Assembly: GCF_030908245.1 (NCBI RefSeq)
Contig: NZ_JAVFJJ010000003.1
Span: 310,001 to 374,000 of the forward strand
Source: Sinomonas sp. ASV322
GTDB lineage: Bacteria > Actinomycetota > Actinomycetes > Actinomycetales > Micrococcaceae
Length of the DNA: 64,000 nt
Reading direction: 5' to 3'
Notes under the pieces: model-generated
What the model was told of the DNA's origin: nothing
The model's database searches: none
What the model saw: only the letters and a program-made list of their open reading frames with translations
Made by a program: the position numbers and the translations under genes
Shown: piece by piece, positions 1 through 64,000 of the stretch
Numbering within the stretch: the stretch's first letter is position 1
How the letters are laid out: the number at the start of each line of letters is the position of its first letter

Positions 1-2
1 GA

Positions 3-1505
3 ACCCGTGCGGCTCGGGACCGGTTCACCGAGCTCGCCCGCGGTACCAGACGGCAGATCGCCGCTCAGGACCTTCGAGCCGAGATCCTGAGGCTCGCGCG
101 GCTCGTGCCCGCGGCCCACGCGGCGACGGCGTCGCTCGCCTCGCCCGCGGTCCTGGGCGCGGGGGCCGGCCCGACGTCGTCGTCCGGCGTGACCAGCGCG
201 CCGCTCGGAGGCCGGAGCGAGCTTCCGGCCGCGCTCGCGGAGCCGCAGACGACGGCGGAAGCCCTCGCCGAGATCGCTGCCGCGTTCTCCATCTACCGCA
301 CGTACCTTCCCGAGGTCCCCGAGGGGATTGCCGTGATCCGCGAGGCCTGCGACGACGCCGCGAAGGAGCGCCCGGACCTCGCGGACACGATCGCCGCGCT
401 CGAGCCTCTGCTCGCCGACCCCCACACCGAGCTCTCGCGCCGCTTCCAGCAGACCACGGGCATGATCATGGCGAAGGGCGTCGAGGACACGGCATTCTAC
501 CGGTTCACGCGGCTCGGGACCCTCACCGAGGTCGGCACGGACCCGGCCCGCTTCGCGATCGGCCTCGACGAGTTCCACGCCCGCACGGGGGAGCGCGAGC
601 GGAAGGCCCCGCACTCGATGACGACCCTCACGACCCACGACACGAAGCGGAGCGAAGACACCCGGGCCAGGATCAGCGTCCTGTCCGAGCTCGCGGACGA
701 ATGGGCGGAGCTTCTTCCACGGCTCCTCGGGCGCTTCCCGCTCGAGGACGGGCAGTTCGCGAACCTCGTGTGGCAGGCGGTCGTCGGGTCATGGCCGGCC
801 GACGCCGAACGCCTGGCGGCCTACGCGATCAAGGCCGCGCGCGAGTCCGCCCTGCACACGACGTGGACCGACCCCGAGCCGGGCTTCGAAGCGCGCGTCC
901 GGGCGATCGCGGAGGCTGCGGCCAGCGACCCGGCTGTCCATGATCTCGTGGGCGGATTCGTCGCCCGCATCGAGCCGTTCGCGGCGTCGAACGGACTGTC
1001 CGCGAAACTCGTCCAGCTCGCCGGCCCCGGGGTGCCCGACGTCTACCAGGGGGCCGAGTTCTGGGACCGCTCCCTCGCGGACCCCGACAACCGCCGTCCA
1101 GTGGACTTCGCCGCACGCGAGGCGGCTCTCGAGGCGCTCGACGCTGGCGCCCCGGTACCGTCCCCGACCTCTCCCGAGGCGAAGCTCCTCGTCGTCTCCC
1201 GGACCCTGCGGCTCCGGCGCGACCGGCCTGAACTCTTCGACGGCTACGTTCCGCTCGACGCCGTCGGCCCTGCGTCACGGCACGCGGTGGGGTTCCGGCG
1301 CGGGGCGCGGGGCGCCGTCGCCCTCGCGACCCGGCTCCCCGCGGGACTCGAACGCGGCGGCGGATGGGGAGACACCGGCGTCGTGCTTCCGTGGCCGACT
1401 CGCGACGAGCTCACGGGAGCCGAGCACGAGGCGGGTCGAGTGCACCTTGCGGACGCGTTCGCGGCCCTTCCCGTCGCGCTCCTCGTCCCGGAGGCGACGC
1501 CATGA
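3..1505 (+). CDS. treY: Malto-oligosyltrehalose synthase, C-terminal part
   Basis: Converts the reducing end of maltodextrins to a trehalosyl unit, the first step of the cytoplasmic TreY-TreZ route from glycogen to trehalose. The reading frame is open from the first bases of the window, so the N-terminus lies upstream; about 500 residues are visible against roughly 750-850 in the family. Family motifs seen are [31 protein letters not shown] and [17 protein letters not shown], all typical of the C-terminal half of TreY. The stop overlaps the treZ start by four bases (ATGA), so the two genes are probably translationally coupled in one operon. Confidence 0.95.
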
Positions 1506-3313
1506 CCGCTCGCTCTGCGGACGGCTCCGCGCACAACGCCGCGGCACGCGGGACTGGGGCGGTCTGGGCGCCGCGGCCTCGCTCGATCGCGCTCGTCCTG
1601 GGTGACGAGCGGATCGCGCTCGACGATCTTGGTGGGGGATGGCGGGGCGTGCCGGCCGGGCACACCGAGCGCGTCGCGGCCGCGCTCACGGCCGGGGCCC
1701 GTTATGGGTACGTCGTGGACGGAGACGGGCCGTTCCCGGACCCGCGGTCCCTGCGACAGCCCGACGGCGTCCACGCCCTCTCGGCAGGCTTCGACCCGGG
1801 ACGGCACGCGTGGCTGGATGCCGCATGGACGGGCCGCGCGCTCGCGGGATCGGTCCTGTACGAGCTGCACCTCGGCACGTTCACGCCCGAGGGGACGCTC
1901 GACGCCGCCGCCGGCCGCCTCGCCTATCTCGCGGATCTCGGCGTCGACTTTGTCGAGCTCCTGCCCGTCAACGCGTTCAACGGGCCGCACAACTGGGGCT
2001 ACGACGGCGTCCTGTGGTCGGCCGTGCACGAAGGGTACGGCGGTCCGGCCGCGTATCAGCGGTTCGTGGACGCCGCGCACGCGCACGGAATCGGCGTCAT
2101 CCAGGACGTCGTCTACAACCACCTGGGGCCCAGCGGGAACTACCTTCCGCGCTTCGGACCCTATCTGCTCGACGGGATCGGGACCGGGTGGGGCGAGGCC
2201 GTCAACCTCGACGGGCCGGGTTCGGACGAGGTGCGCGCGTTCATCCTCGACAACGCGCGGCTCTGGCTTGAGGACTACCACGTGGACGGCCTCCGGCTGG
2301 ACGCCGTGCATGCCTTCGTGGACCGACGCGCGGTCTCGCTCCTCGAGGAGTTCTCGCGTCTGGCCGACGACGTCGAGGCGGCCACGGGGCGGACCAAGGT
2401 GCTCATCGCCGAATCGGACCTCAACGATCCGCGCGTCGTGTCGCCGCGGGAACGCGGAGGGTGCGGCATCGACGCGCAGTGGAACGACGACTTCCACCAC
2501 GCCGTCCACGTGGCTCTCACCGGCGAGACCCAGGGCTACTACGAGGACTTCGCCGACGAGGGCGCGTTGCCGAAGGTCGTCCGGGACGGCTACTACCACG
2601 ACGGCACGCATTCGAGTTTCCGCGGCCGCCGTCATGGCCGCCCGCTCGACCCGGCGGTCATCAGACCCGAGCGGCTTGTTGTGTGCAGCCAGAACCACGA
2701 TCAGGTGGGGAACCGGGCGGCGGGCGACCGGCCGGGCGCGCTCCTCGGCTACGACGGGCTCGCCGTCGCCGCCGTGCTCACGCTCGCCTCGCCGTTCACG
2801 CCCATGATCTTCATGGGCGAGGAGTTCGGGGCCCGCACCCCGTGGCAGTTCTTCACATCGCACCCGGAGCCGGAGCTCGCCCGGGCCACGGCCGAGGGGC
2901 GCCTGCGCGAGTTCGAGCGCATGGGATGGGACCCCGCCCTCGTCCCGGACCCGCAGGATCCTGCCACGCGGCTGCGCTCGACGCTTGACTGGGGCGAGGC
3001 GACGACCGACGACGGCGCGCGCCTTCTCGCGCTGTACCGGCGGCTCATCGCGGTGCGACGAGAGCTGCCGGGCCTGTGGGATGCGCCGCTCGACGCAACC
3101 ACCGTGCGGTGGGGCGGTGCAGAGGGGAACCGCTGGATCGCGTGGAGCCGTCCCGGCGCATCGGTCGCGGCGTGCCTCGGCCCAGGCGGCGCAGAGGTAC
3201 GGCTCGACGGCGGTTCGGACCGGCGCGCCGTCGTGGCCACGCACGAGGCGATCCGCGCGGAGGGCACGCTGATCACGTTTCCGGGACGCGGCGCCGTCGT
3301 CCTCGCCGGATGA
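1502..3313 (+). CDS. treZ: Malto-oligosyltrehalose trehalohydrolase
   Basis: Cytoplasmic GH13 enzyme that releases trehalose from the maltooligosyl-trehalose made by TreY. The product is 603 residues, close to the family length. Catalytic-barrel motifs are in order: [23 protein letters not shown] (Asp nucleophile), LIAESDLND (Glu acid/base) and [11 protein letters not shown] (transition-state Asp). The start chosen is the ATG overlapping the treY stop. The longer frame upstream lies inside treY and adds unrelated sequence. No treS or treX is seen in the window. Confidence 0.97.
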
Positions 3314-3329
3314 CGCGCGGGCCGCTCGC

Positions 3330-3593
3330 TCAGACGCGGCGCTTCGTGATGACACCCCAGATCAACAGGACGATGAGCGACCCGACGATCGCGGTGATCC
3401 ACGTCGTGACGCTCCAGAAGGACCTGATGAGGTCCTCGTGGAAGATGAGGCCGCCGAGCCAGCCGCCCACGAATGCCCCGACGACTCCCAGGATGAGCGT
3501 CGAGAACCAGCCTCCGCCCTGACGTCCCGGCATGATGGCCTTCGCGATGGCCCCGGCGATGAGGCCGAGGATCAGAAATCCAAAGAATCCCAT
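3330..3593 (-). CDS. GlsB/YeaQ/YmgE-family small membrane protein
   Basis: An 87-residue integral membrane protein of the transglycosylase-associated (GlsB/YeaQ/YmgE) family, which is often stress-induced and of unclear function. It starts MGFFGFLILGLIAGAIAKAI and shows three hydrophobic segments with the family signature GWFSTLILGVVGAFVGGWLG. The start was chosen because AAGGAG lies eight bases upstream of this ATG; an upstream in-frame extension has no ribosome site and no homology. It converges on treZ with a gap of 16 bases. Confidence 0.88.
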   Translation of the reverse strand: MGFFGFLILGLIAGAIAKAIMPGRQGGGWFSTLILGVVGAFVGGWLGGLIFHEDLIRSFWSVTTWITAIVGSLIVLLIWGVITKRRV

Positions 3594-3724
3594 GACTTCT
3601 CCTTGTGCGTTGTGCGCTTGACGAAGAGAGCTATCGTTTTCCGGCTGACTTTGCGTTTCTAGCACGGCCACTCCGATGAGTCACGCTTCGGTCGCACTCT
3701 CATGGTGAACCTTTACCCCCTACG

Positions 3725-4750
3725 ATGAACGCCGTGACGTACATCGCAGACTCCAGCCGCTACGGATCCATGCAGTACAACCGGGTCGGGCGCAGCGGAC
3801 TCAAACTCCCCGCCATCTCCCTCGGCCTCTGGCACAACTTCGGCGACGACAAGCGCCACGAGGAGCAGCGCGCCATCCTGCGCCGTGCCTTCGATCTCGG
3901 CGTGACCCATTTCGACCTCGCCAACAACTACGGACCGCCGCCCGGAAGCGCCGAATCGAACTTCGGGCGCCACCTGCGCGAGGACTTCCGGCCGTATCGC
4001 GATGAACTCGTGATCTCGACGAAGGCCGGCTACTTGATGTGGGACGGCCCCTACGGCGAATGGGGGTCACGGAAGTACTTGATCTCGAGTCTCGACCAGT
4101 CGCTCAAGCGCATGGGCCTCGAGTACGTGGACATCTTCTACAGCCACCGCCCCGACCCGGACACGCCGCTCGAGGAGACGATGGGGGCACTCGACTACGC
4201 CGTGCGCTCGGGGCGAGCCCTGTATGCGGGCATCTCCTCGTACACTCCCCAGCAGACGCTCGAAGCCGCGCACATCCTCGCGGATCTCGGAACGCCGCTG
4301 CTCATCCACCAGCCGCGCTATTCGATGGCCGACCGGTGGACCGAGCAGGGGAGCCCCAACCTGTACCAGGCGCTCGACGAGGTCGGGGCAGGATCGATCG
4401 TTTTCTCGCCACTCGCCCAGGGGCTCCTCACGAACCGTTACCTCCAAGGCGTGCCCGAAGATTCGCGCGCCGCGAAGGAACACTTCCTTCGGTCCTCGTC
4501 GCTCACGGAGGACAAGCTCGCGATGGTGAGGGCGCTCGACGGCGTCGCGACCGGCCGCGGCCAGACCCTCGCGCAGATGGCCATCTCGTGGGTCCTCCGC
4601 CCGCAGCCCTCGGGAGCCGCGCCCGTGACGTCGGCGCTCATCGGGGCGTCGTCGGTCGCGCAGCTCGAAGACTCGCTCGGCGCGCTCGCCGGACCCGAGT
4701 TCCTCGACGACGAGCTCGCCGAGATCGATCGGATCCTCGCGGGCCGCTGA
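3725..4750 (+). CDS. Aldo/keto reductase (YghZ/MgrA type)
   Basis: NADPH-dependent aldo/keto reductase of 341 residues, resembling the L-glyceraldehyde-3-phosphate reductase YghZ branch, which detoxifies reactive aldehydes in the cytoplasm. The AKR tetrad is recognisable: Asp in THFDLANNYG, Tyr in NNYGPPPGSAESNFG, Lys in VISTKAGYLMWDG and His in FYSHRPDPDTPL. The C-terminal nucleotide site includes ALIGASSVAQLEDSL. It is monocistronic and followed by a palindrome that may end transcription. The substrate is inferred from the family only. Confidence 0.93.
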   Translation: MNAVTYIADSSRYGSMQYNRVGRSGLKLPAISLGLWHNFGDDKRHEEQRAILRRAFDLGVTHFDLANNYGPPPGSAESNFGRHLREDFRPYRDELVISTKAGYLMWDGPYGEWGSRKYLISSLDQSLKRMGLEYVDIFYSHRPDPDTPLEETMGALDYAVRSGRALYAGISSYTPQQTLEAAHILADLGTPLLIHQPRYSMADRWTEQGSPNLYQALDEVGAGSIVFSPLAQGLLTNRYLQGVPEDSRAAKEHFLRSSSLTEDKLAMVRALDGVATGRGQTLAQMAISWVLRPQPSGAAPVTSALIGASSVAQLEDSLGALAGPEFLDDELAEIDRILAGR

Positions 4751-4759
4751 TTCGGGCGG

Positions 4760-4819
4760 TCTGGCCACGCGTCGGGCGGGACGTGGCCGCGGGTTGCCTG
4801 GGGGCAACGCGTGGCCAGA
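4760..4819. repeat. Nested inverted repeat between convergent genes
   Basis: Perfect 13-base arms TCTGGCCACGCGT (4760-4772) and ACGCGTGGCCAGA (4807-4819) enclose a second perfect hairpin, GTTGCC-TGGG-GGCAAC (4793-4808), whose right side shares two bases with the outer arm. A further partial copy, AACGCGTGGCCGC, follows at 4828-4840. It lies between the convergent aldo/keto reductase and the small PLDc_N-like gene. A bidirectional terminator or a REP-type element are both possible; there is no long U tract. Confidence 0.6.
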
Positions 4820-4845
4820 TCTTCCCCAACGCGTGGCCGCCTCCG

Positions 4846-5103
4846 TCAGCGGTGCGTCACCTTGACCGGGGTCGACGCGGGCCGCTTTCGGCCGAACAGG
4901 AAGTAGGCGATCGGGCCGAAGGTGTTGACGAACGTGGCCGCGAACCACGCGGCCTTGGGCCCGTGCACCTCGTCCGGCTGCCGTCGGGCAAGGTCTCGCC
5001 ACGCGAGGACCTTGAGAGCGAGCTCGGCTCCGGCGGCCAGCGCGACTCCGAAGCGCCTGCCTGGGCTGAGGTCTTTCCATTTCTTTTTCGTGCGGCGTGC
5101 CAT
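4846..5103 (-). CDS. PLDc_N-domain small membrane protein
   Basis: An 85-residue protein with two hydrophobic segments (GVALAAGAELALKVLAW and AWFAATFVNTFGPIAYFLFG) and the pattern of the phospholipase D nuclease N-terminal (PLDc_N) domain, here without any catalytic HKD part. Homologues are small actinobacterial membrane proteins of unknown role. The ATG has a strong GAGGAGGGG ribosome site six bases upstream. It is divergent from the inositol phosphate synthase gene. Confidence 0.75.
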   Translation of the reverse strand: MARRTKKKWKDLSPGRRFGVALAAGAELALKVLAWRDLARRQPDEVHGPKAAWFAATFVNTFGPIAYFLFGRKRPASTPVKVTHR

Positions 5104-5163
5104 GACCCCTCCTCATGAACCATCTGTGACGAGTGTAGGCCCGCCGCGCGACGCGTGGTTCGT

Positions 5164-5169
5164 TACGAT
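5164..5169 (+). promoter_or_regulatory. Candidate -10 box for the inositol phosphate synthase gene
   Basis: TACGAT fits an actinobacterial TANNNT -10 hexamer and would give a 5' leader of about 55 bases before the GTG at 5230. No clear -35 is visible. Confidence 0.4.
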
Positions 5170-5229
5170 GGCAGTGCGCCCTCGACGCCGAGCTGTGTGC
5201 GGCGAGGTCTTTCATCTGCAAGGAGAACC

Positions 5230-6315
5230 GTGTCTGAGAATCCGATCCGTGTGGCCATCGTCGGCGTGGGCAACTGCGCCGCTTCGCTCGTCCAGGGCGT
5301 GCATTATTACCGCGACGCGAACCCGGAGGACACGGTTCCCGGCCTCATGCATGTGAAGTTCGGCGACTACCACGTGAGTGACCTCGAATTCGTCGCGGCC
5401 TTCGACGTCGACGGCAAGAAGGTCGGGGTGGACCTTTCCGAGGCGATCCTCGCGAGCGAGAACAACACGATCAAGATCGCGGACGTCCCGCCGACGGGCG
5501 TCATGGTGCAGCGCGGCCATACGCTCGACGGCCTCGGCAAGTACTACCGCGAGACCATCGAGGAGTCGGACGCTGAGCCGGTCGACGTCGTCGCCGCCCT
5601 CAGGGAGGCCGAGGTCGACGTCCTCGTGTGCTACCTCCCGGTCGGTTCGGAGAGGGCCGCGAAGTTCTACGCGCAGGCCGCGATCGACGCGCACGTCGCG
5701 TTCGTGAACGCGCTGCCCGTCTTCATTGCCGGTACGCCCGAGTGGGCGCAGAAGTTCACCGAGGCCGGGGTGCCGATCGTGGGAGATGACATCAAGAGCC
5801 AGATCGGCGCGACGATCACGCACCGCGTGCTGGCGAAGCTCTTCGAGGACCGCGGCGTGACCGTCGACCGGACGTACCAGCTCAACGTGGGCGGCAACAT
5901 GGACTTCAAGAACATGCTCGAGCGCGAGCGGCTCCAGTCGAAGAAGATCTCCAAGACCCAGGCCGTGACCTCGAACGTCGAGGCCGAGCTCGCCGAGCGG
6001 GACGTGCACATCGGCCCGAGCGACTACGTCGAGTGGCTCGACGACCGCAAGTGGGCCTTCGTGCGGCTCGAGGGCCGCAACTTCGGCGACGCGCCGGTCT
6101 CGCTCGAGTACAAGCTCGAGGTGTGGGACTCGCCGAACTCGGCCGGCGTCATCATCGACGCCGTGCGTGCGGCGAAGATCGGCCTCGACCGTGGGATCGG
6201 CGGTCCGCTCACGTCCCCGAGCGCGTACTTCATGAAGTCCCCGCCCGAGCAGCGCGCCGACGACATCGCCCGCGCCCAGGTCGAGGCCTTCATCCGCGGC
6301 GACCTGGAGCGCTAG
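5230..6315 (+). CDS. ino1: Inositol-3-phosphate synthase
   Basis: Isomerises glucose 6-phosphate to myo-inositol 3-phosphate with NAD, feeding phosphatidylinositol and mycothiol synthesis in actinobacteria. The product is 361 residues, the short actinobacterial form. Motifs seen: [17 protein letters not shown] (NAD-binding loop), [18 protein letters not shown] and [12 protein letters not shown]. The GTG at 5230 was chosen because it has AAGGAGAA just upstream and gives the family N-terminus [16 protein letters not shown] longer upstream frame has no homology. Confidence 0.95.
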
Positions 6316-6438
6316 GCCTCTCGGCCGCCGAGTCGCGTGCCGCCGTCGTCCGCTGAACGGGCCACGGCGGCGCGCGCCATCCGGGCGCAGGCCCTCGTAT
6401 CCCTTCCGAGGGGGGGCGGGGGCCTCTTCTCTTCTTCA

Positions 6439-6482
6439 CGCGGTCACGTCCGCAGGGTGTGCACCCTGCGGACGTGACCGCG
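6439..6482. repeat. Perfect 21-base-arm palindrome
   Basis: Arms 6439-6459 and 6462-6482 are exact reverse complements with a two-base centre (TG). The left arm contains GGTCACGTCCGCAGGGTG. With such a small loop a full hairpin would open a few central pairs. It lies in the 372-base gap (6316-6687) after ino1 and may terminate it. It resembles the GGTCAC...GTGACC elements at 16275-16382 and 27061-27192. Confidence 0.75.
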
Positions 6483-6525
6483 CAGCGGAGGGAACCACTG
6501 AAAGGTGACGGCGCAACGGGAGTTC

Positions 6526-6609
6526 GGGATCCCAATTGGGGATCCCAAAGTCTTGACTGTGGTCCGGGTCACGGTCTATCGTTCATTTGGGATCCCGACT
6601 TGGGATCCC
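6526..6609. promoter_or_regulatory. Promoter bracketed by two pairs of GGGATCCC operators
   Basis: Four exact GGGATCCC palindromes lie at 6526-6533, 6539-6546, 6589-6596 and 6602-6609. Within each pair the spacing is 13 bases, and most copies sit in a TTGGGATCCCAA context. Between the pairs is a sigma70-like promoter: TTGACT at 6553-6558, an 18-base spacer and TATCGT at 6577-6582. The downstream gene is the MFS transporter. The natural candidate ligand is the GntR regulator encoded at 8147-8794, whose family binds short palindromes. Confidence 0.7.
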
Positions 6610-6687
6610 AAATCTCCGTTGCGCACCTCCCTTGGCCGGTCGGCCCTCAGCCCGTCAGGCCTTTCCCATTGTCGTGAAGGAGGACAC

Positions 6688-8022
6688 GTGTCCCTTCAAG
6701 AGGAAACCTCGCCGAAGCGCTCCGCGGGCACCGCGACCGCTGCCTCGGCCAAGCGCACAAACGTTCGCTGGAAGCTTTTCGTCCTGCTGCTCGTTCTCGT
6801 GTCGGTCAACTACGTTGACCGCGGCTCGATCTCGGTGGCCCTTCCCATCATCCAGAAGGAGTTCAATCTCACGCCCGAGCTCGTGGGCCTTCTGCTGTCC
6901 GCGTTCTTCTGGACCTATGCGCTCATGCAAGTGCCCGTCGGCTGGCTCATCGACCGCTTCGGCCCGCGCAAGGTCGTCACGGCGTCGTGTGTCGGCTGGG
7001 GCGCGGCGACCGCTGCGTCGGGCCTCGCCGGCGGGTTCGTGAGCATGTTCATCGCGCGGATGGGCATCGGCGTCACGGAGGCCGGCGTCATGCCCGCCGG
7101 CGGCAAGCTCAACGCCATCTGGATGCACTCGAAGGAGCGTGGCCGTGGCGCCACGATCCTCGACGCGGGCGCGCCGCTCGGCGCCGGCGTGGGCGGCATC
7201 CTGATCACGTGGCTCATCGCCTCGTTCGGCGGCTGGCGCATGGCGTTCATCATCGCCGGCATCGCGACCGCGGCCCTCGGCGCGTTCATCTGGTGGTACG
7301 TGCGGGACAACCCGCGCCAGCACCGCGCGGTCAACGACGCCGAGGCGGAGTACATCGAGGCGTCGCACGCGGCCGAGGATGAAGCGGCGAAGGCCGTTGG
7401 CGGCACGTCCCGGCGGGCGCTTCTGCCGTACCTCAGGTTCCGCTCGTTCTGGGCCATGTGCCTCGGCTGGCTCGGCTTCAACGGCGTGTTCTACGGCCTC
7501 CTCACGTGGGGCCCGCTGTATCTGTCCCAGGCCAAGCACTTCAACCTCAACTCGATCGGCTGGTCGACGTTCGTGATCTTCGGTGCGGGCTTCGTGGGCG
7601 AGATCCTCGGCGGCTCGCTCGCCGACCGGCTCCGCGCCAAGGGCTACGGCGCGAATGTGGTCATGCGTTCGCTGCTGGGCGCCTCGAGCGTCATCGTCGC
7701 GGCGGGCCTCGTCGGGGTGACCATCGTCGGGGACCCGATCACCGCCGTCGCCCTTCTCTCGGTGGTGCTCTTCTTCCTCCGCTGGGTCGGCCTCTTCTGG
7801 TCCGTCCCTGCGACGCTCGGCGGCCGCACGAACGCGGGCGTCCTGGGCGGCGCCATGAACCTGAGCGGCAACATCGCCGGCTTCGTGACGCCGATCGCCG
7901 TCGGCTTCATCGTCGGCGCGACCGGCGGGTACACGTGGGCGCTCCTGTACTTCGTCGGATCGGCGATCATCATGGGCGTCTCCGTCCTCGCCCTTGACTA
8001 CAGCAAGCGGCTCCCGGTGTGA
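6688..8022 (+). CDS. MFS transporter, sugar-acid/anion symporter type
   Basis: A 444-residue, 12-helix transporter of the anion:cation symporter branch, similar to D-galactonate and glucarate carriers. The motif VNYVDRGSISVALP near residue 37 and the loop motif GWLIDRFGPRKV are typical. It probably imports the organic acid or ureide degraded by the genes that follow. The GTG at 6688 has an excellent GAAGGAGG ribosome site and starts a hydrophilic N-terminus; longer frames run into the operator region. It is the first gene after the quadruple GGGATCCC promoter. Confidence 0.85.
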   Translation: MSLQEETSPKRSAGTATAASAKRTNVRWKLFVLLLVLVSVNYVDRGSISVALPIIQKEFNLTPELVGLLLSAFFWTYALMQVPVGWLIDRFGPRKVVTASCVGWGAATAASGLAGGFVSMFIARMGIGVTEAGVMPAGGKLNAIWMHSKERGRGATILDAGAPLGAGVGGILITWLIASFGGWRMAFIIAGIATAALGAFIWWYVRDNPRQHRAVNDAEAEYIEASHAAEDEAAKAVGGTSRRALLPYLRFRSFWAMCLGWLGFNGVFYGLLTWGPLYLSQAKHFNLNSIGWSTFVIFGAGFVGEILGGSLADRLRAKGYGANVVMRSLLGASSVIVAAGLVGVTIVGDPITAVALLSVVLFFLRWVGLFWSVPATLGGRTNAGVLGGAMNLSGNIAGFVTPIAVGFIVGATGGYTWALLYFVGSAIIMGVSVLALDYSKRLPV

Positions 8023-8146
8023 GCCCACGGCGGGCGGCGGCCGCCGCTGGCGTGGCGTCAGCCGGTGGCCGGCCGCCCGGATCGTGGTCGAATGGAACCA
8101 TCACCGCGCTGCGCGCGAACGCAGCCTGACCCGAGGAGGAGCCGGC

Positions 8147-8794
8147 ATGGCACAGCCTGTTGAGGAACCGCAGCGCGATCGACCTCTGCGCGAAGTCATC
8201 CGAGACACGCTGCGGACCCGGATCTTCGAAGGCCACTACGCGCCCGGCACGCGACTCATCGAACGCGATCTCGCGGCCGAGTTCAACGTCTCGCGGCTCC
8301 CTGTGCGCGAGGCCTTGAGGATGCTCGTGCAGGAGGGCATCTTGGCTGAGCGGGCTTCGCGCGGCTCGGTCGTCGCCTCGTTGAGCGAAAAGGACGTCGA
8401 GGATCTCTTCGACGTGCGGCTTTCGCTCGAGGTGCTCGCGTGTCGGCTTGCCGCGCAGCGGGCCACGCCCGAGGACATCGCGAAGCTCGGTGCTCTCCTT
8501 GACCGCGCCGCGGATGCCTTGGCCCGCGGCAGCATCAACGAAGCGCATCGTGCGAACAGCGAGTTCCATGACGAGGTCACGCGGATCGCGGACAACGGCT
8601 TCCTCCGTTCGGCCCTCGAGCCCCTCCAGGGCCGCATGCACTGGCTGTTCCGCCACGTCACGGACCTGCCCGAGCTCGTGCAGGAGCATCGCGATCTCCT
8701 CGCGGCGATCGCGAGCGGCGACCCGGAGCGAGCCGCAGCGCAGTCGGCTCATCACATTGGCAAGTACCGGGAGCAGTACCCGGAGACGACCTGA
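8147..8794 (+). CDS. GntR-family regulator (FCD/FadR type)
   Basis: A 215-residue transcription factor with an N-terminal winged helix (residues about 12-75, FNVSRLPVREALRMLVQEGIL as recognition region) and a C-terminal all-helical FCD ligand domain. FCD metal-ligand residues are plausible in SEFHDEVTRIADNGFL and SAHHIGKY. It lies between the transporter and the enzymes of the catabolic cluster and probably binds the GGGATCCC pairs at 6526-6609, responding to a small carboxylate. The ATG has GAGGAGG seven bases upstream. Confidence 0.92.
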   Translation: MAQPVEEPQRDRPLREVIRDTLRTRIFEGHYAPGTRLIERDLAAEFNVSRLPVREALRMLVQEGILAERASRGSVVASLSEKDVEDLFDVRLSLEVLACRLAAQRATPEDIAKLGALLDRAADALARGSINEAHRANSEFHDEVTRIADNGFLRSALEPLQGRMHWLFRHVTDLPELVQEHRDLLAAIASGDPERAAAQSAHHIGKYREQYPETT

Positions 8795-8864
8795 CATCGC
8801 TCAGCCGACCCGACACTACGGGAGGCGGCCTGCCGCCCCTACATCTTCACGCAAGGAACCACGC

Positions 8865-9674
8865 ATGAGACTTCTCGTCGTCAACCCCAACATCAGCGAA
8901 GAGGTGACCGACCTCATCCGCGCCGAAGCGGAGCGGTCGGCCGGCCCTTCGACCGAGCTGACGGTGTGCACCGCGCCCAGGGGCGTCGAATACATCGAGA
9001 CCCGCTTCGAATCACTTCTTGCGGCGACGGCCGTGGCGGAGGTCATCGCCGAGCACTGCGGCGAGGTCAGCGGAATCGACGGCGTCGTCGTCGCCGCGTT
9101 CGGCGACCCGGGCATGCCGGCGCTCAAGGAACTCGTCGACGTCCCGGTCATCGGGATCACCGAGGCGGCGCTGTGCGCGGCCGCGCTCCAGGGGCATCGC
9201 TTCTCGATCATCGCGATCTCGGATCGCATCACGGCGTGGTACCGCGATTGCGTCGAGCGCTTCGGCTTCGGGAGCAGGCTTGCGTCGATCCGATCGATCA
9301 AGGAGGCGCTTCGGGGCATCGGGAGCGTCCAGGACGACTTCCGCCCGACCCTCGTCGAGCTCGCGCGACTCGCCGTCGCGGAGGACGGAGCCGACGTCGT
9401 CATCCTCGCCGGGGCGCCCCTTGCGGGCCTTGCGCGCGACGTCGCGTCGGAGATCCCGGTCCCGGTCGTCGACGGGATCGGCGCGGGCGTGCGCCTTGCC
9501 GAGGCTGTCGTGGGGCTCCGCTCGGGTGCGCATCGCGCGGGCTCGTTCGCGGCGCCGCCGCCCAAGCGGCGCGCTGGCCTGAGCCCCGCACTCGACGCCG
9601 CGCTCGACGCCGCCCAGCTCGCCGTGCAGGGGCAGCCGCCCGTCGCGGCCCCGTCGGCGGCGGGGAGCGTCTGA
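8865..9674 (+). CDS. Asp/Glu/hydantoin racemase-fold protein lacking both catalytic Cys
   Basis: A 269-residue protein of the Asp/Glu/hydantoin racemase superfamily: MRLLVVNPNISEEVTDLI at the N-terminus, then FGDPGMPALKELVDVPVIGI. In characterised hydantoin racemases the two acid/base cysteines fall in motifs like CFSDPG and LGCAG. Here the matching segments read VVAAFGDPG (Ala78) and ILAGAPLAG (about Gly183), so both cysteines appear absent. It may act as something other than a two-base racemase, or use different residues. The start has a GGAA-type ribosome site. The stop overlaps the next gene's ATG. Confidence 0.75.
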   Translation: MRLLVVNPNISEEVTDLIRAEAERSAGPSTELTVCTAPRGVEYIETRFESLLAATAVAEVIAEHCGEVSGIDGVVVAAFGDPGMPALKELVDVPVIGITEAALCAAALQGHRFSIIAISDRITAWYRDCVERFGFGSRLASIRSIKEALRGIGSVQDDFRPTLVELARLAVAEDGADVVILAGAPLAGLARDVASEIPVPVVDGIGAGVRLAEAVVGLRSGAHRAGSFAAPPPKRRAGLSPALDAALDAAQLAVQGQPPVAAPSAAGSV

Positions 9675-11182
9675 TGGCCGATCTCGTCATTTCCAACGGC
9701 CTCGTCGTCAACTCGTGGGGCACCCAGGCCGCGCACGTCGTCGTCGACGGGGGCCGCATCGCGGCCGTCCTCGACGCCGCCGCCCCGGTTCCCGCTGCCG
9801 AGCGCGTCGTTGATGCGGCCGGCCGCGCCGTCATCCCGGGCGGCGTCGACGGCCACTGCCACGTGGCTCAGACGACGGGCCGGTTCCGCACGCTCGACGA
9901 CTTTGCCGTCACCTCGACGGCCGCCCTCTGGGGCGGCACGACGACGATCCTCGACTTCGGCATTCCGCGCGACGAGTCGGAGACCCCGCTCGAGGCCGCG
10001 AAGAACAAGCTCGCCTTGGCCCAGGCGGCGCGGTGCGACGTCGCGCTCCACGGTTCGGTCGTGCGCTGGGACGAGACGGTGCCTGCCCAGCTCGAGGAGC
10101 TCGCGGCGCTCGGAATCCGGTCCGTCAAGATGTACATGACGAACCGGGGCACGACGATCGCGGACGACGACACCGTGCTCAAGGTCATGCGCGAGATGGT
10201 CCGACTCGATGGGCTCACGTACATCCACGCCGAGCACGACGCGATGATCGTCGACTGCACCCAGGCGCACGCCGACGCCGGCACGATCGGGATCGGCCAC
10301 CTGCACGAGACCCGCCCCGAGCTCGCGGAGGAGGCCTCCGTGCGCGAGGTCATCGCGATGGCCGAGTACACGGGCGCGCCGGTCTACTTCGTCCACCAGT
10401 CCACGCCGGGCGCCGTCGACCTTGTCTCGGAGGCCCGCGCGCGCGGCCTCGACATCCTCTCCGAGACCTGCCCGCACTACCTCGTGCTCGACGACGGCGT
10501 GTACTCGTCGCGCTTCCCCGAGTGGTTCGCGTGCTGCCCGCCCATGCGCTCGCCCGAGGCGGTCGCCGCGCTCCGCGGGCGCTTCGCGGGCGGCTCGATC
10601 CACACCGTTTCGAGCGATCACTCGTGCTACGACCTGACGCAGAAGCGAGAGCGCACCGACGACGTGCGGCAGATGCCGCACGGCCTGCCGGGCGTCGAGA
10701 CCCGCATGGCCGTCGCGTTCACGGCGCTGGCCGAACGACTGGGAAGCGCGGACTTGGCGGCCGACGACGCGGGCCTCCTCGAGCGCTTCGTCGACGTCTT
10801 CTCGGCCGCGCCCGCGAGGATCAACGCCCTCCCGGGCAAGGGAGCGATCGCTCCCGGCTGCGACGCCGACCTCGTGGTCTTCGACCCTGCCGAGGCCCGA
10901 ACGGTCGACGGCGGGGCCCTCCACATGGGCACCGACTTCTCACCCTTCGACGGGCGTGAGCTGCGCGGCTGGCCCCAAGTCGTCGTCGCTGGCGGCCGCG
11001 TGGTCCTCGACGAGGACGGCTTCCACGACCCGGGGCCTGTGGGGCGCTTCGTGCCGCGGCGCGGCTACCGGGAGGCCAACGCAGCGGCGGCATCCGTCGC
11101 GGGGCTCGCCGGGGACGGACGGACGGCGGCGCTGGGCGAGTTCGCCGTCGTCGTCGGTTCTCGCGCGGGGGAGGGGGAGTGA
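9674..11182 (+). CDS. Hydantoinase/dihydropyrimidinase-family amidohydrolase
   Basis: A 502-residue cyclic amidohydrolase of the D-hydantoinase/dihydropyrimidinase/allantoinase group, which opens cyclic ureides or imides in the cytoplasm using two metals. The metal-site residues are all present: H61 and H63 in GVDGHCHV, the carbamylated-Lys position K152 in SVKMYMT, H185 in YIHAEHD, H241 in FVHQST and D315 in SSDHS. It is coupled by four-base overlaps to the racemase-fold genes on both sides. No carbamoylase gene is nearby, so the ring-opened product must be handled otherwise. The true substrate is unknown. Confidence 0.85.
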   Translation: MADLVISNGLVVNSWGTQAAHVVVDGGRIAAVLDAAAPVPAAERVVDAAGRAVIPGGVDGHCHVAQTTGRFRTLDDFAVTSTAALWGGTTTILDFGIPRDESETPLEAAKNKLALAQAARCDVALHGSVVRWDETVPAQLEELAALGIRSVKMYMTNRGTTIADDDTVLKVMREMVRLDGLTYIHAEHDAMIVDCTQAHADAGTIGIGHLHETRPELAEEASVREVIAMAEYTGAPVYFVHQSTPGAVDLVSEARARGLDILSETCPHYLVLDDGVYSSRFPEWFACCPPMRSPEAVAALRGRFAGGSIHTVSSDHSCYDLTQKRERTDDVRQMPHGLPGVETRMAVAFTALAERLGSADLAADDAGLLERFVDVFSAAPARINALPGKGAIAPGCDADLVVFDPAEARTVDGGALHMGTDFSPFDGRELRGWPQVVVAGGRVVLDEDGFHDPGPVGRFVPRRGYREANAAAASVAGLAGDGRTAALGEFAVVVGSRAGEGE

Positions 11183-11916
11183 CGATGCTGCGCACGAAGC
11201 CCGCCCGCCGGACGCGCATCGGCATGATTGTGCCGTCGTCGAACACGTGTCTCGAGCCCATGAGCTATCGCATTCTCGGCGACAGGGACGATGTGACGAT
11301 CCATTCGACGCGCATCCCCGTGACCCGGATCGCGCTCGACTCGGGCTCGGACCAGCAGTTCGACGTCGAGGGCATGCGCCGCGCCGCGGAGCTTCTTGCG
11401 ACGGCGGACGTCGACGTCATCGCGTGGAACGGGACGTCGGGCTCGTGGCTCGGGCCCGAACACGACCGCGAGATCGTCGCCGAGATCACGGCGGCCACGG
11501 GTGTCCCGGCGACGACCTCGACCCTCGCGTACCTGGACGCGTTCCGCGAGTTCGGCACGCGGTCGATCGGTCTCGTGACCCCGTACACGGCGGACGTCAA
11601 TCTCGAGGTCGCGGTTCGCTTCGCGGCGGAGGGGATCCGCGTGGCGGGCCATCGCGCGCTCGGGCTCAGCGACAACGAGTCGTTCGGGCGCGTCGCCCCG
11701 GCGGAACTCGTCCCCGGGTCCCTCGAGCTTGCGGCGGAACATCCGGACGCGCTCGTCTACCTGTGCACGAACCTTTACGGCGCTCCGGTCGTGGCCCGCG
11801 TCGAGGAGGAGACCGGGGTGGCTGCGCTCGACTCGGTGGCCGTCACGCTGTGGCGCTGCCTCCAGCTCGCGGGCGCCCCGCTGCTCGACCCCCGCTGGGG
11901 AAAGCTGCTCGCGTAG
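11179..11916 (+). CDS. Maleate isomerase/arylmalonate decarboxylase-like protein
   Basis: A 245-residue racemase-fold protein with the signature PSSNTCLEP of the maleate cis-trans isomerase/arylmalonate decarboxylase branch. The first catalytic Cys of maleate isomerases (in CTSGS) is replaced: the segment reads IAWNGTSGSW with Gly85. The second Cys is kept (YLCTNL, Cys196). A Gly-Thr-Ser plus single Cys pattern is that of arylmalonate decarboxylase, so a decarboxylase or isomerase role is possible. The GTG start overlaps the amidohydrolase stop; an ATG two codons further is the alternative. Confidence 0.75.
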   Translation: MTMLRTKPARRTRIGMIVPSSNTCLEPMSYRILGDRDDVTIHSTRIPVTRIALDSGSDQQFDVEGMRRAAELLATADVDVIAWNGTSGSWLGPEHDREIVAEITAATGVPATTSTLAYLDAFREFGTRSIGLVTPYTADVNLEVAVRFAAEGIRVAGHRALGLSDNESFGRVAPAELVPGSLELAAEHPDALVYLCTNLYGAPVVARVEEETGVAALDSVAVTLWRCLQLAGAPLLDPRWGKLLA

Positions 11917-12270
11917 CCGAGCCCCGTCGTCGTCCGCCGCTCTCCCCAACTCTTGCGCGAAGCTCCCCGGCTTCAACCTTCAAGGCGCGCCGTGTCGTGT
12001 GGAATCGTCGGCGTGTCGCGCCGTCGACCCTTTTGAAGTAGGGGAGTTCGGAATGGAACATGAGGAGGTTGGCGTCGCCCCACCCCTGCGGAGGTGACGG
12101 CGCAACCGTGGGGGAGCTCCGGCGTCGCCCGTGCCGGGGAAAACCGCCGCGTCCCTCATTGACGCCGCGCCGGGCGCGGCGTACACCGTTCCTGTCACCG
12201 CGCGTCGTCTGGCTGGGGATGCTACGGGCGCGCGCGCCAATCGGTCTCATGAGAAGTTCTGGAGCGAACC
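11917..12270. other. 354-base intergenic region without a gene
   Basis: No credible coding frame is seen. It contains GGTGACGGCGCAAC at 12093-12106, identical to 6504-6517 at the other end of the catabolic cluster, and a GC palindrome around GCGCCGGGCGCGGCG near 12170. A promoter for the downstream oxidase is expected here but I cannot place it with confidence. Confidence 0.5.
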
Positions 12271-13668
12271 ATGGGCACCGAGCGGTTTGACGCGCTGCGC
12301 GAACAGGTGCGCGGGCAGGTCATCGAGAGCGGGGATCCCGAATACGACGCGGCGCGTGCCGTCTTCAACGGCATGGTCGACAGACGCCCTGCCGCTGTGC
12401 TGCGCGTCTCGCAGGTCGCAGACGTCATGGCTGCGATTCGCTTCGCGCGCGAACAGGGCCTTGACCTCGCGCTGCGGGGCGGCGGGCACAGCGCCCCCGG
12501 CTTCGGGACGGTCGACGGCGGGCTCGTCCTCGACTTCTCGGCGCGCCGCGGCGTGCGCGTCGACCCCGCGACCCGCACTGCCCGGGCCGAGGCCGGGACG
12601 ACGTGGGCGGACTACAACCACGCGACCCACGCCTTCGGCCTCGCAAGCACAGGCGGCATCATCGGGTCCACGGGGGTCGCCGGCCTCACGCTCGGCGGCG
12701 GGATCGGCTACCTCGCCCGGAAATACGGGCTCGCGTGCGACAACCTCATCTCCGCCGACGTCGTGTTGGCTGACGGGAGCTTCGTCACGGCGAGCGAGAC
12801 GGAGAACCCAGACCTGTTCTGGGCGTTGCGTGGCGGCACGGGGAACTTCGGGGCCGTGACGTCGTTCGAGTTCCGGCTCCATCCCCTCGACATGGTCTAC
12901 GGGGGAGTCGTCATCTTCCCCGCGTCCGAGGGCATCGCGGTGGGCGAGTTCTACCGGGAATGGCTCGCGTCCCAGCCCGAAGAGTTCGGTGCCTTCTACG
13001 CCTACCACCTCGGGGCACCGGTGCCCTTCCTTCCCGAGGAGTGGCACGGCAAGCCCGTCGCCCAAATCGTCGGCATGTGGACGGGCGATGTGGCGGAGGG
13101 CGAGGCCCGGTGGAAGCCGGTCTTCGACGCGGCCCCGTCGGTCGGGTCGATGGTCGGGCCCATGCCTTACCCGGCGCTCAATGTCGCCTTCGATCCGTTC
13201 TTCCACCCGGGTCTGCTGGCCTACTGGAAGGCCGACTTCGCACGGGAATTGTCTGACGACATCCTGCGGGTCGCGTCGGAATTCGCGAACACCATGCCCG
13301 GCGCGGTGACCGCCAACCACTTCTACCCGATCGACGGTGCTGTCCAAAGAGTCGCTCCCGACGCTACAGCGTTCCCGTACAGGAACGCCGCGTTCGCTCC
13401 CGTGATTGCCTCGCATTGGGAGGACGCCGCGGACAGCGAGTCCAACATCGAGTGGACTCGCAGCTACTGGAGCGCGCTGCACGAGTACTCAGAGCCCGGC
13501 GGCTACATCAACTTCCAGGACGCGGACGACCGGTCCCGGATCGAGGACAACTATGCCGCGAACTACGCCCGGCTGGCTCAAGTGAAGGCGAAGTACGATC
13601 CGGACAACTTCTTCCACATCAACCAGAACATCAAGCCGGACGGGGCGGCCGTGGTGGCCGACGCCTAG
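12271..13668 (+). CDS. FAD-linked oxidase, berberine-bridge-enzyme family
   Basis: A 465-residue flavin oxidase with an N-terminal FAD-binding (PCMH) domain, a substrate domain, and a C-terminal BBE segment (NYARLAQVKAKYDPDNFFHI). It appears set up for bicovalent flavin: His73 in RGGGHSAPGFG and Cys156 in KYGLACDNL. Such enzymes oxidise sugars, alkaloids or phenolics; the substrate here is not evident. GGAG lies nine bases before the ATG. Its TAG stop interlocks with the stop of the convergent MerR gene within CTAG (13665-13668). Confidence 0.88.
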   Translation: MGTERFDALREQVRGQVIESGDPEYDAARAVFNGMVDRRPAAVLRVSQVADVMAAIRFAREQGLDLALRGGGHSAPGFGTVDGGLVLDFSARRGVRVDPATRTARAEAGTTWADYNHATHAFGLASTGGIIGSTGVAGLTLGGGIGYLARKYGLACDNLISADVVLADGSFVTASETENPDLFWALRGGTGNFGAVTSFEFRLHPLDMVYGGVVIFPASEGIAVGEFYREWLASQPEEFGAFYAYHLGAPVPFLPEEWHGKPVAQIVGMWTGDVAEGEARWKPVFDAAPSVGSMVGPMPYPALNVAFDPFFHPGLLAYWKADFARELSDDILRVASEFANTMPGAVTANHFYPIDGAVQRVAPDATAFPYRNAAFAPVIASHWEDAADSESNIEWTRSYWSALHEYSEPGGYINFQDADDRSRIEDNYAANYARLAQVKAKYDPDNFFHINQNIKPDGAAVVADA

Positions 13669-14333
13669 GCAGTGACCTGGCTCGTCGGCACGTCCGGGCC
13701 GGGCGGGAGCGCCCCGTTCGGACCGGGCGCGCGGCCGTACATCGCGATGGATCGGCTGGTCTGGGCGAGGGCGAGGAGTTTGAGGACGAGCTCGCGGCGC
13801 ATGTGCATGCCGACGGCGACGCGGGCGACGAGGGCGTCGAGGTTCTCGGCGGAGGCGGCGTCGTCGAGGTCGACGTGGGCGATGAGGTCCACGGCCCGGC
13901 TGTAGACGTCCAGGGCCGAGAGCGGGACGGCGATCCCGAGGCGGTCCATCTCCTCGAGGTGGGCGTCGAGGGCGCCTCGGGCGGCGGTGGGCACGTCGGG
14001 CCAGCCGCGCAGGGCGACGACGGCGTTGCCGGCCTCGGTGCGCCCGGGCACGGGCTCGCCGAGCGACTGGACCTCGCGCTGGAGCGACTTCATGATCTCG
14101 ACCCGGCTCGCGCCGGCGTCGATGAGGGCGGTGATGGCGCGGATCTGGGCGATGCTGAGGTCATTGACCCCGCGCAGGGTCTGGATCGTGGCGATGCGGC
14201 GCGCGTGCGCCTCGCCGTAGTCCGAGCGCGTCGCGGTGAGCCGCCGCCCGGGCGGGAGCAGGCCCTCGCGCAGGTAGAACTTGATGCTCGCGATGGGCAC
14301 GCCGGTCAGGCCGCTGAGTTCGCGCAGCTGCAT
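13665..14333 (-). CDS. MerR-family transcriptional regulator
   Basis: A 222-residue regulator with an N-terminal MerR helix-turn-helix (MQLRELSGLTGVPIASIKFY, then LREGLLPPGR and LTATRSDYGEAHARRI) and a long, unassigned ligand domain. The start at 14333 gives the canonical MerR N-terminus and has GAGGGG upstream; an ATG seven codons earlier (14354) is possible. It has no metal-binding Cys cluster, so small-molecule sensing is more likely. It converges on the flavin oxidase and may regulate it, which is inference only. Confidence 0.85.
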   Translation of the reverse strand: MQLRELSGLTGVPIASIKFYLREGLLPPGRRLTATRSDYGEAHARRIATIQTLRGVNDLSIAQIRAITALIDAGASRVEIMKSLQREVQSLGEPVPGRTEAGNAVVALRGWPDVPTAARGALDAHLEEMDRLGIAVPLSALDVYSRAVDLIAHVDLDDAASAENLDALVARVAVGMHMRRELVLKLLALAQTSRSIAMYGRAPGPNGALPPGPDVPTSQVTA

Positions 14334-14568
14334 GTCATTCGCCCCTCGGGCCATCCCCCATGTGGATAGCTGTGTCTCATATGACGATACAGGTCACCGT
14401 TGGAGAGTGAACCCCGTGGCCGATATCCTCGTGGCGGAGCATGGATAGCGCATGTATCTTCGTGTCCAGGCACCAACGGGAAAATGCAGGAAAAGAGGTC
14501 GAGGGAGCGCTGCATATGGGGGGCGTTCCCTCGGCCTCCGCCTTGTCCAGCGCCGCGTCGAGGCCGGG

Positions 14569-16254
14569 TCAGAAGAGGCCCACCGCATTGCCGTCGTCGT
14601 CGAGCCGCATGCGCAGCGCGGCCGGATGCGTCGGGAGCCCGGGCATCGTCATGAGCGCTCCCGTGACGGCGACGACGAAGCCCGCGCCGGTTCTTGGCCA
14701 CAGCTCCCGGACGTGCACGGTGAAGCCCTCGGGGGCGCCGAGCCGCGACGCGTCGTCGGTGAAGGAGTACTGGGTCTTCGCCATGCAGACGGGAAGCGTG
14801 CCCCAGCCGTTCTCCTCGATCTGGGTGAGCTGGCGCCGCGAGAGGTCGGAGAACTCGACGTCCGCGCCGCCGTACACCTCGCGCACGATCGTGCGGATCT
14901 TCTCGTCGAGGGGGAGGCTGAGCGGATAGAGCTGGCGGCATTGCCCAGGGGTCTCGAGCGCGGCGAGGACCTCGCGCGCGAGCTCGTCGCCGCCGTCGCC
15001 CCCTCCGCCGCGGCCCCACACATCGGCGATCGCCGCGCGGACCCCGGCCTTTGAGCACCACGCGAGCACGGCGGCGAGTTCGTCGGGGCTGTCGGAGGAG
15101 AACTTGTTGACGGCGACGACCGGCTCGAGGCCGAACCGGCGAACGGTCGCGACGTGCCGCGCCAGGTTCGGGACTCCCCGGAGGAGGGCGTCGACGTCGG
15201 GCTCGCCGAGGCAGTCCTTCGGCACGCCGCCGTGCATCTTGAGGGCACGCACCGTCGACACGAGGACGACGACGGACGGCGCCACGTCCGCGTACCTCGC
15301 CTTGATGTCCACGAACTTCTCCGCGCCCAGATCCGCTCCGAACCCCGCCTCGGTCACGACGATCTCGGCGAGGCGGCGCGCCGTCGTCGTCGCGATGACC
15401 GAATTGCAGCCATGGGCGATGTTCGCGAAGGGGCCGCCGTGGATGAGGGCCGGCGTTCCCGCGATGGTCTGGACGAGGTTCGGCTTGATCGCGTCCTTGA
15501 GCAGCATCGTCATGACGCCTTGAGCTCCGAGGTCCGCGACGGTGATGGGCTTGCGCTCGTAGGTGTAGCCGAAGGTGATGCGCGCGAGGCGGTCCGCAAG
15601 GTCCGCGGCGTCGGACGCGAGGCAGAACACCGCCATGACCTCGGACGCGACCGTGATGTCGAACCCGTCCTGCCGCGGGACCCCCTGCGTTGGCCCGCCG
15701 AGCCCCACGACGATCTCCCGAAGCGCCCGGTCGTTCATGTCCATGACGCGGCGGAACGTCACGCGCCGCGGATCGATCCCGAGTTCGTTGCCGTGGAAGA
15801 TGTGGTTGTCGATGAGCGCGCACAGGGCGTTGTTCGCGCTCGTGATGGCGTGGAAGTCGCCCGTGAAATGGAGGTTGATGTCCTCCATCGGAAGGACCTG
15901 GGATCTGCCGCCGCCGGTCGCGCCGCCCTTGAGGCCGAGGATCGGCCCGAGGCTCGGCTCGCGCAGGGCGACCATCGTCCGCTTCCCCGCGCGCGCGAGG
16001 GAGTCCGCGAGCCCCACGGTGAGTGTGGACTTGCCCTCCCCGGCCGGCGTCGGCGAGAGCGCCGAGACGAGCACGACCTGTCCGAGCGTCGCCGGTGCGG
16101 GGAGCCGCGAGACGTCGATCTTCGCCTTGTAGCGGCCATACAGCTCGAGTGCGTCCGCAGGGATGCCCGCTGACGCCGCGATCTCTTCGATGGGACGGAG
16201 GGTGGCGGCGCGGGCGATCTCGAGGTCGCTCGGCGTCGCTGCCATGGCGCTCAT
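14569..16254 (-). CDS. fhs: Formate-tetrahydrofolate ligase
   Basis: Joins formate to tetrahydrofolate with ATP, giving 10-formyl-THF for one-carbon metabolism. The product is 561 residues, the family length. The nucleotide loop TPAGEGKSTLTVGL and the motifs KGGATGGGRSQVLPMEDINL, DNHIFHGNELGIDPRR and CMAKTQYSFTDDASRLGAP are all present. The ATG at 16254 follows AGGGTGAG; GTG at 16263 and ATG at 16245 are alternatives. A REP-like array sits just upstream. Confidence 0.96.
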   Translation of the reverse strand: MSAMAATPSDLEIARAATLRPIEEIAASAGIPADALELYGRYKAKIDVSRLPAPATLGQVVLVSALSPTPAGEGKSTLTVGLADSLARAGKRTMVALREPSLGPILGLKGGATGGGRSQVLPMEDINLHFTGDFHAITSANNALCALIDNHIFHGNELGIDPRRVTFRRVMDMNDRALREIVVGLGGPTQGVPRQDGFDITVASEVMAVFCLASDAADLADRLARITFGYTYERKPITVADLGAQGVMTMLLKDAIKPNLVQTIAGTPALIHGGPFANIAHGCNSVIATTTARRLAEIVVTEAGFGADLGAEKFVDIKARYADVAPSVVVLVSTVRALKMHGGVPKDCLGEPDVDALLRGVPNLARHVATVRRFGLEPVVAVNKFSSDSPDELAAVLAWCSKAGVRAAIADVWGRGGGGDGGDELAREVLAALETPGQCRQLYPLSLPLDEKIRTIVREVYGGADVEFSDLSRRQLTQIEENGWGTLPVCMAKTQYSFTDDASRLGAPEGFTVHVRELWPRTGAGFVVAVTGALMTMPGLPTHPAALRMRLDDDGNAVGLF

Positions 16255-16274
16255 GGGGCTCACCCTATCGTTTG

Positions 16275-16382
16275 GGGGTCACCTTCTGCGGGTGCTCATC
16301 CGTTCGGGGGTCACGTCCCGTCGGCGAGACCCGCGTCAGGTGACCCTTGGAACAGGCGCGACCCGCGCCAGGTGACCCTTGG
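16275..16382. repeat. REP-like GGTCAC...GTGACC array overlapping a coding end
   Basis: Two left halves (GGGGGTCACCT at 16275 and GGGGGTCACGTCC at 16305) and two right halves (CAGGTGACCCTTGG at 16337 and 16370) alternate with GCGGGT or ACCCGC cores, as in the elements at 6439-6482 and 27061-27192. The array fills the space between fhs and the upstream glycosyltransferase and extends into the last codons of the latter. Confidence 0.65.
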
Positions 16383-17622
16383 ATGGGATGAGGTCGAGGT
16401 CGCGGACCGCCTGGCGGTACGCCGCGCGGGTTCCCTCGGCCGTCTGGTCCCAGCCGAAGCGCTGGGCGTACATCGACGCCGCGCGCCCGAGGTCCACGCG
16501 CGTCGCGGGATCGTCGTAGAGCTGCTCGAGCACCGAGGCCCAGTCCGCCGCCGCGTGGCCGTCGACGAGGAACCCGGTCCGCCCGTCGCACACGGCCTTG
16601 GGGAGCCCGCCCACGCGCGCCGCGACGACCGGCGTCCCGCACGCCTGAGCCTCAAGCGCGACGAGCCCGAAGGACTCCGAGAAGCTCGGCATCGCCAGCA
16701 CGTCCGCCGAGCGGTACCACTCGGCGAGCACCCCGGCCGGGACGGGCGGGAGGCGCCGGACCGCGTCGTCGACCCCCACCTCGTGCGCGAGCTCGTCGAG
16801 GTCGAGGCCGAGCGAGCCGCTCGGCGCGCCGATGATGGTCACCCGCAGCGGGATGTCCGGACGACGACGGCGCAGCTCGCCCGCCGCGGCGACGAGCACC
16901 TGGGGTCCCTTGAGCCGCTGGAGCCGGCCCGCGAACAGGACATGGAACGTCGAGGCTGGAACGCCCGACGCGACGCGCGACCGCGAGCGGAACGCGGGTC
17001 GGAACACGTCGAGGTCGACGCCGGGGCTCACGACGTCGATCCGCTCCTCGGCCACCCCATAATGCCGCACGAGTTCGTCCCGCTCCGCCGCGGTGTTGGC
17101 CGTGAGCCGCGCCGCGGCGTCGGCGATGAGCTGCTCGCCGCGCTCGCGCCACGTCGGCTCGGGCACGTCGCCCGCGGCGAGGTGCCGGTTCTTGACGCGC
17201 GCCATCGTGTGCATCGTGTGGACGAGCGGGACGCCCCACGCCGTGGCTGCCTGGAGGCCTGCGAGTCCAGAGACCCAATAGTGGCTGTGGACGACGCGCG
17301 GGAGGTTCTCGCCGTCCATGCGCCGGACGATCCCCGCGGCGAATTCGTCGACGATCGGGGGCATCTGCTCCTTCGCGAGCCGCCGCCGCGGCCCCGCTTC
17401 GATGTGGTGCACCGTGACCCCCGGCGCGATGAGCTCGACGTCGGGCTGAGCCGGGTCGGTGGCGCGCGTGAAGATGTCCACGCCGAGCCCGTCGGCGGCG
17501 AGGGCCTTCGCGAGGTGGCTGACGTACACGTTCATCCCGCCGGCATCGCCCGCGCCGGGCTGCTCGAGGGGCGAGGTGTGGAGGCTGACCATCGCCACAC
17601 TGTTCTGCTCTTGCTCCTGCAC
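16336..17622 (-). CDS. mshA: MshA-like GT4 glycosyltransferase
   Basis: A 428-residue GT-B glycosyltransferase resembling MshA, which transfers GlcNAc to inositol 3-phosphate at the first step of mycothiol synthesis. Motifs: SLHTSPLEQPGAGDAGGMNV, HSHYWVSGL, HTMHTMARVKN, FAGRLQRLKGPQVLV and the donor-site ExxGLVxLEA form in SFSESFGLVALEAQACG. The GTG is leaderless-like: TAGCCT lies six bases upstream (17629-17634). The last roughly 14 residues (KGHLARVAPVPRVT) are encoded by REP-like repeat sequence, so the natural C-terminus is probably earlier. Assignment to MshA is by family resemblance. Confidence 0.82.
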   Translation of the reverse strand: MQEQEQNSVAMVSLHTSPLEQPGAGDAGGMNVYVSHLAKALAADGLGVDIFTRATDPAQPDVELIAPGVTVHHIEAGPRRRLAKEQMPPIVDEFAAGIVRRMDGENLPRVVHSHYWVSGLAGLQAATAWGVPLVHTMHTMARVKNRHLAAGDVPEPTWRERGEQLIADAAARLTANTAAERDELVRHYGVAEERIDVVSPGVDLDVFRPAFRSRSRVASGVPASTFHVLFAGRLQRLKGPQVLVAAAGELRRRRPDIPLRVTIIGAPSGSLGLDLDELAHEVGVDDAVRRLPPVPAGVLAEWYRSADVLAMPSFSESFGLVALEAQACGTPVVAARVGGLPKAVCDGRTGFLVDGHAAADWASVLEQLYDDPATRVDLGRAASMYAQRFGWDQTAEGTRAAYRQAVRDLDLIPSKGHLARVAPVPRVT

Positions 17623-17754
17623 TGTACAAGGCTACGGTTTGCGGCGGGGCGCGCGCTCGCCGGGCCCGGCCGTCCTCTCGCGGGGTCGGGGCACGGCCGC
17701 TCCCGCACGGGCGCCGCCGCTCCCGTGGGGGAGCCCGCCGGTAGACTCGTGGGC

Positions 17755-19008
17755 GTGACTTCCACGCCCGCCCCCGCATCCCACCCCCTCGCGGATCTTC
17801 CGGAGCGCGCCGCCGTCGTCGATCTCGAGGCGATCCGCCACAACGTCCGCCTCGTGCGGACCGTCGCGGATCCGGCCCGCGTCATGGCTGTCGTCAAGGC
17901 GGACGCCTACGGCCACGGGGCGGTACCGGTGGCCCGTGCGGCGCTCGAGGCGGGCGCGTCGTGGCTTGGGGTCGCGCACATCAGCGAGGCTCTTACCCTT
18001 CGCGCGGCGGGCATCGAGGCTCCGACCCTCGCGTGGCTCCACACACCCGAGAGCAACTTCTCGGCGGCCGTGGGGGCCGGTGTCGACCTCGGCTGCTCAG
18101 GCTGGGAGCTCGGCCGCATCGTCCAGGCGGCGCGCGAGCAGGAGCGCCCGGCCCGCGTGCACCTCAAGATCGACACGGGCCTCGGCCGCAACGGCGTCAC
18201 GCCCGACCGGTGGGAGGCCGTCCTCGACGAGGCCGCCGAGTACCAGGACGCGGGCCTTCTGCGCGTCGTCGGCGTCTTCAGCCACCTCGCCGTCGCGGAC
18301 GAACCCGACCGCCCCGAGACCGACGCGCAGCTCGACGTCTTCCGCGACGCCGTCGCACTCGCCGAAGACGCGGGGTGCGACCTCGAGGTGCGGCACATCG
18401 CGAACTCGCCCGCGATCTTCTCCCGCCCGGACACGCATTTCGACCTCGTGCGCGCGGGCATCGCGATCTACGGGCTCTCCCCGTTCGTGGACCAGTCCTC
18501 GGCCGATCTGGGCCTCCGCCCGGCCATGACCCTCCGCACGCTCGTGTCCCAGTGCAAGCGCGTGCCCGCGGGCCAGGGCGTGAGCTACGGCCTCACGTAC
18601 CGCACACCGGGGGAGAGCGCTCTGGGCCTCATCCCGCTCGGCTACGCGGACGGCGTCCCGCGGACGTCCGAGGGCGGGCCCGTGCGGATCGCGGGCACGA
18701 CCTACCGCGTGGTCGGCCGCGTCGCGATGGACCAGACGGTCGTGGACCTTGGGCCGGACGCGGATCCGGAAGCGCTCGCGGGCGCGGAGGCCGTCCTCTT
18801 CGGGACGGGCGACGACGGCGGCCCCACCGCCGATGACTGGGCCCGTGCCGCCGGGACCATCAACTACGAGATCGTCACGCGCATCAGCCCGCGCGTACCC
18901 CGCATCCACGTCGATTCGGCGGTGCCAGCCGAGCCCGCCGCGGCCGAGGACATCCCGGTGGAGGCTGCGCTGGGCGACGTCGCGCGGGCCGCCGGGGGCG
19001 CCGCATGA
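17755..19008 (+). CDS. alr: Alanine racemase
   Basis: PLP enzyme that makes D-alanine for peptidoglycan, 417 residues. The PLP lysine is K48 in VVKADAYGHG; the catalytic tyrosine is in GVSYGLTYRTPG; the C-terminal domain has PLGYADGVPR and GRVAMDQTVVDLG. The GTG at 17755 is seven bases after TAGACT (17742-17747), consistent with a leaderless transcript. It is the first gene of a chain with tsaE, tsaB, rimI and tsaD, joined by ATGA-type overlaps. Confidence 0.95.
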   Translation: MTSTPAPASHPLADLPERAAVVDLEAIRHNVRLVRTVADPARVMAVVKADAYGHGAVPVARAALEAGASWLGVAHISEALTLRAAGIEAPTLAWLHTPESNFSAAVGAGVDLGCSGWELGRIVQAAREQERPARVHLKIDTGLGRNGVTPDRWEAVLDEAAEYQDAGLLRVVGVFSHLAVADEPDRPETDAQLDVFRDAVALAEDAGCDLEVRHIANSPAIFSRPDTHFDLVRAGIAIYGLSPFVDQSSADLGLRPAMTLRTLVSQCKRVPAGQGVSYGLTYRTPGESALGLIPLGYADGVPRTSEGGPVRIAGTTYRVVGRVAMDQTVVDLGPDADPEALAGAEAVLFGTGDDGGPTADDWARAAGTINYEIVTRISPRVPRIHVDSAVPAEPAAAEDIPVEAALGDVARAAGGAA

Positions 19009-19673
19009 ACGGAAGCACCATGCACCCCGCGTCCGCGCCGGATGCGGCATGGGAGCTTCGGGCCCGGCCGACGACGGCGGAGGAGACCCAAGCGCTCGGC
19101 TCGGCCCTCGGCGAGGTGCTCCGTGCGGGCGACCTCGTCGTGCTGACCGGCGGGCTCGGGGCCGGGAAGACGACGTTCACGCAGGGCCTCGGCGCGGGCC
19201 TGGGCGTCCGCGGCGGGGTGATCTCGCCGACGTTCGTGCTCGTGCGCATCCACCCGAACCTGCCGTCCGGGCCCCGTCCGGGGGGACCCGATCTCGTGCA
19301 CGTTGACGCGTACCGGCTCGAGGGCGAGGACGAGATTGACGACCTCGACCTCGAGAACTGGGCGGACACCTCTGTCACGGTCGTCGAATGGGGGCGCGGG
19401 CGCGTCGAGCACCTCGCCGAATCGTGGCTCGACATCGAGCTCGTCCGCGGGCCGGCCGGCGATCCGCCGGGGGAGACGGCCGTCGGCTCTGCTGTCGGCG
19501 CGGATCCCGACGTCGACTTCGACCCGCAGTTCGCGGACGCCTCTGTCGACGAGGAGTACGACGACGACGAGCCGCGCCTCGTCGTCGTCCGCGGCTTCGG
19601 ACCGCGCTGGGCGGAGCTGCCCGCGCTGCCCGGTGCTGAACAGGCCTCGGCTTGGACAGGAGGCGCGCGATGA
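19005..19673 (+). CDS. tsaE: tRNA t6A biosynthesis ATPase TsaE
   Basis: P-loop ATPase that works with TsaB and TsaD in threonylcarbamoyl transfer to A37 of ANN-decoding tRNAs. The Walker A is GGLGAGKTTFTQ (K55), followed by SPTFVLVRIH and HVDAYRLEG. At 222 residues it is longer than the usual 150-160: there is an acidic insert (DPDVDFDPQFADASVDEEYD) before the last strand. It overlaps alr by four bases and ends overlapping tsaB. Confidence 0.94.
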   Translation: MNGSTMHPASAPDAAWELRARPTTAEETQALGSALGEVLRAGDLVVLTGGLGAGKTTFTQGLGAGLGVRGGVISPTFVLVRIHPNLPSGPRPGGPDLVHVDAYRLEGEDEIDDLDLENWADTSVTVVEWGRGRVEHLAESWLDIELVRGPAGDPPGETAVGSAVGADPDVDFDPQFADASVDEEYDDDEPRLVVVRGFGPRWAELPALPGAEQASAWTGGAR

Positions 19674-20425
19674 TCCTCCTCGCGATCGACACGTCCGCGA
19701 TCGCCTCGGCCGCGCTCCTGCGCTGGCACGACGGCGACGCCGAGGCCGCACTCCTAGCGCAGTTCGCGACCGAGGACACGAAGTCCCACGCCGAGGTACT
19801 CGCGCCCGGCATCCGCGCCCTCCTCGACGAGCAGGGCCTCACGGGCGCCCACGTTGACCGCATCGTCGTGGGCGTCGGGCCGGGGCCGTTCACGGGCCTC
19901 CGCTCGGGCATCGCGACGGCCCGGGCCCTCGCGTTCGCGTGGGACGTTCCGCTGGGAGGGCTCATGAGCCTCGACGCGGTCGCGTGGGACGTCGTCGCGT
20001 CGGGCTCCTCCGTCCAGACGATCCGCGGGCCCCGCTCGACGCCCGCGTCCGGCGAGACGGACGCGCGGCCCCTTGCGGCGCCGTCGTCCGATTTCCTCGT
20101 CGCGACGGACGCGCGCCGCCGCGAAGTGTATTGGGGACGGTACACCGCCTCTGGGGCACTCCTCGACGGTCCCCACGTCGCGTACCCCGACGCCCTCCCG
20201 CCGCTCCCGGCCTACGGGGCCGGAGCCGGGATCTACGGCGAGAAGCTCGCGGCGGCAGGCGCCGTCGTCGTCCCCGGGTTCGAGCGAGCCCAGCCGACCG
20301 CCGCGTCCCTCGGCCTCGCCGCCGTCGAACGGCTCGCGCGCGGCCAGGCACTCCTCGACACGGCACCGCGCTACCTGCGGGAATCGGACGCTCAGGTGCC
20401 CGGCCCCCGGAAGAAAGCCTTGTGA
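19670..20425 (+). CDS. tsaB: tRNA t6A biosynthesis protein TsaB
   Basis: Inactive ASKHA-fold partner of TsaD in the t6A complex, 251 residues. N-terminal MILLAIDTSAIASAAL and VGVGPGPFTGLRSGIATARA are diagnostic. The ATG at 19670 overlaps the tsaE stop (ATGA); the longer frame adds only a short arginine-rich extension. The stop overlaps the rimI start. Confidence 0.93.
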   Translation: MILLAIDTSAIASAALLRWHDGDAEAALLAQFATEDTKSHAEVLAPGIRALLDEQGLTGAHVDRIVVGVGPGPFTGLRSGIATARALAFAWDVPLGGLMSLDAVAWDVVASGSSVQTIRGPRSTPASGETDARPLAAPSSDFLVATDARRREVYWGRYTASGALLDGPHVAYPDALPPLPAYGAGAGIYGEKLAAAGAVVVPGFERAQPTAASLGLAAVERLARGQALLDTAPRYLRESDAQVPGPRKKAL

Positions 20426-20970
20426 TGGGCGCGCTTCCCGCGGGAGTCGTGCTCCGCGACATGACGGAGGCGGACGTTCCGGCAGTCCACGCCCTCGAAG
20501 TCGAGCTGTTCCCCATCGACGCGTGGCCCGAACGCATGTTCCGGGACGAGCTCTCGCAGCCTGAGACGCGGCGCTACTACGTCGCTGAGGAGCGCAGCGG
20601 GGACGTCACGCCGACCGGGCCGGGCCGGATCGTCGCGTACGCGGGGGTCATGTGCGTGCCGCCGATCGCGGACGTGCAGACGATCGCCGTCGTGCCCGAG
20701 CGCGAGGGGCGGGGCATCGGCTCCGCCGTGCTCGACGAGCTCATCGCGGAGGCGCGGCGCCGCGGCGCGCGGGACGTCCTGCTGGAGGTCCGCGCCGACA
20801 ATCCGCGCGCCCAGGCGCTGTACCGGCGCTTCGGGTTCGTGCAGATCCACACGCGTCGGCGCTACTACCGGGACGGCGTCGACGCGCTCATCATGCAGCT
20901 GCCGCTCGAGGCCGCGCCCTCGGGCGGGGCTGAATCGGGCGGGGGAGAAGCAGTGGGAGGAGCCCAGTGA
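20425..20970 (+). CDS. rimI: Ribosomal protein S18-alanine N-acetyltransferase
   Basis: GNAT acetyltransferase, 181 residues, that acetylates the N-terminus of ribosomal protein S18. The acetyl-CoA loop is [15 protein letters not shown], and the typical C-terminal pattern is [18 protein letters not shown] followed by DGVDALIM. The 20-residue glycine-rich tail is not part of the fold. The ATG shares its A with the tsaB stop; a GTG one codon earlier is possible. Confidence 0.92.
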
Positions 20971-22040
20971 ACCAGCCGCTCGTGCTCGGCATCGAGTCCT
21001 CGTGCGACGAGACGGGCGTCGGGATCGTGCGCGGCACGACGCTGCTCGCCAACACCGTGTCCTCGTCCATGGACGAGCACGTGCGCTTCGGCGGCGTCAT
21101 CCCCGAGATCGCGTCGCGCGCGCATCTCGACGCGCTCGTGCCGGCCCTGCGCGAGGCGCTCGAGACGGCCGGCGTGACGCTCGACGAGATCGACGCCCTC
21201 GCGGTCACCTCCGGGCCCGGCCTCGCGGGCGCCCTCATGGTCGGCGTGTGCGGCGCCAAGGCGCTCTCCGTCGCGACGGGGAAACCCCTGTACGCGATCA
21301 ACCACCTTGTCGCGCATGTCGGCGTAGGGCTCCTCGACGGCGGCGTCTACGGCGGTCGGCTGCCCGAGGACCTCGGCGCGCTGCTCGTCTCGGGCGGGCA
21401 CACCGAGATCCTGCGCGTGCGGAACATCGCGTCTGATGTCGAACTGCTCGGCTCCACGATCGACGATGCCGCGGGCGAGGCGTACGACAAGGTCGCGCGC
21501 CTCCTCGGACTCGGCTACCCCGGCGGGCCTGCGATCGACGGGCTCGCCCGCGAGGGCGATCCGAAGGCCTTCCGCTTCCCGCGCGGCCTCACGCAGCCCA
21601 AGTACATGGGCACGGCCGAGGTGCCGGGACCGCACCGCTACGACTGGTCGTTCTCGGGGCTCAAGACCGCCGTCGCGCGGTGCGTCGAGCAGCACGAGGC
21701 CGCGGGGAAGCCCGTGCCCGTCGCGGACATCGCCGCCTCGTTCCAGGAGGCGGTCGTGGACGTGGTGACGGCGAAGGCCGTCCTCGCGTGCCGCGAGCAA
21801 GGCATCCGGAACCTGCTCCTCGGCGGGGGAGTGGCTGCCAATTCGCGGCTGCGCGAGCTCACGGCGTCCCGGTGTGCCGAGGCGGGGATCTCGCTCGCCG
21901 TGCCGTCGTTCTCGCTCTGCACCGACAACGGGGCGATGGTCGCGGCCCTCGCGGCCCGCGTGATCATGGACGGCGGCGCGCCGAGCGACCTCGCGTTCGC
22001 CCCGGACTCGTCGCTGCCCGTGACGACCGTCTCCGTCTGA
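20967..22040 (+). CDS. tsaD: tRNA N6-threonylcarbamoyladenosine transferase TsaD
   Basis: Catalytic subunit that transfers the threonylcarbamoyl group to tRNA A37, 357 residues. Iron-site histidines lie in [12 protein letters not shown]; other motifs are [55 protein letters not shown] and [11 protein letters not shown]. It overlaps rimI by four bases and ends the alr-tsa operon, just before a complex palindromic element. Confidence 0.97.
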
Positions 22041-22052
22041 GTACGGCTTCGA

Positions 22053-22113
22053 TCGCCACAATTCACCGAGGTTTGGCGTCGAATTCGACCGCTAGCGCCG
22101 TGAATTGTGGCGA
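22053..22113. repeat. 14-base inverted repeat with an inner 12-base palindrome
   Basis: TCGCCACAATTCAC (22053-22066) and GTGAATTGTGGCGA (22100-22113) are exact reverse complements. Between them is the perfect palindrome GTCGAATTCGAC (22078-22089). It follows tsaD by 12 bases and could terminate the operon, but it has no U tract. Confidence 0.6.
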
Positions 22114-22200
22114 ATCTCGGGCGAGACGGGCGGCCCAGGTTATCCACATACGGGCAATGCGCTTTGCCGACGCCACGTGAGTCGGGGCAGGCTGTTTCCT

Positions 22201-22862
22201 ATGGGGGGACCGGAACAGCTCTTAGCTAGCCTCGGCGGAAGCGCCGCAACACGGGACCTGCGTCGGTGCTTCACGCAGAGCCAACTGGAGCGGGCGCTGC
22301 AGGCCGGTGAGCTCGTGCGGCCGCGGAAGGGCGTCTACGCCTTGGCCTCTCTCGATGAAGCGCATCGGGTTGCGCTCGAGTGCGGCAGTGTGCTCTATGG
22401 TCGCTCGGCCGCATTGGCGCATGGGCTCGGCGTTCTGGAGAGGCCACGGGCCGGAACAAGCGAGCGCTGCGACGGGTCCTCGCCCACATGGACGGACGCG
22501 CGGCAAATCCGTTTGAGTCGGGCCTGCGGGCGGCGTGCCTCGACGCTGGCGTCAAGCTGGAGCCCCAGCTGCGGATTGCCACCCGTGGGGGCACCTTCGT
22601 CGTGGACCTCGGGTCAGCGCTCTATCGCGTGACGGCCGAAGCAGACAGCTTTGAGTGGCATGGCGGACGCGAAGCCTTGCACCGAGACTGCACCCGGTAC
22701 AACGAGCTGGTCCGAGATTCCTGGACCGTGCTTCGGTTCAGCTGGGAGCACGTCATGTTCGACCGGGTGTGGGTGGGCCAGCTCGTCGCCGATGTCATCG
22801 AAGATGCGAAAGGCCACAAGTCGCGCGCGAAACAAGCCAGATCAGCGCCCTCGGCGCCCTGA
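22201..22862 (+). pseudogene. Broken AbiEi-type HTH / DUF559 nuclease-like gene
   Basis: Two halves of one family lie in different frames. Bases 22201 to about 22446 encode a winged-helix N-terminus like AbiEi antitoxins (LLASLGGSAATRDLRRCFTQ, LVRPRKGVYALASLDEAHRV, YGRSAALAHGLG). From about 22450 to 22862 the frame shifts and encodes the C-terminal Vsr-like DUF559 part (FESGLRAACLDAGVKLEPQL, ADSFEWHGGREALHRDCTRY, VLRFSWEHVMF). Full-length relatives carry about 100 residues between these blocks, so an internal deletion with frameshift is likely. Confidence 0.75.
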
Positions 22863-22875
22863 ATTGTGTCCTTCG

Positions 22876-23052
22876 CTACCGCCGCCGGCGCCACGCGATG
22901 ATGGCCTCGACGCCCGCGTAGACGATCGCGATCGCCACGACCGCGAGGGCAGCCTGGCCGTGCGACGTCGCCGCGAGCAGTCCGGCGACCACCGCGAGGA
23001 CGAACACGAGCCGCCCAGGCGAGCGGCGTCGTCGTCCGTCGTTGGGGCTCAC
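22876..23052 (-). CDS. 58-residue two-helix membrane protein coupled to ybdK
   Basis: A small gene: GTG at 23050-23052, TAG at 22876-22878. It begins with a basic N-terminus ([13 protein letters not shown]), has two hydrophobic segments (LVFVLAVVAGLLAA and AALAVVAIAIVYAGVEAIIA) and ends WRRRR. The GTG overlaps the YbdK stop (GTGA), which argues for translational coupling and a real gene. The function is unknown; no homologue is recognised. Codon use matches the region. Confidence 0.65.
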   Translation of the reverse strand: MSPNDGRRRRSPGRLVFVLAVVAGLLAATSHGQAALAVVAIAIVYAGVEAIIAWRRRR

Positions 23053-24194
23053 GCTGGATGGCCCTCGCGCATGAGGCGGGCTTCTTCGAGGACGACGGCG
23101 CGAAGGTCGCCCGCGTGCTCCTCCGCGATGCGGCGCTGGCGCTGATAGCCGGCCCCGCGGCGCACGATGCCTTCCACGTCGCGGAGCTCATCCTCGCAGC
23201 CGAGGTCCCGGGCAATGGGCTCGAGCCGGGTGACGGTCTCTGCGAGGTGCTCGGTCACGAGCTTCTCGTTGCCCTGCGCGTCGAGGATGATGATCGCGTC
23301 CAGGCCGTAGCGGGCCGAGCGCCACTTGTTCTCCTGGACGTGCCACGGCGGCATCGTCGGGATCGTGCCGCCCGCGTCGAGCGTCCGGGACGCCTCTTCG
23401 ACAAGGCATTGGGTGAGCGCCCCGATCGCGCCGACCTCCTCGAGGGTCGAGAGGCCGTCGCACACACGCATCTCGATCGTTCCGAGGCGCGGCACCGGAC
23501 GGATGTCCCAGCGGATCTCGCTGATGATGTCGATGACGCCGGTCGTGAGCATGTCGTCGACATAGCGCTCGAACCCGGCCCAATCGGGGAACTGGAACGG
23601 GAGCCCCGCGGTCGGAAGCTGCTGGAACATGAGGGCACGCTGCGACGCGTAGCCCGTGTCCTCGCCGCTCCAGAACGGGCTCGACGCCGAGAGGGCCTGG
23701 AAGTGCGGGAAGTAGTTCACGAGGGCGTCGAGGACGGGCATGGCCTTCTCCCGCCGGTCGAGTCCGATGTGCACGTGGACCCCGTAGATGACCATCTGAC
23801 GGCCCCACCACTGGGTCCGGTCGATGAGCTTCGCGTATCGCTCCTTGTCCGTGACGGGCTGGAGGCGCGGCGGGCTGAAGGGGTGGCTTCCTGCCGAGAA
23901 GAGCTCGACGCCGATGCGGTCCGTCACGGCGCGGACCGCAGCCATGGTCGTGGCGAGGTCGGCCTTGGCCTCGGATACCGTGTCGTGGACGCCGGTCACG
24001 ATCTCGACCGTGTTGAGGAGAAGCTCCTGATGGACGCGGGGGAAGTCGCCGTTGAGCTCTGGACGCTCGGTGAAGACCCGCTGGAGCACTTCGGGGGCCA
24101 CCGAGACGAGTTCGCCGCCGTGGCGGTCGACGAGCGCGAGCTCCCATTCCATGCCGATCGTGGACTGCTTCGACGCGGCGAAGTCGATGTGCAT
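23049..24194 (-). CDS. YbdK-family carboxylate-amine ligase
   Basis: A 381-residue ATP-grasp-like ligase of the glutamate-cysteine ligase 2 (YbdK/GCS2) family, which forms gamma-glutamyl or similar amide bonds. Motifs: TIGMEWELALVD, FSAGSHPFSPPRLQPV, YGVHVHIGLDRREKAMPVLD, SASSPFWSGEDTGYASQRAL and GTIEMRVCDGLSTLEEV. In actinobacteria that use mycothiol the physiological product is unclear. It starts ATG with a GGGGG-rich leader and is followed by a coupled small membrane gene. Confidence 0.9.
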   Translation of the reverse strand: MHIDFAASKQSTIGMEWELALVDRHGGELVSVAPEVLQRVFTERPELNGDFPRVHQELLLNTVEIVTGVHDTVSEAKADLATTMAAVRAVTDRIGVELFSAGSHPFSPPRLQPVTDKERYAKLIDRTQWWGRQMVIYGVHVHIGLDRREKAMPVLDALVNYFPHFQALSASSPFWSGEDTGYASQRALMFQQLPTAGLPFQFPDWAGFERYVDDMLTTGVIDIISEIRWDIRPVPRLGTIEMRVCDGLSTLEEVGAIGALTQCLVEEASRTLDAGGTIPTMPPWHVQENKWRSARYGLDAIIILDAQGNEKLVTEHLAETVTRLEPIARDLGCEDELRDVEGIVRRGAGYQRQRRIAEEHAGDLRAVVLEEARLMREGHPA

Positions 24195-24345
24195 GGCTTG
24201 CCCCCGCGTGCTCGAGCTCCGGCAGGGGCCGCAGCATCCGTACAGAATGTGCCCAGTCTAGGGCAGGGCATGGGTGCGCCTCGTAGGAGTGACTGTGCGT
24301 GACGCGAGGCGTCGGTCACGTCCCCATGCCGGGTCCGCGGCTGTC

Positions 24346-24416
24346 GTGCCGCTTCCCCGCAGTAGTGCCGCTTCCCCTCTATTGGGCTGCGGGTCCGCAG
24401 CCCAATAGCGGGGAAG
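24346..24416. repeat. Direct repeat plus long hairpin
   Basis: GTGCCGCTTCCCC occurs twice (24346-24358 and 24365-24377). The second copy runs into a hairpin with 21-base arms at 24371-24391 and 24396-24416, a GGTC loop and one mismatch (T24378 against C24409). It lies just downstream of the AidB-type gene and upstream of ybdK, so it may terminate the former. The 243-base gap holds no gene. Confidence 0.65.
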
Positions 24417-24437
24417 GGCGCCCGGTGCGAGGCTCTA

Positions 24438-26120
24438 TCAGACCCGCGCGAGGATCTCGGCCGTGCGGGCCGTGTCCGGGAGGCACCCGAACCCGAGCGT
24501 CCGCTTCTCTCCGAGCCTCGCGGCGAGGAACGCCTCCGCAACGCACGACGGCGCGTGCCCGACGAGGAGGGTGCCCTGCAGGGCGAGGGCGAGCTCTTCG
24601 GCCAGCCGGCGGGCCCACGCGTGCGCCTCGCCCGGCTCCCGGGCCGCGTCCCACATGAGCGAGAGGGCCCGGCCCAGCTGCGCGTCGAGGACCGGGTCGA
24701 CGCCGCGTTGCTGCTCGAGCTCGTCTGCGAGCGCTTCGGCCGAGTCGGGCTCCCGCTCGAGGGCCCGGAGCACGTCGAGCGCCACGACGTTGCCCGATCC
24801 CTCCCAGATCGCCATGACGGGCTGCTCGCGATACCGCATCGCGAGGGGGAAGTCCTCGGTGTACCCGTTCCCGCCGAGGCACTCGAGGGCCTCGGCCGCG
24901 TGGGCGGGTCCCCGCTGGCAGACCCAGTACTTCGCGACCGCCGTCGCGATCCGTGCAAACGCCTGTTCACGCCGAGCGTCGTTCGTCCCGGTGCCATGAG
25001 CAGCCCCGTCCTCGGCGCCGCGGCGCTCGGAAGCCGGCTCCGCGCCGTCGTCGGCCGCCGCAAGCCGCAGCCCAAGCCACGTCGCGGCCTCGGCCTCGAG
25101 CGCGAGGTCGGCGAGCACGGACGCCATCGCCGGCTGATCGACGAGGAGGCGGCCGAAGGCGCGGCGGTGCCGCGCGTGCCATACCGCTTCGACCACGCCC
25201 TGCCGCATGCCCGCGGCGGTTCCGAGCACGCAGTCGAGACGCGTTTCGTGGACCATGTCGATGATCGTCCGAACGCCGCGCCCTGCGTCGCCGACCCGCC
25301 AGCCGAAGGTGTCCTCGAACTCGACCTCGGCCGAGGCGTTTGAGCGGTTGCCGAGCTTCGACTTGAGGCGTACGAGCCGGATCGGATTGCGCGCGCCGTC
25401 GTCGAGCACACGGGGAACGAGGAAGCATGAGGGCCCCGCGGGTTCCTGGGCGAGGACGAGGAACGCGTCGCTCATGGGAGCCGAGCAGAACCACTTGTGG
25501 CCGGTGATGAGTCCTGTGCCGTCGCCCGCGTCGACCGCCGTGGTCGTGTTCGCGCGGACGTCGGAGCCGCCCTGCCGTTCGGTCATGGCCATGCCCATGA
25601 GCGCCCCCGGCTTGGCGGCGGCGGGCAGGAGTCTGGGCTCGTAGCCCGTTCCGTACAGGCGCGGGAGCCACGCCTCGGCGAGGGCCGCCTCGCGCGCCAC
25701 GACGGGCACCGCCGCATGCGTCATCGAGACGGGACACGCGTGACCGGGCTCGACCTGCGCGAAGAGCATGAATGCCGCCGCGCGGGCCACGTGGGCGCCG
25801 GGGCGCGGATCTGCCCATGCGGAGGTGTGGGCGCCGTGGGCCACGGCGTCGCCGAGCACGCGGTGATAAGCGGGGTGATATTCGACTTCGTCGAGGCGCT
25901 CGCCGTAGCGGTCGAGCGAGCGCAGCACAGGAACGTGGAGGTTGGCGAGCCGGGCGTTCTCCTGGAACTCGGCCGAACCGACAAGGCGCCCCGCCGCCGC
26001 GAGTGCACCGGCCGCCCAGCCCGCACCGTAATGCCGCACGCCGTCGACCAGGCCGGTGTTCGTCGAGAACTCGTCGATTCCCACGCGGGGCGGCGGCTGA
26101 TTCGCGGACGGCGCTCGCAT
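24438..26120 (-). CDS. AidB-type acyl-CoA dehydrogenase
   Basis: A flavoprotein of 560 residues with acyl-CoA dehydrogenase N-terminal, middle and C-terminal domains, closest to the AidB (alkylation response)/isovaleryl-CoA dehydrogenase-like branch. Motifs: GMAMTERQGGSDVRANTT, ITGHKWFCSAPMSDAFLVLA and ECLGGNGYTEDFPLAMRYRE. AidB is part of the adaptive response to alkylation in Escherichia coli; here no ada gene is nearby, so the role is uncertain. The start could be ATG 26120 or GTG 26135. Confidence 0.87.
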   Translation of the reverse strand: MRAPSANQPPPRVGIDEFSTNTGLVDGVRHYGAGWAAGALAAAGRLVGSAEFQENARLANLHVPVLRSLDRYGERLDEVEYHPAYHRVLGDAVAHGAHTSAWADPRPGAHVARAAAFMLFAQVEPGHACPVSMTHAAVPVVAREAALAEAWLPRLYGTGYEPRLLPAAAKPGALMGMAMTERQGGSDVRANTTTAVDAGDGTGLITGHKWFCSAPMSDAFLVLAQEPAGPSCFLVPRVLDDGARNPIRLVRLKSKLGNRSNASAEVEFEDTFGWRVGDAGRGVRTIIDMVHETRLDCVLGTAAGMRQGVVEAVWHARHRRAFGRLLVDQPAMASVLADLALEAEAATWLGLRLAAADDGAEPASERRGAEDGAAHGTGTNDARREQAFARIATAVAKYWVCQRGPAHAAEALECLGGNGYTEDFPLAMRYREQPVMAIWEGSGNVVALDVLRALEREPDSAEALADELEQQRGVDPVLDAQLGRALSLMWDAAREPGEAHAWARRLAEELALALQGTLLVGHAPSCVAEAFLAARLGEKRTLGFGCLPDTARTAEILARV

Positions 26121-26186
26121 GGGTCCATTCCACACCCGTCCGATTCACGGGAGCCAGATGGCGCAGAGCCCGGCTAGCCTTGTCGC

Positions 26187-27047
26187 GTGCCGATCCTGAA
26201 CAAAGACATGACGCTCTGCATCTCCCTCTCGGCCCGGCCGAGCAACAATGGGACGCGTTTCCACAACTTCCTCTACGAGGCCCTTGGACTCAACTGGATC
26301 TACAAGGCGTTTGCGCCCACCAATCTCGAGCAGGCGATCGCTGGCGTCCGCGGGCTGGGCATCCGCGGCTGCGCGGTCTCGATGCCGTACAAGGAGGATG
26401 TCATCGCCCTCGTGGACCGCATGGACGCGTCGGCGTCCGCGATCGACTCGGTCAACACGATCGTGAACGACGGCGGGGTCCTCACCGCCTACAACACGGA
26501 CTACACGGCGATCGCCCAGCTCATCGAGCGCAACGCCCTGGACCCCGCGTGGTCCGTCCTCCTGCGCGGCTCGGGCGGGATGGCGAAGGCGACGGCGGCC
26601 GCGTTCCGTGACGCCGGCTTCCGGAATGTGACGATCGTCGCGCGCAACGAAAACGCCGGGCGACCGCTCGCCGAGCTGTACGGCTTCGATTGGGCCCCGG
26701 AGCTCGGAGATACGACGGCGGACGTCCTCGTCAACGTCACCCCGATCGGCATGGCCGGCGGCGCCGAGGCGGATTCGCTGTCCTTCCCCGAGACGACGAT
26801 CGACGCCGCGCGCGCGGTGTTCGACGTCGTCGCCCTCCCGGCGGAGACGCCGCTCGTCAAGGCCGGCCGCGCCGCCGGGGAACCGGGGCGGGGGGAGGGA
26901 AAGCCGGGGCGGGGGGAGGGAAAAATCGTGATCAGCGGAGCAGAGGTCATGACGATCCAGGCCCTCGAGCAGTTCGTGCTCTACACGGGCGTGCGCCCGA
27001 CCGATGAGCAGGTGCGCGCCGCCGAGGAGTTCATGCGGGCGCAGTGA
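26187..27047 (+). CDS. Shikimate 5-dehydrogenase-like protein
   Basis: A 286-residue oxidoreductase of the SDH-like (HI0607) branch of shikimate dehydrogenases. The N-terminal motif SLSARPSNNGTRFHNFLYEA distinguishes it from AroE; the catalytic Lys is in MPYKEDVIAL and Asp in AYNTDYTAI. The nucleotide loop reads GSGGMAKATAAAF. A 21-base tandem duplication near 26881-26922 encodes GEPGRGEGKPGRGEGK in a surface loop. The GTG is six bases after TAGCCT (26175-26180), a leaderless arrangement. Its physiological role is unknown. Confidence 0.88.
   Translation: MPILNKDMTLCISLSARPSNNGTRFHNFLYEALGLNWIYKAFAPTNLEQAIAGVRGLGIRGCAVSMPYKEDVIALVDRMDASASAIDSVNTIVNDGGVLTAYNTDYTAIAQLIERNALDPAWSVLLRGSGGMAKATAAAFRDAGFRNVTIVARNENAGRPLAELYGFDWAPELGDTTADVLVNVTPIGMAGGAEADSLSFPETTIDAARAVFDVVALPAETPLVKAGRAAGEPGRGEGKPGRGEGKIVISGAEVMTIQALEQFVLYTGVRPTDEQVRAAEEFMRAQ
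26881..26923 (+). repeat. 21-base tandem repeat, G-rich, inside a coding region
   Basis: Two copies with period 21 of CCGGGGCGGGGGGAGGGAAA (26883-26902 and 26904-26923), in frame within the shikimate-dehydrogenase-like gene. The runs of three to six guanines could form a G-quadruplex on the coding strand. Confidence 0.8.
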
Positions 27048-27060
27048 GCCCCTCCGTTTG

Positions 27061-27192
27061 GGGGTCACCTCACGCGGGTGGGACCCGCAGGAGGTGACCT
27101 TTGAATGGGGTGGGACCCGCGGGAGGTGACCTTTGAATGGGGTGGGACCCGCGGGAGGTGACCTTTGAATGGGGTGGGACCCGCGGGAGGAC
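27061..27192. repeat. REP-like palindrome followed by 32-base tandem repeats
   Basis: GGTCACCT (27063) pairs with AGGTGACC (27092-27099), and GCGGGT with ACCCGC, forming an imperfect stem. The right half, beginning TGGGACCCGC, then repeats with an exact period of 32 bases (starts 27079, 27111, 27143, 27175), giving three full units and one partial. It lies between two convergent genes (27047 and 27232). Confidence 0.8.
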
Positions 27193-27231
27193 GACGGCGT
27201 CGGCGCCCCTCAGTGACGACGGCGGCGCGCG

Positions 27232-28467
27232 TCAGGCGGGCTCGACGACGGCCGCCACGCGGTCCTCGCCGATGCGGGTGAGCACGAGGGTCGCGCGCTT
27301 GTGCGGCGCCTTCCGCGCGGCCCTGCCCAGGCCCGCGAGGAGCAGCTTCCTGAGCTCGTCCGGCGCGACGGCCATTCCGCGCTTCTTGATGTCGAGCGTC
27401 GTGATGCCCTCGTCCCGAACCCACTCGCGCAAGGCCCGCACGCTGTAGTGCCGCACTTCGAGGACGCGGTAGGCCCGCGCGAACGGCGTCGGCACGAGGT
27501 TCGGCGCGCAGATGTACGCGATGTGGGGGTCCACGAGGTGACCGCCGAGCCGGTCCGCGAGCTCGGCGACGAGCCCCGCGCGGATCACGGCGCCGTCCGG
27601 CTCGTAGAGGAAGCCCTCGAGCGGCCCGACGGACGCAACGACGCCTCCGCCGAAGTCCGTCTCGGCCACGAGCTCCGACGCGGAGCCGCCCGCGATCACG
27701 AGCGCGGCGCGGCGCACGCTCGGCCGCTTGAGCGCGTTGAAGTACAGCGCGACTTCGGCGACGTCGCCGTCGACCGACACCCATTGCGCTTCGCACCCCG
27801 CGGGGACGGACTCGTGGGGGATTCCGGGGCCGAGCTTGACGCCCACCGGCAGGCCGCGGTCGGCGAGGCCGGCCACGAAGCTCAACGGCGGCGAGAACTC
27901 CTCCGGGTCCCACAGGCGCGTGGTGCCGGATGTCGTCGTCGTACGACGCGCGGGGTCGAGCCAGACGCCGTCGATCCCCTCCAAGGAGACCGACTGCGCG
28001 TCGGCGTGGACGACGCGCGCGTGGGGGAACGGCATGAGGTTGACGGTCGCGCACGCGGCGGTCGCCTCGTCGAGCTCGACGGCGGTGACGTCGAGGTCAA
28101 GCGAGGCCATCGCCATCGCGTCCGTGCCGAGCCCACAGCCGAGGTCGGCCACGCGGCGCACCCCCGCGTCGACAAATCGCCGCGCGTGCCACGCCGCGAC
28201 GTTCAGGCGGGTCGCCTGCTCGAGGCCGGCGCGCGTGAAGAGCATGTGGCGCGCGAACTCCCCGAACTTCGTCTCGGCCTTGAGCCGGAGCCTGGCCTGG
28301 CTCAGCACCGCCGCGACGAGGTCGGGGGCGTGGCCCGCCTTGCGGAGTCGGGCGGAGATCGCGAGCGCGTCGTCCTCGCGGTAGGGGCCAAGCGAGTTGA
28401 GGAGGTCCCAGCCTTCCGAGGTGAGCAGGGGCGCGAGCTGCTCGGGTGCCTGATGATCGCTGGGCAT
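27232..28467 (-). CDS. Class I SAM methyltransferase with THUMP-like C-terminal domain
   Basis: A 411-residue protein with an N-terminal helical part, a Rossmann methyltransferase core (VADLGCGLGTDAMAMA as SAM loop, AVELDEATAACA, VWLDPARRTTTTSG) and a C-terminal THUMP-like domain (YSVRALREWVRDEGITTLDI and KKRGMAV). Relatives are probably RNA methyltransferases with unassigned targets. The ATG is six bases after TAGGCT (read on this strand, 28474-28479), so it is probably leaderless and shares a divergent promoter region with the next gene. Confidence 0.87.
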   Translation of the reverse strand: MPSDHQAPEQLAPLLTSEGWDLLNSLGPYREDDALAISARLRKAGHAPDLVAAVLSQARLRLKAETKFGEFARHMLFTRAGLEQATRLNVAAWHARRFVDAGVRRVADLGCGLGTDAMAMASLDLDVTAVELDEATAACATVNLMPFPHARVVHADAQSVSLEGIDGVWLDPARRTTTTSGTTRLWDPEEFSPPLSFVAGLADRGLPVGVKLGPGIPHESVPAGCEAQWVSVDGDVAEVALYFNALKRPSVRRAALVIAGGSASELVAETDFGGGVVASVGPLEGFLYEPDGAVIRAGLVAELADRLGGHLVDPHIAYICAPNLVPTPFARAYRVLEVRHYSVRALREWVRDEGITTLDIKKRGMAVAPDELRKLLLAGLGRAARKAPHKRATLVLTRIGEDRVAAVVEPA

Positions 28468-28528
28468 GGATCAAGCCTAGTTCAGCGCGATTCCCGGCAA
28501 GCCCGCCCAAGCCGGATAAGGTTGACGC

Positions 28529-28900
28529 ATGGAGACGACGCCTGCAGACGCCTCACCCGGAGCCGGCAACGGCGGACTCGACCGAATCGCCCGGCCCGTC
28601 CTCATCGTCGGGATCGTCCTCGTGGCGCTGTGCGCGGTCCTCCTCATCGTCGTGATCGGCCTCGACGCGTTTACCGCGACCGTCTATTCCGTGGGCGGCA
28701 AGAGCATCAACGACCAGACTCCCGAGGCGCAGGCCCTCCGGGACCAGTATCTCGGCGCCAAGATCTTCGCCATCGTCGGGCTCGTGGTCGGCGGCCTCGC
28801 GCTCGTGGGCTCCGTTGCGGTGATGTACCTCCACCGCGGACGCGGCAAGGGCAACGACGACGGCGACGACCTGAGCTTCGACGAGCTCGCGGGCGAGTAA
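28529..28900 (+). CDS. Two-helix membrane protein, unknown function
   Basis: A 123-residue protein with two transmembrane segments (VLIVGIVLVALCAVLLIVVI and KIFAIVGLVVGGLALVGSVA), an extracytoplasmic loop of about 40 residues between them and an acidic cytoplasmic tail (DDGDDLSFDELAGE). I do not recognise the family. The ATG is six bases after TAAGGT (28517-28522), a leaderless pattern. It precedes the heat-shock operon but has its own promoter. Confidence 0.75.
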   Translation: METTPADASPGAGNGGLDRIARPVLIVGIVLVALCAVLLIVVIGLDAFTATVYSVGGKSINDQTPEAQALRDQYLGAKIFAIVGLVVGGLALVGSVAVMYLHRGRGKGNDDGDDLSFDELAGE

Positions 28901-28960
28901 CCGGGAGCAACTGCAAGCAACCGCGGGTGAGGAACCGTGCGGGGCGCGACGCGGGCGAAC

Positions 28961-28977
28961 GACGACACCGTGTCGTC
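28961..28977. repeat. Dyad GACGACAC-C-GTGTCGTC
   Basis: Eight-base perfect arms around one base, just upstream of the first CIRCE element. It has the shape of a protein-binding dyad rather than a hairpin. No function is known. Confidence 0.5.
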
Positions 28978-28980
28978 GGC

Positions 28981-29067
28981 TGGCACTCGCCCTGACCGAG
29001 TGCCAGTTGACCGAGATACCCGTCGCTCAATAGAGTCATGGGTAGCACTCGGCAGGTTCGAGTGCTA
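28981..29067 (+). promoter_or_regulatory. groES promoter with two CIRCE operators
   Basis: CIRCE 1 is TGGCACTC-N9-GAGTGCCA (28981-29005), CIRCE 2 is TAGCACTC-N9-GAGTGCTA (29043-29067). Between them lies a promoter: TTGACC (29007-29012), 18-base spacer, TAGAGT (29031-29036). This is the standard site for the heat-shock repressor HrcA, which is not encoded in the window. Confidence 0.93.
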
Positions 29068-29154
29068 ATTGTCCAGGCACGCTCCCGGCACCCGCGACGA
29101 CGGTTGCATGCCCGGTTCCGATTTCCGTGACCCGTTCATGAAAAGGAGAGATCC

Positions 29155-29451
29155 GTGTCGGTCTCTATCAAGCCCCTCGAGGACCGTATTGTCGTCAAGC
29201 CGCTCGAAGCGGAGCAGACCACCGCTTCGGGCCTCGTGATCCCGGACACCGCCAAGGAGAAGCCGCAGGAGGGCGAAGTTGTCGCCGTCGGCCCCGGCCG
29301 CGTTGACGACAACGGCAACCGCGTCCCGATCGACGTCACGGTCGGCGACGTCGTCCTCTACTCGAAGTATGGCGGCACCGAGGTCAAGACGGGCGGCGCC
29401 GAGTACCTCGTGCTCTCGGCCCGCGACGTCCTCGCGATCGTCGTCAAGTAG
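29155..29451 (+). CDS. groES: Co-chaperonin GroES
   Basis: A 98-residue heptameric lid of the GroEL chamber. Motifs: [14 protein letters not shown], the mobile loop region [19 protein letters not shown] and [15 protein letters not shown]. The GTG has AAAAGGAGAG upstream. It is the first gene of the CIRCE-controlled operon; groL follows after 91 bases that contain a strong hairpin. Confidence 0.97.
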
Positions 29452-29476
29452 TCCCTGCCGAGCAGGACTCATCGCT

Positions 29477-29511
29477 GCGAGCACCCCGGCCCACGCGGCC
29501 GGGGTGCTCGC
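29477..29511 (+). terminator. Perfect 15-base hairpin between groES and groL
   Basis: GCGAGCACCCCGGCC (29477-29491), loop CACGC, GGCCGGGGTGCTCGC (29497-29511). There is no U tract after it, so it may be an attenuator or an RNA-processing or stabilising element that sets the groES:groL ratio rather than a full terminator. Confidence 0.6.
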
Positions 29512-29527
29512 GGTGAAGCGGACCTGA

Positions 29528-31150
<1,623 letters not shown>

Positions 31151-31181
31151 GCTCCGCCCGCACCCGCGGTCCACACCACGG

Positions 31182-31220
31182 AAGGCCGCCCCAGTTCGCT
31201 GGGGCGGCCTTTGTGCTTTT
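31182..31220 (+). terminator. Rho-independent terminator after groL
   Basis: AAGGCCGCCCCAG (31182-31194), a TTCG tetraloop, CTGGGGCGGCCTT (31199-31211), followed by TGTGCTTTT. It has a very stable stem and a U-rich tail. Confidence 0.9.
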
Positions 31221-31325
31221 CCGGGCCGCGGATTCAAATCACAACGGAGGGACACGGGCTTCACAAGCTCCGCACAGGCCCGCACGAGGGAATGGTGAGG
31301 CGATACCGAGGCGAGGGAGTGTGCA

Positions 31326-33440
31326 GTGCTGGAGGCAGCGAGCGCGGTGGAGGTCAGGCCGGCCTCGAGCGGCGCAGAACGGACGACGACGGCGGGCCAC
31401 GACGGGCGCGGAATGGCGTCTTCCGCGCCGCTCAAGAGAGCGTTCCGCCCCGAGATCCAGGGTCTCCGCGCCGTCGCGGTGCTCCTCGTGGTCCTGTATC
31501 ACGTGTGGCTCGGACGAGTCTCCGGGGGAGTCGACGTCTTCCTCATGATCTCGGCGTTCCTCATGACGGGCCAATTCGTCGCGCGCCATCGGCGGGGCGA
31601 GCGGACGAGGCTCGTCGCGCACTGGCTCCACGTGTTCCGCAGGCTCCTGCCGGCCGCCGCGGTGACGGTGGCGGGGACGGTGGTCGCCGCCGTCCTCTTC
31701 CTCCCGGCGACGCGGTGGAGCGACGTCCTCGAGCAGGGCTGGGCCTCGCTCCTCTACGCCGAGAACTGGCTGCTCCAGAGGGACGCCGTCGACTACTACG
31801 CCCAGAACCACGCCCTCGCGAGCCCGTTCCAGCATTTCTGGTCGCTCTCGATTCAGGGGCAGATCTTCATCCTCTTCCCGCTCATGTTCGTCGCCCTCGG
31901 AGCGGTCTCGCGAAGGTTCCGCGTGCGCTACGAGCGGGTCCTCGCCGTCGTCCTCGCGTTCGTGTTCGCAGCGTCGCTTGCCTACTCGATCGCCGACACG
32001 GCGGCGAACCAGGCGCAGGCCTATTTCTCCCTCCCGGCCCGCGTGTGGGAATTCGCCCTGGGAAGCCTTCTCGCGCTCGTGATCGACCGGGTCCGGGTCC
32101 GTCCGTGGGCAGCGCTCGTCCTCGGCTGGGCGGGCGTGGCGTCGATCGTCGCGTGCGGGCTCGTGCTCAACGTCGAGACGGCGTTCCCGGGAGCGATCGC
32201 CCTGTGGCCCACCCTGTCCGCGGCCGCGGTCATCCTCGCGGCCCAGCGCGGCGGGCGGTTCGGCGTGCACCGCCTCCTCGCGTCCCGCCCGCTGCGCGGG
32301 CTCGGCGACATCTCGTACGGCCTCTACCTGTGGCACTGGCCCGTGCTGGTCATCGCTCTCACGTGGCGGGACAAGGACCGCGCGGGTTGGCTTCTTGGCA
32401 GCGCCGCCATCGTCGTCTCGCTCGTCCTGGCCTTCGTGACGATCCGGTTCGTCGACCGCCCGTGGCGCGCGTGGGCCTGGCCCGAGGCCCGGGTGCGGAA
32501 CGGAATCGTGGCGGTGGCCGCGTGCGCCCTCGTGGCGGCCGTCCCCATCGCGTCGGTCCAGGCGACGGTCCTCACGAAGTCGCATGCCGCCGAAGCCCAA
32601 GCGGTTGTCGACAACCCCGGCGCGGAGGCCCTCGCGCCCGGGTACACGAGTCAGGCCTCCCCGACCGCGCAGCTGCTCCCGCTGCCCCAGAACCTCCACA
32701 ACGACTGGTTCGGACTGCCGTCGAAATGCTCCGCCGATCTCAAGGTTCCCGCATCGCTCGCGGGGAACTGCTCGATGAACACGGTGGCCTCTCCCTCTGG
32801 CTCTCAGCAGAAGACCATCGTCGTCGTCGGCGACTCCCACGCCGAGCAATGGACCGCCGCGCTCGAGCCCGTCGCCGAGAAGAACGGCTGGCGCGTCGTG
32901 GACCTGCTCCTCGGCGGCTGCCTCTACGCGCCGACCGTGCCGACGGCCAACGCGGCGTGCAACCAGTTCAACGCCAACGTGGCCGCCTACCTCGCCGCGA
33001 ACCCGCCGAGCGCGGTGTTCATGGTCGGTACCGTCGCGGCGCCGTCGTCGGCCGCGGAGACGCTCACGCCGGGTCTCGACCAGACGGTGTCCGCGCTCAC
33101 CTCGAAGGGCGTCGAGGTCGTCGCGATCCGCGACAATCCGCGGTTCACCTTCGACATGGCCGAATGCGTCCTCCGCGACGGCCAATCGGCCAGCCAGTGC
33201 CGCCCCGGGGCGTCGAGTGTCCTCGCCGAGACGAACCCGCTCACGGCGTTCGCCGCACAGCATCCGGACCACTTCGCGGCGCTCGACATGACGGACCTCA
33301 TCTGCCCGGACGGGGTGTGCAGCGGCGTCATCGGCAACACGTACGTCTACATCGACGACAACCACCTGACAAAGACGTACGCAGCGACGATGTCCTCCGG
33401 CCTCGGAGAAAGGCTCTCGGCTGAGACGGGCTGGGTATAG
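31326..33440 (+). CDS. Membrane acyltransferase with SGNH domain (OafA/YrhL type)
   Basis: A 704-residue protein: an acyltransferase-3 domain with about ten to eleven helices (FRPEIQGLRAVAVLLVVLYH at its start, SLSIQGQIFILFP) followed from about residue 440 by a periplasmic SGNH hydrolase-like domain (VVVGDSHAEQWTAAL; IDDNHLTKTYAA near the end supplies the Asp-x-x-His pair). Such enzymes O-acetylate surface glycans or peptidoglycan. The canonical RxxxYH motif is varied to LYHVWLGRVSGGVDVF. The GTG start has GAGGGAG upstream. It is monocistronic. Confidence 0.88.
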   Translation: MLEAASAVEVRPASSGAERTTTAGHDGRGMASSAPLKRAFRPEIQGLRAVAVLLVVLYHVWLGRVSGGVDVFLMISAFLMTGQFVARHRRGERTRLVAHWLHVFRRLLPAAAVTVAGTVVAAVLFLPATRWSDVLEQGWASLLYAENWLLQRDAVDYYAQNHALASPFQHFWSLSIQGQIFILFPLMFVALGAVSRRFRVRYERVLAVVLAFVFAASLAYSIADTAANQAQAYFSLPARVWEFALGSLLALVIDRVRVRPWAALVLGWAGVASIVACGLVLNVETAFPGAIALWPTLSAAAVILAAQRGGRFGVHRLLASRPLRGLGDISYGLYLWHWPVLVIALTWRDKDRAGWLLGSAAIVVSLVLAFVTIRFVDRPWRAWAWPEARVRNGIVAVAACALVAAVPIASVQATVLTKSHAAEAQAVVDNPGAEALAPGYTSQASPTAQLLPLPQNLHNDWFGLPSKCSADLKVPASLAGNCSMNTVASPSGSQQKTIVVVGDSHAEQWTAALEPVAEKNGWRVVDLLLGGCLYAPTVPTANAACNQFNANVAAYLAANPPSAVFMVGTVAAPSSAAETLTPGLDQTVSALTSKGVEVVAIRDNPRFTFDMAECVLRDGQSASQCRPGASSVLAETNPLTAFAAQHPDHFAALDMTDLICPDGVCSGVIGNTYVYIDDNHLTKTYAATMSSGLGERLSAETGWV

Positions 33441-33510
33441 CAGCCGCCCTTCTAGTGTGGCCTTCGTCACCGTGTGGCCCCGGGGAATGTCCGCCCGGCC
33501 AGGGGAAGTT

Positions 33511-33516
33511 TAGGAT
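33511..33516 (+). promoter_or_regulatory. Candidate -10 box for guaB
   Basis: TAGGAT fits the TANNNT consensus and would give a leader of about 95 bases before the guaB ATG. No good -35 is visible. Confidence 0.4.
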
Positions 33517-33545
33517 AGAGAAACCGCAGCAGACCATGCCCGTAA

Positions 33546-35129
<1,584 letters not shown>

Positions 35130-35149
35130 CGGCCAAGCCCCATTGCGCG

Positions 35150-35185
35150 GCGCCCCGCGGGAATCGTTCCCGCGGGGCGCTTTAG
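35150..35185 (+). terminator. Rho-independent terminator after guaB
   Basis: GCGCCCCGCGGGAA (35150-35163), TCG loop, TTCCCGCGGGGCGC (35167-35180), then TTTAG. It is placed 20 bases after the guaB stop. Confidence 0.85.
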
Positions 35186-35314
35186 CCTTGTGGGCGGCGC
35201 GTTCCCCGTGACGGACGGGGCCCGCTCGTTCGAGGCGAGGCCCGCGCGTGACGAGGGGAGCGGGGACAGGCCCCGACAGGCCGCGGACCGCGCCGGTCGA
35301 CTAAGGTAGAGGCC

Positions 35315-36451
35315 GTGACCTACGAGATCGAAATCGGCCGTGGCAAGCGCGGGCGGCGCGCGTACTCTCTCGACGACATCGCGATCGTCCCCAATCGGCG
35401 GACCCGTGATCCCCACGACGTCTCGGTCTCGTGGCAGATCGACGCCTATCGCTTCGAGATGCCGGTCATCGCCGCCCCGATGGACTCGGTCATGTCTCCG
35501 GCCACGGCCGTCGAGCTCGGCCGTCTCGGAGGCCTCGGCGTCCTCGACCTCGAGGGCCTCTGGACGCGCTACGAAGAGCCCGAGCCCGTCCTTGCCGAGA
35601 TCGCCGCCCTCGAGGGCGAGCCGTCGGACCCGGCCGTGACCCGGAGGCTCCAGGAGCTCTACACCAAGCCCGTCGACCCCGAACTCATCACGTCGCGCCT
35701 GGCCGAAATCCGCGCGTCGGGCGTTACGGTCGCCGGCGCCCTCACCCCGTCGGGCACGGTGCAGCACTACAAGACGGTCATCGCCGCCGGTGTCGACCTG
35801 TTCGTCATCCGCGGCACGACCGTTTCGGCCGAGCACGTCTCGAAGAACCAGGAGCCGCTCAACCTCAAGAAGTTCATCTACGAGCTCGACGTCCCCGTCA
35901 TCGTGGGCGGCGCGGCCGGCTACACGCCCGCGCTGCACCTCATGCGCACGGGCGCGGCGGGTGTGCTCGTGGGCTTCGGCGGAGGAGCGACGACGACGAC
36001 GCGGCGCGCCCTGGGCATCCACTCGCCCCTCGCATCGGCCATCAGCGATGTCGCCGCCGCGCGCCGGGACTACATGGACGAATCGGGCGGGCGCTACGTG
36101 CATGTCATTGCCGACGGCGGCATGGGCACGTCCGGCGCGATCATCAAGGCCATCGCGATGGGCGCCGATGCCGTCATGCTCGGCTCGGCCCTTGCGCGCG
36201 CCGAAGAGGCTCCCGGCCGCGGCTGGCACTGGGGGGCCGAGGCTCACCACCCCGAGACCCCGCGCGGCGAGCGCGTCAACGTCGGCACGGTGGGGCCCAT
36301 GAGCGAGGTCCTGTTCGGCCCGGGGCACCACGCGGACGGCACGTCGAACCTCGTGGGGATGCTGCGACGGTCGATGGCCACGAGCGGCTACTCCGACCTC
36401 AAGGAGTTCCAGCGCGTCGACGTCGTCGTGTCGCCGTACGCAGGCCAGTAG
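35315..36451 (+). CDS. guaB3: GuaB3-family IMP dehydrogenase-related protein
   Basis: A 378-residue actinobacterial GuaB paralogue without CBS domains. It keeps the phosphate-binding pattern (VIADGGMGTSGAIIKAIAMG) but has FVIRGTTVSAEHVSKNQEPL where GuaB has the Cys loop, so it should lack IMP dehydrogenase activity of the usual kind. The GTG is seven bases after TAAGGT (35302-35307): leaderless. Neighbouring guaB suggests a role in purine interconversion; its function is not settled here. Confidence 0.9.
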   Translation: MTYEIEIGRGKRGRRAYSLDDIAIVPNRRTRDPHDVSVSWQIDAYRFEMPVIAAPMDSVMSPATAVELGRLGGLGVLDLEGLWTRYEEPEPVLAEIAALEGEPSDPAVTRRLQELYTKPVDPELITSRLAEIRASGVTVAGALTPSGTVQHYKTVIAAGVDLFVIRGTTVSAEHVSKNQEPLNLKKFIYELDVPVIVGGAAGYTPALHLMRTGAAGVLVGFGGGATTTTRRALGIHSPLASAISDVAAARRDYMDESGGRYVHVIADGGMGTSGAIIKAIAMGADAVMLGSALARAEEAPGRGWHWGAEAHHPETPRGERVNVGTVGPMSEVLFGPGHHADGTSNLVGMLRRSMATSGYSDLKEFQRVDVVVSPYAGQ

Positions 36452-36518
36452 GCGCTTGACGGCCTGCCTGGACTCCATACAGTAACCGTGGACGAGGGTC
36501 TTGACTGAGGGGAAGGGC

Positions 36519-38249
36519 ATGTCCGGAAGCTTGGGTCCCGAGGGTCGCGCGACGGCGATCGAGCGGCTCAAGGCCACGGCCCGGCAAGGCCGGGAGGGCC
36601 GGGAGATCGACGTCCTCATTGTCGGCGGCGGCATCGTGGGCGCCGGAGCCGCGCTCGATGCGGTGACCCGTGGCCTCGACGTGGGGATCGTCGAGCAGCG
36701 CGACTGGGCGTCGGGGACGTCGTCGCGCTCGTCGAAGCTCATCCACGGCGGGCTCCGCTATCTCGAGATGCTCGATTTCCGGCTCGTCCAGGAGGCGCTC
36801 CAGGAACGCGGCCTCCTCCTCCAGCGCATCGCGCCCCATCTCGTCAAGCCGGTCCCCTTCCTGTATCCGCTCACACGCCGGTGGTGGGAGCGCCCCTACG
36901 TCGGCATGGGCATGATCATGTATGACACGTTCGGGCTCACGAGCGGCCACGGAAACGGCGTCCCCGTGCACAAGCACATGTTCCGGCGCAGCACCCTCCG
37001 CGCCGCGCCGAGCCTCAAGGACGACGCGATGATCGGCGCGATCCGCTACTACGACGCGCAGGTGGACGACGCGCGGCTCGTCTCGACGATCGTGCGGACG
37101 GCCGCGTTCCACGGCGCGCATGCGGTCAACCGGATGCGCGTCGAGAGCTTCCTCCGCGAGGGCGAGCGCGTCGTGGGGGCTCGCGTGAGGGACCTCGAGA
37201 CGGGCGAGCCATTCGACATCCGCGCGAAGCAGGTCATCAACGCGACGGGCGTGTGGACTGACGAGACGCAGGCCATGGTGACGGAGCGCGGCCAGCTCAA
37301 GGTCCGGGCCTCGAAGGGCGTCCACCTCGTTGTCCCCCGGGACCGCTTCCAGTCCACCGTGGGCCTCATCCTGCGGACCGAGAAGTCCGTGCTCTTCGTC
37401 ATCCCGTGGGGACGCCACTGGATCATCGGGACGACGGACACCGACTGGGAGCTCGACAAGGCGCACCCGGCGGCGTCGAGCAGCGACATCGACTACATCC
37501 TCGAGCACGTCAACCGCGTGCTCCGGCGGCCCCTCACGCGGGAGGACGTCGAGGGCGTGTACGCAGGTCTGCGGCCGCTCCTCGCCGGGGAGAACGACTC
37601 GACGGCGCAGCTCAGCCGCGAGCACATCGTCGCGCATCCCGTGCCCGGCATGGTCGTCGTGGCGGGCGGAAAGCTCACGACCTATCGGATCATGGCTCGC
37701 GACGCCGTCGACGAGGCAGTGCGCAGCATGGACGTGCGCGTGCCCCAGAGCATCACGGACAAGGTTCCCCTCGTCGGCGCGGACGGATACCGGGCCGTGT
37801 GGAACCGGAGGCATCGGCTCGCCGAGGCCTCGGGGGTGCATGTGGCCCGCGTCGAACACCTCATCAACCGCTACGGCTCGCTCGCGACCGAGGTCCTGGA
37901 CCTCATGGCGGCCGACCGGAGCCTGGCCGAGCACCTCCCGGGCGCCGACGACTACCTTCGGGCCGAGGTCGTCTACTCCGTGACCCACGAGGCGGCGCGG
38001 CATGTCGAAGACATCCTCACGCGGCGCACGCGGATCTCGATCGAAGCGTGGGATCGTGGCGTCTCGGCGGCACCGGTGGTCGCCGGGCTGATGGCGCCCC
38101 TGCTTGGCTGGAGCGAGGTGCAGCGCGAGAACGAGGTGGCCCACTATCTCAAGCGCGTCGAGGCCGAGCGGCTGAGCCAAGAGCAGCCCGACGACGCGAC
38201 GGCCGACGTCGCGCGGCTCGGCGTCGCGGACATCGTCCCCGTGAAATAG
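36519..38249 (+). CDS. glpD: Aerobic glycerol-3-phosphate dehydrogenase
   Basis: A membrane-associated FAD enzyme, 576 residues, that oxidises glycerol 3-phosphate to dihydroxyacetone phosphate and feeds electrons to the quinone pool. The FAD motif is DVLIVGGGIVGAGAALDAV; other motifs are SSRSSKLIHGGLRYLEML, GTTDTDWELDKAHPA and TTYRIMARDAVDEAV. The ATG at 36519 was preferred to the upstream TTG (36501) because of GAGGGGAAGGG just before it. No glpF or glpK is adjacent. Confidence 0.95.
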   Translation: MSGSLGPEGRATAIERLKATARQGREGREIDVLIVGGGIVGAGAALDAVTRGLDVGIVEQRDWASGTSSRSSKLIHGGLRYLEMLDFRLVQEALQERGLLLQRIAPHLVKPVPFLYPLTRRWWERPYVGMGMIMYDTFGLTSGHGNGVPVHKHMFRRSTLRAAPSLKDDAMIGAIRYYDAQVDDARLVSTIVRTAAFHGAHAVNRMRVESFLREGERVVGARVRDLETGEPFDIRAKQVINATGVWTDETQAMVTERGQLKVRASKGVHLVVPRDRFQSTVGLILRTEKSVLFVIPWGRHWIIGTTDTDWELDKAHPAASSSDIDYILEHVNRVLRRPLTREDVEGVYAGLRPLLAGENDSTAQLSREHIVAHPVPGMVVVAGGKLTTYRIMARDAVDEAVRSMDVRVPQSITDKVPLVGADGYRAVWNRRHRLAEASGVHVARVEHLINRYGSLATEVLDLMAADRSLAEHLPGADDYLRAEVVYSVTHEAARHVEDILTRRTRISIEAWDRGVSAAPVVAGLMAPLLGWSEVQRENEVAHYLKRVEAERLSQEQPDDATADVARLGVADIVPVK

Positions 38250-38335
38250 CCCGGGCCCGTGCGCTCCGGACGCGATCCGGACCGCATCACGGACAACGAG
38301 CCCACGGCGTGAGACCGCGTCCGTAAAATGACGGC

Positions 38336-38821
38336 ATGCCCCAGACTTTCGACCGCTACGACGCCCAGCTGACCACGCCGGGGCTCGTCATCCTCGAGAT
38401 GGAGGCCACGGACCGCCACGACGCGGCGCGCCAGCTGGCCGGGCGGCTTGCCGCCGAAGGAAGGATCGACGATCTCGATGCGTTCCTCGCCGATGTCGCG
38501 GCCCGGGAACACCAGATGGCCACGGGACTTCCCGGCGGGATCGGGCTTCCGCATGCGCGCAGCGAGCACGTGATTCGGCCGTCGATCGCCGTGGGCGTCG
38601 CGAAGTACGGGCACGCGATCGATTTCGGGGCCTTGGACGGGCCGGCGTTCGTTGTCCTGCTCATCGCGACTCCGGCCTCGAGTTTCTCCGAGCACCTCGA
38701 GGTCCTCGCGACGATGGCCCGCTCGCTGTCCAAGGCCGGATTCCGCGAATCGCTGCGCCGTGCGAACGACGCCGACATCATCTCGGAGCTCGTGAACTCG
38801 GCGCTCCTGTTCGGGGACTAG
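38336..38821 (+). CDS. Stand-alone PTS fructose-type EIIA domain
   Basis: A 161-residue EIIA of the fructose/mannitol family with the phosphorylatable His73 in GIGLPHARSEHV. There are no EIIB or EIIC domains attached and none nearby, so it either serves an EIIBC encoded elsewhere or acts as a regulator like PtsN. The ATG is six bases after TAAAAT (38324-38329), a leaderless start. It follows glpD with an 86-base gap. Confidence 0.88.
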   Translation: MPQTFDRYDAQLTTPGLVILEMEATDRHDAARQLAGRLAAEGRIDDLDAFLADVAAREHQMATGLPGGIGLPHARSEHVIRPSIAVGVAKYGHAIDFGALDGPAFVVLLIATPASSFSEHLEVLATMARSLSKAGFRESLRRANDADIISELVNSALLFGD

Positions 38822-38827
38822 GGAGTT

Positions 38828-38895
38828 TCGAAGTCTGGGCCGTTTCGGGGTCTTGGTCGATTCGGAGTCTGGGCCGTTTCGGAGTCTTGGTCGAA
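38828..38895. repeat. Two tandem 34-base repeats
   Basis: AGTCTGGGCCGTTTCGG recurs at 38832 and 38866 with period 34, and the intervening GTCTTGGTCGA also repeats, with two or three substitutions between copies. It begins seven bases after the EIIA stop and runs up to the promoter region of the SURF1 gene. Confidence 0.75.
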
Positions 38896-38940
38896 TGCCC
38901 TGTTTCGGTTTTCTACAGCTTGTCGGAGTACCGTTGAAAG

Positions 38941-39852
38941 GTGCTCCGAACCGCCCTCAAGCTCCGCTGGATCCTTGCGCTCCTTGCCGCGCTCGCGGTC
39001 TCGGGCGTCTTCGTCCTGCTGAGCCAGTGGCAGTTCTCCCGTTCGACGTCGGACTCCCCGCCTGTCGTGCCGACCGTCGAAACGCCGCAGCCGCTCACGA
39101 AGACCATCCAGCCAGGCGCGGCCTTCCCGGCAGCGGCGGCGGACCAGATGGTGACGGCGAGCGGGCACTACGATCCGTCGCGCCAGGCGCTCGTCCCCAA
39201 TCGCCTGCGCAACGGGGTCAGTGGTTGGTGGGTCGTGACGGCGTTCGTCGTCGACGGCGCCCCGGCAGTGGGCGGCGAGAAGGGGATCGTCGTCCCCGTG
39301 GCCCGCGGATGGCTTGCCGACCCGGGCAATGCCGGCCCCCCGCCGTCCGGCGAGGTTCAGCTCACGGGCCGGCTCCTGCCCTCGGAGGCCCCGCAGGCGA
39401 ACAAGCATCCCGCGGCGGGGCAGGCGTCCATGGTTTCGGTTGCCGAGCTGATCAACCTGTGGGACGTCCAGAGCTACCCGGGCTTCGTGAGCGCGACTCA
39501 TGAGGTGACCACCGGGGGGGATCAGTCCGCTTCCGCGCTGCACGGCACACTCGAGCCGCTCGACATCGCGGCGCAGCCAGCCACTGCCCCCGTGAACTGG
39601 CTCAATATCTTCTACGCGGTCGAATGGGTCGTGTTCGCCGGCTTCTCGATCTTCCTGTGGTGGCGTCTTGTGCGCGACGACTACGAGCGCCGGCTGGAGG
39701 CTCAGGCCAACGACGGAGCGCAAGCCCACGACGGGGCGCCCGACGCACACGCATCTGGGACCGAAGCGCCCGAGGCATCGGACGCCCAGGCAACCCCCGC
39801 TCCCGAACCCGACGATACCGACGCCCGATCCGATACCGGAGGAAAACTGTGA
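38941..39852 (+). CDS. SURF1-family cytochrome oxidase assembly protein
   Basis: A 303-residue SURF1 protein: an N-terminal helix (WILALLAALAVSGVFVLL), the family motif LSQWQFSR, a periplasmic domain with SGWWVVTAFVV and VARGWL, and a second helix near residue 225 (VEWVVFAGFSIFLWW). It helps assemble the aa3-type oxidase. The C-terminal 65 residues are low-complexity Ala/Glu/Asp. The GTG lies six bases after TACCGT (38929-38934). It overlaps the next gene by four bases (GTGA). Confidence 0.9.
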   Translation: MLRTALKLRWILALLAALAVSGVFVLLSQWQFSRSTSDSPPVVPTVETPQPLTKTIQPGAAFPAAAADQMVTASGHYDPSRQALVPNRLRNGVSGWWVVTAFVVDGAPAVGGEKGIVVPVARGWLADPGNAGPPPSGEVQLTGRLLPSEAPQANKHPAAGQASMVSVAELINLWDVQSYPGFVSATHEVTTGGDQSASALHGTLEPLDIAAQPATAPVNWLNIFYAVEWVVFAGFSIFLWWRLVRDDYERRLEAQANDGAQAHDGAPDAHASGTEAPEASDAQATPAPEPDDTDARSDTGGKL

Positions 39853-40331
39853 TCGACCCCAAGCCCGCCACGGGCCGCACGCCCCAGCGCCGCTTCGGCG
39901 GCACCGCCGCACAGATCCGCTCGGCGCTCGGGTTCTACAGGGTCATGGCCTACGCGACGGGCTCCATGCTCCTGCTCCTATGCCTTGAGATGATCCTGCG
40001 CTACGGTCTCGGCAAGTTCATCTTCGCGGGAGGAAGCGACGCCTTCACCGGGAAGCCTTTTGCCGTTGGGCTCGCGGACGCCGATCCGGCCGGCGTGGTG
40101 GGCGGCGTGAACCTCTCGATCACCGTCCTCATCGTCCACGGCTGGATGTACGTCCTGTACCTCGCATCGAACTTCCGCCTGTGGTCTCTCATGCGCTGGC
40201 CATTCGGCCGCTTCGTCCTCATGGCGCTCGGCGGCGTCGTCCCGCTGCTCTCGTTCATCGTCGAACGGCGGATGCACGCCGAGGTGGAGCGCGACCTTGT
40301 CGCACACCCGGACGCGGGCCAGCGGTACTGA
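39849..40331 (+). CDS. DUF3817 membrane protein
   Basis: A 160-residue protein with the DUF3817 pattern IRSALGFYRVMAYATGSML followed by LLLCLEMILRYG and two further helices (VLIVHGWMYVLYLASNF, RFVLMALGGVVPLLSFIVE). DUF3817 proteins sit beside SURF1 and guaA in many actinobacteria; their function is not known. The GTG overlaps the SURF1 stop, indicating coupling. Confidence 0.87.
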   Translation: MIDPKPATGRTPQRRFGGTAAQIRSALGFYRVMAYATGSMLLLLCLEMILRYGLGKFIFAGGSDAFTGKPFAVGLADADPAGVVGGVNLSITVLIVHGWMYVLYLASNFRLWSLMRWPFGRFVLMALGGVVPLLSFIVERRMHAEVERDLVAHPDAGQRY

Positions 40332-40372
40332 GCACAGGCGGCACCCGTCGTGACGTCCGGTAGGCTTGACGG

Positions 40373-41971
40373 GTGACAAACGCATCCCAGAGCACAGGCT
40401 CGCAGACAGCCCACAGGCCCGTGCTCGTGGTCGACTATGGTGCCCAGTACGCGCAGCTCATCGCACGGCGCGTCCGCGAGGCGAACGTCTATTCCGAGAT
40501 TGTCCCGCACACCTTGACCACCGAGCAGATCATGGCCAAGAACCCGGCCGCCATCATTCTCTCCGGCGGCCCCTCGAGCGTCTACGCAGAAGGCGCGCCG
40601 GCGGTCGGGGCAGACCTGTTCGAGGCCGGAGTGCCGGTCTTCGGCATCTGCTACGGCTTCCAGGCCATGGCGAACGCACTCGGCGGAACGGTGGCGCGCA
40701 CGGGTCTCCGCGAGTACGGCGCGACGCAGGCATCGGCCGTAGGGGAGCCCCACTCGATCCTTTCTGGGATTCCTGTCCTGCAGAGCACCTGGATGAGCCA
40801 TGGCGACGCCGTGCAGACCGCCCCCGAAGGGTTCGAGGTGCTCGCGACCACGCCCGGTGCTCCCGTCGCGGCGTTCGTCAACACTGAGAAGGCCCTTGGC
40901 GGCGTGCAGTGGCATCCCGAGGTCAAGCACTCCGAGTATGGCCAGAAGGTCCTTGAGAACTTCCTGTTCGGCGTTGCTGGGCTTGAGCGCAATTGGACGA
41001 CCGGCAACATCCTCGAGGAACAGGTCGCGCGGATTCGCGAACAGGTCGGCTCTGCACGGGTCATCTGTGGCCTGTCCGGCGGCGTCGACTCCGCGGTCGC
41101 CGCGGCACTGGTCCAGCGCGCGGTCGGCGATCAGCTCACCTGCGTCTTCGTCGATCACGGCCTGCTCCGCGATGGGGAGGCCGAGCAGGTCGAGCGTGAC
41201 TTTGTCGCGGCGACGGGCGTCAACCTCTACGTCGCCAACGAGCAGGAACGCTTCCTGTCCGCTCTCTCGGGGGTGACCGATCCCGAGCAGAAGCGGAAGA
41301 TCATCGGCCGCGAGTTCATCCGCGCGTTCGAAGAAGCCGAGCGGACGATCATCGAGAAGGCCAAGGCAGAGGGCGAGCAGATCCGCTTCCTCGTCCAGGG
41401 AACGCTCTACCCTGACGTCGTCGAGTCCGGCGGCGGTGAGGGCACTGCCAACATCAAGAGTCACCACAACGTGGGCGGTCTCCCTGAGGACATGCGCTTC
41501 GAGCTCGTCGAACCGCTGCGTGCGCTGTTCAAGGACGAAGTCCGCTCGGTGGGCCGCCAGCTCGGCCTGCCCGCTGAGATCGTCAATCGCCAGCCCTTCC
41601 CCGGCCCAGGCCTCGGAATCCGCATCGTCGGCGAAGTCACGGGGGAGCGGCTCGACCTGCTGCGCAAGGCCGACGCGATCGCGCGCCACGAGCTCACCGC
41701 GGCCGGGCTCGATGACGAGGTGTGGCAGATGCCCGTCGTGCTCCTCGCGGACGTGCGCAGCGTCGGCGTCCAAGGCGACGGCCGGACGTACGGCCATCCG
41801 ATCGTCCTTCGTCCGGTTTCGAGCGAGGACGCGATGACGGCCGACTGGTCGCGACTGCCGTTCGACCTCCTGGCCCGGATCTCGAACCGCATTACGAACG
41901 AGGTCGATGGTGTCAATCGCGTGGTGCTCGATGTGACGAGCAAGCCCCCGGGAACCATCGAATGGGAGTGA
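40373..41971 (+). CDS. guaA: GMP synthase (glutamine-hydrolysing)
   Basis: Aminates XMP to GMP. The product is 532 residues: a class I glutamine amidotransferase domain (catalytic Cys93 in [10 protein letters not shown], His and Glu in [12 protein letters not shown]), an ATP pyrophosphatase domain ([15 protein letters not shown]) and a dimerisation domain ending with the phosphate-binding tail [13 protein letters not shown]. The GTG is six bases after TAGGCT (40361-40366), a leaderless start. A very long antisense frame overlaps it but is a composition artefact. Confidence 0.97.
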
Positions 41972-42043
41972 TCCGACGCTGATTTGGCCCCTGGCTGCGT
42001 TGCGGCCGGGGGCCTCGGCGTTGAAGAGGTTACTCTCGAAACC

Positions 42044-45000
42044 ATGCCGATAAGGTCTATAGGCAAACGACGCAGCGCCACGGACGCCGCAGAGGAGAGC
42101 GCCCCAGTGCCCCAAGAGCCGACGAAGCACGAAGACGAGGCACGCCTCGAGGCGTGGCTCTCGTCTCTGCCCGCCGTGACCGGTCCGGATACGATGCTCA
42201 GCTTCTTTCCGAAGTCTGACGGCACGATCGACCTGACCTCGGCCCATGCTTCTGGTCTCGCGCAGCTCCTTGCGGGTCGCAGGACGAGGCTCTCGACGCT
42301 CGTGCGGGAGCGGCAGGACTACACGGCTGCGGCGCGGGCCGCGCGGAACCTGCGCGGCAAGATCTACGAGCTTTCCCATGAGCGGGGCCTCGACGCCGGG
42401 TATCTCGCCGCGGGAATCGCGTCGTGGACGTCCGCGGTCGGCGGCAAGCCGCGGCGCGTGAGCGCGCCCGTCCTGCTCGCGGGAGCGGCGTTGACTGTTC
42501 GGAGCGAGCAGGACGACTTCGAAATCAAGCTGACCGAGCAAGCGCGGCTCAATCCCGCCCTCGTCCGTCACCTTCGGTCCGTGCACCATCTCGAGATCGA
42601 CCCGGTCTCCATCGAACGTCTCGCGTACAGCACCGCACGCCTCGACCCGCATCCCGTGCTTGAACGCGTGCGGGGGCTCCTTCACGGCATTCCCGGAGCC
42701 GTCGTCGATTCGCGGCTCCTTGTATCGACGTTCGCCGACCTCGAGCACGCGCTCGACGACCCGGCCATCACGGCCGGCAGTTCTGTTGTCGCGTCCCTCG
42801 CCGCCGCCGCGCGCGGCGTGCACGTGGCCCCGGCACCGGTCGACGCGTCTCGCTTCGCGCACATCGACGAGCGCGCGCCCGAGGACGAACTGCTTGTCCT
42901 TGACGCGGACGGGGATCAGCAGCTCGCGATCGACGCCGCTCGCGCGGGCGATTCCCTCGTCGTCGAGGCTCCGCCGGGAACCGGCCAGACCCAGACGGCC
43001 GTCAACGTCATCGCGAACCTCGTCGACGCCGGCCGGACCGTTCTCGTCGTCGCGGAGCGGCGCGCGAGCCTCACAGAGCTTCATCGGGTGAGCGAGCATC
43101 TCGGCCTCGGCTCGACGCTGCTTCCTTTGGGCACCGGACTCACGGCCGGCCTGCTCAAGCAGCAGCTTGTCCGCGCCATCGTGCGCAACGAGAAGTCCGA
43201 AGAGCCACGGCTTGACGTGCTGCACAGGACCGTGCGCGACCGCAGGCATCAGCTCATAGAGCACGTCGAATCTCTCCACAACATCCGCGAACGCTGGGGC
43301 TGCTCGCCCTACGAAGCGATGCAGTCGCTCGCGGCGTTGACCTCGATCCAGCCGTCCCCCGCGACGACCGTCCGGCTCAAGCGCAGCGTGCTCGACAGCA
43401 TTCGCGAACGACGCGAACTTGCCGAGCGGCTCCGGAGGGCTGCTGAGCTCGGCAGCTTCAGCCGCGATGCGACCGAAAGCCCGTGGTACGGGGCGCGCAT
43501 GCTCACGCGCCGCGAAACGGAAGATGCTCAGGAACTCGTCGGGGTGTTGGTGGCAGATCTGCCTGCCCTGCACGAGCGCATGGCCCAGGTCGCCGAGCAT
43601 TCGGAGATTCGGCTCGGCGCTTCGGTCCAGGAATGGGGACAGCAGATCGAACTGCTCGTTGCCGTCCGCGAAAGTCTTGACAAGTTCACACCGGACATCT
43701 TTGACCGTCCCGTCAACGATCTCATCGCCGCGACGGCGTCGTCGGGCTGGCGGCGCGAACGGGGGATTGAGATCCCCGCGATGCAGAGGTCGCGGCTTCG
43801 CCGGGTCGCGAAAGAGTACGTTCGACCGGGCGTCCACCTCGCAGACCTCCATACGGCGCTGCTGCTCGTGCAGGAGCAGCGCGCACAGTGGGCCGACTAC
43901 GCGGTGTCGCAGCGTCACCCGGCCGTTCCGTCCGGTCTCGCCGACCTGCGCGAGGACTATCGGGCCGTCCGCAAGGGGCTCGAGCGGCTCGGCACGATCC
44001 TCTCCGGGACCCGAGACGGTGGCAATCTGGTCCGGACTTCCGTGGCGGCGGTCCATCAGCGACTCGAGGACCTCGCGGACGGAGCCGACGCCCTCCGGTC
44101 GCTGCCCGAGCGGACCCTCCTCGAGGACGAGCTCCGTGAACGCGGTCTCGGCGATCTCCTTGCCGACCTCGCTGAACGCGAGGCCTCCCCGGATGTGGTC
44201 GCCTCCGAGCTCGAACTCGCCTGGTGGCAGTCGGTGCTCGAGGCCATGATCAGCGGGGACGACTATCTCGCGATGTCCGACGGCGCTCAGCTGCGGCGCG
44301 CCGAGGAAGAATTCCGGCGCGCCGATCGGGCACACATCGGGTCGGGTCCGGCCAGGGTCCGATGGAGACTCGGCGGCGCATGGGCACGGGCCATCGGCGA
44401 ACGCCCGCGCGAAGCCGAGTCGCTGCGGAACCTCCTGCGCGACGGGCGCATCAGCCTCGCGAGCCTCGAGGCGAACGCCTCCGGGCTCGTGCGCCCCCTC
44501 GTTCCCGTATGGACCTCGAGTCCGTACACGCTGGCGTCGGTGGCCCCAGCGAAGCGGCGGTTCGACGTCGTCGTCATCCTCGACGCGGACTCGATGCCGC
44601 TCAGGGCCGCCCTTCCGGCGATTGCCCGTGCGAAGCAAGTCATCGCTTTCGGTGATTCCTACGTCGCCAATCCACGCCCGTTCACAGTCGGCATCGGGGG
44701 CAGCCAGCCCCCAGCCGCCCCGGTCGAGAGTTCGTTCTCGGCCCTCGCCCGGGTGCTTCCGACGGTGCGCCTGACAACGGTCTATCGCGGCGTCGACGAG
44801 GATCTGGGGCTCCAGCTGAGCCAACGGTTCTACGAGGGGGCCCTCAGGCGGCTCCCTGATGGCCAGTCCGTGACGGGGCTCGATCGCGCCCTCGTCGTCG
44901 AGTACCTGCCAGACGGCACCGGGATGCCTTCCGGCCAAGACGGCAACGTCGAATCGACGGCCGCCGAAGTCAATCGCGTCGTCGACCTCGTTTTCGAGCA

Positions 45001-46333
45001 CGCCGCGCACCGGCCGAACGCTTCCCTCGCCGTCGTCACCGCAAGCTCCCAGCACGCGTCCCGCGTCGGAGAAGCCATCCGCCTGCAGATGGCGAACCAC
45101 ACGGAGTCCAGCGAGTTCTTCGCCCGGGCCGACGAGCCGTTCCGTGTTGTGCCGGTCGAGCGCGCAGGCGGCCTCGTGCGGGACCACGTGATCTTCTCGC
45201 TCGGCTACGGCCGGACGCCACATGGGCGCGCGATGCACTATTTCGGTCCCCTGAGCGAGCCTGGCGGCCGGCAGCGTTTTGCGCTCGCGATGAGCCGAGC
45301 GCGCCAGACGCTGCAGGTGCTGAGCTGCTTCGAGCCCGGCGAACTCGACGTGACCCGTCTGGGGGAGGGGGCCCTCGACTTCCACGAGCTCCTCGACCGC
45401 GAACTCGCCGGCCGCACGGGGCTCGGCACTCGTGCTACGCGGGCGGCCGCGAGCACCGAGGCCCTCGGGGCCGACCCGCTCGTGACTGATCTCGGCGAAC
45501 GCCTCGCCTCGCGGGGCGCGCGCGTATGGCATCACTACGACGGGGAGATCGACATGGCCGCGGCCGTCGATCCTCTCGTCACCATGTCGCGGGACGAGCA
45601 CGAGCCGAGCATTCCCGTCGCCGTCGAATCGGACGGCACCAAGCGGTATCGCGAGCTGAGCGTCCGGGAGCGGACCCGCCAGCGTCCCGAGCTCCTCGAG
45701 CGGATGGGGTGGCGCTACCTCACGCTCTGGACCATCGAGGTCTTCACGGATCCGGCGACGTGTGCGGACATGGTCGCAGAGGCGCTGGGCCTCGACGGAC
45801 CGTCCGAGGACGGCGCGACCGCCGGATTCCTCACGCGGCAGGAGGATCTGGGAGTGGCCGGTTCGAATTCCGCCGATGACCCTGATGCGGCCTTCGCTGG
45901 CCCCATCTCCACGGACACGGCCGAGGACTTCGACGGCGCAGAGGAACCCTATGAGGAGGCATCGCCAGTGGCAGCGCGGAATCATCTGAGTTCGCATCGC
46001 CGAGTCAGCGTTCCGGCGACGGGAGTGGGAGACCAAGCGGCAGCCGAGACGCCCGTTCCGGGGCATGAACGGGGTGAACCCGGCGGCGAGGCCGTGAGAC
46101 CCGAGCAGCCCCCAAGGACCGGGCAGTTCGGCAACCCGGATCGGCCCCGGAGCCATGAGCAGCGCGGGGGTTCGCAGCAGGACTCCGCCCAAGCGGCGGA
46201 GTCGCCGTCGGACGCCCGGCCCCTCATTCCGCGCCGCGCGGCGGAGGACGATCCGCGCTCGTGGGGCGACAGCCAGTCTGATCGCGACCACGACCAGTGG
46301 CTCAAGGAGCAGCGCCCGCCTCATTGGGGCTGA
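42044..46333 (+). CDS. Helicase-like protein with degenerate ATPase motifs and a nuclease-like C-terminus
   Basis: A 1429-residue protein. An N-terminal region leads to a superfamily-1 helicase-like core whose P-loop reads APPGTGQTQT: Gln315 replaces the catalytic Lys. The Walker B region is VVVILDADSM (about residue 845) where DEA is usual, followed by IAFGDSYVANP. A motif VI-like LAMSRARQTLQVL is kept. After about residue 1140 comes a segment like the Vsr/MTES_1575 nuclease fold (GEIDMAAAVDP, VAVESDGTKRYRELSVRERT, ERMGWRYLTLW), then a disordered tail of about 160 residues. The ATG at 42044 was chosen; a TTG at 41984 also exists. It may be a non-catalytic or unusual DNA-acting protein. Confidence 0.75.
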   Translation: MPIRSIGKRRSATDAAEESAPVPQEPTKHEDEARLEAWLSSLPAVTGPDTMLSFFPKSDGTIDLTSAHASGLAQLLAGRRTRLSTLVRERQDYTAAARAARNLRGKIYELSHERGLDAGYLAAGIASWTSAVGGKPRRVSAPVLLAGAALTVRSEQDDFEIKLTEQARLNPALVRHLRSVHHLEIDPVSIERLAYSTARLDPHPVLERVRGLLHGIPGAVVDSRLLVSTFADLEHALDDPAITAGSSVVASLAAAARGVHVAPAPVDASRFAHIDERAPEDELLVLDADGDQQLAIDAARAGDSLVVEAPPGTGQTQTAVNVIANLVDAGRTVLVVAERRASLTELHRVSEHLGLGSTLLPLGTGLTAGLLKQQLVRAIVRNEKSEEPRLDVLHRTVRDRRHQLIEHVESLHNIRERWGCSPYEAMQSLAALTSIQPSPATTVRLKRSVLDSIRERRELAERLRRAAELGSFSRDATESPWYGARMLTRRETEDAQELVGVLVADLPALHERMAQVAEHSEIRLGASVQEWGQQIELLVAVRESLDKFTPDIFDRPVNDLIAATASSGWRRERGIEIPAMQRSRLRRVAKEYVRPGVHLADLHTALLLVQEQRAQWADYAVSQRHPAVPSGLADLREDYRAVRKGLERLGTILSGTRDGGNLVRTSVAAVHQRLEDLADGADALRSLPERTLLEDELRERGLGDLLADLAEREASPDVVASELELAWWQSVLEAMISGDDYLAMSDGAQLRRAEEEFRRADRAHIGSGPARVRWRLGGAWARAIGERPREAESLRNLLRDGRISLASLEANASGLVRPLVPVWTSSPYTLASVAPAKRRFDVVVILDADSMPLRAALPAIARAKQVIAFGDSYVANPRPFTVGIGGSQPPAAPVESSFSALARVLPTVRLTTVYRGVDEDLGLQLSQRFYEGALRRLPDGQSVTGLDRALVVEYLPDGTGMPSGQDGNVESTAAEVNRVVDLVFEHAAHRPNASLAVVTASSQHASRVGEAIRLQMANHTESSEFFARADEPFRVVPVERAGGLVRDHVIFSLGYGRTPHGRAMHYFGPLSEPGGRQRFALAMSRARQTLQVLSCFEPGELDVTRLGEGALDFHELLDRELAGRTGLGTRATRAAASTEALGADPLVTDLGERLASRGARVWHHYDGEIDMAAAVDPLVTMSRDEHEPSIPVAVESDGTKRYRELSVRERTRQRPELLERMGWRYLTLWTIEVFTDPATCADMVAEALGLDGPSEDGATAGFLTRQEDLGVAGSNSADDPDAAFAGPISTDTAEDFDGAEEPYEEASPVAARNHLSSHRRVSVPATGVGDQAAAETPVPGHERGEPGGEAVRPEQPPRTGQFGNPDRPRSHEQRGGSQQDSAQAAESPSDARPLIPRRAAEDDPRSWGDSQSDRDHDQWLKEQRPPHWG

Positions 46334-46350
46334 TGGCGCCGTCGCCTGAC

Positions 46351-47073
46351 TCACGGCCTCGCCCTGTCGACGAGGACGAAGAAGACCTTTCCCCGGGTCG
46401 ATGCCCCAGCTATCGCTCGGGCGCGCTCGCTTTCGGCTGCGACCACGACGAGGCCCTCGGTGTCCTTCGGGGTGCCGAGCCAGCCGCCGGGTGGCGCGCC
46501 TCCCGCACCAGTCCACAGGATCGTGACGCCGGTGGCGAGGATCGTCGATCTCTGGCCGTCGGCACCGGCCTGGTCGCTCAGAACGAGGTCGACGACCTGT
46601 CCTGTCCGCACGAGCTCAAGCGATCCCGGGTCGGCGATCCGAACGGGGACAGCCACCGTTCCGGGGGAGGCCCCCGCCAGGAGGCCGGGGCCGACGAGGG
46701 CGGCAACCGTCAGGATTTCTCCCCGTCGCACGGGACCCGCGAGCCGCTGACCTGCGACTGCGCCGACTTCCGTCGCCGCGCGTTCGGGAAGCACATCGAC
46801 GGGCACGCGCGCGAGCCGCAGCTGCGAGTTCTGGAGAGGCGCGCCGGCCGGGAGGTCAGCGGCGGCGACGACGACTGAGGCGAGCGCCGCGGAAGGTGGG
46901 GTCAGCTGGTAGACGGCAACGGCGACCCCAGCACACAGCGCGGCCGCCGCTAGGGTCCGTCTGCGCCGTTCGAGCAGCCGGACAAGCGGTGCGCGCCGCT
47001 GCCTTCCCCACGGCACGGGAGCCTGCGACGCACGGACTTGCGGCTTCCGCCGGGGAGGTCGGGTGAAGGTCAT
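46351..47073 (-). CDS. SAF-domain protein (CpaB/RcpC-like)
   Basis: A 240-residue protein with a basic N-terminus, one membrane helix (TLAAAALCAGVAVAVYQL), an SAF domain (VVVAAADLPAGAPLQNSQLR, RLAGPVRRGEILTVAAL) and an RcpC/CpaB-like C-terminal part. In pilus systems CpaB supports Flp pilus assembly; no other tad genes are nearby, so the role is uncertain. The ATG is six bases after TAGCGT on this strand (47080-47085): leaderless. It converges on the helicase-like gene. Confidence 0.8.
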   Translation of the reverse strand: MTFTRPPRRKPQVRASQAPVPWGRQRRAPLVRLLERRRRTLAAAALCAGVAVAVYQLTPPSAALASVVVAAADLPAGAPLQNSQLRLARVPVDVLPERAATEVGAVAGQRLAGPVRRGEILTVAALVGPGLLAGASPGTVAVPVRIADPGSLELVRTGQVVDLVLSDQAGADGQRSTILATGVTILWTGAGGAPPGGWLGTPKDTEGLVVVAAESERARAIAGASTRGKVFFVLVDRARP

Positions 47074-47169
47074 GCTTCGACGCTAGGCGTCGGTGGCCGC
47101 CCTCAAGGCGCGACACCGTCCATTGTGGATGGCTCGCCGCGCTGACTTGTGTGGAGGGGAAGTGAAGTG

Positions 47170-47457
47170 TCAGTTCGACGCGGCGGACGCGGCCGGTGCG
47201 GCACTCGGCGTCGAGCTCGGGGCGGGGGTCGATGAGGCCCCCGACGCCGGAGTGGTCGATCCCGCGGGAACCGTGCTCGAGCTCCGCGAGTCGGTCCGGT
47301 AGAAGCCGCTGCCCTTGAAGACGACGCCTACGCTGTTGAACTTCTTCCTCAGAGCTCCGCCGCACTCCGGGCACACCGAGAGCGAGCTGTCGCTGAAGGA
47401 CTGCACGATGTCGAAGGCATGTCCGCAGTCTTTGCAGCCGTAGGCGTAGGTAGGCAC
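47170..47457 (-). CDS. FmdB-family zinc-ribbon protein
   Basis: A 95-residue protein starting MPTYAYGCKDCGHAFDIVQS, with a zinc ribbon of four cysteines (C8, C11, C29, C32) and the family segment FKGSGFYRTDSRS. The tail is Ser/Ala/Pro rich. FmdB proteins are putative regulators of unknown target. The GTG has AAGGAG eight bases upstream. Confidence 0.88.
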   Translation of the reverse strand: MPTYAYGCKDCGHAFDIVQSFSDSSLSVCPECGGALRKKFNSVGVVFKGSGFYRTDSRSSSTVPAGSTTPASGASSTPAPSSTPSAAPAASAASN

Positions 47458-47566
47458 TCTTACTCCTTGGAGAACAGGGTTCGGTCACATCGTGCAGATG
47501 AAACGGTATTCAGATCGTTCCCGTTAGCAGTCAGCAATCCCGAGTGCCAATTCTAACAGTTCGCCA

Positions 47567-48202
47567 TCAGGCCATATTCCGGAGCGACCTGAGTCCGCTC
47601 GGCGTGAGCGCCGCGTCCACACGCCGGTCAAGCGGCTCGTCCGGCACACCACCTGCGGGGAGCACCTCGCCGTCGAACACCACGGCCGCTGTTGGAGGGA
47701 TTTCGCGGCCGTCGTCGAGCCGCGCGAGGAATCGGTCGTAGTAGCCTCCGCCCTGCCCAAGCCGCCGCCCCTCGATGTCGACGGCGGTCGCGGGGAGCAC
47801 AATCGCGGCGAGGGGCGGCCGCGCGTCGTCCCCCTCGCGCACGGCGCGAGTGTCCAGCCGCGGGCCCACGGGCTCCTGGATGGGGGCGAAGGCGCTCCGT
47901 TCATAGCCGATGCCCGGGTGCCATTCGACCCAGGAGAGCTGCCGCTCGGGCTCGCAAACCGGCAGCAGCACGTGGAAACCGGCCGTGTAGAGGCCCCCGA
48001 TGAGTTCGGTCGTGGGGGGCTCCGCGCCGACGCTCCAATAGGCGGTGACCGTTCCTCCTTCCGGAAGGGCGGAGCGGGCCCACCCAACGCCGTGTGCGGC
48101 GATGGCGGTGCCCGCCAGTGCGCGGTCCCCGGCGCTCATCGCACGACGGCGCTCCCACATTTCGGCCCGCAGGCTCGCCTTGCGTTCGGCGTTGCTCTCC
48201 AC
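47567..48202 (-). CDS. 5-formyltetrahydrofolate cyclo-ligase
   Basis: ATP-dependent enzyme that returns 5-formyl-THF to the active folate pool as 5,10-methenyl-THF, 211 residues. The N-terminal Lys/Arg-rich helix ERKASLRAEMWERRRAMS and the C-terminal motif GRRLGQGGGYYDRFLARLD are typical. The GTG is six bases after TACCCT on this strand (48209-48214), a leaderless pattern. It complements the fhs gene at 14569-16254 in one-carbon metabolism. Confidence 0.92.
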   Translation of the reverse strand: MESNAERKASLRAEMWERRRAMSAGDRALAGTAIAAHGVGWARSALPEGGTVTAYWSVGAEPPTTELIGGLYTAGFHVLLPVCEPERQLSWVEWHPGIGYERSAFAPIQEPVGPRLDTRAVREGDDARPPLAAIVLPATAVDIEGRRLGQGGGYYDRFLARLDDGREIPPTAAVVFDGEVLPAGGVPDEPLDRRVDAALTPSGLRSLRNMA

Positions 48203-48280
48203 AGCTCGAGGGTAGCCGGGAGCCCGGGCGTTGGCCGAGAATCTAGGCCGGAGTCCGAGTTCGTCGTATAGAGTGGCAGC

Positions 48281-49201
48281 GTGTCGACCACGAAGCCAGT
48301 CAGGAAAGCTGTCATCCCTGTCGCCGGGCTAGGCACTCGGTTCCTCCCCGTGACGAAGGCCATGCCCAAGGAAATGCTGCCTGTCGTGGACAAGCCGGCT
48401 ATCCAATATGTCGTCGAGGAAGCCGTCGGCGTCGGCCTCAATGACATCCTCATGATCACGGGCCGCAACAAGCGCGCTCTCGAGGACCACTTCGACCGCG
48501 TTCCGTCCCTTGAGGCGACCCTCGAGGAGAAGGGCGACGCGAAGAAGCTCGCCGCGGTGCGCGAGGCGAGTGCGCTCGCCGACATCCACTATGTCCGCCA
48601 GGGCGATCCGAAGGGCCTCGGCCACGCCGTCCTGTGCGCACAGCGGCACGTCGGGAACGAGCCGTTCGCGGTCCTCCTCGGCGATGACCTCATTGACGAA
48701 CGGGACGAGCTGCTCAACGAGATGATCCGAGTCCAGCAGGCGACCGGGGGCTCCGTCGTCGCGCTCATGGAGGTGCCGCACGAGGCGATTTCCGCCTACG
48801 GCTGCGCGGACGTCTCCGCCGTCGACGGCGAATCGTTCGTCCGGATCAACGGACTCGTGGAGAAGCCCGCGCCCGAGGACGCGCCGTCGAACCTTGCCGT
48901 CATCGGCCGCTACGTCCTGCACCCCGCGGTCTTCGATGTCCTTGAGCGAACGCAGCCCGGGCGGGGCGGAGAAATCCAGCTCACGGACGCCCTTCAGACC
49001 CTCGCGGGGCGCGACGACGAGGGGGGAGGCGTCTATGGCGTCGTCTTCCGCGGCCGTCGCTATGACACAGGTGACAAGCTCAGCTACCTCAAGGCCGTCG
49101 TCACCCTCGCGTGCAATCGGGACGATTTCGGGGACGATCTGCGTTCTTGGCTGCGCGAATTTGTGGCAAACGGTGCGGAAGCGCCGTCGTCGGGCAACTG
49201 A
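48281..49201 (+). CDS. galU: UTP-glucose-1-phosphate uridylyltransferase
   Basis: Makes UDP-glucose for glycans and storage, 306 residues. The nucleotidyl signature is AGLGTRFLPVTKAMPKEMLP, followed by VDKPAIQYVVEEAV, FAVLLGDDLID and RYDTGDKLSYLKAVV. The GTG is six bases after TAGAGT (48269-48274): leaderless. The acetyltransferase gene follows two bases after its stop. Confidence 0.96.
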   Translation: MSTTKPVRKAVIPVAGLGTRFLPVTKAMPKEMLPVVDKPAIQYVVEEAVGVGLNDILMITGRNKRALEDHFDRVPSLEATLEEKGDAKKLAAVREASALADIHYVRQGDPKGLGHAVLCAQRHVGNEPFAVLLGDDLIDERDELLNEMIRVQQATGGSVVALMEVPHEAISAYGCADVSAVDGESFVRINGLVEKPAPEDAPSNLAVIGRYVLHPAVFDVLERTQPGRGGEIQLTDALQTLAGRDDEGGGVYGVVFRGRRYDTGDKLSYLKAVVTLACNRDDFGDDLRSWLREFVANGAEAPSSGN

Positions 49202-49203
49202 AC

Positions 49204-49821
49204 ATGTTCGGGCCGGGGATCTGGCCGGTCACGCTCGAATCCGGGGACGTAGGGCTTCGGCCCATCAGGCAGTCCGACCGTGCCGAATGGATGGAACTGA
49301 GGTACCGCAACGCGGAGTGGCTCGCGCCGTGGGAAGCCTCGAATCCTCAGCCCGGCGGGGGACTGCCCACGTTTCGTCAGATGGTGCGCTCGCTGAACCA
49401 GCAGGCCCATGAGGGCTCGGCGCTGCCTTTTGTCATCACCCTCGCCGACCCGCGGGAGCGCAGGCCGCCGATCGTGGGCCAGCTCACCGTTTCGTCGATC
49501 ACGTGGGGGTCGGCCCTCATGGCGACCCTCGGCTACTGGGTCGACCACGAGCACGCGGGGCGCGGCATCGCCCCGACCGCCGTCGCGCTCGCGACGGACT
49601 ATTGCTTCTTCTCGCTTGGGCTGCATCGCATGGAAATCAATATCCGGCCCGAGAACAGCCCGAGCCTGAGGGTCGTCGAAAAACTCGGCTTCCGGTACGA
49701 GGGTCTGCGCCCGCGGTATCTGCACATTGCCGGTGCGTGGGCCGATCACGAGTCATTCGCGCTGACTGCGGACGAGGTCCCCGAGGGGCTCGTGAAGCGC
49801 TGGCACGCCTCGCGCGCGTGA
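49204..49821 (+). CDS. RimJ/RimL-type GNAT acetyltransferase
   Basis: A 205-residue GNAT enzyme of the RimJ/RimL branch (protein N-terminal or small-molecule acetylation). Motifs: VGLRPIRQSDRAEWMELRYR, the acetyl-CoA loop HEHAGRGIAPTAVALATDYC, and INIRPENSPSLRVVEKLGFR. The ATG at 49204 directly follows the galU stop; longer frames overlap galU. An operon with galU is likely. Confidence 0.88.
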   Translation: MFGPGIWPVTLESGDVGLRPIRQSDRAEWMELRYRNAEWLAPWEASNPQPGGGLPTFRQMVRSLNQQAHEGSALPFVITLADPRERRPPIVGQLTVSSITWGSALMATLGYWVDHEHAGRGIAPTAVALATDYCFFSLGLHRMEINIRPENSPSLRVVEKLGFRYEGLRPRYLHIAGAWADHESFALTADEVPEGLVKRWHASRA

Positions 49822-49903
49822 TTCGCGTCGCTGTGAGCGTCAGTCTGGCGACACACCGACCGTAATCCGGCAGGCCGAGGGGCTCGCCTCCTACGGTTTT
49901 GGT

Positions 49904-50839
49904 ATGGATTTCGCTCTCAGCAGCTCGGCGGTGCTTGGCGCGGCCGTGTTCCTCTGGCTGCTGTGGGTGGCGCCCTATGTCCTCCGCCGATTGCGCCCCG
50001 CAGCCGAGGGCGCCGCCCTCCTGAGAGTGGCGGACGACGCCGACCCGGAGCCCGCGGTCAGCGCACCGAGCGCTGGGTCGACTTTTGCCCGAGAGAGGCG
50101 GGACGACCCTCCCGCGACGCCGACTGCCCGCCAAACCCCTGAGGAGGGGGAGCACGTGAACGACCGGATCCCCCCCGCACCCCCACTGCGCATACGGTGG
50201 GGCCGATGTGCCCTCGCGGGGGTCGGCCTCGGGGGGCTGGTCGTCGCCGTCGTCGGCGGAGTGATCGCCGCGATCGGCATGATCTCTGGCCTGATTCCGC
50301 TCGCGGGGCTCTCCGCCACGGTGGCTTGCGTTGCCCTCTTGCGCGGGCTCGCGGTACGCGACCGGCGTCGTCGCGTCGACGCTGCGTTCCGCGCGGCCGT
50401 TCGGACCGAGGTGAGCGCTGCCGACTCCTCGCGCAAAGTTCCGCCCCGCACAGCGCACGAGGTCTTCGACCTGAAGCCTGAACCCGAGCCTGTTGTCCCC
50501 CTGAGCCGGGACGAGCTGCGCGCGGCCGCGCTCGAGGTCGCCAAGGCGGCCCAGGAGGTCGCCGCCGAGGCGGTGGCCAAGGTCGATGCGGCGGCGGAGG
50601 CGCAGTGGGAGCCCGTCGAAGTCCCGAAGCCCTCGTACGTCGGCGCGGCGAGGGCCGAGCGCGACGCCCCCGAGCCGCTCGAGGCTCCCGAGCGGCCCAA
50701 ACCGAGTGCCAAGGTCACGATCAAGCCGAAGCCGGAGGCCACACCGGTCCCCGGGGTTCCGGTCGTTCCTGCTGCTCGCCCGGCGGCCCGCGGAGCCCTC
50801 GGCAACCTCGACGCCGTCCTCCAGCGCCGTCGCGCATAA
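49904..50839 (+). CDS. Membrane protein with long charged tail, unknown function
   Basis: A 311-residue protein: an N-terminal helix (LSSSAVLGAAVFLWLLWVAP), a hydrophilic loop, two further hydrophobic segments (about residues 103-150, GVGLGGLVVAVVGGVIAAIG and ISGLIPLAGLSATVACVALL), then a long Ala/Glu/Lys/Pro-rich cytoplasmic tail with a coiled-coil-like run (LEVAKAAQEVAAEAVAKVDA). I do not recognise the family. The ATG is six bases after TACGGT (49892-49897): leaderless. A link to cell-envelope functions is only suggested by neighbouring galU. Confidence 0.75.
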   Translation: MDFALSSSAVLGAAVFLWLLWVAPYVLRRLRPAAEGAALLRVADDADPEPAVSAPSAGSTFARERRDDPPATPTARQTPEEGEHVNDRIPPAPPLRIRWGRCALAGVGLGGLVVAVVGGVIAAIGMISGLIPLAGLSATVACVALLRGLAVRDRRRRVDAAFRAAVRTEVSAADSSRKVPPRTAHEVFDLKPEPEPVVPLSRDELRAAALEVAKAAQEVAAEAVAKVDAAAEAQWEPVEVPKPSYVGAARAERDAPEPLEAPERPKPSAKVTIKPKPEATPVPGVPVVPAARPAARGALGNLDAVLQRRRA

Positions 50840-50921
50840 CGGGCTAGCGTCGGCTCCGGGCATGAAAATCGGGACGCTCGCGTCCGCGCAATCGCTCGCG
50901 AATCAGGGCTCGGCGTCCAAT

Positions 50922-50950
50922 TTGTCTTGAAGCTCTCGGCCCAGTAAGGT
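50922..50950 (+). promoter_or_regulatory. Promoter of the tRNA-Ala gene
   Basis: TTGTCT (50922-50927), 17-base spacer, TAAGGT (50945-50950). The start of transcription would be about 15 bases before the mature tRNA. Confidence 0.65.
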
Positions 50951-50971
50951 TGAACCCGCATCAAGCACCAC

Positions 50972-51044
50972 GGGGTCTTAGCTCAGTTGGTAGAGCGCTT
51001 CGTTCGCATCGAAGAGGTCAGGGGTTCAAATCCCCTAGGCTCCA
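50972..51044 (+). tRNA. tRNA-Ala (anticodon CGC)
   Basis: A 73-base cloverleaf: acceptor GGGGTCT paired with AGGCTCC, D arm GCTC-AGTTGGTA-GAGC, anticodon stem CTTCG-TTCGCAT-CGAAG with anticodon CGC (reads GCG), and T arm AGGGG-TTCAAAT-CCCCT. The third acceptor pair is G3-U70, the identity element for alanine. CCA is not encoded. Confidence 0.97.
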
Positions 51045-51056
51045 CGTTTTGAGCAG

Positions 51057-51090
51057 AACATCCCCGGTCCTCGGACCGGGGGTGTTGTCG
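51057..51090 (+). terminator. Hairpin after tRNA-Ala
   Basis: AACATCCCCGGT (51057-51068), loop CCTCGG, ACCGGGGGTGTT (51075-51086), 12 pairs with one G-U, followed by GTCG. The U tract is weak. Confidence 0.6.
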
Positions 51091-51181
51091 TTCCGGCGCC
51101 GGGGGATAGCCCCGAGAAGACGGCTTGTGGCCCAGAAGACGCCCGCGAGCCGTCTTATCTGACAGAACGCCTCCGGCCGCC

Positions 51182-51625
51182 TCAGCTTCCGAAGTCCTCG
51201 CGGGGAAGGGCCTCGCCCGTCTCGATATCGACCGGGAGCCGGGCCGGCATCGGCCCGGGATCCTCGCGTGCGACGAGGAGAAGCGGGACGTCTCGCTCAC
51301 GCAGGACTTCCGTGAGCGCCGCGAGCGCCCCGGCCGCTTCTGCGGGCGCACCGGCGAGGACGGGAACCCCGCTGACAACCCACAGCGCGTGACGCGGTGC
51401 CAGCGTGGCCCAGTCCACACCGTCGGCCCCCGCGCGGGCGACCTCGCCGAACGTGAGCCAAAGGACGTCGTCGTCGGCCTCGATGGCGCGGAGCTCGCCT
51501 TCGCCCGCGCGGACGACGGCGGCGGCGCTCGGCGGCGGCGCGAAAAGCCCGAAGATCCCGAGCTGGGACTCCGTTCCCGGCACGAGGACGCGGCTCGAGG
51601 ACCAGCCCGCATGTGCTGTTGTCAT
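51182..51625 (-). CDS. ZapE/AFG1-like C-terminal fragment
   Basis: A 147-residue protein whose whole length resembles the C-terminal third of AFG1/ZapE ATPases: LVPGTESQLGIFGL, the beta-strand pattern DVLWLTFGEVARAG and WVVSGVPVL, and VLRERDVPLLLVAREDP. The P-loop and Walker B portion of ZapE is absent, so it cannot be an ATPase alone. The ATG at 51625 has GGAAGGG six bases upstream, so it looks translated. It is either a decayed gene or a stand-alone partner protein. It lies next to tRNA-Ala. Confidence 0.6.
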   Translation of the reverse strand: MTTAHAGWSSSRVLVPGTESQLGIFGLFAPPPSAAAVVRAGEGELRAIEADDDVLWLTFGEVARAGADGVDWATLAPRHALWVVSGVPVLAGAPAEAAGALAALTEVLRERDVPLLLVAREDPGPMPARLPVDIETGEALPREDFGS

Positions 51626-51762
51626 AGCCATCCCTTCCACTTGACGAGCGCGAGGGCGCAACCCGACCGCGAATCGCACCTCGCGCAGAGACCCGCATGA
51701 GCTTCGCTCTCGAGCCTAGCCGTGCCGCTGAGGCGATTCGAGGTTCCGATGAGCGGTTGGCG

Positions 51763-52242
51763 CTAGTGCGCCGCCGCCTCGATCGAGCCCCGGAGGATCT
51801 GATCGGCGCGGTAGGCGATGTGGGCGTGGAGGGCGAGCACGGTTTCGGAGCGGATGACTCCCCGGAGCCGGAGAACGCTGCGCAGCGCCGCCTGGAGCTC
51901 GTGCGTGTCCGCGGCGGCGAGCCGGCACCAGATGTCACCCCGGCCGGAGATCTCGTGGGCTTCGAGGATGGCGGGGATGCGGCGCAAGCCCGCGACGACG
52001 GCGTCGAGCTCGCGGTGGACGACTTCGAGCGTCATGAAGGCGACGACGTCGTAGCCGAGCGCTTCGAGGTCCACCTCGCGCCCGCCGTGCCGGAGGACTT
52101 CGGTGCGTTCGAGCCGACGGAGCCGCGACTGGACCGTGTTGCGCGCGACCCCGAGGCGCTGGGCGAGCTCGGCGATCTGCGCCCGCGGGTCCTCGATGAG
52201 GGCGAGGATGAGGCGTCGGTCGAGGGTGTCTATGGTGCTCAA
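51763..52242 (-). CDS. Lrp/AsnC-family regulator
   Basis: A 159-residue feast/famine regulator: an N-terminal HTH (STIDTLDRRLILALIEDPRA, VARNTVQSRLRRLERTEVLR) and a RAM-type effector domain. The start is TTG at 52242, with GGAG upstream and no better in-frame ATG. It is divergent from an MFS transporter across 94 bases that contain a CAGTTTT dyad, so it probably controls that transporter in response to an amino acid. Confidence 0.9.
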   Translation of the reverse strand: MSTIDTLDRRLILALIEDPRAQIAELAQRLGVARNTVQSRLRRLERTEVLRHGGREVDLEALGYDVVAFMTLEVVHRELDAVVAGLRRIPAILEAHEISGRGDIWCRLAAADTHELQAALRSVLRLRGVIRSETVLALHAHIAYRADQILRGSIEAAAH

Positions 52243-52288
52243 TGGTCACTCCGTGCAAGGTTGTGATTCGTGAATTAAGCATATCGAT

Positions 52289-52309
52289 CAGTTTTGAGAT
52301 CTAAAACTG
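52289..52309. promoter_or_regulatory. Candidate Lrp operator dyad
   Basis: CAGTTTT-GAGATCT-AAAACTG: perfect seven-base arms, AT-rich in a GC-rich region, midway between the divergent Lrp and MFS genes. Confidence 0.6.
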
Positions 52310-52336
52310 AGTGCGCAGATTAGCTGGCGGCAAACT

Positions 52337-53629
52337 GTGGACGTGTCGATCTTTGCCGAGCTCAGCATGCGTCCCGCGGTCGAACGGGCGACGACGGCGC
52401 GCGCCGCAGGCTGGGATGCGTCGCGGGCCGCGCGGGTCGTCCTCAGCGCGGGCACGCTTTTCGTCCTGCTCGTCGGGGCCAACATCGCGACCCCGCTCTA
52501 CCCGATGCTGTCGGAGCGCCTCGGCTTCGGTCCGCTCGGCGTCTCCGTGGCCTTCGCGAGCTATGTCCTGTGCCTCGTGGCCGTGCTCATCGTCGCGGGC
52601 CACTGGTCGGATCACATCGGCCGACGCGCGGCCCTCGTCGTCGCCGTCGTCCTTGGCCTCGCGGGCGTCGCGGTGTGCGCGGCGGCGGGCTCGCTCGCCG
52701 TGCTGTGCTGCGGAAGGGCGCTGCACGGCGCGGCCGTGGGCTTGGCCACGGGCGCGAGCTCCGCGGCCGTCCGGGAGCTCCTCCCCGGCAGGCCCGCGTG
52801 GGCGTCGCGGGCGACGCTGCTCGCGACGTCGGGCGGCGTGGCGCTGGGCCCCGTCGTGGGCGGCACCTTGGCCGTTGGCCCCGCGTCCCTCATCATCCCG
52901 TTCGCCTCCTACGCCGCGGTGCTCGCGATTCTCCTCGGCCCGCTCGTGCTCGTGCGTGCCCGCCCCGCACTCCGCCCCGCGGTCGACGTATCGCGGGCTC
53001 GCCTCCTGGCGCCGCGCGGCTTCGGCTTCGGCGCGCGAACGGCGCGTGGCCCGTTCTGGCGAGCGGCCGCCGTCGGATTCCTGAGCTTCGCCGTCTTCGG
53101 CTTTTTCCTCTCGCTCGCGCCGGGCTATTTCGCGCGCGCCCTCGGGCTCACGTCTCTTCCCGCGGTCGGGGCCCTTGCGGGACTTGCGCTCGCTGCGGCG
53201 GCCGCTGTGCAGCTCGCGGGGCGGGCGAACGCGGCACGCAAGCACGCGCCGGGGGAGTCGCCGGTCGTCGCGGTCGGCCTCGTTCTCCTCGGCGTCGGGA
53301 CGCTTGCCGCAGGCTGGGGCGCCGGGGCGGGCAGCGCCGTCGTCCTCGTCGCGGGGATCGCCGCCGCCGGTGCGGGGCAGGGGATGGCGTTCCGCGAGCT
53401 CTTCGACGGGCTCGTCGCCGCGATCTCGCCCGAACGGCACGCGCAGGCCGTGAGCGCGCTCTACGTCGTGACGTACCTCGGCAGTGCCGTGCCCGTCATC
53501 GGCGTCGGAGCCCTCGCGGCCGCCATCGGCTTGGCCGCTGCATCGATGGTCTTCACGGGCCTGTGCTGCGTGGCCGCAGTCGCGCTGGCCATCCTGTGCG
53601 CCCGCGGGCGCGGGCTTGCCAGGGGCTGA
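52337..53629 (+). CDS. MFS transporter (DHA-like)
   Basis: A 430-residue, roughly 12-helix transporter. Motif A is in GHWSDHIGRRAALVV; the helix 5 region reads LATSGGVALGPVVGG, as in drug:proton antiporters. The substrate is unknown; divergent Lrp suggests amino-acid export or uptake. Two GTG starts (52337, 52343) are possible; CAAACT six bases before the second could be a leaderless -10. The stop is one base before the iteron array of the next gene. Confidence 0.82.
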   Translation: MDVSIFAELSMRPAVERATTARAAGWDASRAARVVLSAGTLFVLLVGANIATPLYPMLSERLGFGPLGVSVAFASYVLCLVAVLIVAGHWSDHIGRRAALVVAVVLGLAGVAVCAAAGSLAVLCCGRALHGAAVGLATGASSAAVRELLPGRPAWASRATLLATSGGVALGPVVGGTLAVGPASLIIPFASYAAVLAILLGPLVLVRARPALRPAVDVSRARLLAPRGFGFGARTARGPFWRAAAVGFLSFAVFGFFLSLAPGYFARALGLTSLPAVGALAGLALAAAAAVQLAGRANAARKHAPGESPVVAVGLVLLGVGTLAAGWGAGAGSAVVLVAGIAAAGAGQGMAFRELFDGLVAAISPERHAQAVSALYVVTYLGSAVPVIGVGALAAAIGLAAASMVFTGLCCVAAVALAILCARGRGLARG

Positions 53630-53713
53630 TCGCAAAGAGGTCGTTGCAAAGAAACAGTTGCAAAGAATTCATTGCAAAGAAGTCGTTGCAAATAAGTCTT
53701 TGCAATCGTAGAC
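53630..53713 (+). repeat. Six tandem 14-base iterons (TTGCAAAGAA type)
   Basis: Units start at 53630, 53644, 53658, 53672, 53686 and 53700: the first is TCGCAAAGAGGTCG, the next three begin TTGCAAAGAA, the fifth TTGCAAATAA, the last TTGCAATCG. The sixth unit runs into TAGACT (53709-53714), the probable -10 of the next gene. It is a likely operator array for the ArsR-like regulator it precedes. Confidence 0.85.
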
Positions 53714-53720
53714 TCGGGGC

Positions 53721-54344
53721 ATGGCCGACAGCCCGAGCCCCCTGCCGCATCGAACCGTCGATATGGCGTCCCTCAAGGCGCTCGCGCATCCGCTAAGGGT
53801 CCAGATCCTTGAGACGATCTTCCGCTACGGCCCCCAGACGGCCGGAACCCTCGCCGAGCGGCTCGGCGAATCGACCGGTTCGACGAGCTACCACCTGCGG
53901 CAGCTCGCCAAGTACGACTTCGTCCTCGAAGTCGAAGGCCACGGCACGAAGCGCGAACGCTGGTGGGACCGGCCGAAGGGCATGCTCACGGTCGTCACGC
54001 GCGAGCTGGCCCACGACCCCGCGACCCGCGAGGCGGCCCAGCTCGTGCGCCGCGAGTTCGACCGCAGCCGGGCCGCCGCCCTCGACGACTTCATCGATCG
54101 GTCCTGGTCCGATGAGCCAGCTGAATGGTCCGAAGCGGCAACCGTCTCCACGACGAACGTCCGGCTCACGGTCGAGCAGCTCGCGGAGCTGTCCCGCGCC
54201 GCCGAGGAGTTCATCGCTCAGGCCGTCGAGAAGCTCCGGGCCGCGGGCGTCCAGGAAGGCGCCCGGCCCGTCCAGATCCACCTCAACGCCTTCCCCCTCG
54301 CCGACGATCATCCGACCCCGCGGGCCGAGGCGCCGGAAAACTAG
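53721..54344 (+). CDS. ArsR-like winged-helix regulator
   Basis: A 207-residue DNA-binding protein with an N-terminal ArsR-type HTH (LKALAHPLRVQILETIFRYG, LGESTGSTSYHLRQLAKYDF) and a wing (VEGHGTKRERWWDRP). The C-terminal half is helical and has no metal-binding cysteines. The ATG is six bases after TAGACT: leaderless. The six iterons immediately upstream suggest autoregulation and possibly control of the preceding MFS gene. Confidence 0.88.
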   Translation: MADSPSPLPHRTVDMASLKALAHPLRVQILETIFRYGPQTAGTLAERLGESTGSTSYHLRQLAKYDFVLEVEGHGTKRERWWDRPKGMLTVVTRELAHDPATREAAQLVRREFDRSRAAALDDFIDRSWSDEPAEWSEAATVSTTNVRLTVEQLAELSRAAEEFIAQAVEKLRAAGVQEGARPVQIHLNAFPLADDHPTPRAEAPEN

Positions 54345-54355
54345 GAGATCCAGCC

Positions 54356-54538
54356 ATGTCAGCTCATCGGAACTACACAAGCCAGCGTCGCCCCGGCGTC
54401 GTGGACAGCATCGCGGGCCGCGTCGGCGCGGCGCTCGTCGCCTGGTCGGAGCGACCGCGCACGCCCGACCCGCGCATCGCCCGCCTGGACGAGATCGACT
54501 CCGTGCGCGACAGCGCGCGCGTGTGGATCCGCCTCTGA
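54356..54538 (+). CDS. 60-residue conserved-type small protein
   Basis: A short gene 11 bases after the ArsR-like gene, with TAGGAGATCC before its ATG. It encodes a basic protein with an amphipathic central part (VVDSIAGRVGAALVAWSERP) and no membrane segment. It is probably co-transcribed with the regulator. Function unknown; not recognised. Confidence 0.55.
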   Translation: MSAHRNYTSQRRPGVVDSIAGRVGAALVAWSERPRTPDPRIARLDEIDSVRDSARVWIRL

Positions 54539-54543
54539 GCCTC

Positions 54544-55008
54544 CTACTCGGGGAGCGGGCCGCGGCCCGGAATCTCTTCGAAGACGAGCGTCGTCTCGGT
54601 GTGGCCCACCACGGGATCTGTCGTGAGGTTGTCGAGCAGCCAGTTGCGGAGCTCGTCCGTGCTGCCGACGGCGATGTGCAGGAGATAGTCGATCGCGCCC
54701 GACGTGTGGAAGGTCGACAGCACGCCCGGGAGATGCGGCACGCGGGACGTGAAGGCGTCGATCTGATCCCGGTCGTGGGCCCTCAGCCGCACGGAAATGA
54801 GCGCCTGGACGCTGCGCCCGACCGCGTTGAGGTTCACCTTGGCCTCGTAGCCCGTGATGATCCCGCGCTCCGAGAGCGCCCGCGTGCGCATGAGCGCCGT
54901 CGACGGCGCGATCCCCACGAGCTCCGCGAGCTGCTTGTTGGTGATCCGGGCGTCGTCGACGAGTGCGCCGAGGATCTTGCGGTCGATGTCGTCGAGTGGT
55001 TCGGCCAT
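54544..55008 (-). CDS. Lrp/AsnC-family regulator
   Basis: A 154-residue regulator: an N-terminal HTH (LDDIDRKILGALVDDARITN, VGIAPSTALMRTRALSERGI) and a RAM domain. The chosen start is ATG 55008; a GTG two codons earlier has the better-spaced GGAGGG. A long upstream frame runs antisense through the MFS gene and is not real. Its stop lies five bases past the convergent small gene. Confidence 0.9.
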   Translation of the reverse strand: MAEPLDDIDRKILGALVDDARITNKQLAELVGIAPSTALMRTRALSERGIITGYEAKVNLNAVGRSVQALISVRLRAHDRDQIDAFTSRVPHLPGVLSTFHTSGAIDYLLHIAVGSTDELRNWLLDNLTTDPVVGHTETTLVFEEIPGRGPLPE

Positions 55009-55054
55009 GGCCACGAGCGGGCTCCCTCCTTCGCCTGACGGCAGCCAAACCATC

Positions 55055-56437
55055 CTATCGGTCGCGCGCGGCGCCTTCAGGCGCTGTGACGAGTCCGCGT
55101 CGCTGCGAGGCCAGGGCCGCGGGGTGGGCGACGGCGGCGACCGCCGCAGTGCCGAGCGCCACCGCACCCGTTCCCACCGCGAGCCACGACCAGCCGAACG
55201 ATTGGAAGACGAGGCCGCCGAGCCAGCCGACGAGGCTCGAGCCAGCGTAGTAGGCGAGGTTGTAGAGCGCCGCGGCCTGGGCGCGTCCCGCCGTCGCAAG
55301 CGTCCCGATCCAGCCCGATCCGAGCCCGTGGGCGCCGAAGAAGCCGGCCGTGAGCAGGAGGAGTCCGGCGAGGATGCTCGGGAGCCAGTCGGGGATCGTG
55401 AGGAGGACTCCCGCGGCCATGAGCGCGATGCTCGCGATGATGACCGCTCTGCGGCCGAAGCGCCCGCTGAGGCGCGCGGCGTATCCCGAGGAGAAAGTGC
55501 CCGAGAGGTACGCGAGGAACAGCAGGCTCGTGAAGGCGGTCGGCAGCGCGAATGGCGGCAGCTCGAGGCGGAACCCCAAGAAGTTGTAGATCGCGACGAA
55601 TCCGCCCATGAGGGCGAAGGCCTGGAAATAGAGGGCGCCGAGCCGGCGGTTGAAGAGCGCCGCGAGGCGACCGGCGACGGCGGGCTGGCTGGCGGAGGCC
55701 TGGCTGGCGGCGAGCCGGGCGACGGCGGATTGGCTGGCGGCGGGCTGGCTGGCGGCGGCCTGGCTGGCGGCGGATTGGGCTCGGCGATTCGCCGGGACGA
55801 AGCCCCGCTGGCGAGGGGCGAGGGCGATGAACGCCCCCGCGGCGACTGCGCCGAGGGCGGCGACCGCGAAGATCGCCGCCCGCCATCCCCAGACGTCGGA
55901 GATCGGGCCCGCGACAAGCCGTCCGAGGAGCCCGCCGACCGTGGTGCCCGCGACGTACGTTCCCGCCGCGAGTGCCGTGTGCGCTGTGCTGATCTCCTCG
56001 GTCAGATACGCGACGGCGAGGGCCGGAACGGCTCCGAGGGCAACGCCCTCGAGGCAGCGGAGCGCCACGAGCAGCCCAATGCCCGGGGCAAACGGCGCGA
56101 TGAGCCCCAGGAGGGTTGCTGCCATGACTCCGGCCGTCATAGCAGGGACGCGCCCGACGCGATCGGCGACAAAGGACCATGGGAGGACCGAGCCGGCGAG
56201 GCCAAGCGTCGCGAATGAGACCGTGAGTGCGGCCTGGGCCGCGTCCACGCCGAGATCGGAGGAGAGGCGGGGGAGGAGCGCCTGGGTCGAATACAGCTGT
56301 GCGAACGTGGCGACGCCTGCGCACGCGAGCGCGGCGAGGAGCCGCCGGTAGCCTCGGCTTCCCTTCGCGTGCCCGCCCCACGGGAGATCGCGGGGCGGCG
56401 CGGCAGGGGCTTCGCGGGAGGCAGTCACGATATCCAC
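55055..56437 (-). CDS. MFS transporter with a pentapeptide-repeat linker
   Basis: A 460-residue transporter (GTG 56437; GTG 56428 also possible) of the YnfM/arabinose-efflux-like type, with AQLYSTQALLPRLSSDLGVD at its first extracytoplasmic loop and SFVADRVGRVPAM as motif A. The central loop between the two six-helix halves holds repeats of the type ASQPA. It is divergent from a LysR regulator, which probably controls it. The substrate is unknown. Confidence 0.85.
   Translation of the reverse strand: MDIVTASREAPAAPPRDLPWGGHAKGSRGYRRLLAALACAGVATFAQLYSTQALLPRLSSDLGVDAAQAALTVSFATLGLAGSVLPWSFVADRVGRVPAMTAGVMAATLLGLIAPFAPGIGLLVALRCLEGVALGAVPALAVAYLTEEISTAHTALAAGTYVAGTTVGGLLGRLVAGPISDVWGWRAAIFAVAALGAVAAGAFIALAPRQRGFVPANRRAQSAASQAAASQPAASQSAVARLAASQASASQPAVAGRLAALFNRRLGALYFQAFALMGGFVAIYNFLGFRLELPPFALPTAFTSLLFLAYLSGTFSSGYAARLSGRFGRRAVIIASIALMAAGVLLTIPDWLPSILAGLLLLTAGFFGAHGLGSGWIGTLATAGRAQAAALYNLAYYAGSSLVGWLGGLVFQSFGWSWLAVGTGAVALGTAAVAAVAHPAALASQRRGLVTAPEGAARDR
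55685..55774 (-). repeat. 15-base tandem repeats inside the MFS gene
   Basis: CTGGCTGGCGG or a close variant recurs at 55685, 55700, 55730, 55745 and 55760 (one degenerate unit near 55715), an exact 15-base period. It encodes repeated Ala-Ser-Gln-(Pro/Ala)-Ala units in the cytoplasmic linker and could vary in copy number. Confidence 0.75.
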
Positions 56438-56485
56438 CGTAAGAGCCGCCAATCTATGCGTCCAATACATTATCATTCGGAACAT

Positions 56486-57454
56486 ATGGCGAAAACGCAT
56501 GAAATCCAGCCGCTGCACGGCGAGCTCGGCCAGCTCCTTCCGCTCCTTCCGGTACTCGACGCGGTCGGCCAGACCCGCCACGTGACGGCGGCCGCCGAGC
56601 TGCTTGGCGTGCCCCAGCCCACCGTGAGCAGGGCGCTGGCCCGAGCCGCCGCCGTCGTCGGCACCGAACTCGTGCGGAGGGAAGGCCGCGGCATCCGCCT
56701 GACTCCCGCCGCGGAACAGCTTCTGCCGTCGGTGCGCGCGGCCCTCGAGAGCCTTCAGGGGGCCATCGATCTCCTGCACGAGCGGCGGCAGGAGGCACGC
56801 GGCGTCGTCCGCCTGAGCTTTCAGATGACGTTCGGCGAGGCCGCCGTGCCCGCGCTCATTCGGAGCTTCCGCGCCCGGCATCCCAACGTGCGCTTCGAGC
56901 TCATCCAAGGCTCGCGCGAGCGCTGCCTCGACGTGCTGGCCGCGGGCGACGTCGACCTCAGCGTCGTCTCGCCCGTGCCCCGGCCCGGGCGCCAGCTCGA
57001 TTCGCGGACGCTGTGCGTCCAGCCCCTCCGCCTCGCGGTTCCGGCCGCGCATCGGCTTGCGGAGCGGGGCTCGGTGCGCTTTGCCGAGGCCGCGGGGGAG
57101 CCGTTCGTCGTGCTCGAACGCGGCTACGGGATGCGCAGCATCGGGGACCGGCTGTTCCGGGAGGCAGGGGTGCGGCCCGAAGTCGCGTTCGAGGGGCAGG
57201 ACTCGCGCACGCTGCTCGGGCTCGTGAGCGCGGGCCTCGGCGTCGCCCTGGTGCCGCCGTCGCGTGCACGGCTTTCCGCGGTACACACGCGCGAACTCGG
57301 CTGGGCCGAGCTTGAGCTCGAGGACGACGATGCCGTGCGGGAGATCGGCCTCGTGTGGCCGAAGATCGTGGGCGAGCCGCTCCCCGTGAGGCTCTTCCGA
57401 GAGCACGTGCTCGCCGAGCCGCCCGAGGCGCTGCTCGACGCGTTCGGCATCTGA
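56486..57454 (+). CDS. LysR-family regulator
   Basis: A 322-residue LysR regulator: HTH at residues about 18-75 (DAVGQTRHVTAAAELLGVPQ, PTVSRALARAAAVVG) and a periplasmic-binding-type effector domain (VVRLSFQMTFGEAAVPALI, LVSAGLGVALVPPS). The start was set at ATG 56486, just before the conserved N-terminus; upstream frames lack homology. It is divergent from the MFS gene with under 50 bases between, typical of LysR control. Confidence 0.92.
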   Translation: MAKTHEIQPLHGELGQLLPLLPVLDAVGQTRHVTAAAELLGVPQPTVSRALARAAAVVGTELVRREGRGIRLTPAAEQLLPSVRAALESLQGAIDLLHERRQEARGVVRLSFQMTFGEAAVPALIRSFRARHPNVRFELIQGSRERCLDVLAAGDVDLSVVSPVPRPGRQLDSRTLCVQPLRLAVPAAHRLAERGSVRFAEAAGEPFVVLERGYGMRSIGDRLFREAGVRPEVAFEGQDSRTLLGLVSAGLGVALVPPSRARLSAVHTRELGWAELELEDDDAVREIGLVWPKIVGEPLPVRLFREHVLAEPPEALLDAFGI

Positions 57455-57482
57455 GGGAGCCCCGGTTCAGTACCCTTGGCGG

Positions 57483-58382
57483 GTGAGCACACTGAGCGGC
57501 GACAGCATCATGATCGGCCTCGACATCGGGGGCACGAAGACGCGCGGCATCAAAGTCGTCGACGGCGCGGTCGTCGACGACCGGGAGGCCGGGAGCGCGA
57601 ACGTCCAGAACGTGACGCGCGAGGCGGCCACGGCCAACCTCGCCGAGCTGTTCGCGGTCCTGGACGGCACGGACGCGGCGACGGTCTACGTGGGCTCGGG
57701 CGGCATCGACACCGACGCGGATGCCGAGGCCCTCGCGGAGCTCATCCGCCCGCACGCCCCGAAGGCCACGATCACCGTCGTGCACGATTCGCGGCTCCTC
57801 CTCGCCGCGGGACACGCGCGCACCGGCGTCGCAGTCATCGCGGGCACCGGCACGGCGGCGTGGGGAACGAACGACGACGGCGAAGAGGCCCGCGCGGGCG
57901 GGTGGGGCTACCTTCTGGGCGACGAGGGCAGCGGCTACTGGCTCGCGCGCGAGGCCGTGCGCTACAGCCTCCACCGCATGAATCTCGGGCTCGAGCCCGA
58001 TGCGCTCACGGAGGCCCTCCTCGCCGCCGTCGGGCTCGAGGGCCCCGGCGAGCTCATCGCGCATTTCCATTCCGCGTCCACGGGCCGCCGATACTGGGCG
58101 CAGCAGGCGCGCGTCGTCGTCGAGGCCGCCGATGCGGGTCACGCGGGGGCACGCTTCATGATCGATCAGGCCTCGCACGACCTCGCCCGCATGGCCGCCC
58201 AGGTGGCGCGGCAGCTCGGGATCGACGGCCCAGTGATCTTGGGGAGCGGCCTCGGGATGAACGTCCGCAGACTTCAGGACGGCTTCCGTGCCGCGCTCGC
58301 CGAGCAGGGCATCGAGGACGTTCGGATCCTCGACCGCGATCCCGTCTTCGGGACGATCGATCTCGCGTCGCGACCGTCCTGA
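57483..58382 (+). CDS. BadF/BcrA-type N-acetylglucosamine kinase-like protein
   Basis: A 299-residue ASKHA-fold kinase: phosphate-1 loop MIGLDIGGTKTRGIKVVDG, VHDSRLLLAAGH, adenosine motif VIAGTGTAAWGTNDDG and GGWGYLLGDEGSGYWLAREA, as in N-acetylglucosamine kinases of the BadF/BadG family. It probably phosphorylates an amino sugar. The GTG is six bases after TACCCT (57471-57476): leaderless. It is monocistronic, followed by a hairpin (GAGGACA at 58390, TGTCCTC at 58402). Confidence 0.87.
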   Translation: MSTLSGDSIMIGLDIGGTKTRGIKVVDGAVVDDREAGSANVQNVTREAATANLAELFAVLDGTDAATVYVGSGGIDTDADAEALAELIRPHAPKATITVVHDSRLLLAAGHARTGVAVIAGTGTAAWGTNDDGEEARAGGWGYLLGDEGSGYWLAREAVRYSLHRMNLGLEPDALTEALLAAVGLEGPGELIAHFHSASTGRRYWAQQARVVVEAADAGHAGARFMIDQASHDLARMAAQVARQLGIDGPVILGSGLGMNVRRLQDGFRAALAEQGIEDVRILDRDPVFGTIDLASRPS

Positions 58383-58389
58383 CAATCCT

Positions 58390-58408
58390 GAGGACACGCC
58401 CTGTCCTC
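58390..58408 (+). terminator. Small hairpin after the BadF-type kinase gene
   Basis: GAGGACA (58390-58396), loop CGCCC, TGTCCTC (58402-58408); a further TCTCAGGAC follows at 58414. It is weak as a terminator. Confidence 0.4.
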
Positions 58409-58472
58409 GACGTTCTCAGGACGTAAGGGGCGGCCGGTTCCCGCGCGGGGGTTCGCTGGTAGGCTCGGCAGA

Positions 58473-59627
58473 GTGACCGGGGCCATGATCGAGTTCCGCG
58501 AGGTGAGCAAGGTCTACGGCGGGGCGACCGCTGTGGACCGATTGAGCCTGAGCGTGCCACGAGGCCAGATCACTGTCTTCGTCGGGCCGTCGGGCTGCGG
58601 GAAGACCACGTCCCTCCGCATGGTCAATCGGATGGTCGAGCCGACCTCGGGGACGATCACGGTGGACGGCAGAGACGTCTCCTCGCTTCCGGCCGCGACG
58701 CTGCGCCGGTCGATGGGCTACGTCATGCAGGCCGCGGGCCTCATGCCGCACCGGACGGTTGTGGACAACATCGCCACGGTCCCACGCCTGAACGGCGTTC
58801 CGCGGGGCGCGGCGAAGTCTCGCGCGCGCGAGCTGCTCGACGTCGTCGGCCTTCCTCAGACGCTCGCGGGCCGGTACCCGGCCCAGCTTTCGGGCGGCCA
58901 GCAGCAGCGCGTGGGCGTCGCGCGGGCGCTCGCGGCGGACCCGCCGGTCCTGCTCATGGACGAGCCGTTCAGCGCCGTGGATCCGGTCGTGCGCCACGAG
59001 CTCCAGCAGGAGCTCCTGCGCCTTCAGCGCGACCTCGGCAAGACGATCGTGTTCGTCACGCATGACATCGACGAGGCGGTCCTGCTCGGCGACCGGATCG
59101 CGGTCTTCGCGGTGGGTGGCCGGCTCGCGCAGGTCGCCGGGCCGGAGGAGCTCCTCCGAGCCCCCGCCGACGATTTCGTCTCCGGATTCGTCGGGCGCGA
59201 CCGCGGGTTCCGGCATCTGGGCTTCTTCGACGACGCGGGGCTCGCGGTCGACGGCGCCGCGAGCGTTCGCCGCTCCGAGCTCGCCTCCGCGCGGCCGTCG
59301 GCATGGGCGGTCGTGGTGGACGACGCCGGCCGGCCTGCCGGGTGGGTTTCACCGGAATCCCCCGGGGTGCTCGTGAGCGGCGGATCGCTGCACCACGCAG
59401 GGTCAACGCTGCGGACGGCGCTCGATGCGGCCCTCTCGTCGCCGTCGGGCCGCGGCGTCGTGGTGGACGACGGCGGGCGCTACGTCGGCACGGTCGGCGC
59501 CTCTGCGGTCATCGCCCAGGCGGACCGGCGGCGCACCGACGCGCAGCGCGAGCGGGCCCGGAACGGCGAGGCATCCGGTGCGGTCGCGCCCGGCCGTGGG
59601 GTTGGCGTGCGGGTCGAGGAAGGCTGA
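58473..59627 (+). CDS. Compatible-solute ABC transporter ATPase (OpuCA/ProV-like)
   Basis: ATPase of a glycine betaine/choline/carnitine-type importer, 384 residues. Walker [11 protein letters not shown] (K44), signature [15 protein letters not shown], Walker [14 protein letters not shown], then a C-terminal region weakly resembling CBS domains ([36 protein letters not shown]), as in osmosensing relatives. The GTG is seven bases after TAGGCT (58460-58465). The permease gene follows two bases after its stop. Confidence 0.92.
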
Positions 59628-59629
59628 GC

Positions 59630-60298
59630 ATGGAGTGGGCCGCCGCGAACTTCGGCAGGATCCTTTCGCTCGCGGGTCAGCATCTCGTCCTGGCGGTGGT
59701 CCCGCTCGTGCTCGGGCTCGTCATCAGCCTTCCGCTCGCCCAGCTCGTGCGACGGCGCCGCGCGTGGCGGACGGCGCTGCTGACCGTGAGCTCGGTGCTC
59801 TACACGGTCCCGTCGCTCGCGCTGTTCATCATCCTGCCGGTCGTCCTCGGCACGAGGATCCTCGATCCGGCCAACGTCATCGTCGCGCTCACCGTCTACG
59901 CGGTCGCGCTGCTCGTGCGGTCGGCGCTCGACGCGCTCGAGTCGGTCGACGGCGAGCTGAGCCTCGCCGCTACGGCCCTCGGACACACTCCGGTCACGCG
60001 GTACTTCAGCGTCGACCTTCCGCTCTCGCTGCCCGTTCTGATCGCGGGCCTGCGCGCCATTTCGGTCAGCAACGTCTCGCTCGTGAGCGTTGCCGCGCTC
60101 GTGGGCATGCCCAACCTCGGGATCCTGTTCACCGAGGGGCTCCAGCGGGACTTCGTGACCGAGATCGTCGTGGGCCTCGTCGCGATCCTCGTCCTCGCGC
60201 TCCTCCTCGATGTCGTCCTCGTGGTCGTCGGACGCCTCCTCTCGCCGTGGGCGCGGCTCGGAGCGGGGGGCCAGCGGGCGGGGGCTGCGCGCTCATGA
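59630..60298 (+). CDS. Compatible-solute ABC transporter permease 1
   Basis: A 222-residue inner-membrane permease (five to six helices) of the OpuC type, with the coupling region LSLAATALGHTPVTRYFSVD and SVAALVGMPNLGILFTEGL. GAGGAAGG precedes the ATG. The stop overlaps the second permease (ATGA). Confidence 0.92.
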   Translation: MEWAAANFGRILSLAGQHLVLAVVPLVLGLVISLPLAQLVRRRRAWRTALLTVSSVLYTVPSLALFIILPVVLGTRILDPANVIVALTVYAVALLVRSALDALESVDGELSLAATALGHTPVTRYFSVDLPLSLPVLIAGLRAISVSNVSLVSVAALVGMPNLGILFTEGLQRDFVTEIVVGLVAILVLALLLDVVLVVVGRLLSPWARLGAGGQRAGAARS

Positions 60299-61008
60299 GC
60301 CTCGTCGAGCTCACCTGGGCGTGGCTCACCGATCCCGTCCAATGGTCCGGCTACGCGGGAATCCCGGCGCGGCTCGGCGAGCACGTCTTCTACACGGTCC
60401 TCACCGTCGCGATCGCGTGCGTGATCGCCCTGCCGATCGGCGCGTACGTGGGTCACACGGGGCGGGGACGTGTCGTCGTCGTCGCCCTCGCCGGAGCGTT
60501 GCGCGCGGTGCCCACGCTCGGGCTCCTCGTGCTCTTCGTGCTCCTCGCCGGCATCGGCCTCATGCCGCCGATCTGGGCCCTCGTCATCCTGACCGTCCCG
60601 CCGATCCTCGCCGGGACGTATGCAGGCATCGCCGCGGTGGACCCCGTGGTCGTCGATGCGGCGCGCGCCCAGGGGATGCGCGAGTACCAGGTGCTCCTAT
60701 TCGTCGAACTCCCCAACGCGGTCCCCGTCATCTTCGGCGGCGTCCGGGCCGGTGTCCTCCAGGTCATCGCGACCGCGACCGTCGTCGCCTACACGAACCT
60801 CGGCGGGCTCGGCCGCTACATCTTCGACGGCCTCGCGCTCTCCGACTACCCTCAGATGCTCGGCGGTTCCGTGCTTGTCGCGGCACTCGCCGTCGTCGTC
60901 GACCTCGTCCTCGGGGCGCTCCTGCGCCGCCTCGGCCCCCGCGCCTCTCGGGAGCTGCCGGCTCCCGAGCCACTCGCCAAGGAAATCGTCACGGAAGGAA
61001 CGCCATGA
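60295..61008 (+). CDS. Compatible-solute ABC transporter permease 2
   Basis: A 237-residue permease paralogous to the first, with ALRAVPTLGLLVLFVLLAGI, the EAA-like loop VDAARAQGMREYQVLLFVEL and AYTNLGGLGRYIFDGLA. It starts at the ATG overlapping the previous stop and ends overlapping the binding-protein gene. Pairs of such permeases form heteromeric pores in OpuB/OpuC systems. Confidence 0.92.
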   Translation: MSLVELTWAWLTDPVQWSGYAGIPARLGEHVFYTVLTVAIACVIALPIGAYVGHTGRGRVVVVALAGALRAVPTLGLLVLFVLLAGIGLMPPIWALVILTVPPILAGTYAGIAAVDPVVVDAARAQGMREYQVLLFVELPNAVPVIFGGVRAGVLQVIATATVVAYTNLGGLGRYIFDGLALSDYPQMLGGSVLVAALAVVVDLVLGALLRRLGPRASRELPAPEPLAKEIVTEGTP

Positions 61009-61961
61009 CTACGCAATCCCTCACCATCCCGCGCCGCCGGGTGCTCTCTGCCCTCGCGGCCGGCCTCGGGCTGAGCCTTGCGCTGAGCGCCTGCGGCGGA
61101 TCCTCGAACCCGCTCAGCACGGGCAGCGCGGGCGCGAGCTCCGGCTCGGGCAAGGCGCTCGTGATCGGCTCGGCGGATTTCACCGAGAGCCAGATCATCG
61201 CCGAGCTGTATGCCGGCGCGCTCAACGCGGCGGGCGTCCAGGCCACGACGAAGCCGAACATCGGCGCACGCGAGGTCTACTACAAGGCCGTGCAGGACGG
61301 CTCGGTGGACGTTGTCCCCGACTACACGGGCAACCTCCTGCTCTTCATCGACAAGCAGGCCACCCAGGTCTCCGCCTCGGACATCGCATCCGCCCTCCCC
61401 GGCAAGCTGCCCAAGGGCCTCGCGATCCTCGACCCCGCGAAGGCCGAGGACAAGGACGCGATGGTCGTCACGAAGGCGACCGCCACGAAGTACTCGCTCT
61501 CGAGCATCGCGGACATGGCCAAGGTGTGCGGCGATCTCGTGATCGGCGCGCCCGCGACGTTCCAGCAGAGGGCGTATGGCCTGCCCGGCCTCAAGGACAA
61601 GTACAACTGCGTGCCCAAGCAGTTCCAGCCATTCAGCGACGGCGGAGGGCCGGTCACGCTCAAGGCGCTCCTACAGAACGAGATCCAGGTCGCGGACATC
61701 TTCACGACCACCCCCTCGATCGCGGACAACGATCTCGTGGTGCTCGACGATCCGAAGAACGATTTCATCGCCCAGCAGGTCGTGCCGCTCGTCAACACGG
61801 CCAACCTTTCGGACGCCGCGAAGAAGGCCCTCAATGCCGTCTCGGCCAAGCTCACGACGGCTGACCTCATCAACCTCAACCGCGCCGTGAGCGGGAACCA
61901 GAAGCAGAGCCCGGCCGATGCGGCCAAGGCCTGGCTCAAGGACAAGGGGCTCGCCTCGTAG
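61005..61961 (+). CDS. Compatible-solute-binding lipoprotein
   Basis: A 318-residue extracytoplasmic binding protein anchored by a lipid at C30 (lipobox LSAC in LGLSLALSACGG). The mature part is of the OpuAC/ProX type: LVIGSADFTESQIIAELYAG, YKAVQDGSVDVVPDYTGNLL and TLKALLQNEIQVADIFTTTP. It overlaps the second permease gene by four bases and completes the transporter operon. Confidence 0.92.
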   Translation: MTTQSLTIPRRRVLSALAAGLGLSLALSACGGSSNPLSTGSAGASSGSGKALVIGSADFTESQIIAELYAGALNAAGVQATTKPNIGAREVYYKAVQDGSVDVVPDYTGNLLLFIDKQATQVSASDIASALPGKLPKGLAILDPAKAEDKDAMVVTKATATKYSLSSIADMAKVCGDLVIGAPATFQQRAYGLPGLKDKYNCVPKQFQPFSDGGGPVTLKALLQNEIQVADIFTTTPSIADNDLVVLDDPKNDFIAQQVVPLVNTANLSDAAKKALNAVSAKLTTADLINLNRAVSGNQKQSPADAAKAWLKDKGLAS

Positions 61962-61985
61962 CGCGTTTCCTGTCTCGGATCGACA

Positions 61986-62033
61986 CCACAGGGTGTGAGC
62001 GGAATCTCATAAATTCCCGCCCACACCCTGTGG
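61986..62033. promoter_or_regulatory. 12-base inverted repeat before the aminotransferase gene
   Basis: CCACAGGGTGTG (61986-61997) and CACACCCTGTGG (62022-62033) are exact reverse complements; four more pairs (GCGG and CCGC) follow inside after one mismatch. The right arm touches CATATT (62034-62039), which lies six bases before the ATG. It could be a terminator for the transporter operon or an operator for the aminotransferase. Confidence 0.6.
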
Positions 62034-62045
62034 CATATTTGGACA

Positions 62046-63266
62046 ATGGCCGAAATCAAGCAGTCTTCCAAGCTCCATAACGTCCTCTACGACATTCGGG
62101 GACCGATCCTGGAGGCTGCCCACCAGCTGGAGGCCGAGGGCCACAAGATCCTCAAGCTCAACATCGGCAACCCTGCACCCTTCGGTTTCGAGGCGCCCGA
62201 CGCGATCCTCGTCGACATGATCCGCCACCTCCCGCACGCGCAGGGCTACAGCGACTCGCGGGGCATCTTCTCCGCGCGCACAGCGGTCTCGCAGTACTAC
62301 CAGACGCGCGGGATCCAGAACATCGGCGTCGACGACATCTACCTCGGCAACGGCGTGAGCGAGCTCATCACGATGTCTCTCATGGCCCTCCTCGAGCAGG
62401 GCGACGAGATCCTCGTGCCGACTCCCGACTACCCGCTGTGGACTGCTTCGGTCTCGCTCGCGGGCGGCCGCGCCGTCCACTACACGTGCGTCGAGGAAGC
62501 TGACTGGGAGCCCGACCTCGAGGATCTCGAGGCCAAGATCACGCCACGGACCAAGGGCATCGTCGTCATCAACCCCAACAACCCGACCGGCGCGGTCTAC
62601 TCCGACACGACCCTGCGGCGCATTGTCGCGCTCGCGGAGCAGCACGGGCTCATCGTCTTCGCCGACGAGATCTACGAGAAGATCCTCTACGACGGCGTGA
62701 CCCACACGAACATGGCCTCGTTCACCGACGAGGACGTCCTGTGCCTCACGTTCAGCGGCCTCTCGAAGGCGTATCGGGTGTGCGGCTACCGCGCCGGGTG
62801 GATGGCGATCTCCGGGCCGAAGAAGGCAGCGGCCGATTACCTCGAGGGCATCAATCTCCTCGCCAACATGCGACTGTGCGCGAACGTCCCCGCCCAGCAT
62901 GCGATCCAGACGGCGCTGGGCGGCTACCAGAGCATCAACGACCTCATCCTTCCCGGCGGCCGCCTGCTCGAGCAGCGCAACAAGGCATACGAGCTGCTCA
63001 ACGCGATCCCCGGCGTCTCGACCACGCAGGCGAAGGGCGCGCTCTACCTGTTTCCGCGGCTTGACCCCGAGGTGTACCGCATCCGCGACGACGAGAGGTT
63101 CGTCCTCGACCTCCTGCGCGATCAGAAGATCCTCCTCTCGCACGGCCGTGCGTTCAACTGGCTTGCGCCCGACCACTTCCGGATGGTCACTCTCCCCGCA
63201 GTCGCGGACATCGAGGAGGCGCTCGGACGCATGGCCGAGTTCTTGGCCCGGTACGAGGGGAACTGA
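62046..63266 (+). CDS. alaA: Alanine-type aminotransferase (class I/II)
   Basis: A 406-residue PLP aminotransferase close to AlaA (glutamate-pyruvate transaminase). Motifs: KLNIGNPAPFGFEAPDAI, YLGNGVSELI, NPNNPTGAVYSD, FADEIYEKILYDG, the PLP lysine K241 in SGLSKAYRVCGYRAGW, and the substrate-carboxylate Arg region near DHFRMVTLP. It starts ATG very close to a -10-like CATATT. It is followed by a PPK2 gene 17 bases on. Confidence 0.9.
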   Translation: MAEIKQSSKLHNVLYDIRGPILEAAHQLEAEGHKILKLNIGNPAPFGFEAPDAILVDMIRHLPHAQGYSDSRGIFSARTAVSQYYQTRGIQNIGVDDIYLGNGVSELITMSLMALLEQGDEILVPTPDYPLWTASVSLAGGRAVHYTCVEEADWEPDLEDLEAKITPRTKGIVVINPNNPTGAVYSDTTLRRIVALAEQHGLIVFADEIYEKILYDGVTHTNMASFTDEDVLCLTFSGLSKAYRVCGYRAGWMAISGPKKAAADYLEGINLLANMRLCANVPAQHAIQTALGGYQSINDLILPGGRLLEQRNKAYELLNAIPGVSTTQAKGALYLFPRLDPEVYRIRDDERFVLDLLRDQKILLSHGRAFNWLAPDHFRMVTLPAVADIEEALGRMAEFLARYEGN

Positions 63267-63283
63267 CCTCGGGGGGAGCGGCG

Positions 63284-64000
63284 ATGTCGAAGCGCAAGGC
63301 GGGTCACGGGTTCGCCGAGGCACCCGAGGAGCTCCTCGTCGTCGGCGAGGGCTTCTCGCTCGCGGACGTCGATGCCTCCTCGACCCCCGGCTTCCACGGC
63401 GGCAAGTCCGTGGGCGAGGCGATCCTTGCCGAGCGTGACGCTCACCTTGCCGATCTCCAAGAAAAACTCTTCGCGGAGGGCCGCACGGGCGGGCGGAGGT
63501 CCCTCCTGCTCGTCCTCCAGGGCATGGATACGTCGGGCAAAGGCGGCATGGTGAGCCACGTCGTGAGTGCTGTCGATGTCCAAGGCGTGCAGCACGCGGC
63601 CTTCCGCGCTCCGACTGACGAGGAAAAGCGTCACGACTTCCTCTGGCGCATCGAGAAGCGGCTCCCCGAGCCCGGAATGCTCGGGTGCTTCGACAGGTCC
63701 CATTACGAGGACGTCCTGATCCACCGGGTCCACGGGTGGGCGGACGCGGGCGAGCTCGAGCGGCGCTACGCGGCGATCCAGGATTTCGAGGTGCGTCTTG
63801 CCGATCGCGGCACGAGCGTGCTCAAGGTCATGCTGCACATCAGCCGCGACGAGCAGAAGCGCCGTCTCGAAGCGCGGCTTGACGATCCCACGAAGTACTG
63901 GAAATACAGCTCGGACGACGTCTCCGAACGTGTCCATTGGGACGCGTATATGGAGGCGTACGACGTTGCCCTGCGGCGCACGAGCATGCCGTCTGCGCCG
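63284..64000 (+). CDS. Polyphosphate kinase 2 family protein, partial
   Basis: A PPK2-type kinase, open to the window end (239 residues visible of about 260-300). Walker A is LQGMDTSGKGGMVSHVV (K86), the Walker B region is MLGCFDRSHYEDVLIHRVHG, and the lid has HISRDEQKRRLEARLDDPTK followed by WKYSSDDVSER. Such enzymes move phosphate between polyphosphate and nucleotides; class (mono- or diphosphate) cannot be told from this part. GGGGAG precedes the ATG. It shares a short gap with the aminotransferase gene. Confidence 0.9.
   Translation, partial: MSKRKAGHGFAEAPEELLVVGEGFSLADVDASSTPGFHGGKSVGEAILAERDAHLADLQEKLFAEGRTGGRRSLLLVLQGMDTSGKGGMVSHVVSAVDVQGVQHAAFRAPTDEEKRHDFLWRIEKRLPEPGMLGCFDRSHYEDVLIHRVHGWADAGELERRYAAIQDFEVRLADRGTSVLKVMLHISRDEQKRRLEARLDDPTKYWKYSSDDVSERVHWDAYMEAYDVALRRTSMPSAP

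Follow-up and report, generated by a model that had tools for sequence, protein, structure and literature searches.

In hydantoin utilisation (hyu) clusters of Arthrobacter, a transporter accompanies a hydantoinase and a racemase-fold protein. Known members of the Asp/Glu racemase fold are two-cysteine racemases, maleate isomerase and arylmalonate decarboxylase (AMDase), which has a single cysteine. Prototype AMDases are reported to be apparently restricted to Alpha-, Beta- and Gammaproteobacteria, the genes flanking AMDase encode MR/MLE enzymes and TTT, TRAP and ABC transporters, and little is known of its metabolic function (PMC4996985).

Within a window of 64,000 nucleotides from Sinomonas sp. 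ASV322 (the whole stretch of DNA analysed here), positions 6524 to 11916 encode five proteins: a carrier of the MFS type, a regulator of the FCD/GntR family, two proteins with a racemase fold (RAC1 and RAC2) and, encoded between those two, a hydrolase of the hydantoinase family (HYD). Gene calls and domain matches confirm the cluster and the gene families that an earlier note on this DNA had assigned to it. Its features are as follows.

6524..6548, no strand assigned: operator pair 1, boxes 6524-6535 (TCGGGATCCCAA) and 6537-6548 (TGGGGATCCCAA), upstream of the -35 element
6553..6582, plus strand: promoter TTGACT-18-TATCGT, between both operator pairs (1 found versus 0.0 in shuffles)
6587..6611, no strand assigned: operator pair 2, boxes 6587-6598 (TTGGGATCCCGA) and 6600-6611 (TTGGGATCCCAA), directly downstream of the -10 element; the conserved pair
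6688..8022, plus strand: MFS transporter, start GTG 6688; best NCBIfam model TIGR00893 at 264 bits, below its cut-off of 395
8147..8794, plus strand: FCD-domain GntR regulator, presumed repressor (PF07729, PF00392)
8865..9674, plus strand: RAC1, Asp/Glu/hydantoin racemase-fold protein without catalytic cysteines (Ala78, Gly183)
9674..11182, plus strand: HYD, hydantoinase/dihydropyrimidinase-family metal hydrolase (ligands H61, H63, K152, H185, H241, D315)
11179..11916, plus strand: RAC2, AMDase/maleate-isomerase-family protein (Gly83-Thr84-Ser85; single site cysteine Cys194)

The cluster had been placed from position 6504 on the basis of an open reading frame that crosses the operators; GTG 6688, preceded by GAAGGAGG, is the likelier start of the MFS gene. 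RAC2 begins at GTG 11179 or ATG 11185. The description of the locus as one tightly overlapping cluster holds for the three enzyme genes, to which overlap and abutment are confined, but not for the carrier and regulator genes, which are followed by gaps of 124 bp (MFS-FCD) and 70 bp (FCD-RAC1).

The four operator boxes start at 6524, 6537, 6587 and 6600, with a spacing of 13 bp inside each pair. The quadruple operator is thus real at this locus, but it is a minority form among relatives. The GGGATCCC operator is present in 74 of 76 upstream regions of related loci, usually as one pair; exact copies number zero in 2 regions, one in 1, two in 66, three in 3 and four in 4. TTGAC lies 35 to 37 bp ahead of a GGGATCCC box in 70 of the 76 (36 bp in the Sinomonas window), and boxes flank it on both sides in 11. 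Across the 4.34-Mb genome only seven sites come within one mismatch of TTGGGATCCCAA, and four of these are at this locus; at up to three mismatches, the 12 sites found within the window are not above chance (12.8 expected). Operator and regulator together offer a direct handle for finding the inducer.

A scan with a RAC1 alignment found 264 loci, 80 of which were kept, and the five genes stand in identical order in 74. The six exceptions lack the MFS gene (L073, L078, L079, L103), RAC2 (L079, L124, L145) or, in L079, both, and the three loci without RAC2 are short (9.1, 4.1 and 4.5 kb). RAC1 also occurs in 20 plasmid records from Arthrobacter and Proteobacteria (E up to 1e-30, near-copies included); in the regions read, 19 of them carry a RAC2-type gene and 18 a hydantoinase. 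This soil bacterium has the five-gene operon in common with many relatives, and a related form resides on plasmids of unrelated bacteria. What is new here is this conservation of gene order, together with the fixed Ala and Gly of RAC1, the RAC1 clade, the plasmid companions and the GGGATCCC operator across loci. No account of the cluster was recognised in searches of the open-access literature, which is weak evidence of novelty.

We turn to RAC2, in which the Gly-Thr-Ser at the first site and the lone second cysteine that had been read from the sequence are borne out by alignment: Gly83-Thr84-Ser85 and Cys194 match Gly74-Thr75-Ser76 and Cys188 of AMDase, and Tyr134 matches Tyr126. Gly83, Thr84 and Cys194 are kept without exception in 77 loci and 19 plasmid records. 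This AMDase-like cysteine placement makes decarboxylation a possible predicted activity of RAC2. The decarboxylation-type step that the earlier note considered possible survives to that extent, but RAC2 departs from AMDase at other positions. Where AMDase has V156 and M159 in its hydrophobic pocket and G189 at its oxyanion site (roles as given in PMC4996985), RAC2 has Asn164, Phe167 and Thr195, in an alignment that starts at AMDase residue 52 and so leaves pocket residues L40, V43 and Y48 outside. Because several of these positions differ, carboxylate release through an AMDase-type hydrophobic pocket is doubtful in RAC2. The protein scores 91.5 bits against PF17645 (cut-off 25.9) and 81.3 bits against the AMDase equivalog NF052327 (cut-off 225), and on the residues compared and the equivalog cut-off we rejected its membership in AMDase. 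Nor does the Gly/Cys layout alone mean a decarboxylase, since the solved Pseudomonas fluorescens allantoin racemase PfAllR (5lfd) presents the same pair in the alignment, Gly at the first site and Cys at the second. The gene L131_3941 has this same pair of residues.

That likeness to PfAllR is one reason to consider RAC2 a one-cysteine isomerase or racemase, with no decarboxylation, so that the cluster would invert or isomerise a ring-derived acid. Its best NCBIfam score is to EutA (120.7 bits, below the cut-off of 318), higher than that to the AMDase model, and EutA is predicted to invert a ring hydroxyl (PMC5924519). The sequences set beside it, one EutA and two of maleate-isomerase type, carry Cys at both sites, however, and for want of a site-1 cysteine we rejected membership of RAC2 in either family; the Glu-His that follows site 1 in PfAllR-type rows (GEHG) is likewise absent. 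We consider this reading somewhat unlikely, although it is the strongest of the rivals.

The structure predictions and alignments that the earlier note had proposed as a check place RAC1 in the allantoin-racemase fold without the cysteines and give RAC2 an AMDase-like layout, but they leave the predicted fold of RAC2 tied between maleate isomerase (4fq5; Z 29.3, rmsd 1.9, 231 aligned) and an AMDase mutant (3ixl; Z 28.6, rmsd 2.1, 227 aligned). The AlphaFold model of RAC1 is closest to the allantoin racemases (5lg5; Z 31.2, rmsd 1.9, 230 aligned), and its racemase fold is matched by PF01177 at 156.9 bits (cut-off 31). In the alignment to 3qvj, Ala78 and Gly183 stand at Cys79 and Cys184 of the Klebsiella enzyme, which confirms the reported replacement of both catalytic cysteines, and both residues are fixed in all 80 genome loci and all 20 plasmid records. 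All 21 RAC1 rows have Gly at position 183, where all 21 comparison rows have Cys; this comparison left out L184, which likewise has neither cysteine. A strict catalytic pair is not general to racemases, since PfAllR aligns with the second Cys only; the second-site Cys is nonetheless shared by both solved allantoin racemases and is absent from RAC1. Because both cysteines are replaced, two-cysteine racemisation is impossible for RAC1. Residues Asn12, Thr118 and Thr119 of the Klebsiella enzyme contact the substrate (PMC12661438); RAC1 keeps the first as Asn9 and has Ala117 and Ile118 in place of the threonines. With these changes, in a dedicated cluster of catabolic type, the suggestion that the pathway is not ordinary hydantoin racemisation is supported.

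A branch with support 93/94 sets the RAC1 rows apart from the others, and they have clade-specific residues Tyr43, Arg47, Trp125 and Tyr126. At both catalytic sites the loops, AAFGDP and GAPLxGLA, do not vary across 15 aligned sequences that span Actinomycetota and Pseudomonadota and go down to 40% identity, and dN/dS (eight Sinomonas comparisons for RAC1) is 0.09-0.19 for RAC1, 0.13-0.19 for HYD and 0.08-0.15 for RAC2. By these sequence measures, RAC1 makes up a clade of its own on which purifying selection acts. Among 396 genomes drawn evenly from the phylum (E up to 1e-40), only the window's own genome yielded RAC1; the 19 other places hold 18 racemases with Cys at site 2 and one further paralogue from that same genome without either cysteine. 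The neighbours of the C13 paralogue, inspected by eye, gave no clue.

The loss of both catalytic positions and of two substrate-binding threonines (PMC12661438), in a protein that appears from its model to retain the allantoin-racemase fold, would also suit a pseudoenzyme that binds a ligand or partners HYD or RAC2 and has no chemistry of its own. The invariant loops and a dN/dS as low as that of HYD fit catalysis, though they are no proof of it, and we regard a pseudoenzyme as improbable. That RAC1 may be a noncatalytic binding protein is nevertheless counted against our best explanation.

HYD retains the metal site of hydantoinases and dihydropyrimidinases, made up of HxH, Lys, His, His and Asp: all six ligands align with 1nfg, its best PDB match. 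A ring-opening step, as had been suggested, is well supported by this predicted metal site. HYD falls below the NCBIfam cut-offs for TIGR02033 (339.9 versus 393.25 bits) and NF009941 (305.3 versus 647 bits), and indeed for every one of the best 25 of 55 models. It shares only 28-32% identity with six proteobacterial HydA proteins encoded beside RAC1, so the same RAC1 seems to have gained a hydantoinase partner on separate occasions. Nor is HYD always needed, because two Rhizobium records pair RAC1 with an amidase and no hydantoinase.

An amidase-family gene lies near RAC1 in five of six alphaproteobacterial records, those two included. With the predicted fold of RAC2 tied as above, this would agree with a cyclic-imide route, in which ring opening of an imide by HYD would be followed by cleavage of the half-amide by a host amidase, and RAC2 would work on the resulting maleate- or malonate-like dicarboxylate. 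The actinobacterial cassette, however, has no amidase, and RAC2 is missing the first maleate-isomerase cysteine; we find this route distinctly improbable.

The flanking genes point in different directions, which also counts against our best explanation. FAH-family hydrolases flank 8 of 111 loci, and HIB-type and NAD-epimerase-type dehydrogenases occur among the flanking genes on Klebsiella plasmids. The flanking enzymes (FAH, amidase, class V aminotransferase, SDR, NAD-dependent epimerase, HIB-type dehydrogenase, RraA, DUF3830) do not converge on one substrate. Genes for two urate enzymes, OHCU decarboxylase and HIUase, lie immediately upstream in 11 of 80 loci, at first a strong clue to a purine ureide (urate or allantoin) side branch with HYD as an allantoinase-like step. 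We downgraded it, as OHCU decarboxylase is common in the family: it is present in 30 of 30 genomes with the cassette but also in 22 of 30 taken as cassette-free, and it lies on another contig in the window's genome, so the link may reflect one local insertion. That genome additionally encodes a PfAllR-type racemase (C10:67553). A search for allantoicase matched nothing anywhere, control genomes included, and is hence uninformative. A purine side branch is, in our estimate, very doubtful.

Ordinary hydantoin utilisation (racemase, hydantoinase and a carbamoylase elsewhere in the genome) would explain the hyu-like gene families, but we set it aside as most unlikely: RAC1 lacks both cysteines, HYD misses the family cut-offs, and the reported absence of a carbamoylase holds for the cluster and, for the TIGR01879 family, throughout the genome (97.9% complete; best 41 bits, cut-off 204; 11 of 14 control genomes matched, 6 over the cut-off).

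From the gene set, residue changes, conservation, operator and clade observed here, we infer a step order, chemistry, substrate class and regulation for a substrate-inducible uptake-and-degradation operon, a reading we hold tentatively and at slightly less than even confidence. The MFS carrier would import an organic anion, and the FCD regulator would occupy the GGGATCCC box pairs at the promoter until released by substrate or an intermediate. HYD, to judge from its family and metal ligands, would open a cyclic ureide or cyclic imide ring. RAC2 would then act at the carbon beside a carboxylate, through an enediolate to which one cysteine donates a proton; a cofactor-free decarboxylation or single-face protonation is the likeliest reaction. 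RAC1, unable to pass a proton between two cysteines, would perform another step on a related ligand, for which a cysteine-free lyase or decarboxylation reaction through Tyr43, Arg47, Trp125 and Tyr126 is likeliest.

It is conceivable, though well short of an even chance, that these four residues make RAC1 the founder of a reaction class within the Asp/Glu racemase fold that works without cysteines. RAC1, its AMDase-like partner with one cysteine and the recruited ring-opening hydrolase would then make up a third type of cyclic-ureide/imide degradation module, apart from the hydantoin and allantoin routes and spreading on plasmids between phyla. What the fold does without its usual acid/base pair could be studied in such a natural test case: a broadly conserved clade, devoid of both cysteines and accompanied by a ring-opening hydrolase and a sister protein with a single cysteine. 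The cluster may also show in what physiological context AMDase-like chemistry operates, and it may yield new cofactor-free biocatalysts.

Among known systems, RAC1 shares its fold with the allantoin racemases of Klebsiella pneumoniae (3qvj/3qvk) and P. fluorescens (AllR, 5lfd/5lg5) at 35-37% identity in structural alignments, and it keeps the NPN motif as well as the Klebsiella enzyme's FGDPG loop; it differs in the Ala/Gly and Ala/Ile replacements of Cys79/Cys184 and Thr118/Thr119 (numbering by our own count) and in its four clade-specific residues. RAC2 shares with the Bordetella bronchiseptica AMDase (PF17645) both sites, the tyrosine and the fold, but has Asn, Phe and Thr at the V156, M159 and G189 described for AMDase and stays under the equivalog cut-off. 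It resembles maleate isomerase by fold and EutA by NCBIfam score, yet has Cys only at site 2. HYD has the six metal ligands of the D-hydantoinases/dihydropyrimidinases, with His336, shared by two orthologues, where seven other sequences compared have Asn. The cluster as a whole, like the Arthrobacter hyu clusters, joins a racemase-fold protein, a hydantoinase and a transporter; it differs from them in dispensing with a carbamoylase and with the cysteines of RAC1 and in adding RAC2, an MFS carrier and an FCD regulator.

The cassette comprises five plus-strand genes preceded by a promoter and candidate operator boxes, with a myo-inositol-1-phosphate synthase gene as its upstream neighbor and a BBE-type FAD oxidoreductase gene as its downstream neighbor. 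Its features, in window positions, are as follows.

6524, 6537, 6587 and 6600: four boxes of TTGGGATCCCAA type, in pairs with 13-bp spacing
6553-6582: promoter TTGACT-18-TATCGT, around which the boxes lie
6688-8022, plus strand: MFS carrier
8147-8794, plus strand: FCD/GntR regulator
8865-9674, plus strand: RAC1, first racemase-fold protein
9674-11182, plus strand: HYD, hydantoinase-family hydrolase
11179 or 11185 to 11916, plus strand: RAC2, second racemase-fold protein

Just 5' of the operators lies a perfect inverted repeat (6439-6482; 21-base arms, 2 bases between), perhaps marking where the inositol-phosphate synthase transcript ends.

We scanned one genome per species with a RAC1 alignment and kept the best 80 of 264 loci, which fall in Sinomonas, Arthrobacter and close genera, Microbacterium, Nocardia and Amycolatopsis. 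All five genes stand in the same order in 74 of the 80 loci kept; in four loci of one genus (L057-L060), the regulator gene is placed last. Among 396 genomes drawn evenly from the phylum, RAC1 turned up only in the window's own genome, so RAC1 is not general in Actinomycetota. In a plasmid collection, RAC1 was present in 20 records (E up to 1e-30) from Arthrobacter and from Alpha-, Beta- and Gammaproteobacteria. Within the 8 to 12 kb read on each side, 19/20 of these regions, several from near-copy records, carry a RAC2-type gene and 18/20 a hydantoinase. Transporters in RAC1 regions vary among MFS, NMT1-type ABC and TRAP.

The earlier note had described a Cys-altered pair, RAC1 with Ala and Gly for the two catalytic cysteines and RAC2 with only the second Cys and Gly-Thr-Ser at the first site, as in arylmalonate decarboxylase (AMDase). 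Alignment bears out both descriptions: Cys79 and Cys184 of Klebsiella allantoin racemase (KpAllR; 3qvj), which define sites 1 and 2, correspond to Ala78 and Gly183 in RAC1, and alignment of RAC2 with AMDase places Gly83-Thr84-Ser85 at the first site and Cys194 at the second. The losses are invariant across a conserved clade, with Ala78 and Gly183 of RAC1 present in 80/80 genome loci and 20/20 plasmid records. In a smaller set of rows, all 21 RAC1 rows have Gly at position 183 and all 21 others have Cys; at position 78, all 21 RAC1 rows have Ala, against 10 with Cys and 11 with Gly among the others. Of the 21 comparison rows, 18 are RAC1-profile matches, two are the solved allantoin racemases and one is the L131 gene; L184, the nineteenth match of the profile, has neither cysteine and was excluded. 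In 11 of these 21 rows (5lfd, L167, L169, L172, L178-L183 and L131 3941-4702), the protein is of allantoin-racemase type and combines a site-1 Gly with a site-2 Cys; Glu-His comes shortly after the Gly (GYGEHG or GFGEHG).

The RAC1 clade forms one side of a branch with support 93/94, and its clade-specific residues include Tyr43, Arg47 and Trp125 (21/21 rows each) and Tyr126 (20/21). A dN/dS of 0.09-0.19 argues against decay of RAC1. In the fungal family member OpaE, according to PMC12661438, changing the equivalent cysteines leaves 4.8% activity in C90S and at most 0.3% in C199S and the double mutant; the same paper gives Asn12, Thr118 and Thr119 as the KpAllR substrate contacts. At these positions, counted along the 3qvj alignment, the Asn is conserved in RAC1, and Ala and Ile take the place of the threonines. 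The RAC1 AlphaFold model (mean pLDDT 82) is closest to allantoin racemases (5lg5, Z 31.2, rmsd 1.9, 230 aligned). The window's genome encodes a second hydantoin-racemase-family member without either cysteine (C13:34459-35085; L184, L204), with the motifs SAFGDPG and GGGPLAV; L184 adjoins the RAC1 clade on a very long branch, and its placement is unsure.

Gly83, Thr84 and Cys194 of RAC2 are present in 77/77 genome loci with the gene and in 19/19 plasmid records. At position 85, Ala replaces Ser in one of these loci and records and also in a few further loci (5/33 rows). Cys occupies both sites in the EutA and maleate-isomerase-type sequences that were compared with RAC2, and RAC2 scores under the cut-offs of the NCBIfam EutA model (120.7; cut-off 318) and AMDase model (81.3; cut-off 225). 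In the alignment, RAC2 departs from published AMDase criteria (PMC4996985) in having Asn for V156, Phe for M159 and Thr for G189, and AMDase P15, matched by motif, is Ser18. That paper's discussion regards activity on arylmalonates as improbable for annotated proteins without the hydrophobic pocket; a test of one such protein, from Acidianus hospitalis, confirmed that judgment. RAC2 is thus, as judged from its sequence, a protein of AMDase cysteine layout without the AMDase pocket. Its AlphaFold model (mean pLDDT 85) is closest to maleate isomerase (4fq5, Z 29.3, rmsd 1.9, 231 aligned) and an AMDase mutant (3ixl, Z 28.6, rmsd 2.1, 227 aligned), which are tied; plain Foldseek ranks AMDase first. 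A RAC2-like paralog (L063-L067; C3:65824-66522 in the window's genome) lacks a cysteine at either site, reading Gly-Thr-Ser at the first and Gly-Thr-Asn at the second, and is flanked on each side by a polysaccharide-deacetylase-family gene or its homolog in 5/5 loci.

HYD retains all six of six metal ligands and has His336 where seven non-orthologous sequences have Asn. It shares only 28-32% identity with six proteobacterial HydA proteins encoded beside RAC1; three of these tested exceed the PRK13404 cut-off of 647 (690-789 bits), and HYD falls under it (305). One RAC1 clade is thus paired with two distant hydantoinases, an argument for ring opening as part of the pathway; the exceptions are two Rhizobium records with an amidase and without a hydantoinase near RAC1. 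In L133 (Arthrobacter sp. Hiyo4), the HYD match is split over two separate reading-frame pieces, a frameshift or sequencing error. A search of the window's genome for carbamoylases of the TIGR01879 family found none over cut-off, and the absence of this type would fit a route not ending in an N-carbamoyl amino acid.

Neighboring genes offer weak hints of a ring-derived acid as substrate, and do not name it. OHCU decarboxylase and HIUase genes lie directly upstream in 11/80 loci (L093, L102, L105, L108, L111, L125, L132, L133, L137, L140, L148), but OHCU decarboxylase occurs widely in the family whether or not the cassette is present, which weakens this clue. Among 111 loci searched, some genomes being counted twice, 8 (L046, L058-L060, L083, L086, L131, L148) have an FAH-family hydrolase gene close to the cassette; such genes also occur on the two Klebsiella plasmids with RAC1 and beside RAC2 on an S. 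meliloti plasmid. They stand on one side or the other and may encode a downstream step. Amidase-family genes lie near RAC1 in 5/6 alphaproteobacterial records.

An MFS gene was matched in 76 of the 80 loci, and we surveyed the upstream regions of these 76. GGGATCCC is present in 74/76, the two misses offering just 174 and 142 bases of upstream sequence, and the 13-bp box spacing was found 73 times. The quadruple operator of the earlier note holds for the window, but most relatives have exactly two exact boxes (66/76) and only 4/76 have four. The TTGAC-to-box distance is 35-37 bp in 70/76 regions and 36 bp in the window, placing the box just 3' of the -10 element, as would suit repression. Genome-wide, allowing one mismatch to the box yields only seven sites: four at this locus, a pair on contig 28 and a single site on contig 32. 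The contig 28 pair (351577 and 351600; L202 8578-8612) lies in front of a second MFS gene, which is on the minus strand and scores 254 bits with TIGR00893 (below cut-off), with a divergent ORF on the other side. This second transporter may share the candidate regulon of the cassette.

Beside the gene set, residues, clade and operator established here, we infer a chemistry, order and regulation in which, most likely, the carrier would import an organic anion, the FCD protein would mediate induction, HYD would open the ring, RAC2 would carry out enediolate chemistry with its single cysteine, and RAC1 would perform a cysteine-free step. The decarboxylation-type step suggested by the earlier note is possible. 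The Gly/Cys layout of RAC2 is not exclusive to AMDase, since a solved allantoin racemase, that of Pseudomonas fluorescens (5lfd), shows it too in the alignment, with Gly at the first site and Cys at the second. No description of the cluster was found in the open-access literature searched; its individual parts are known families, and their combination appears to be new.
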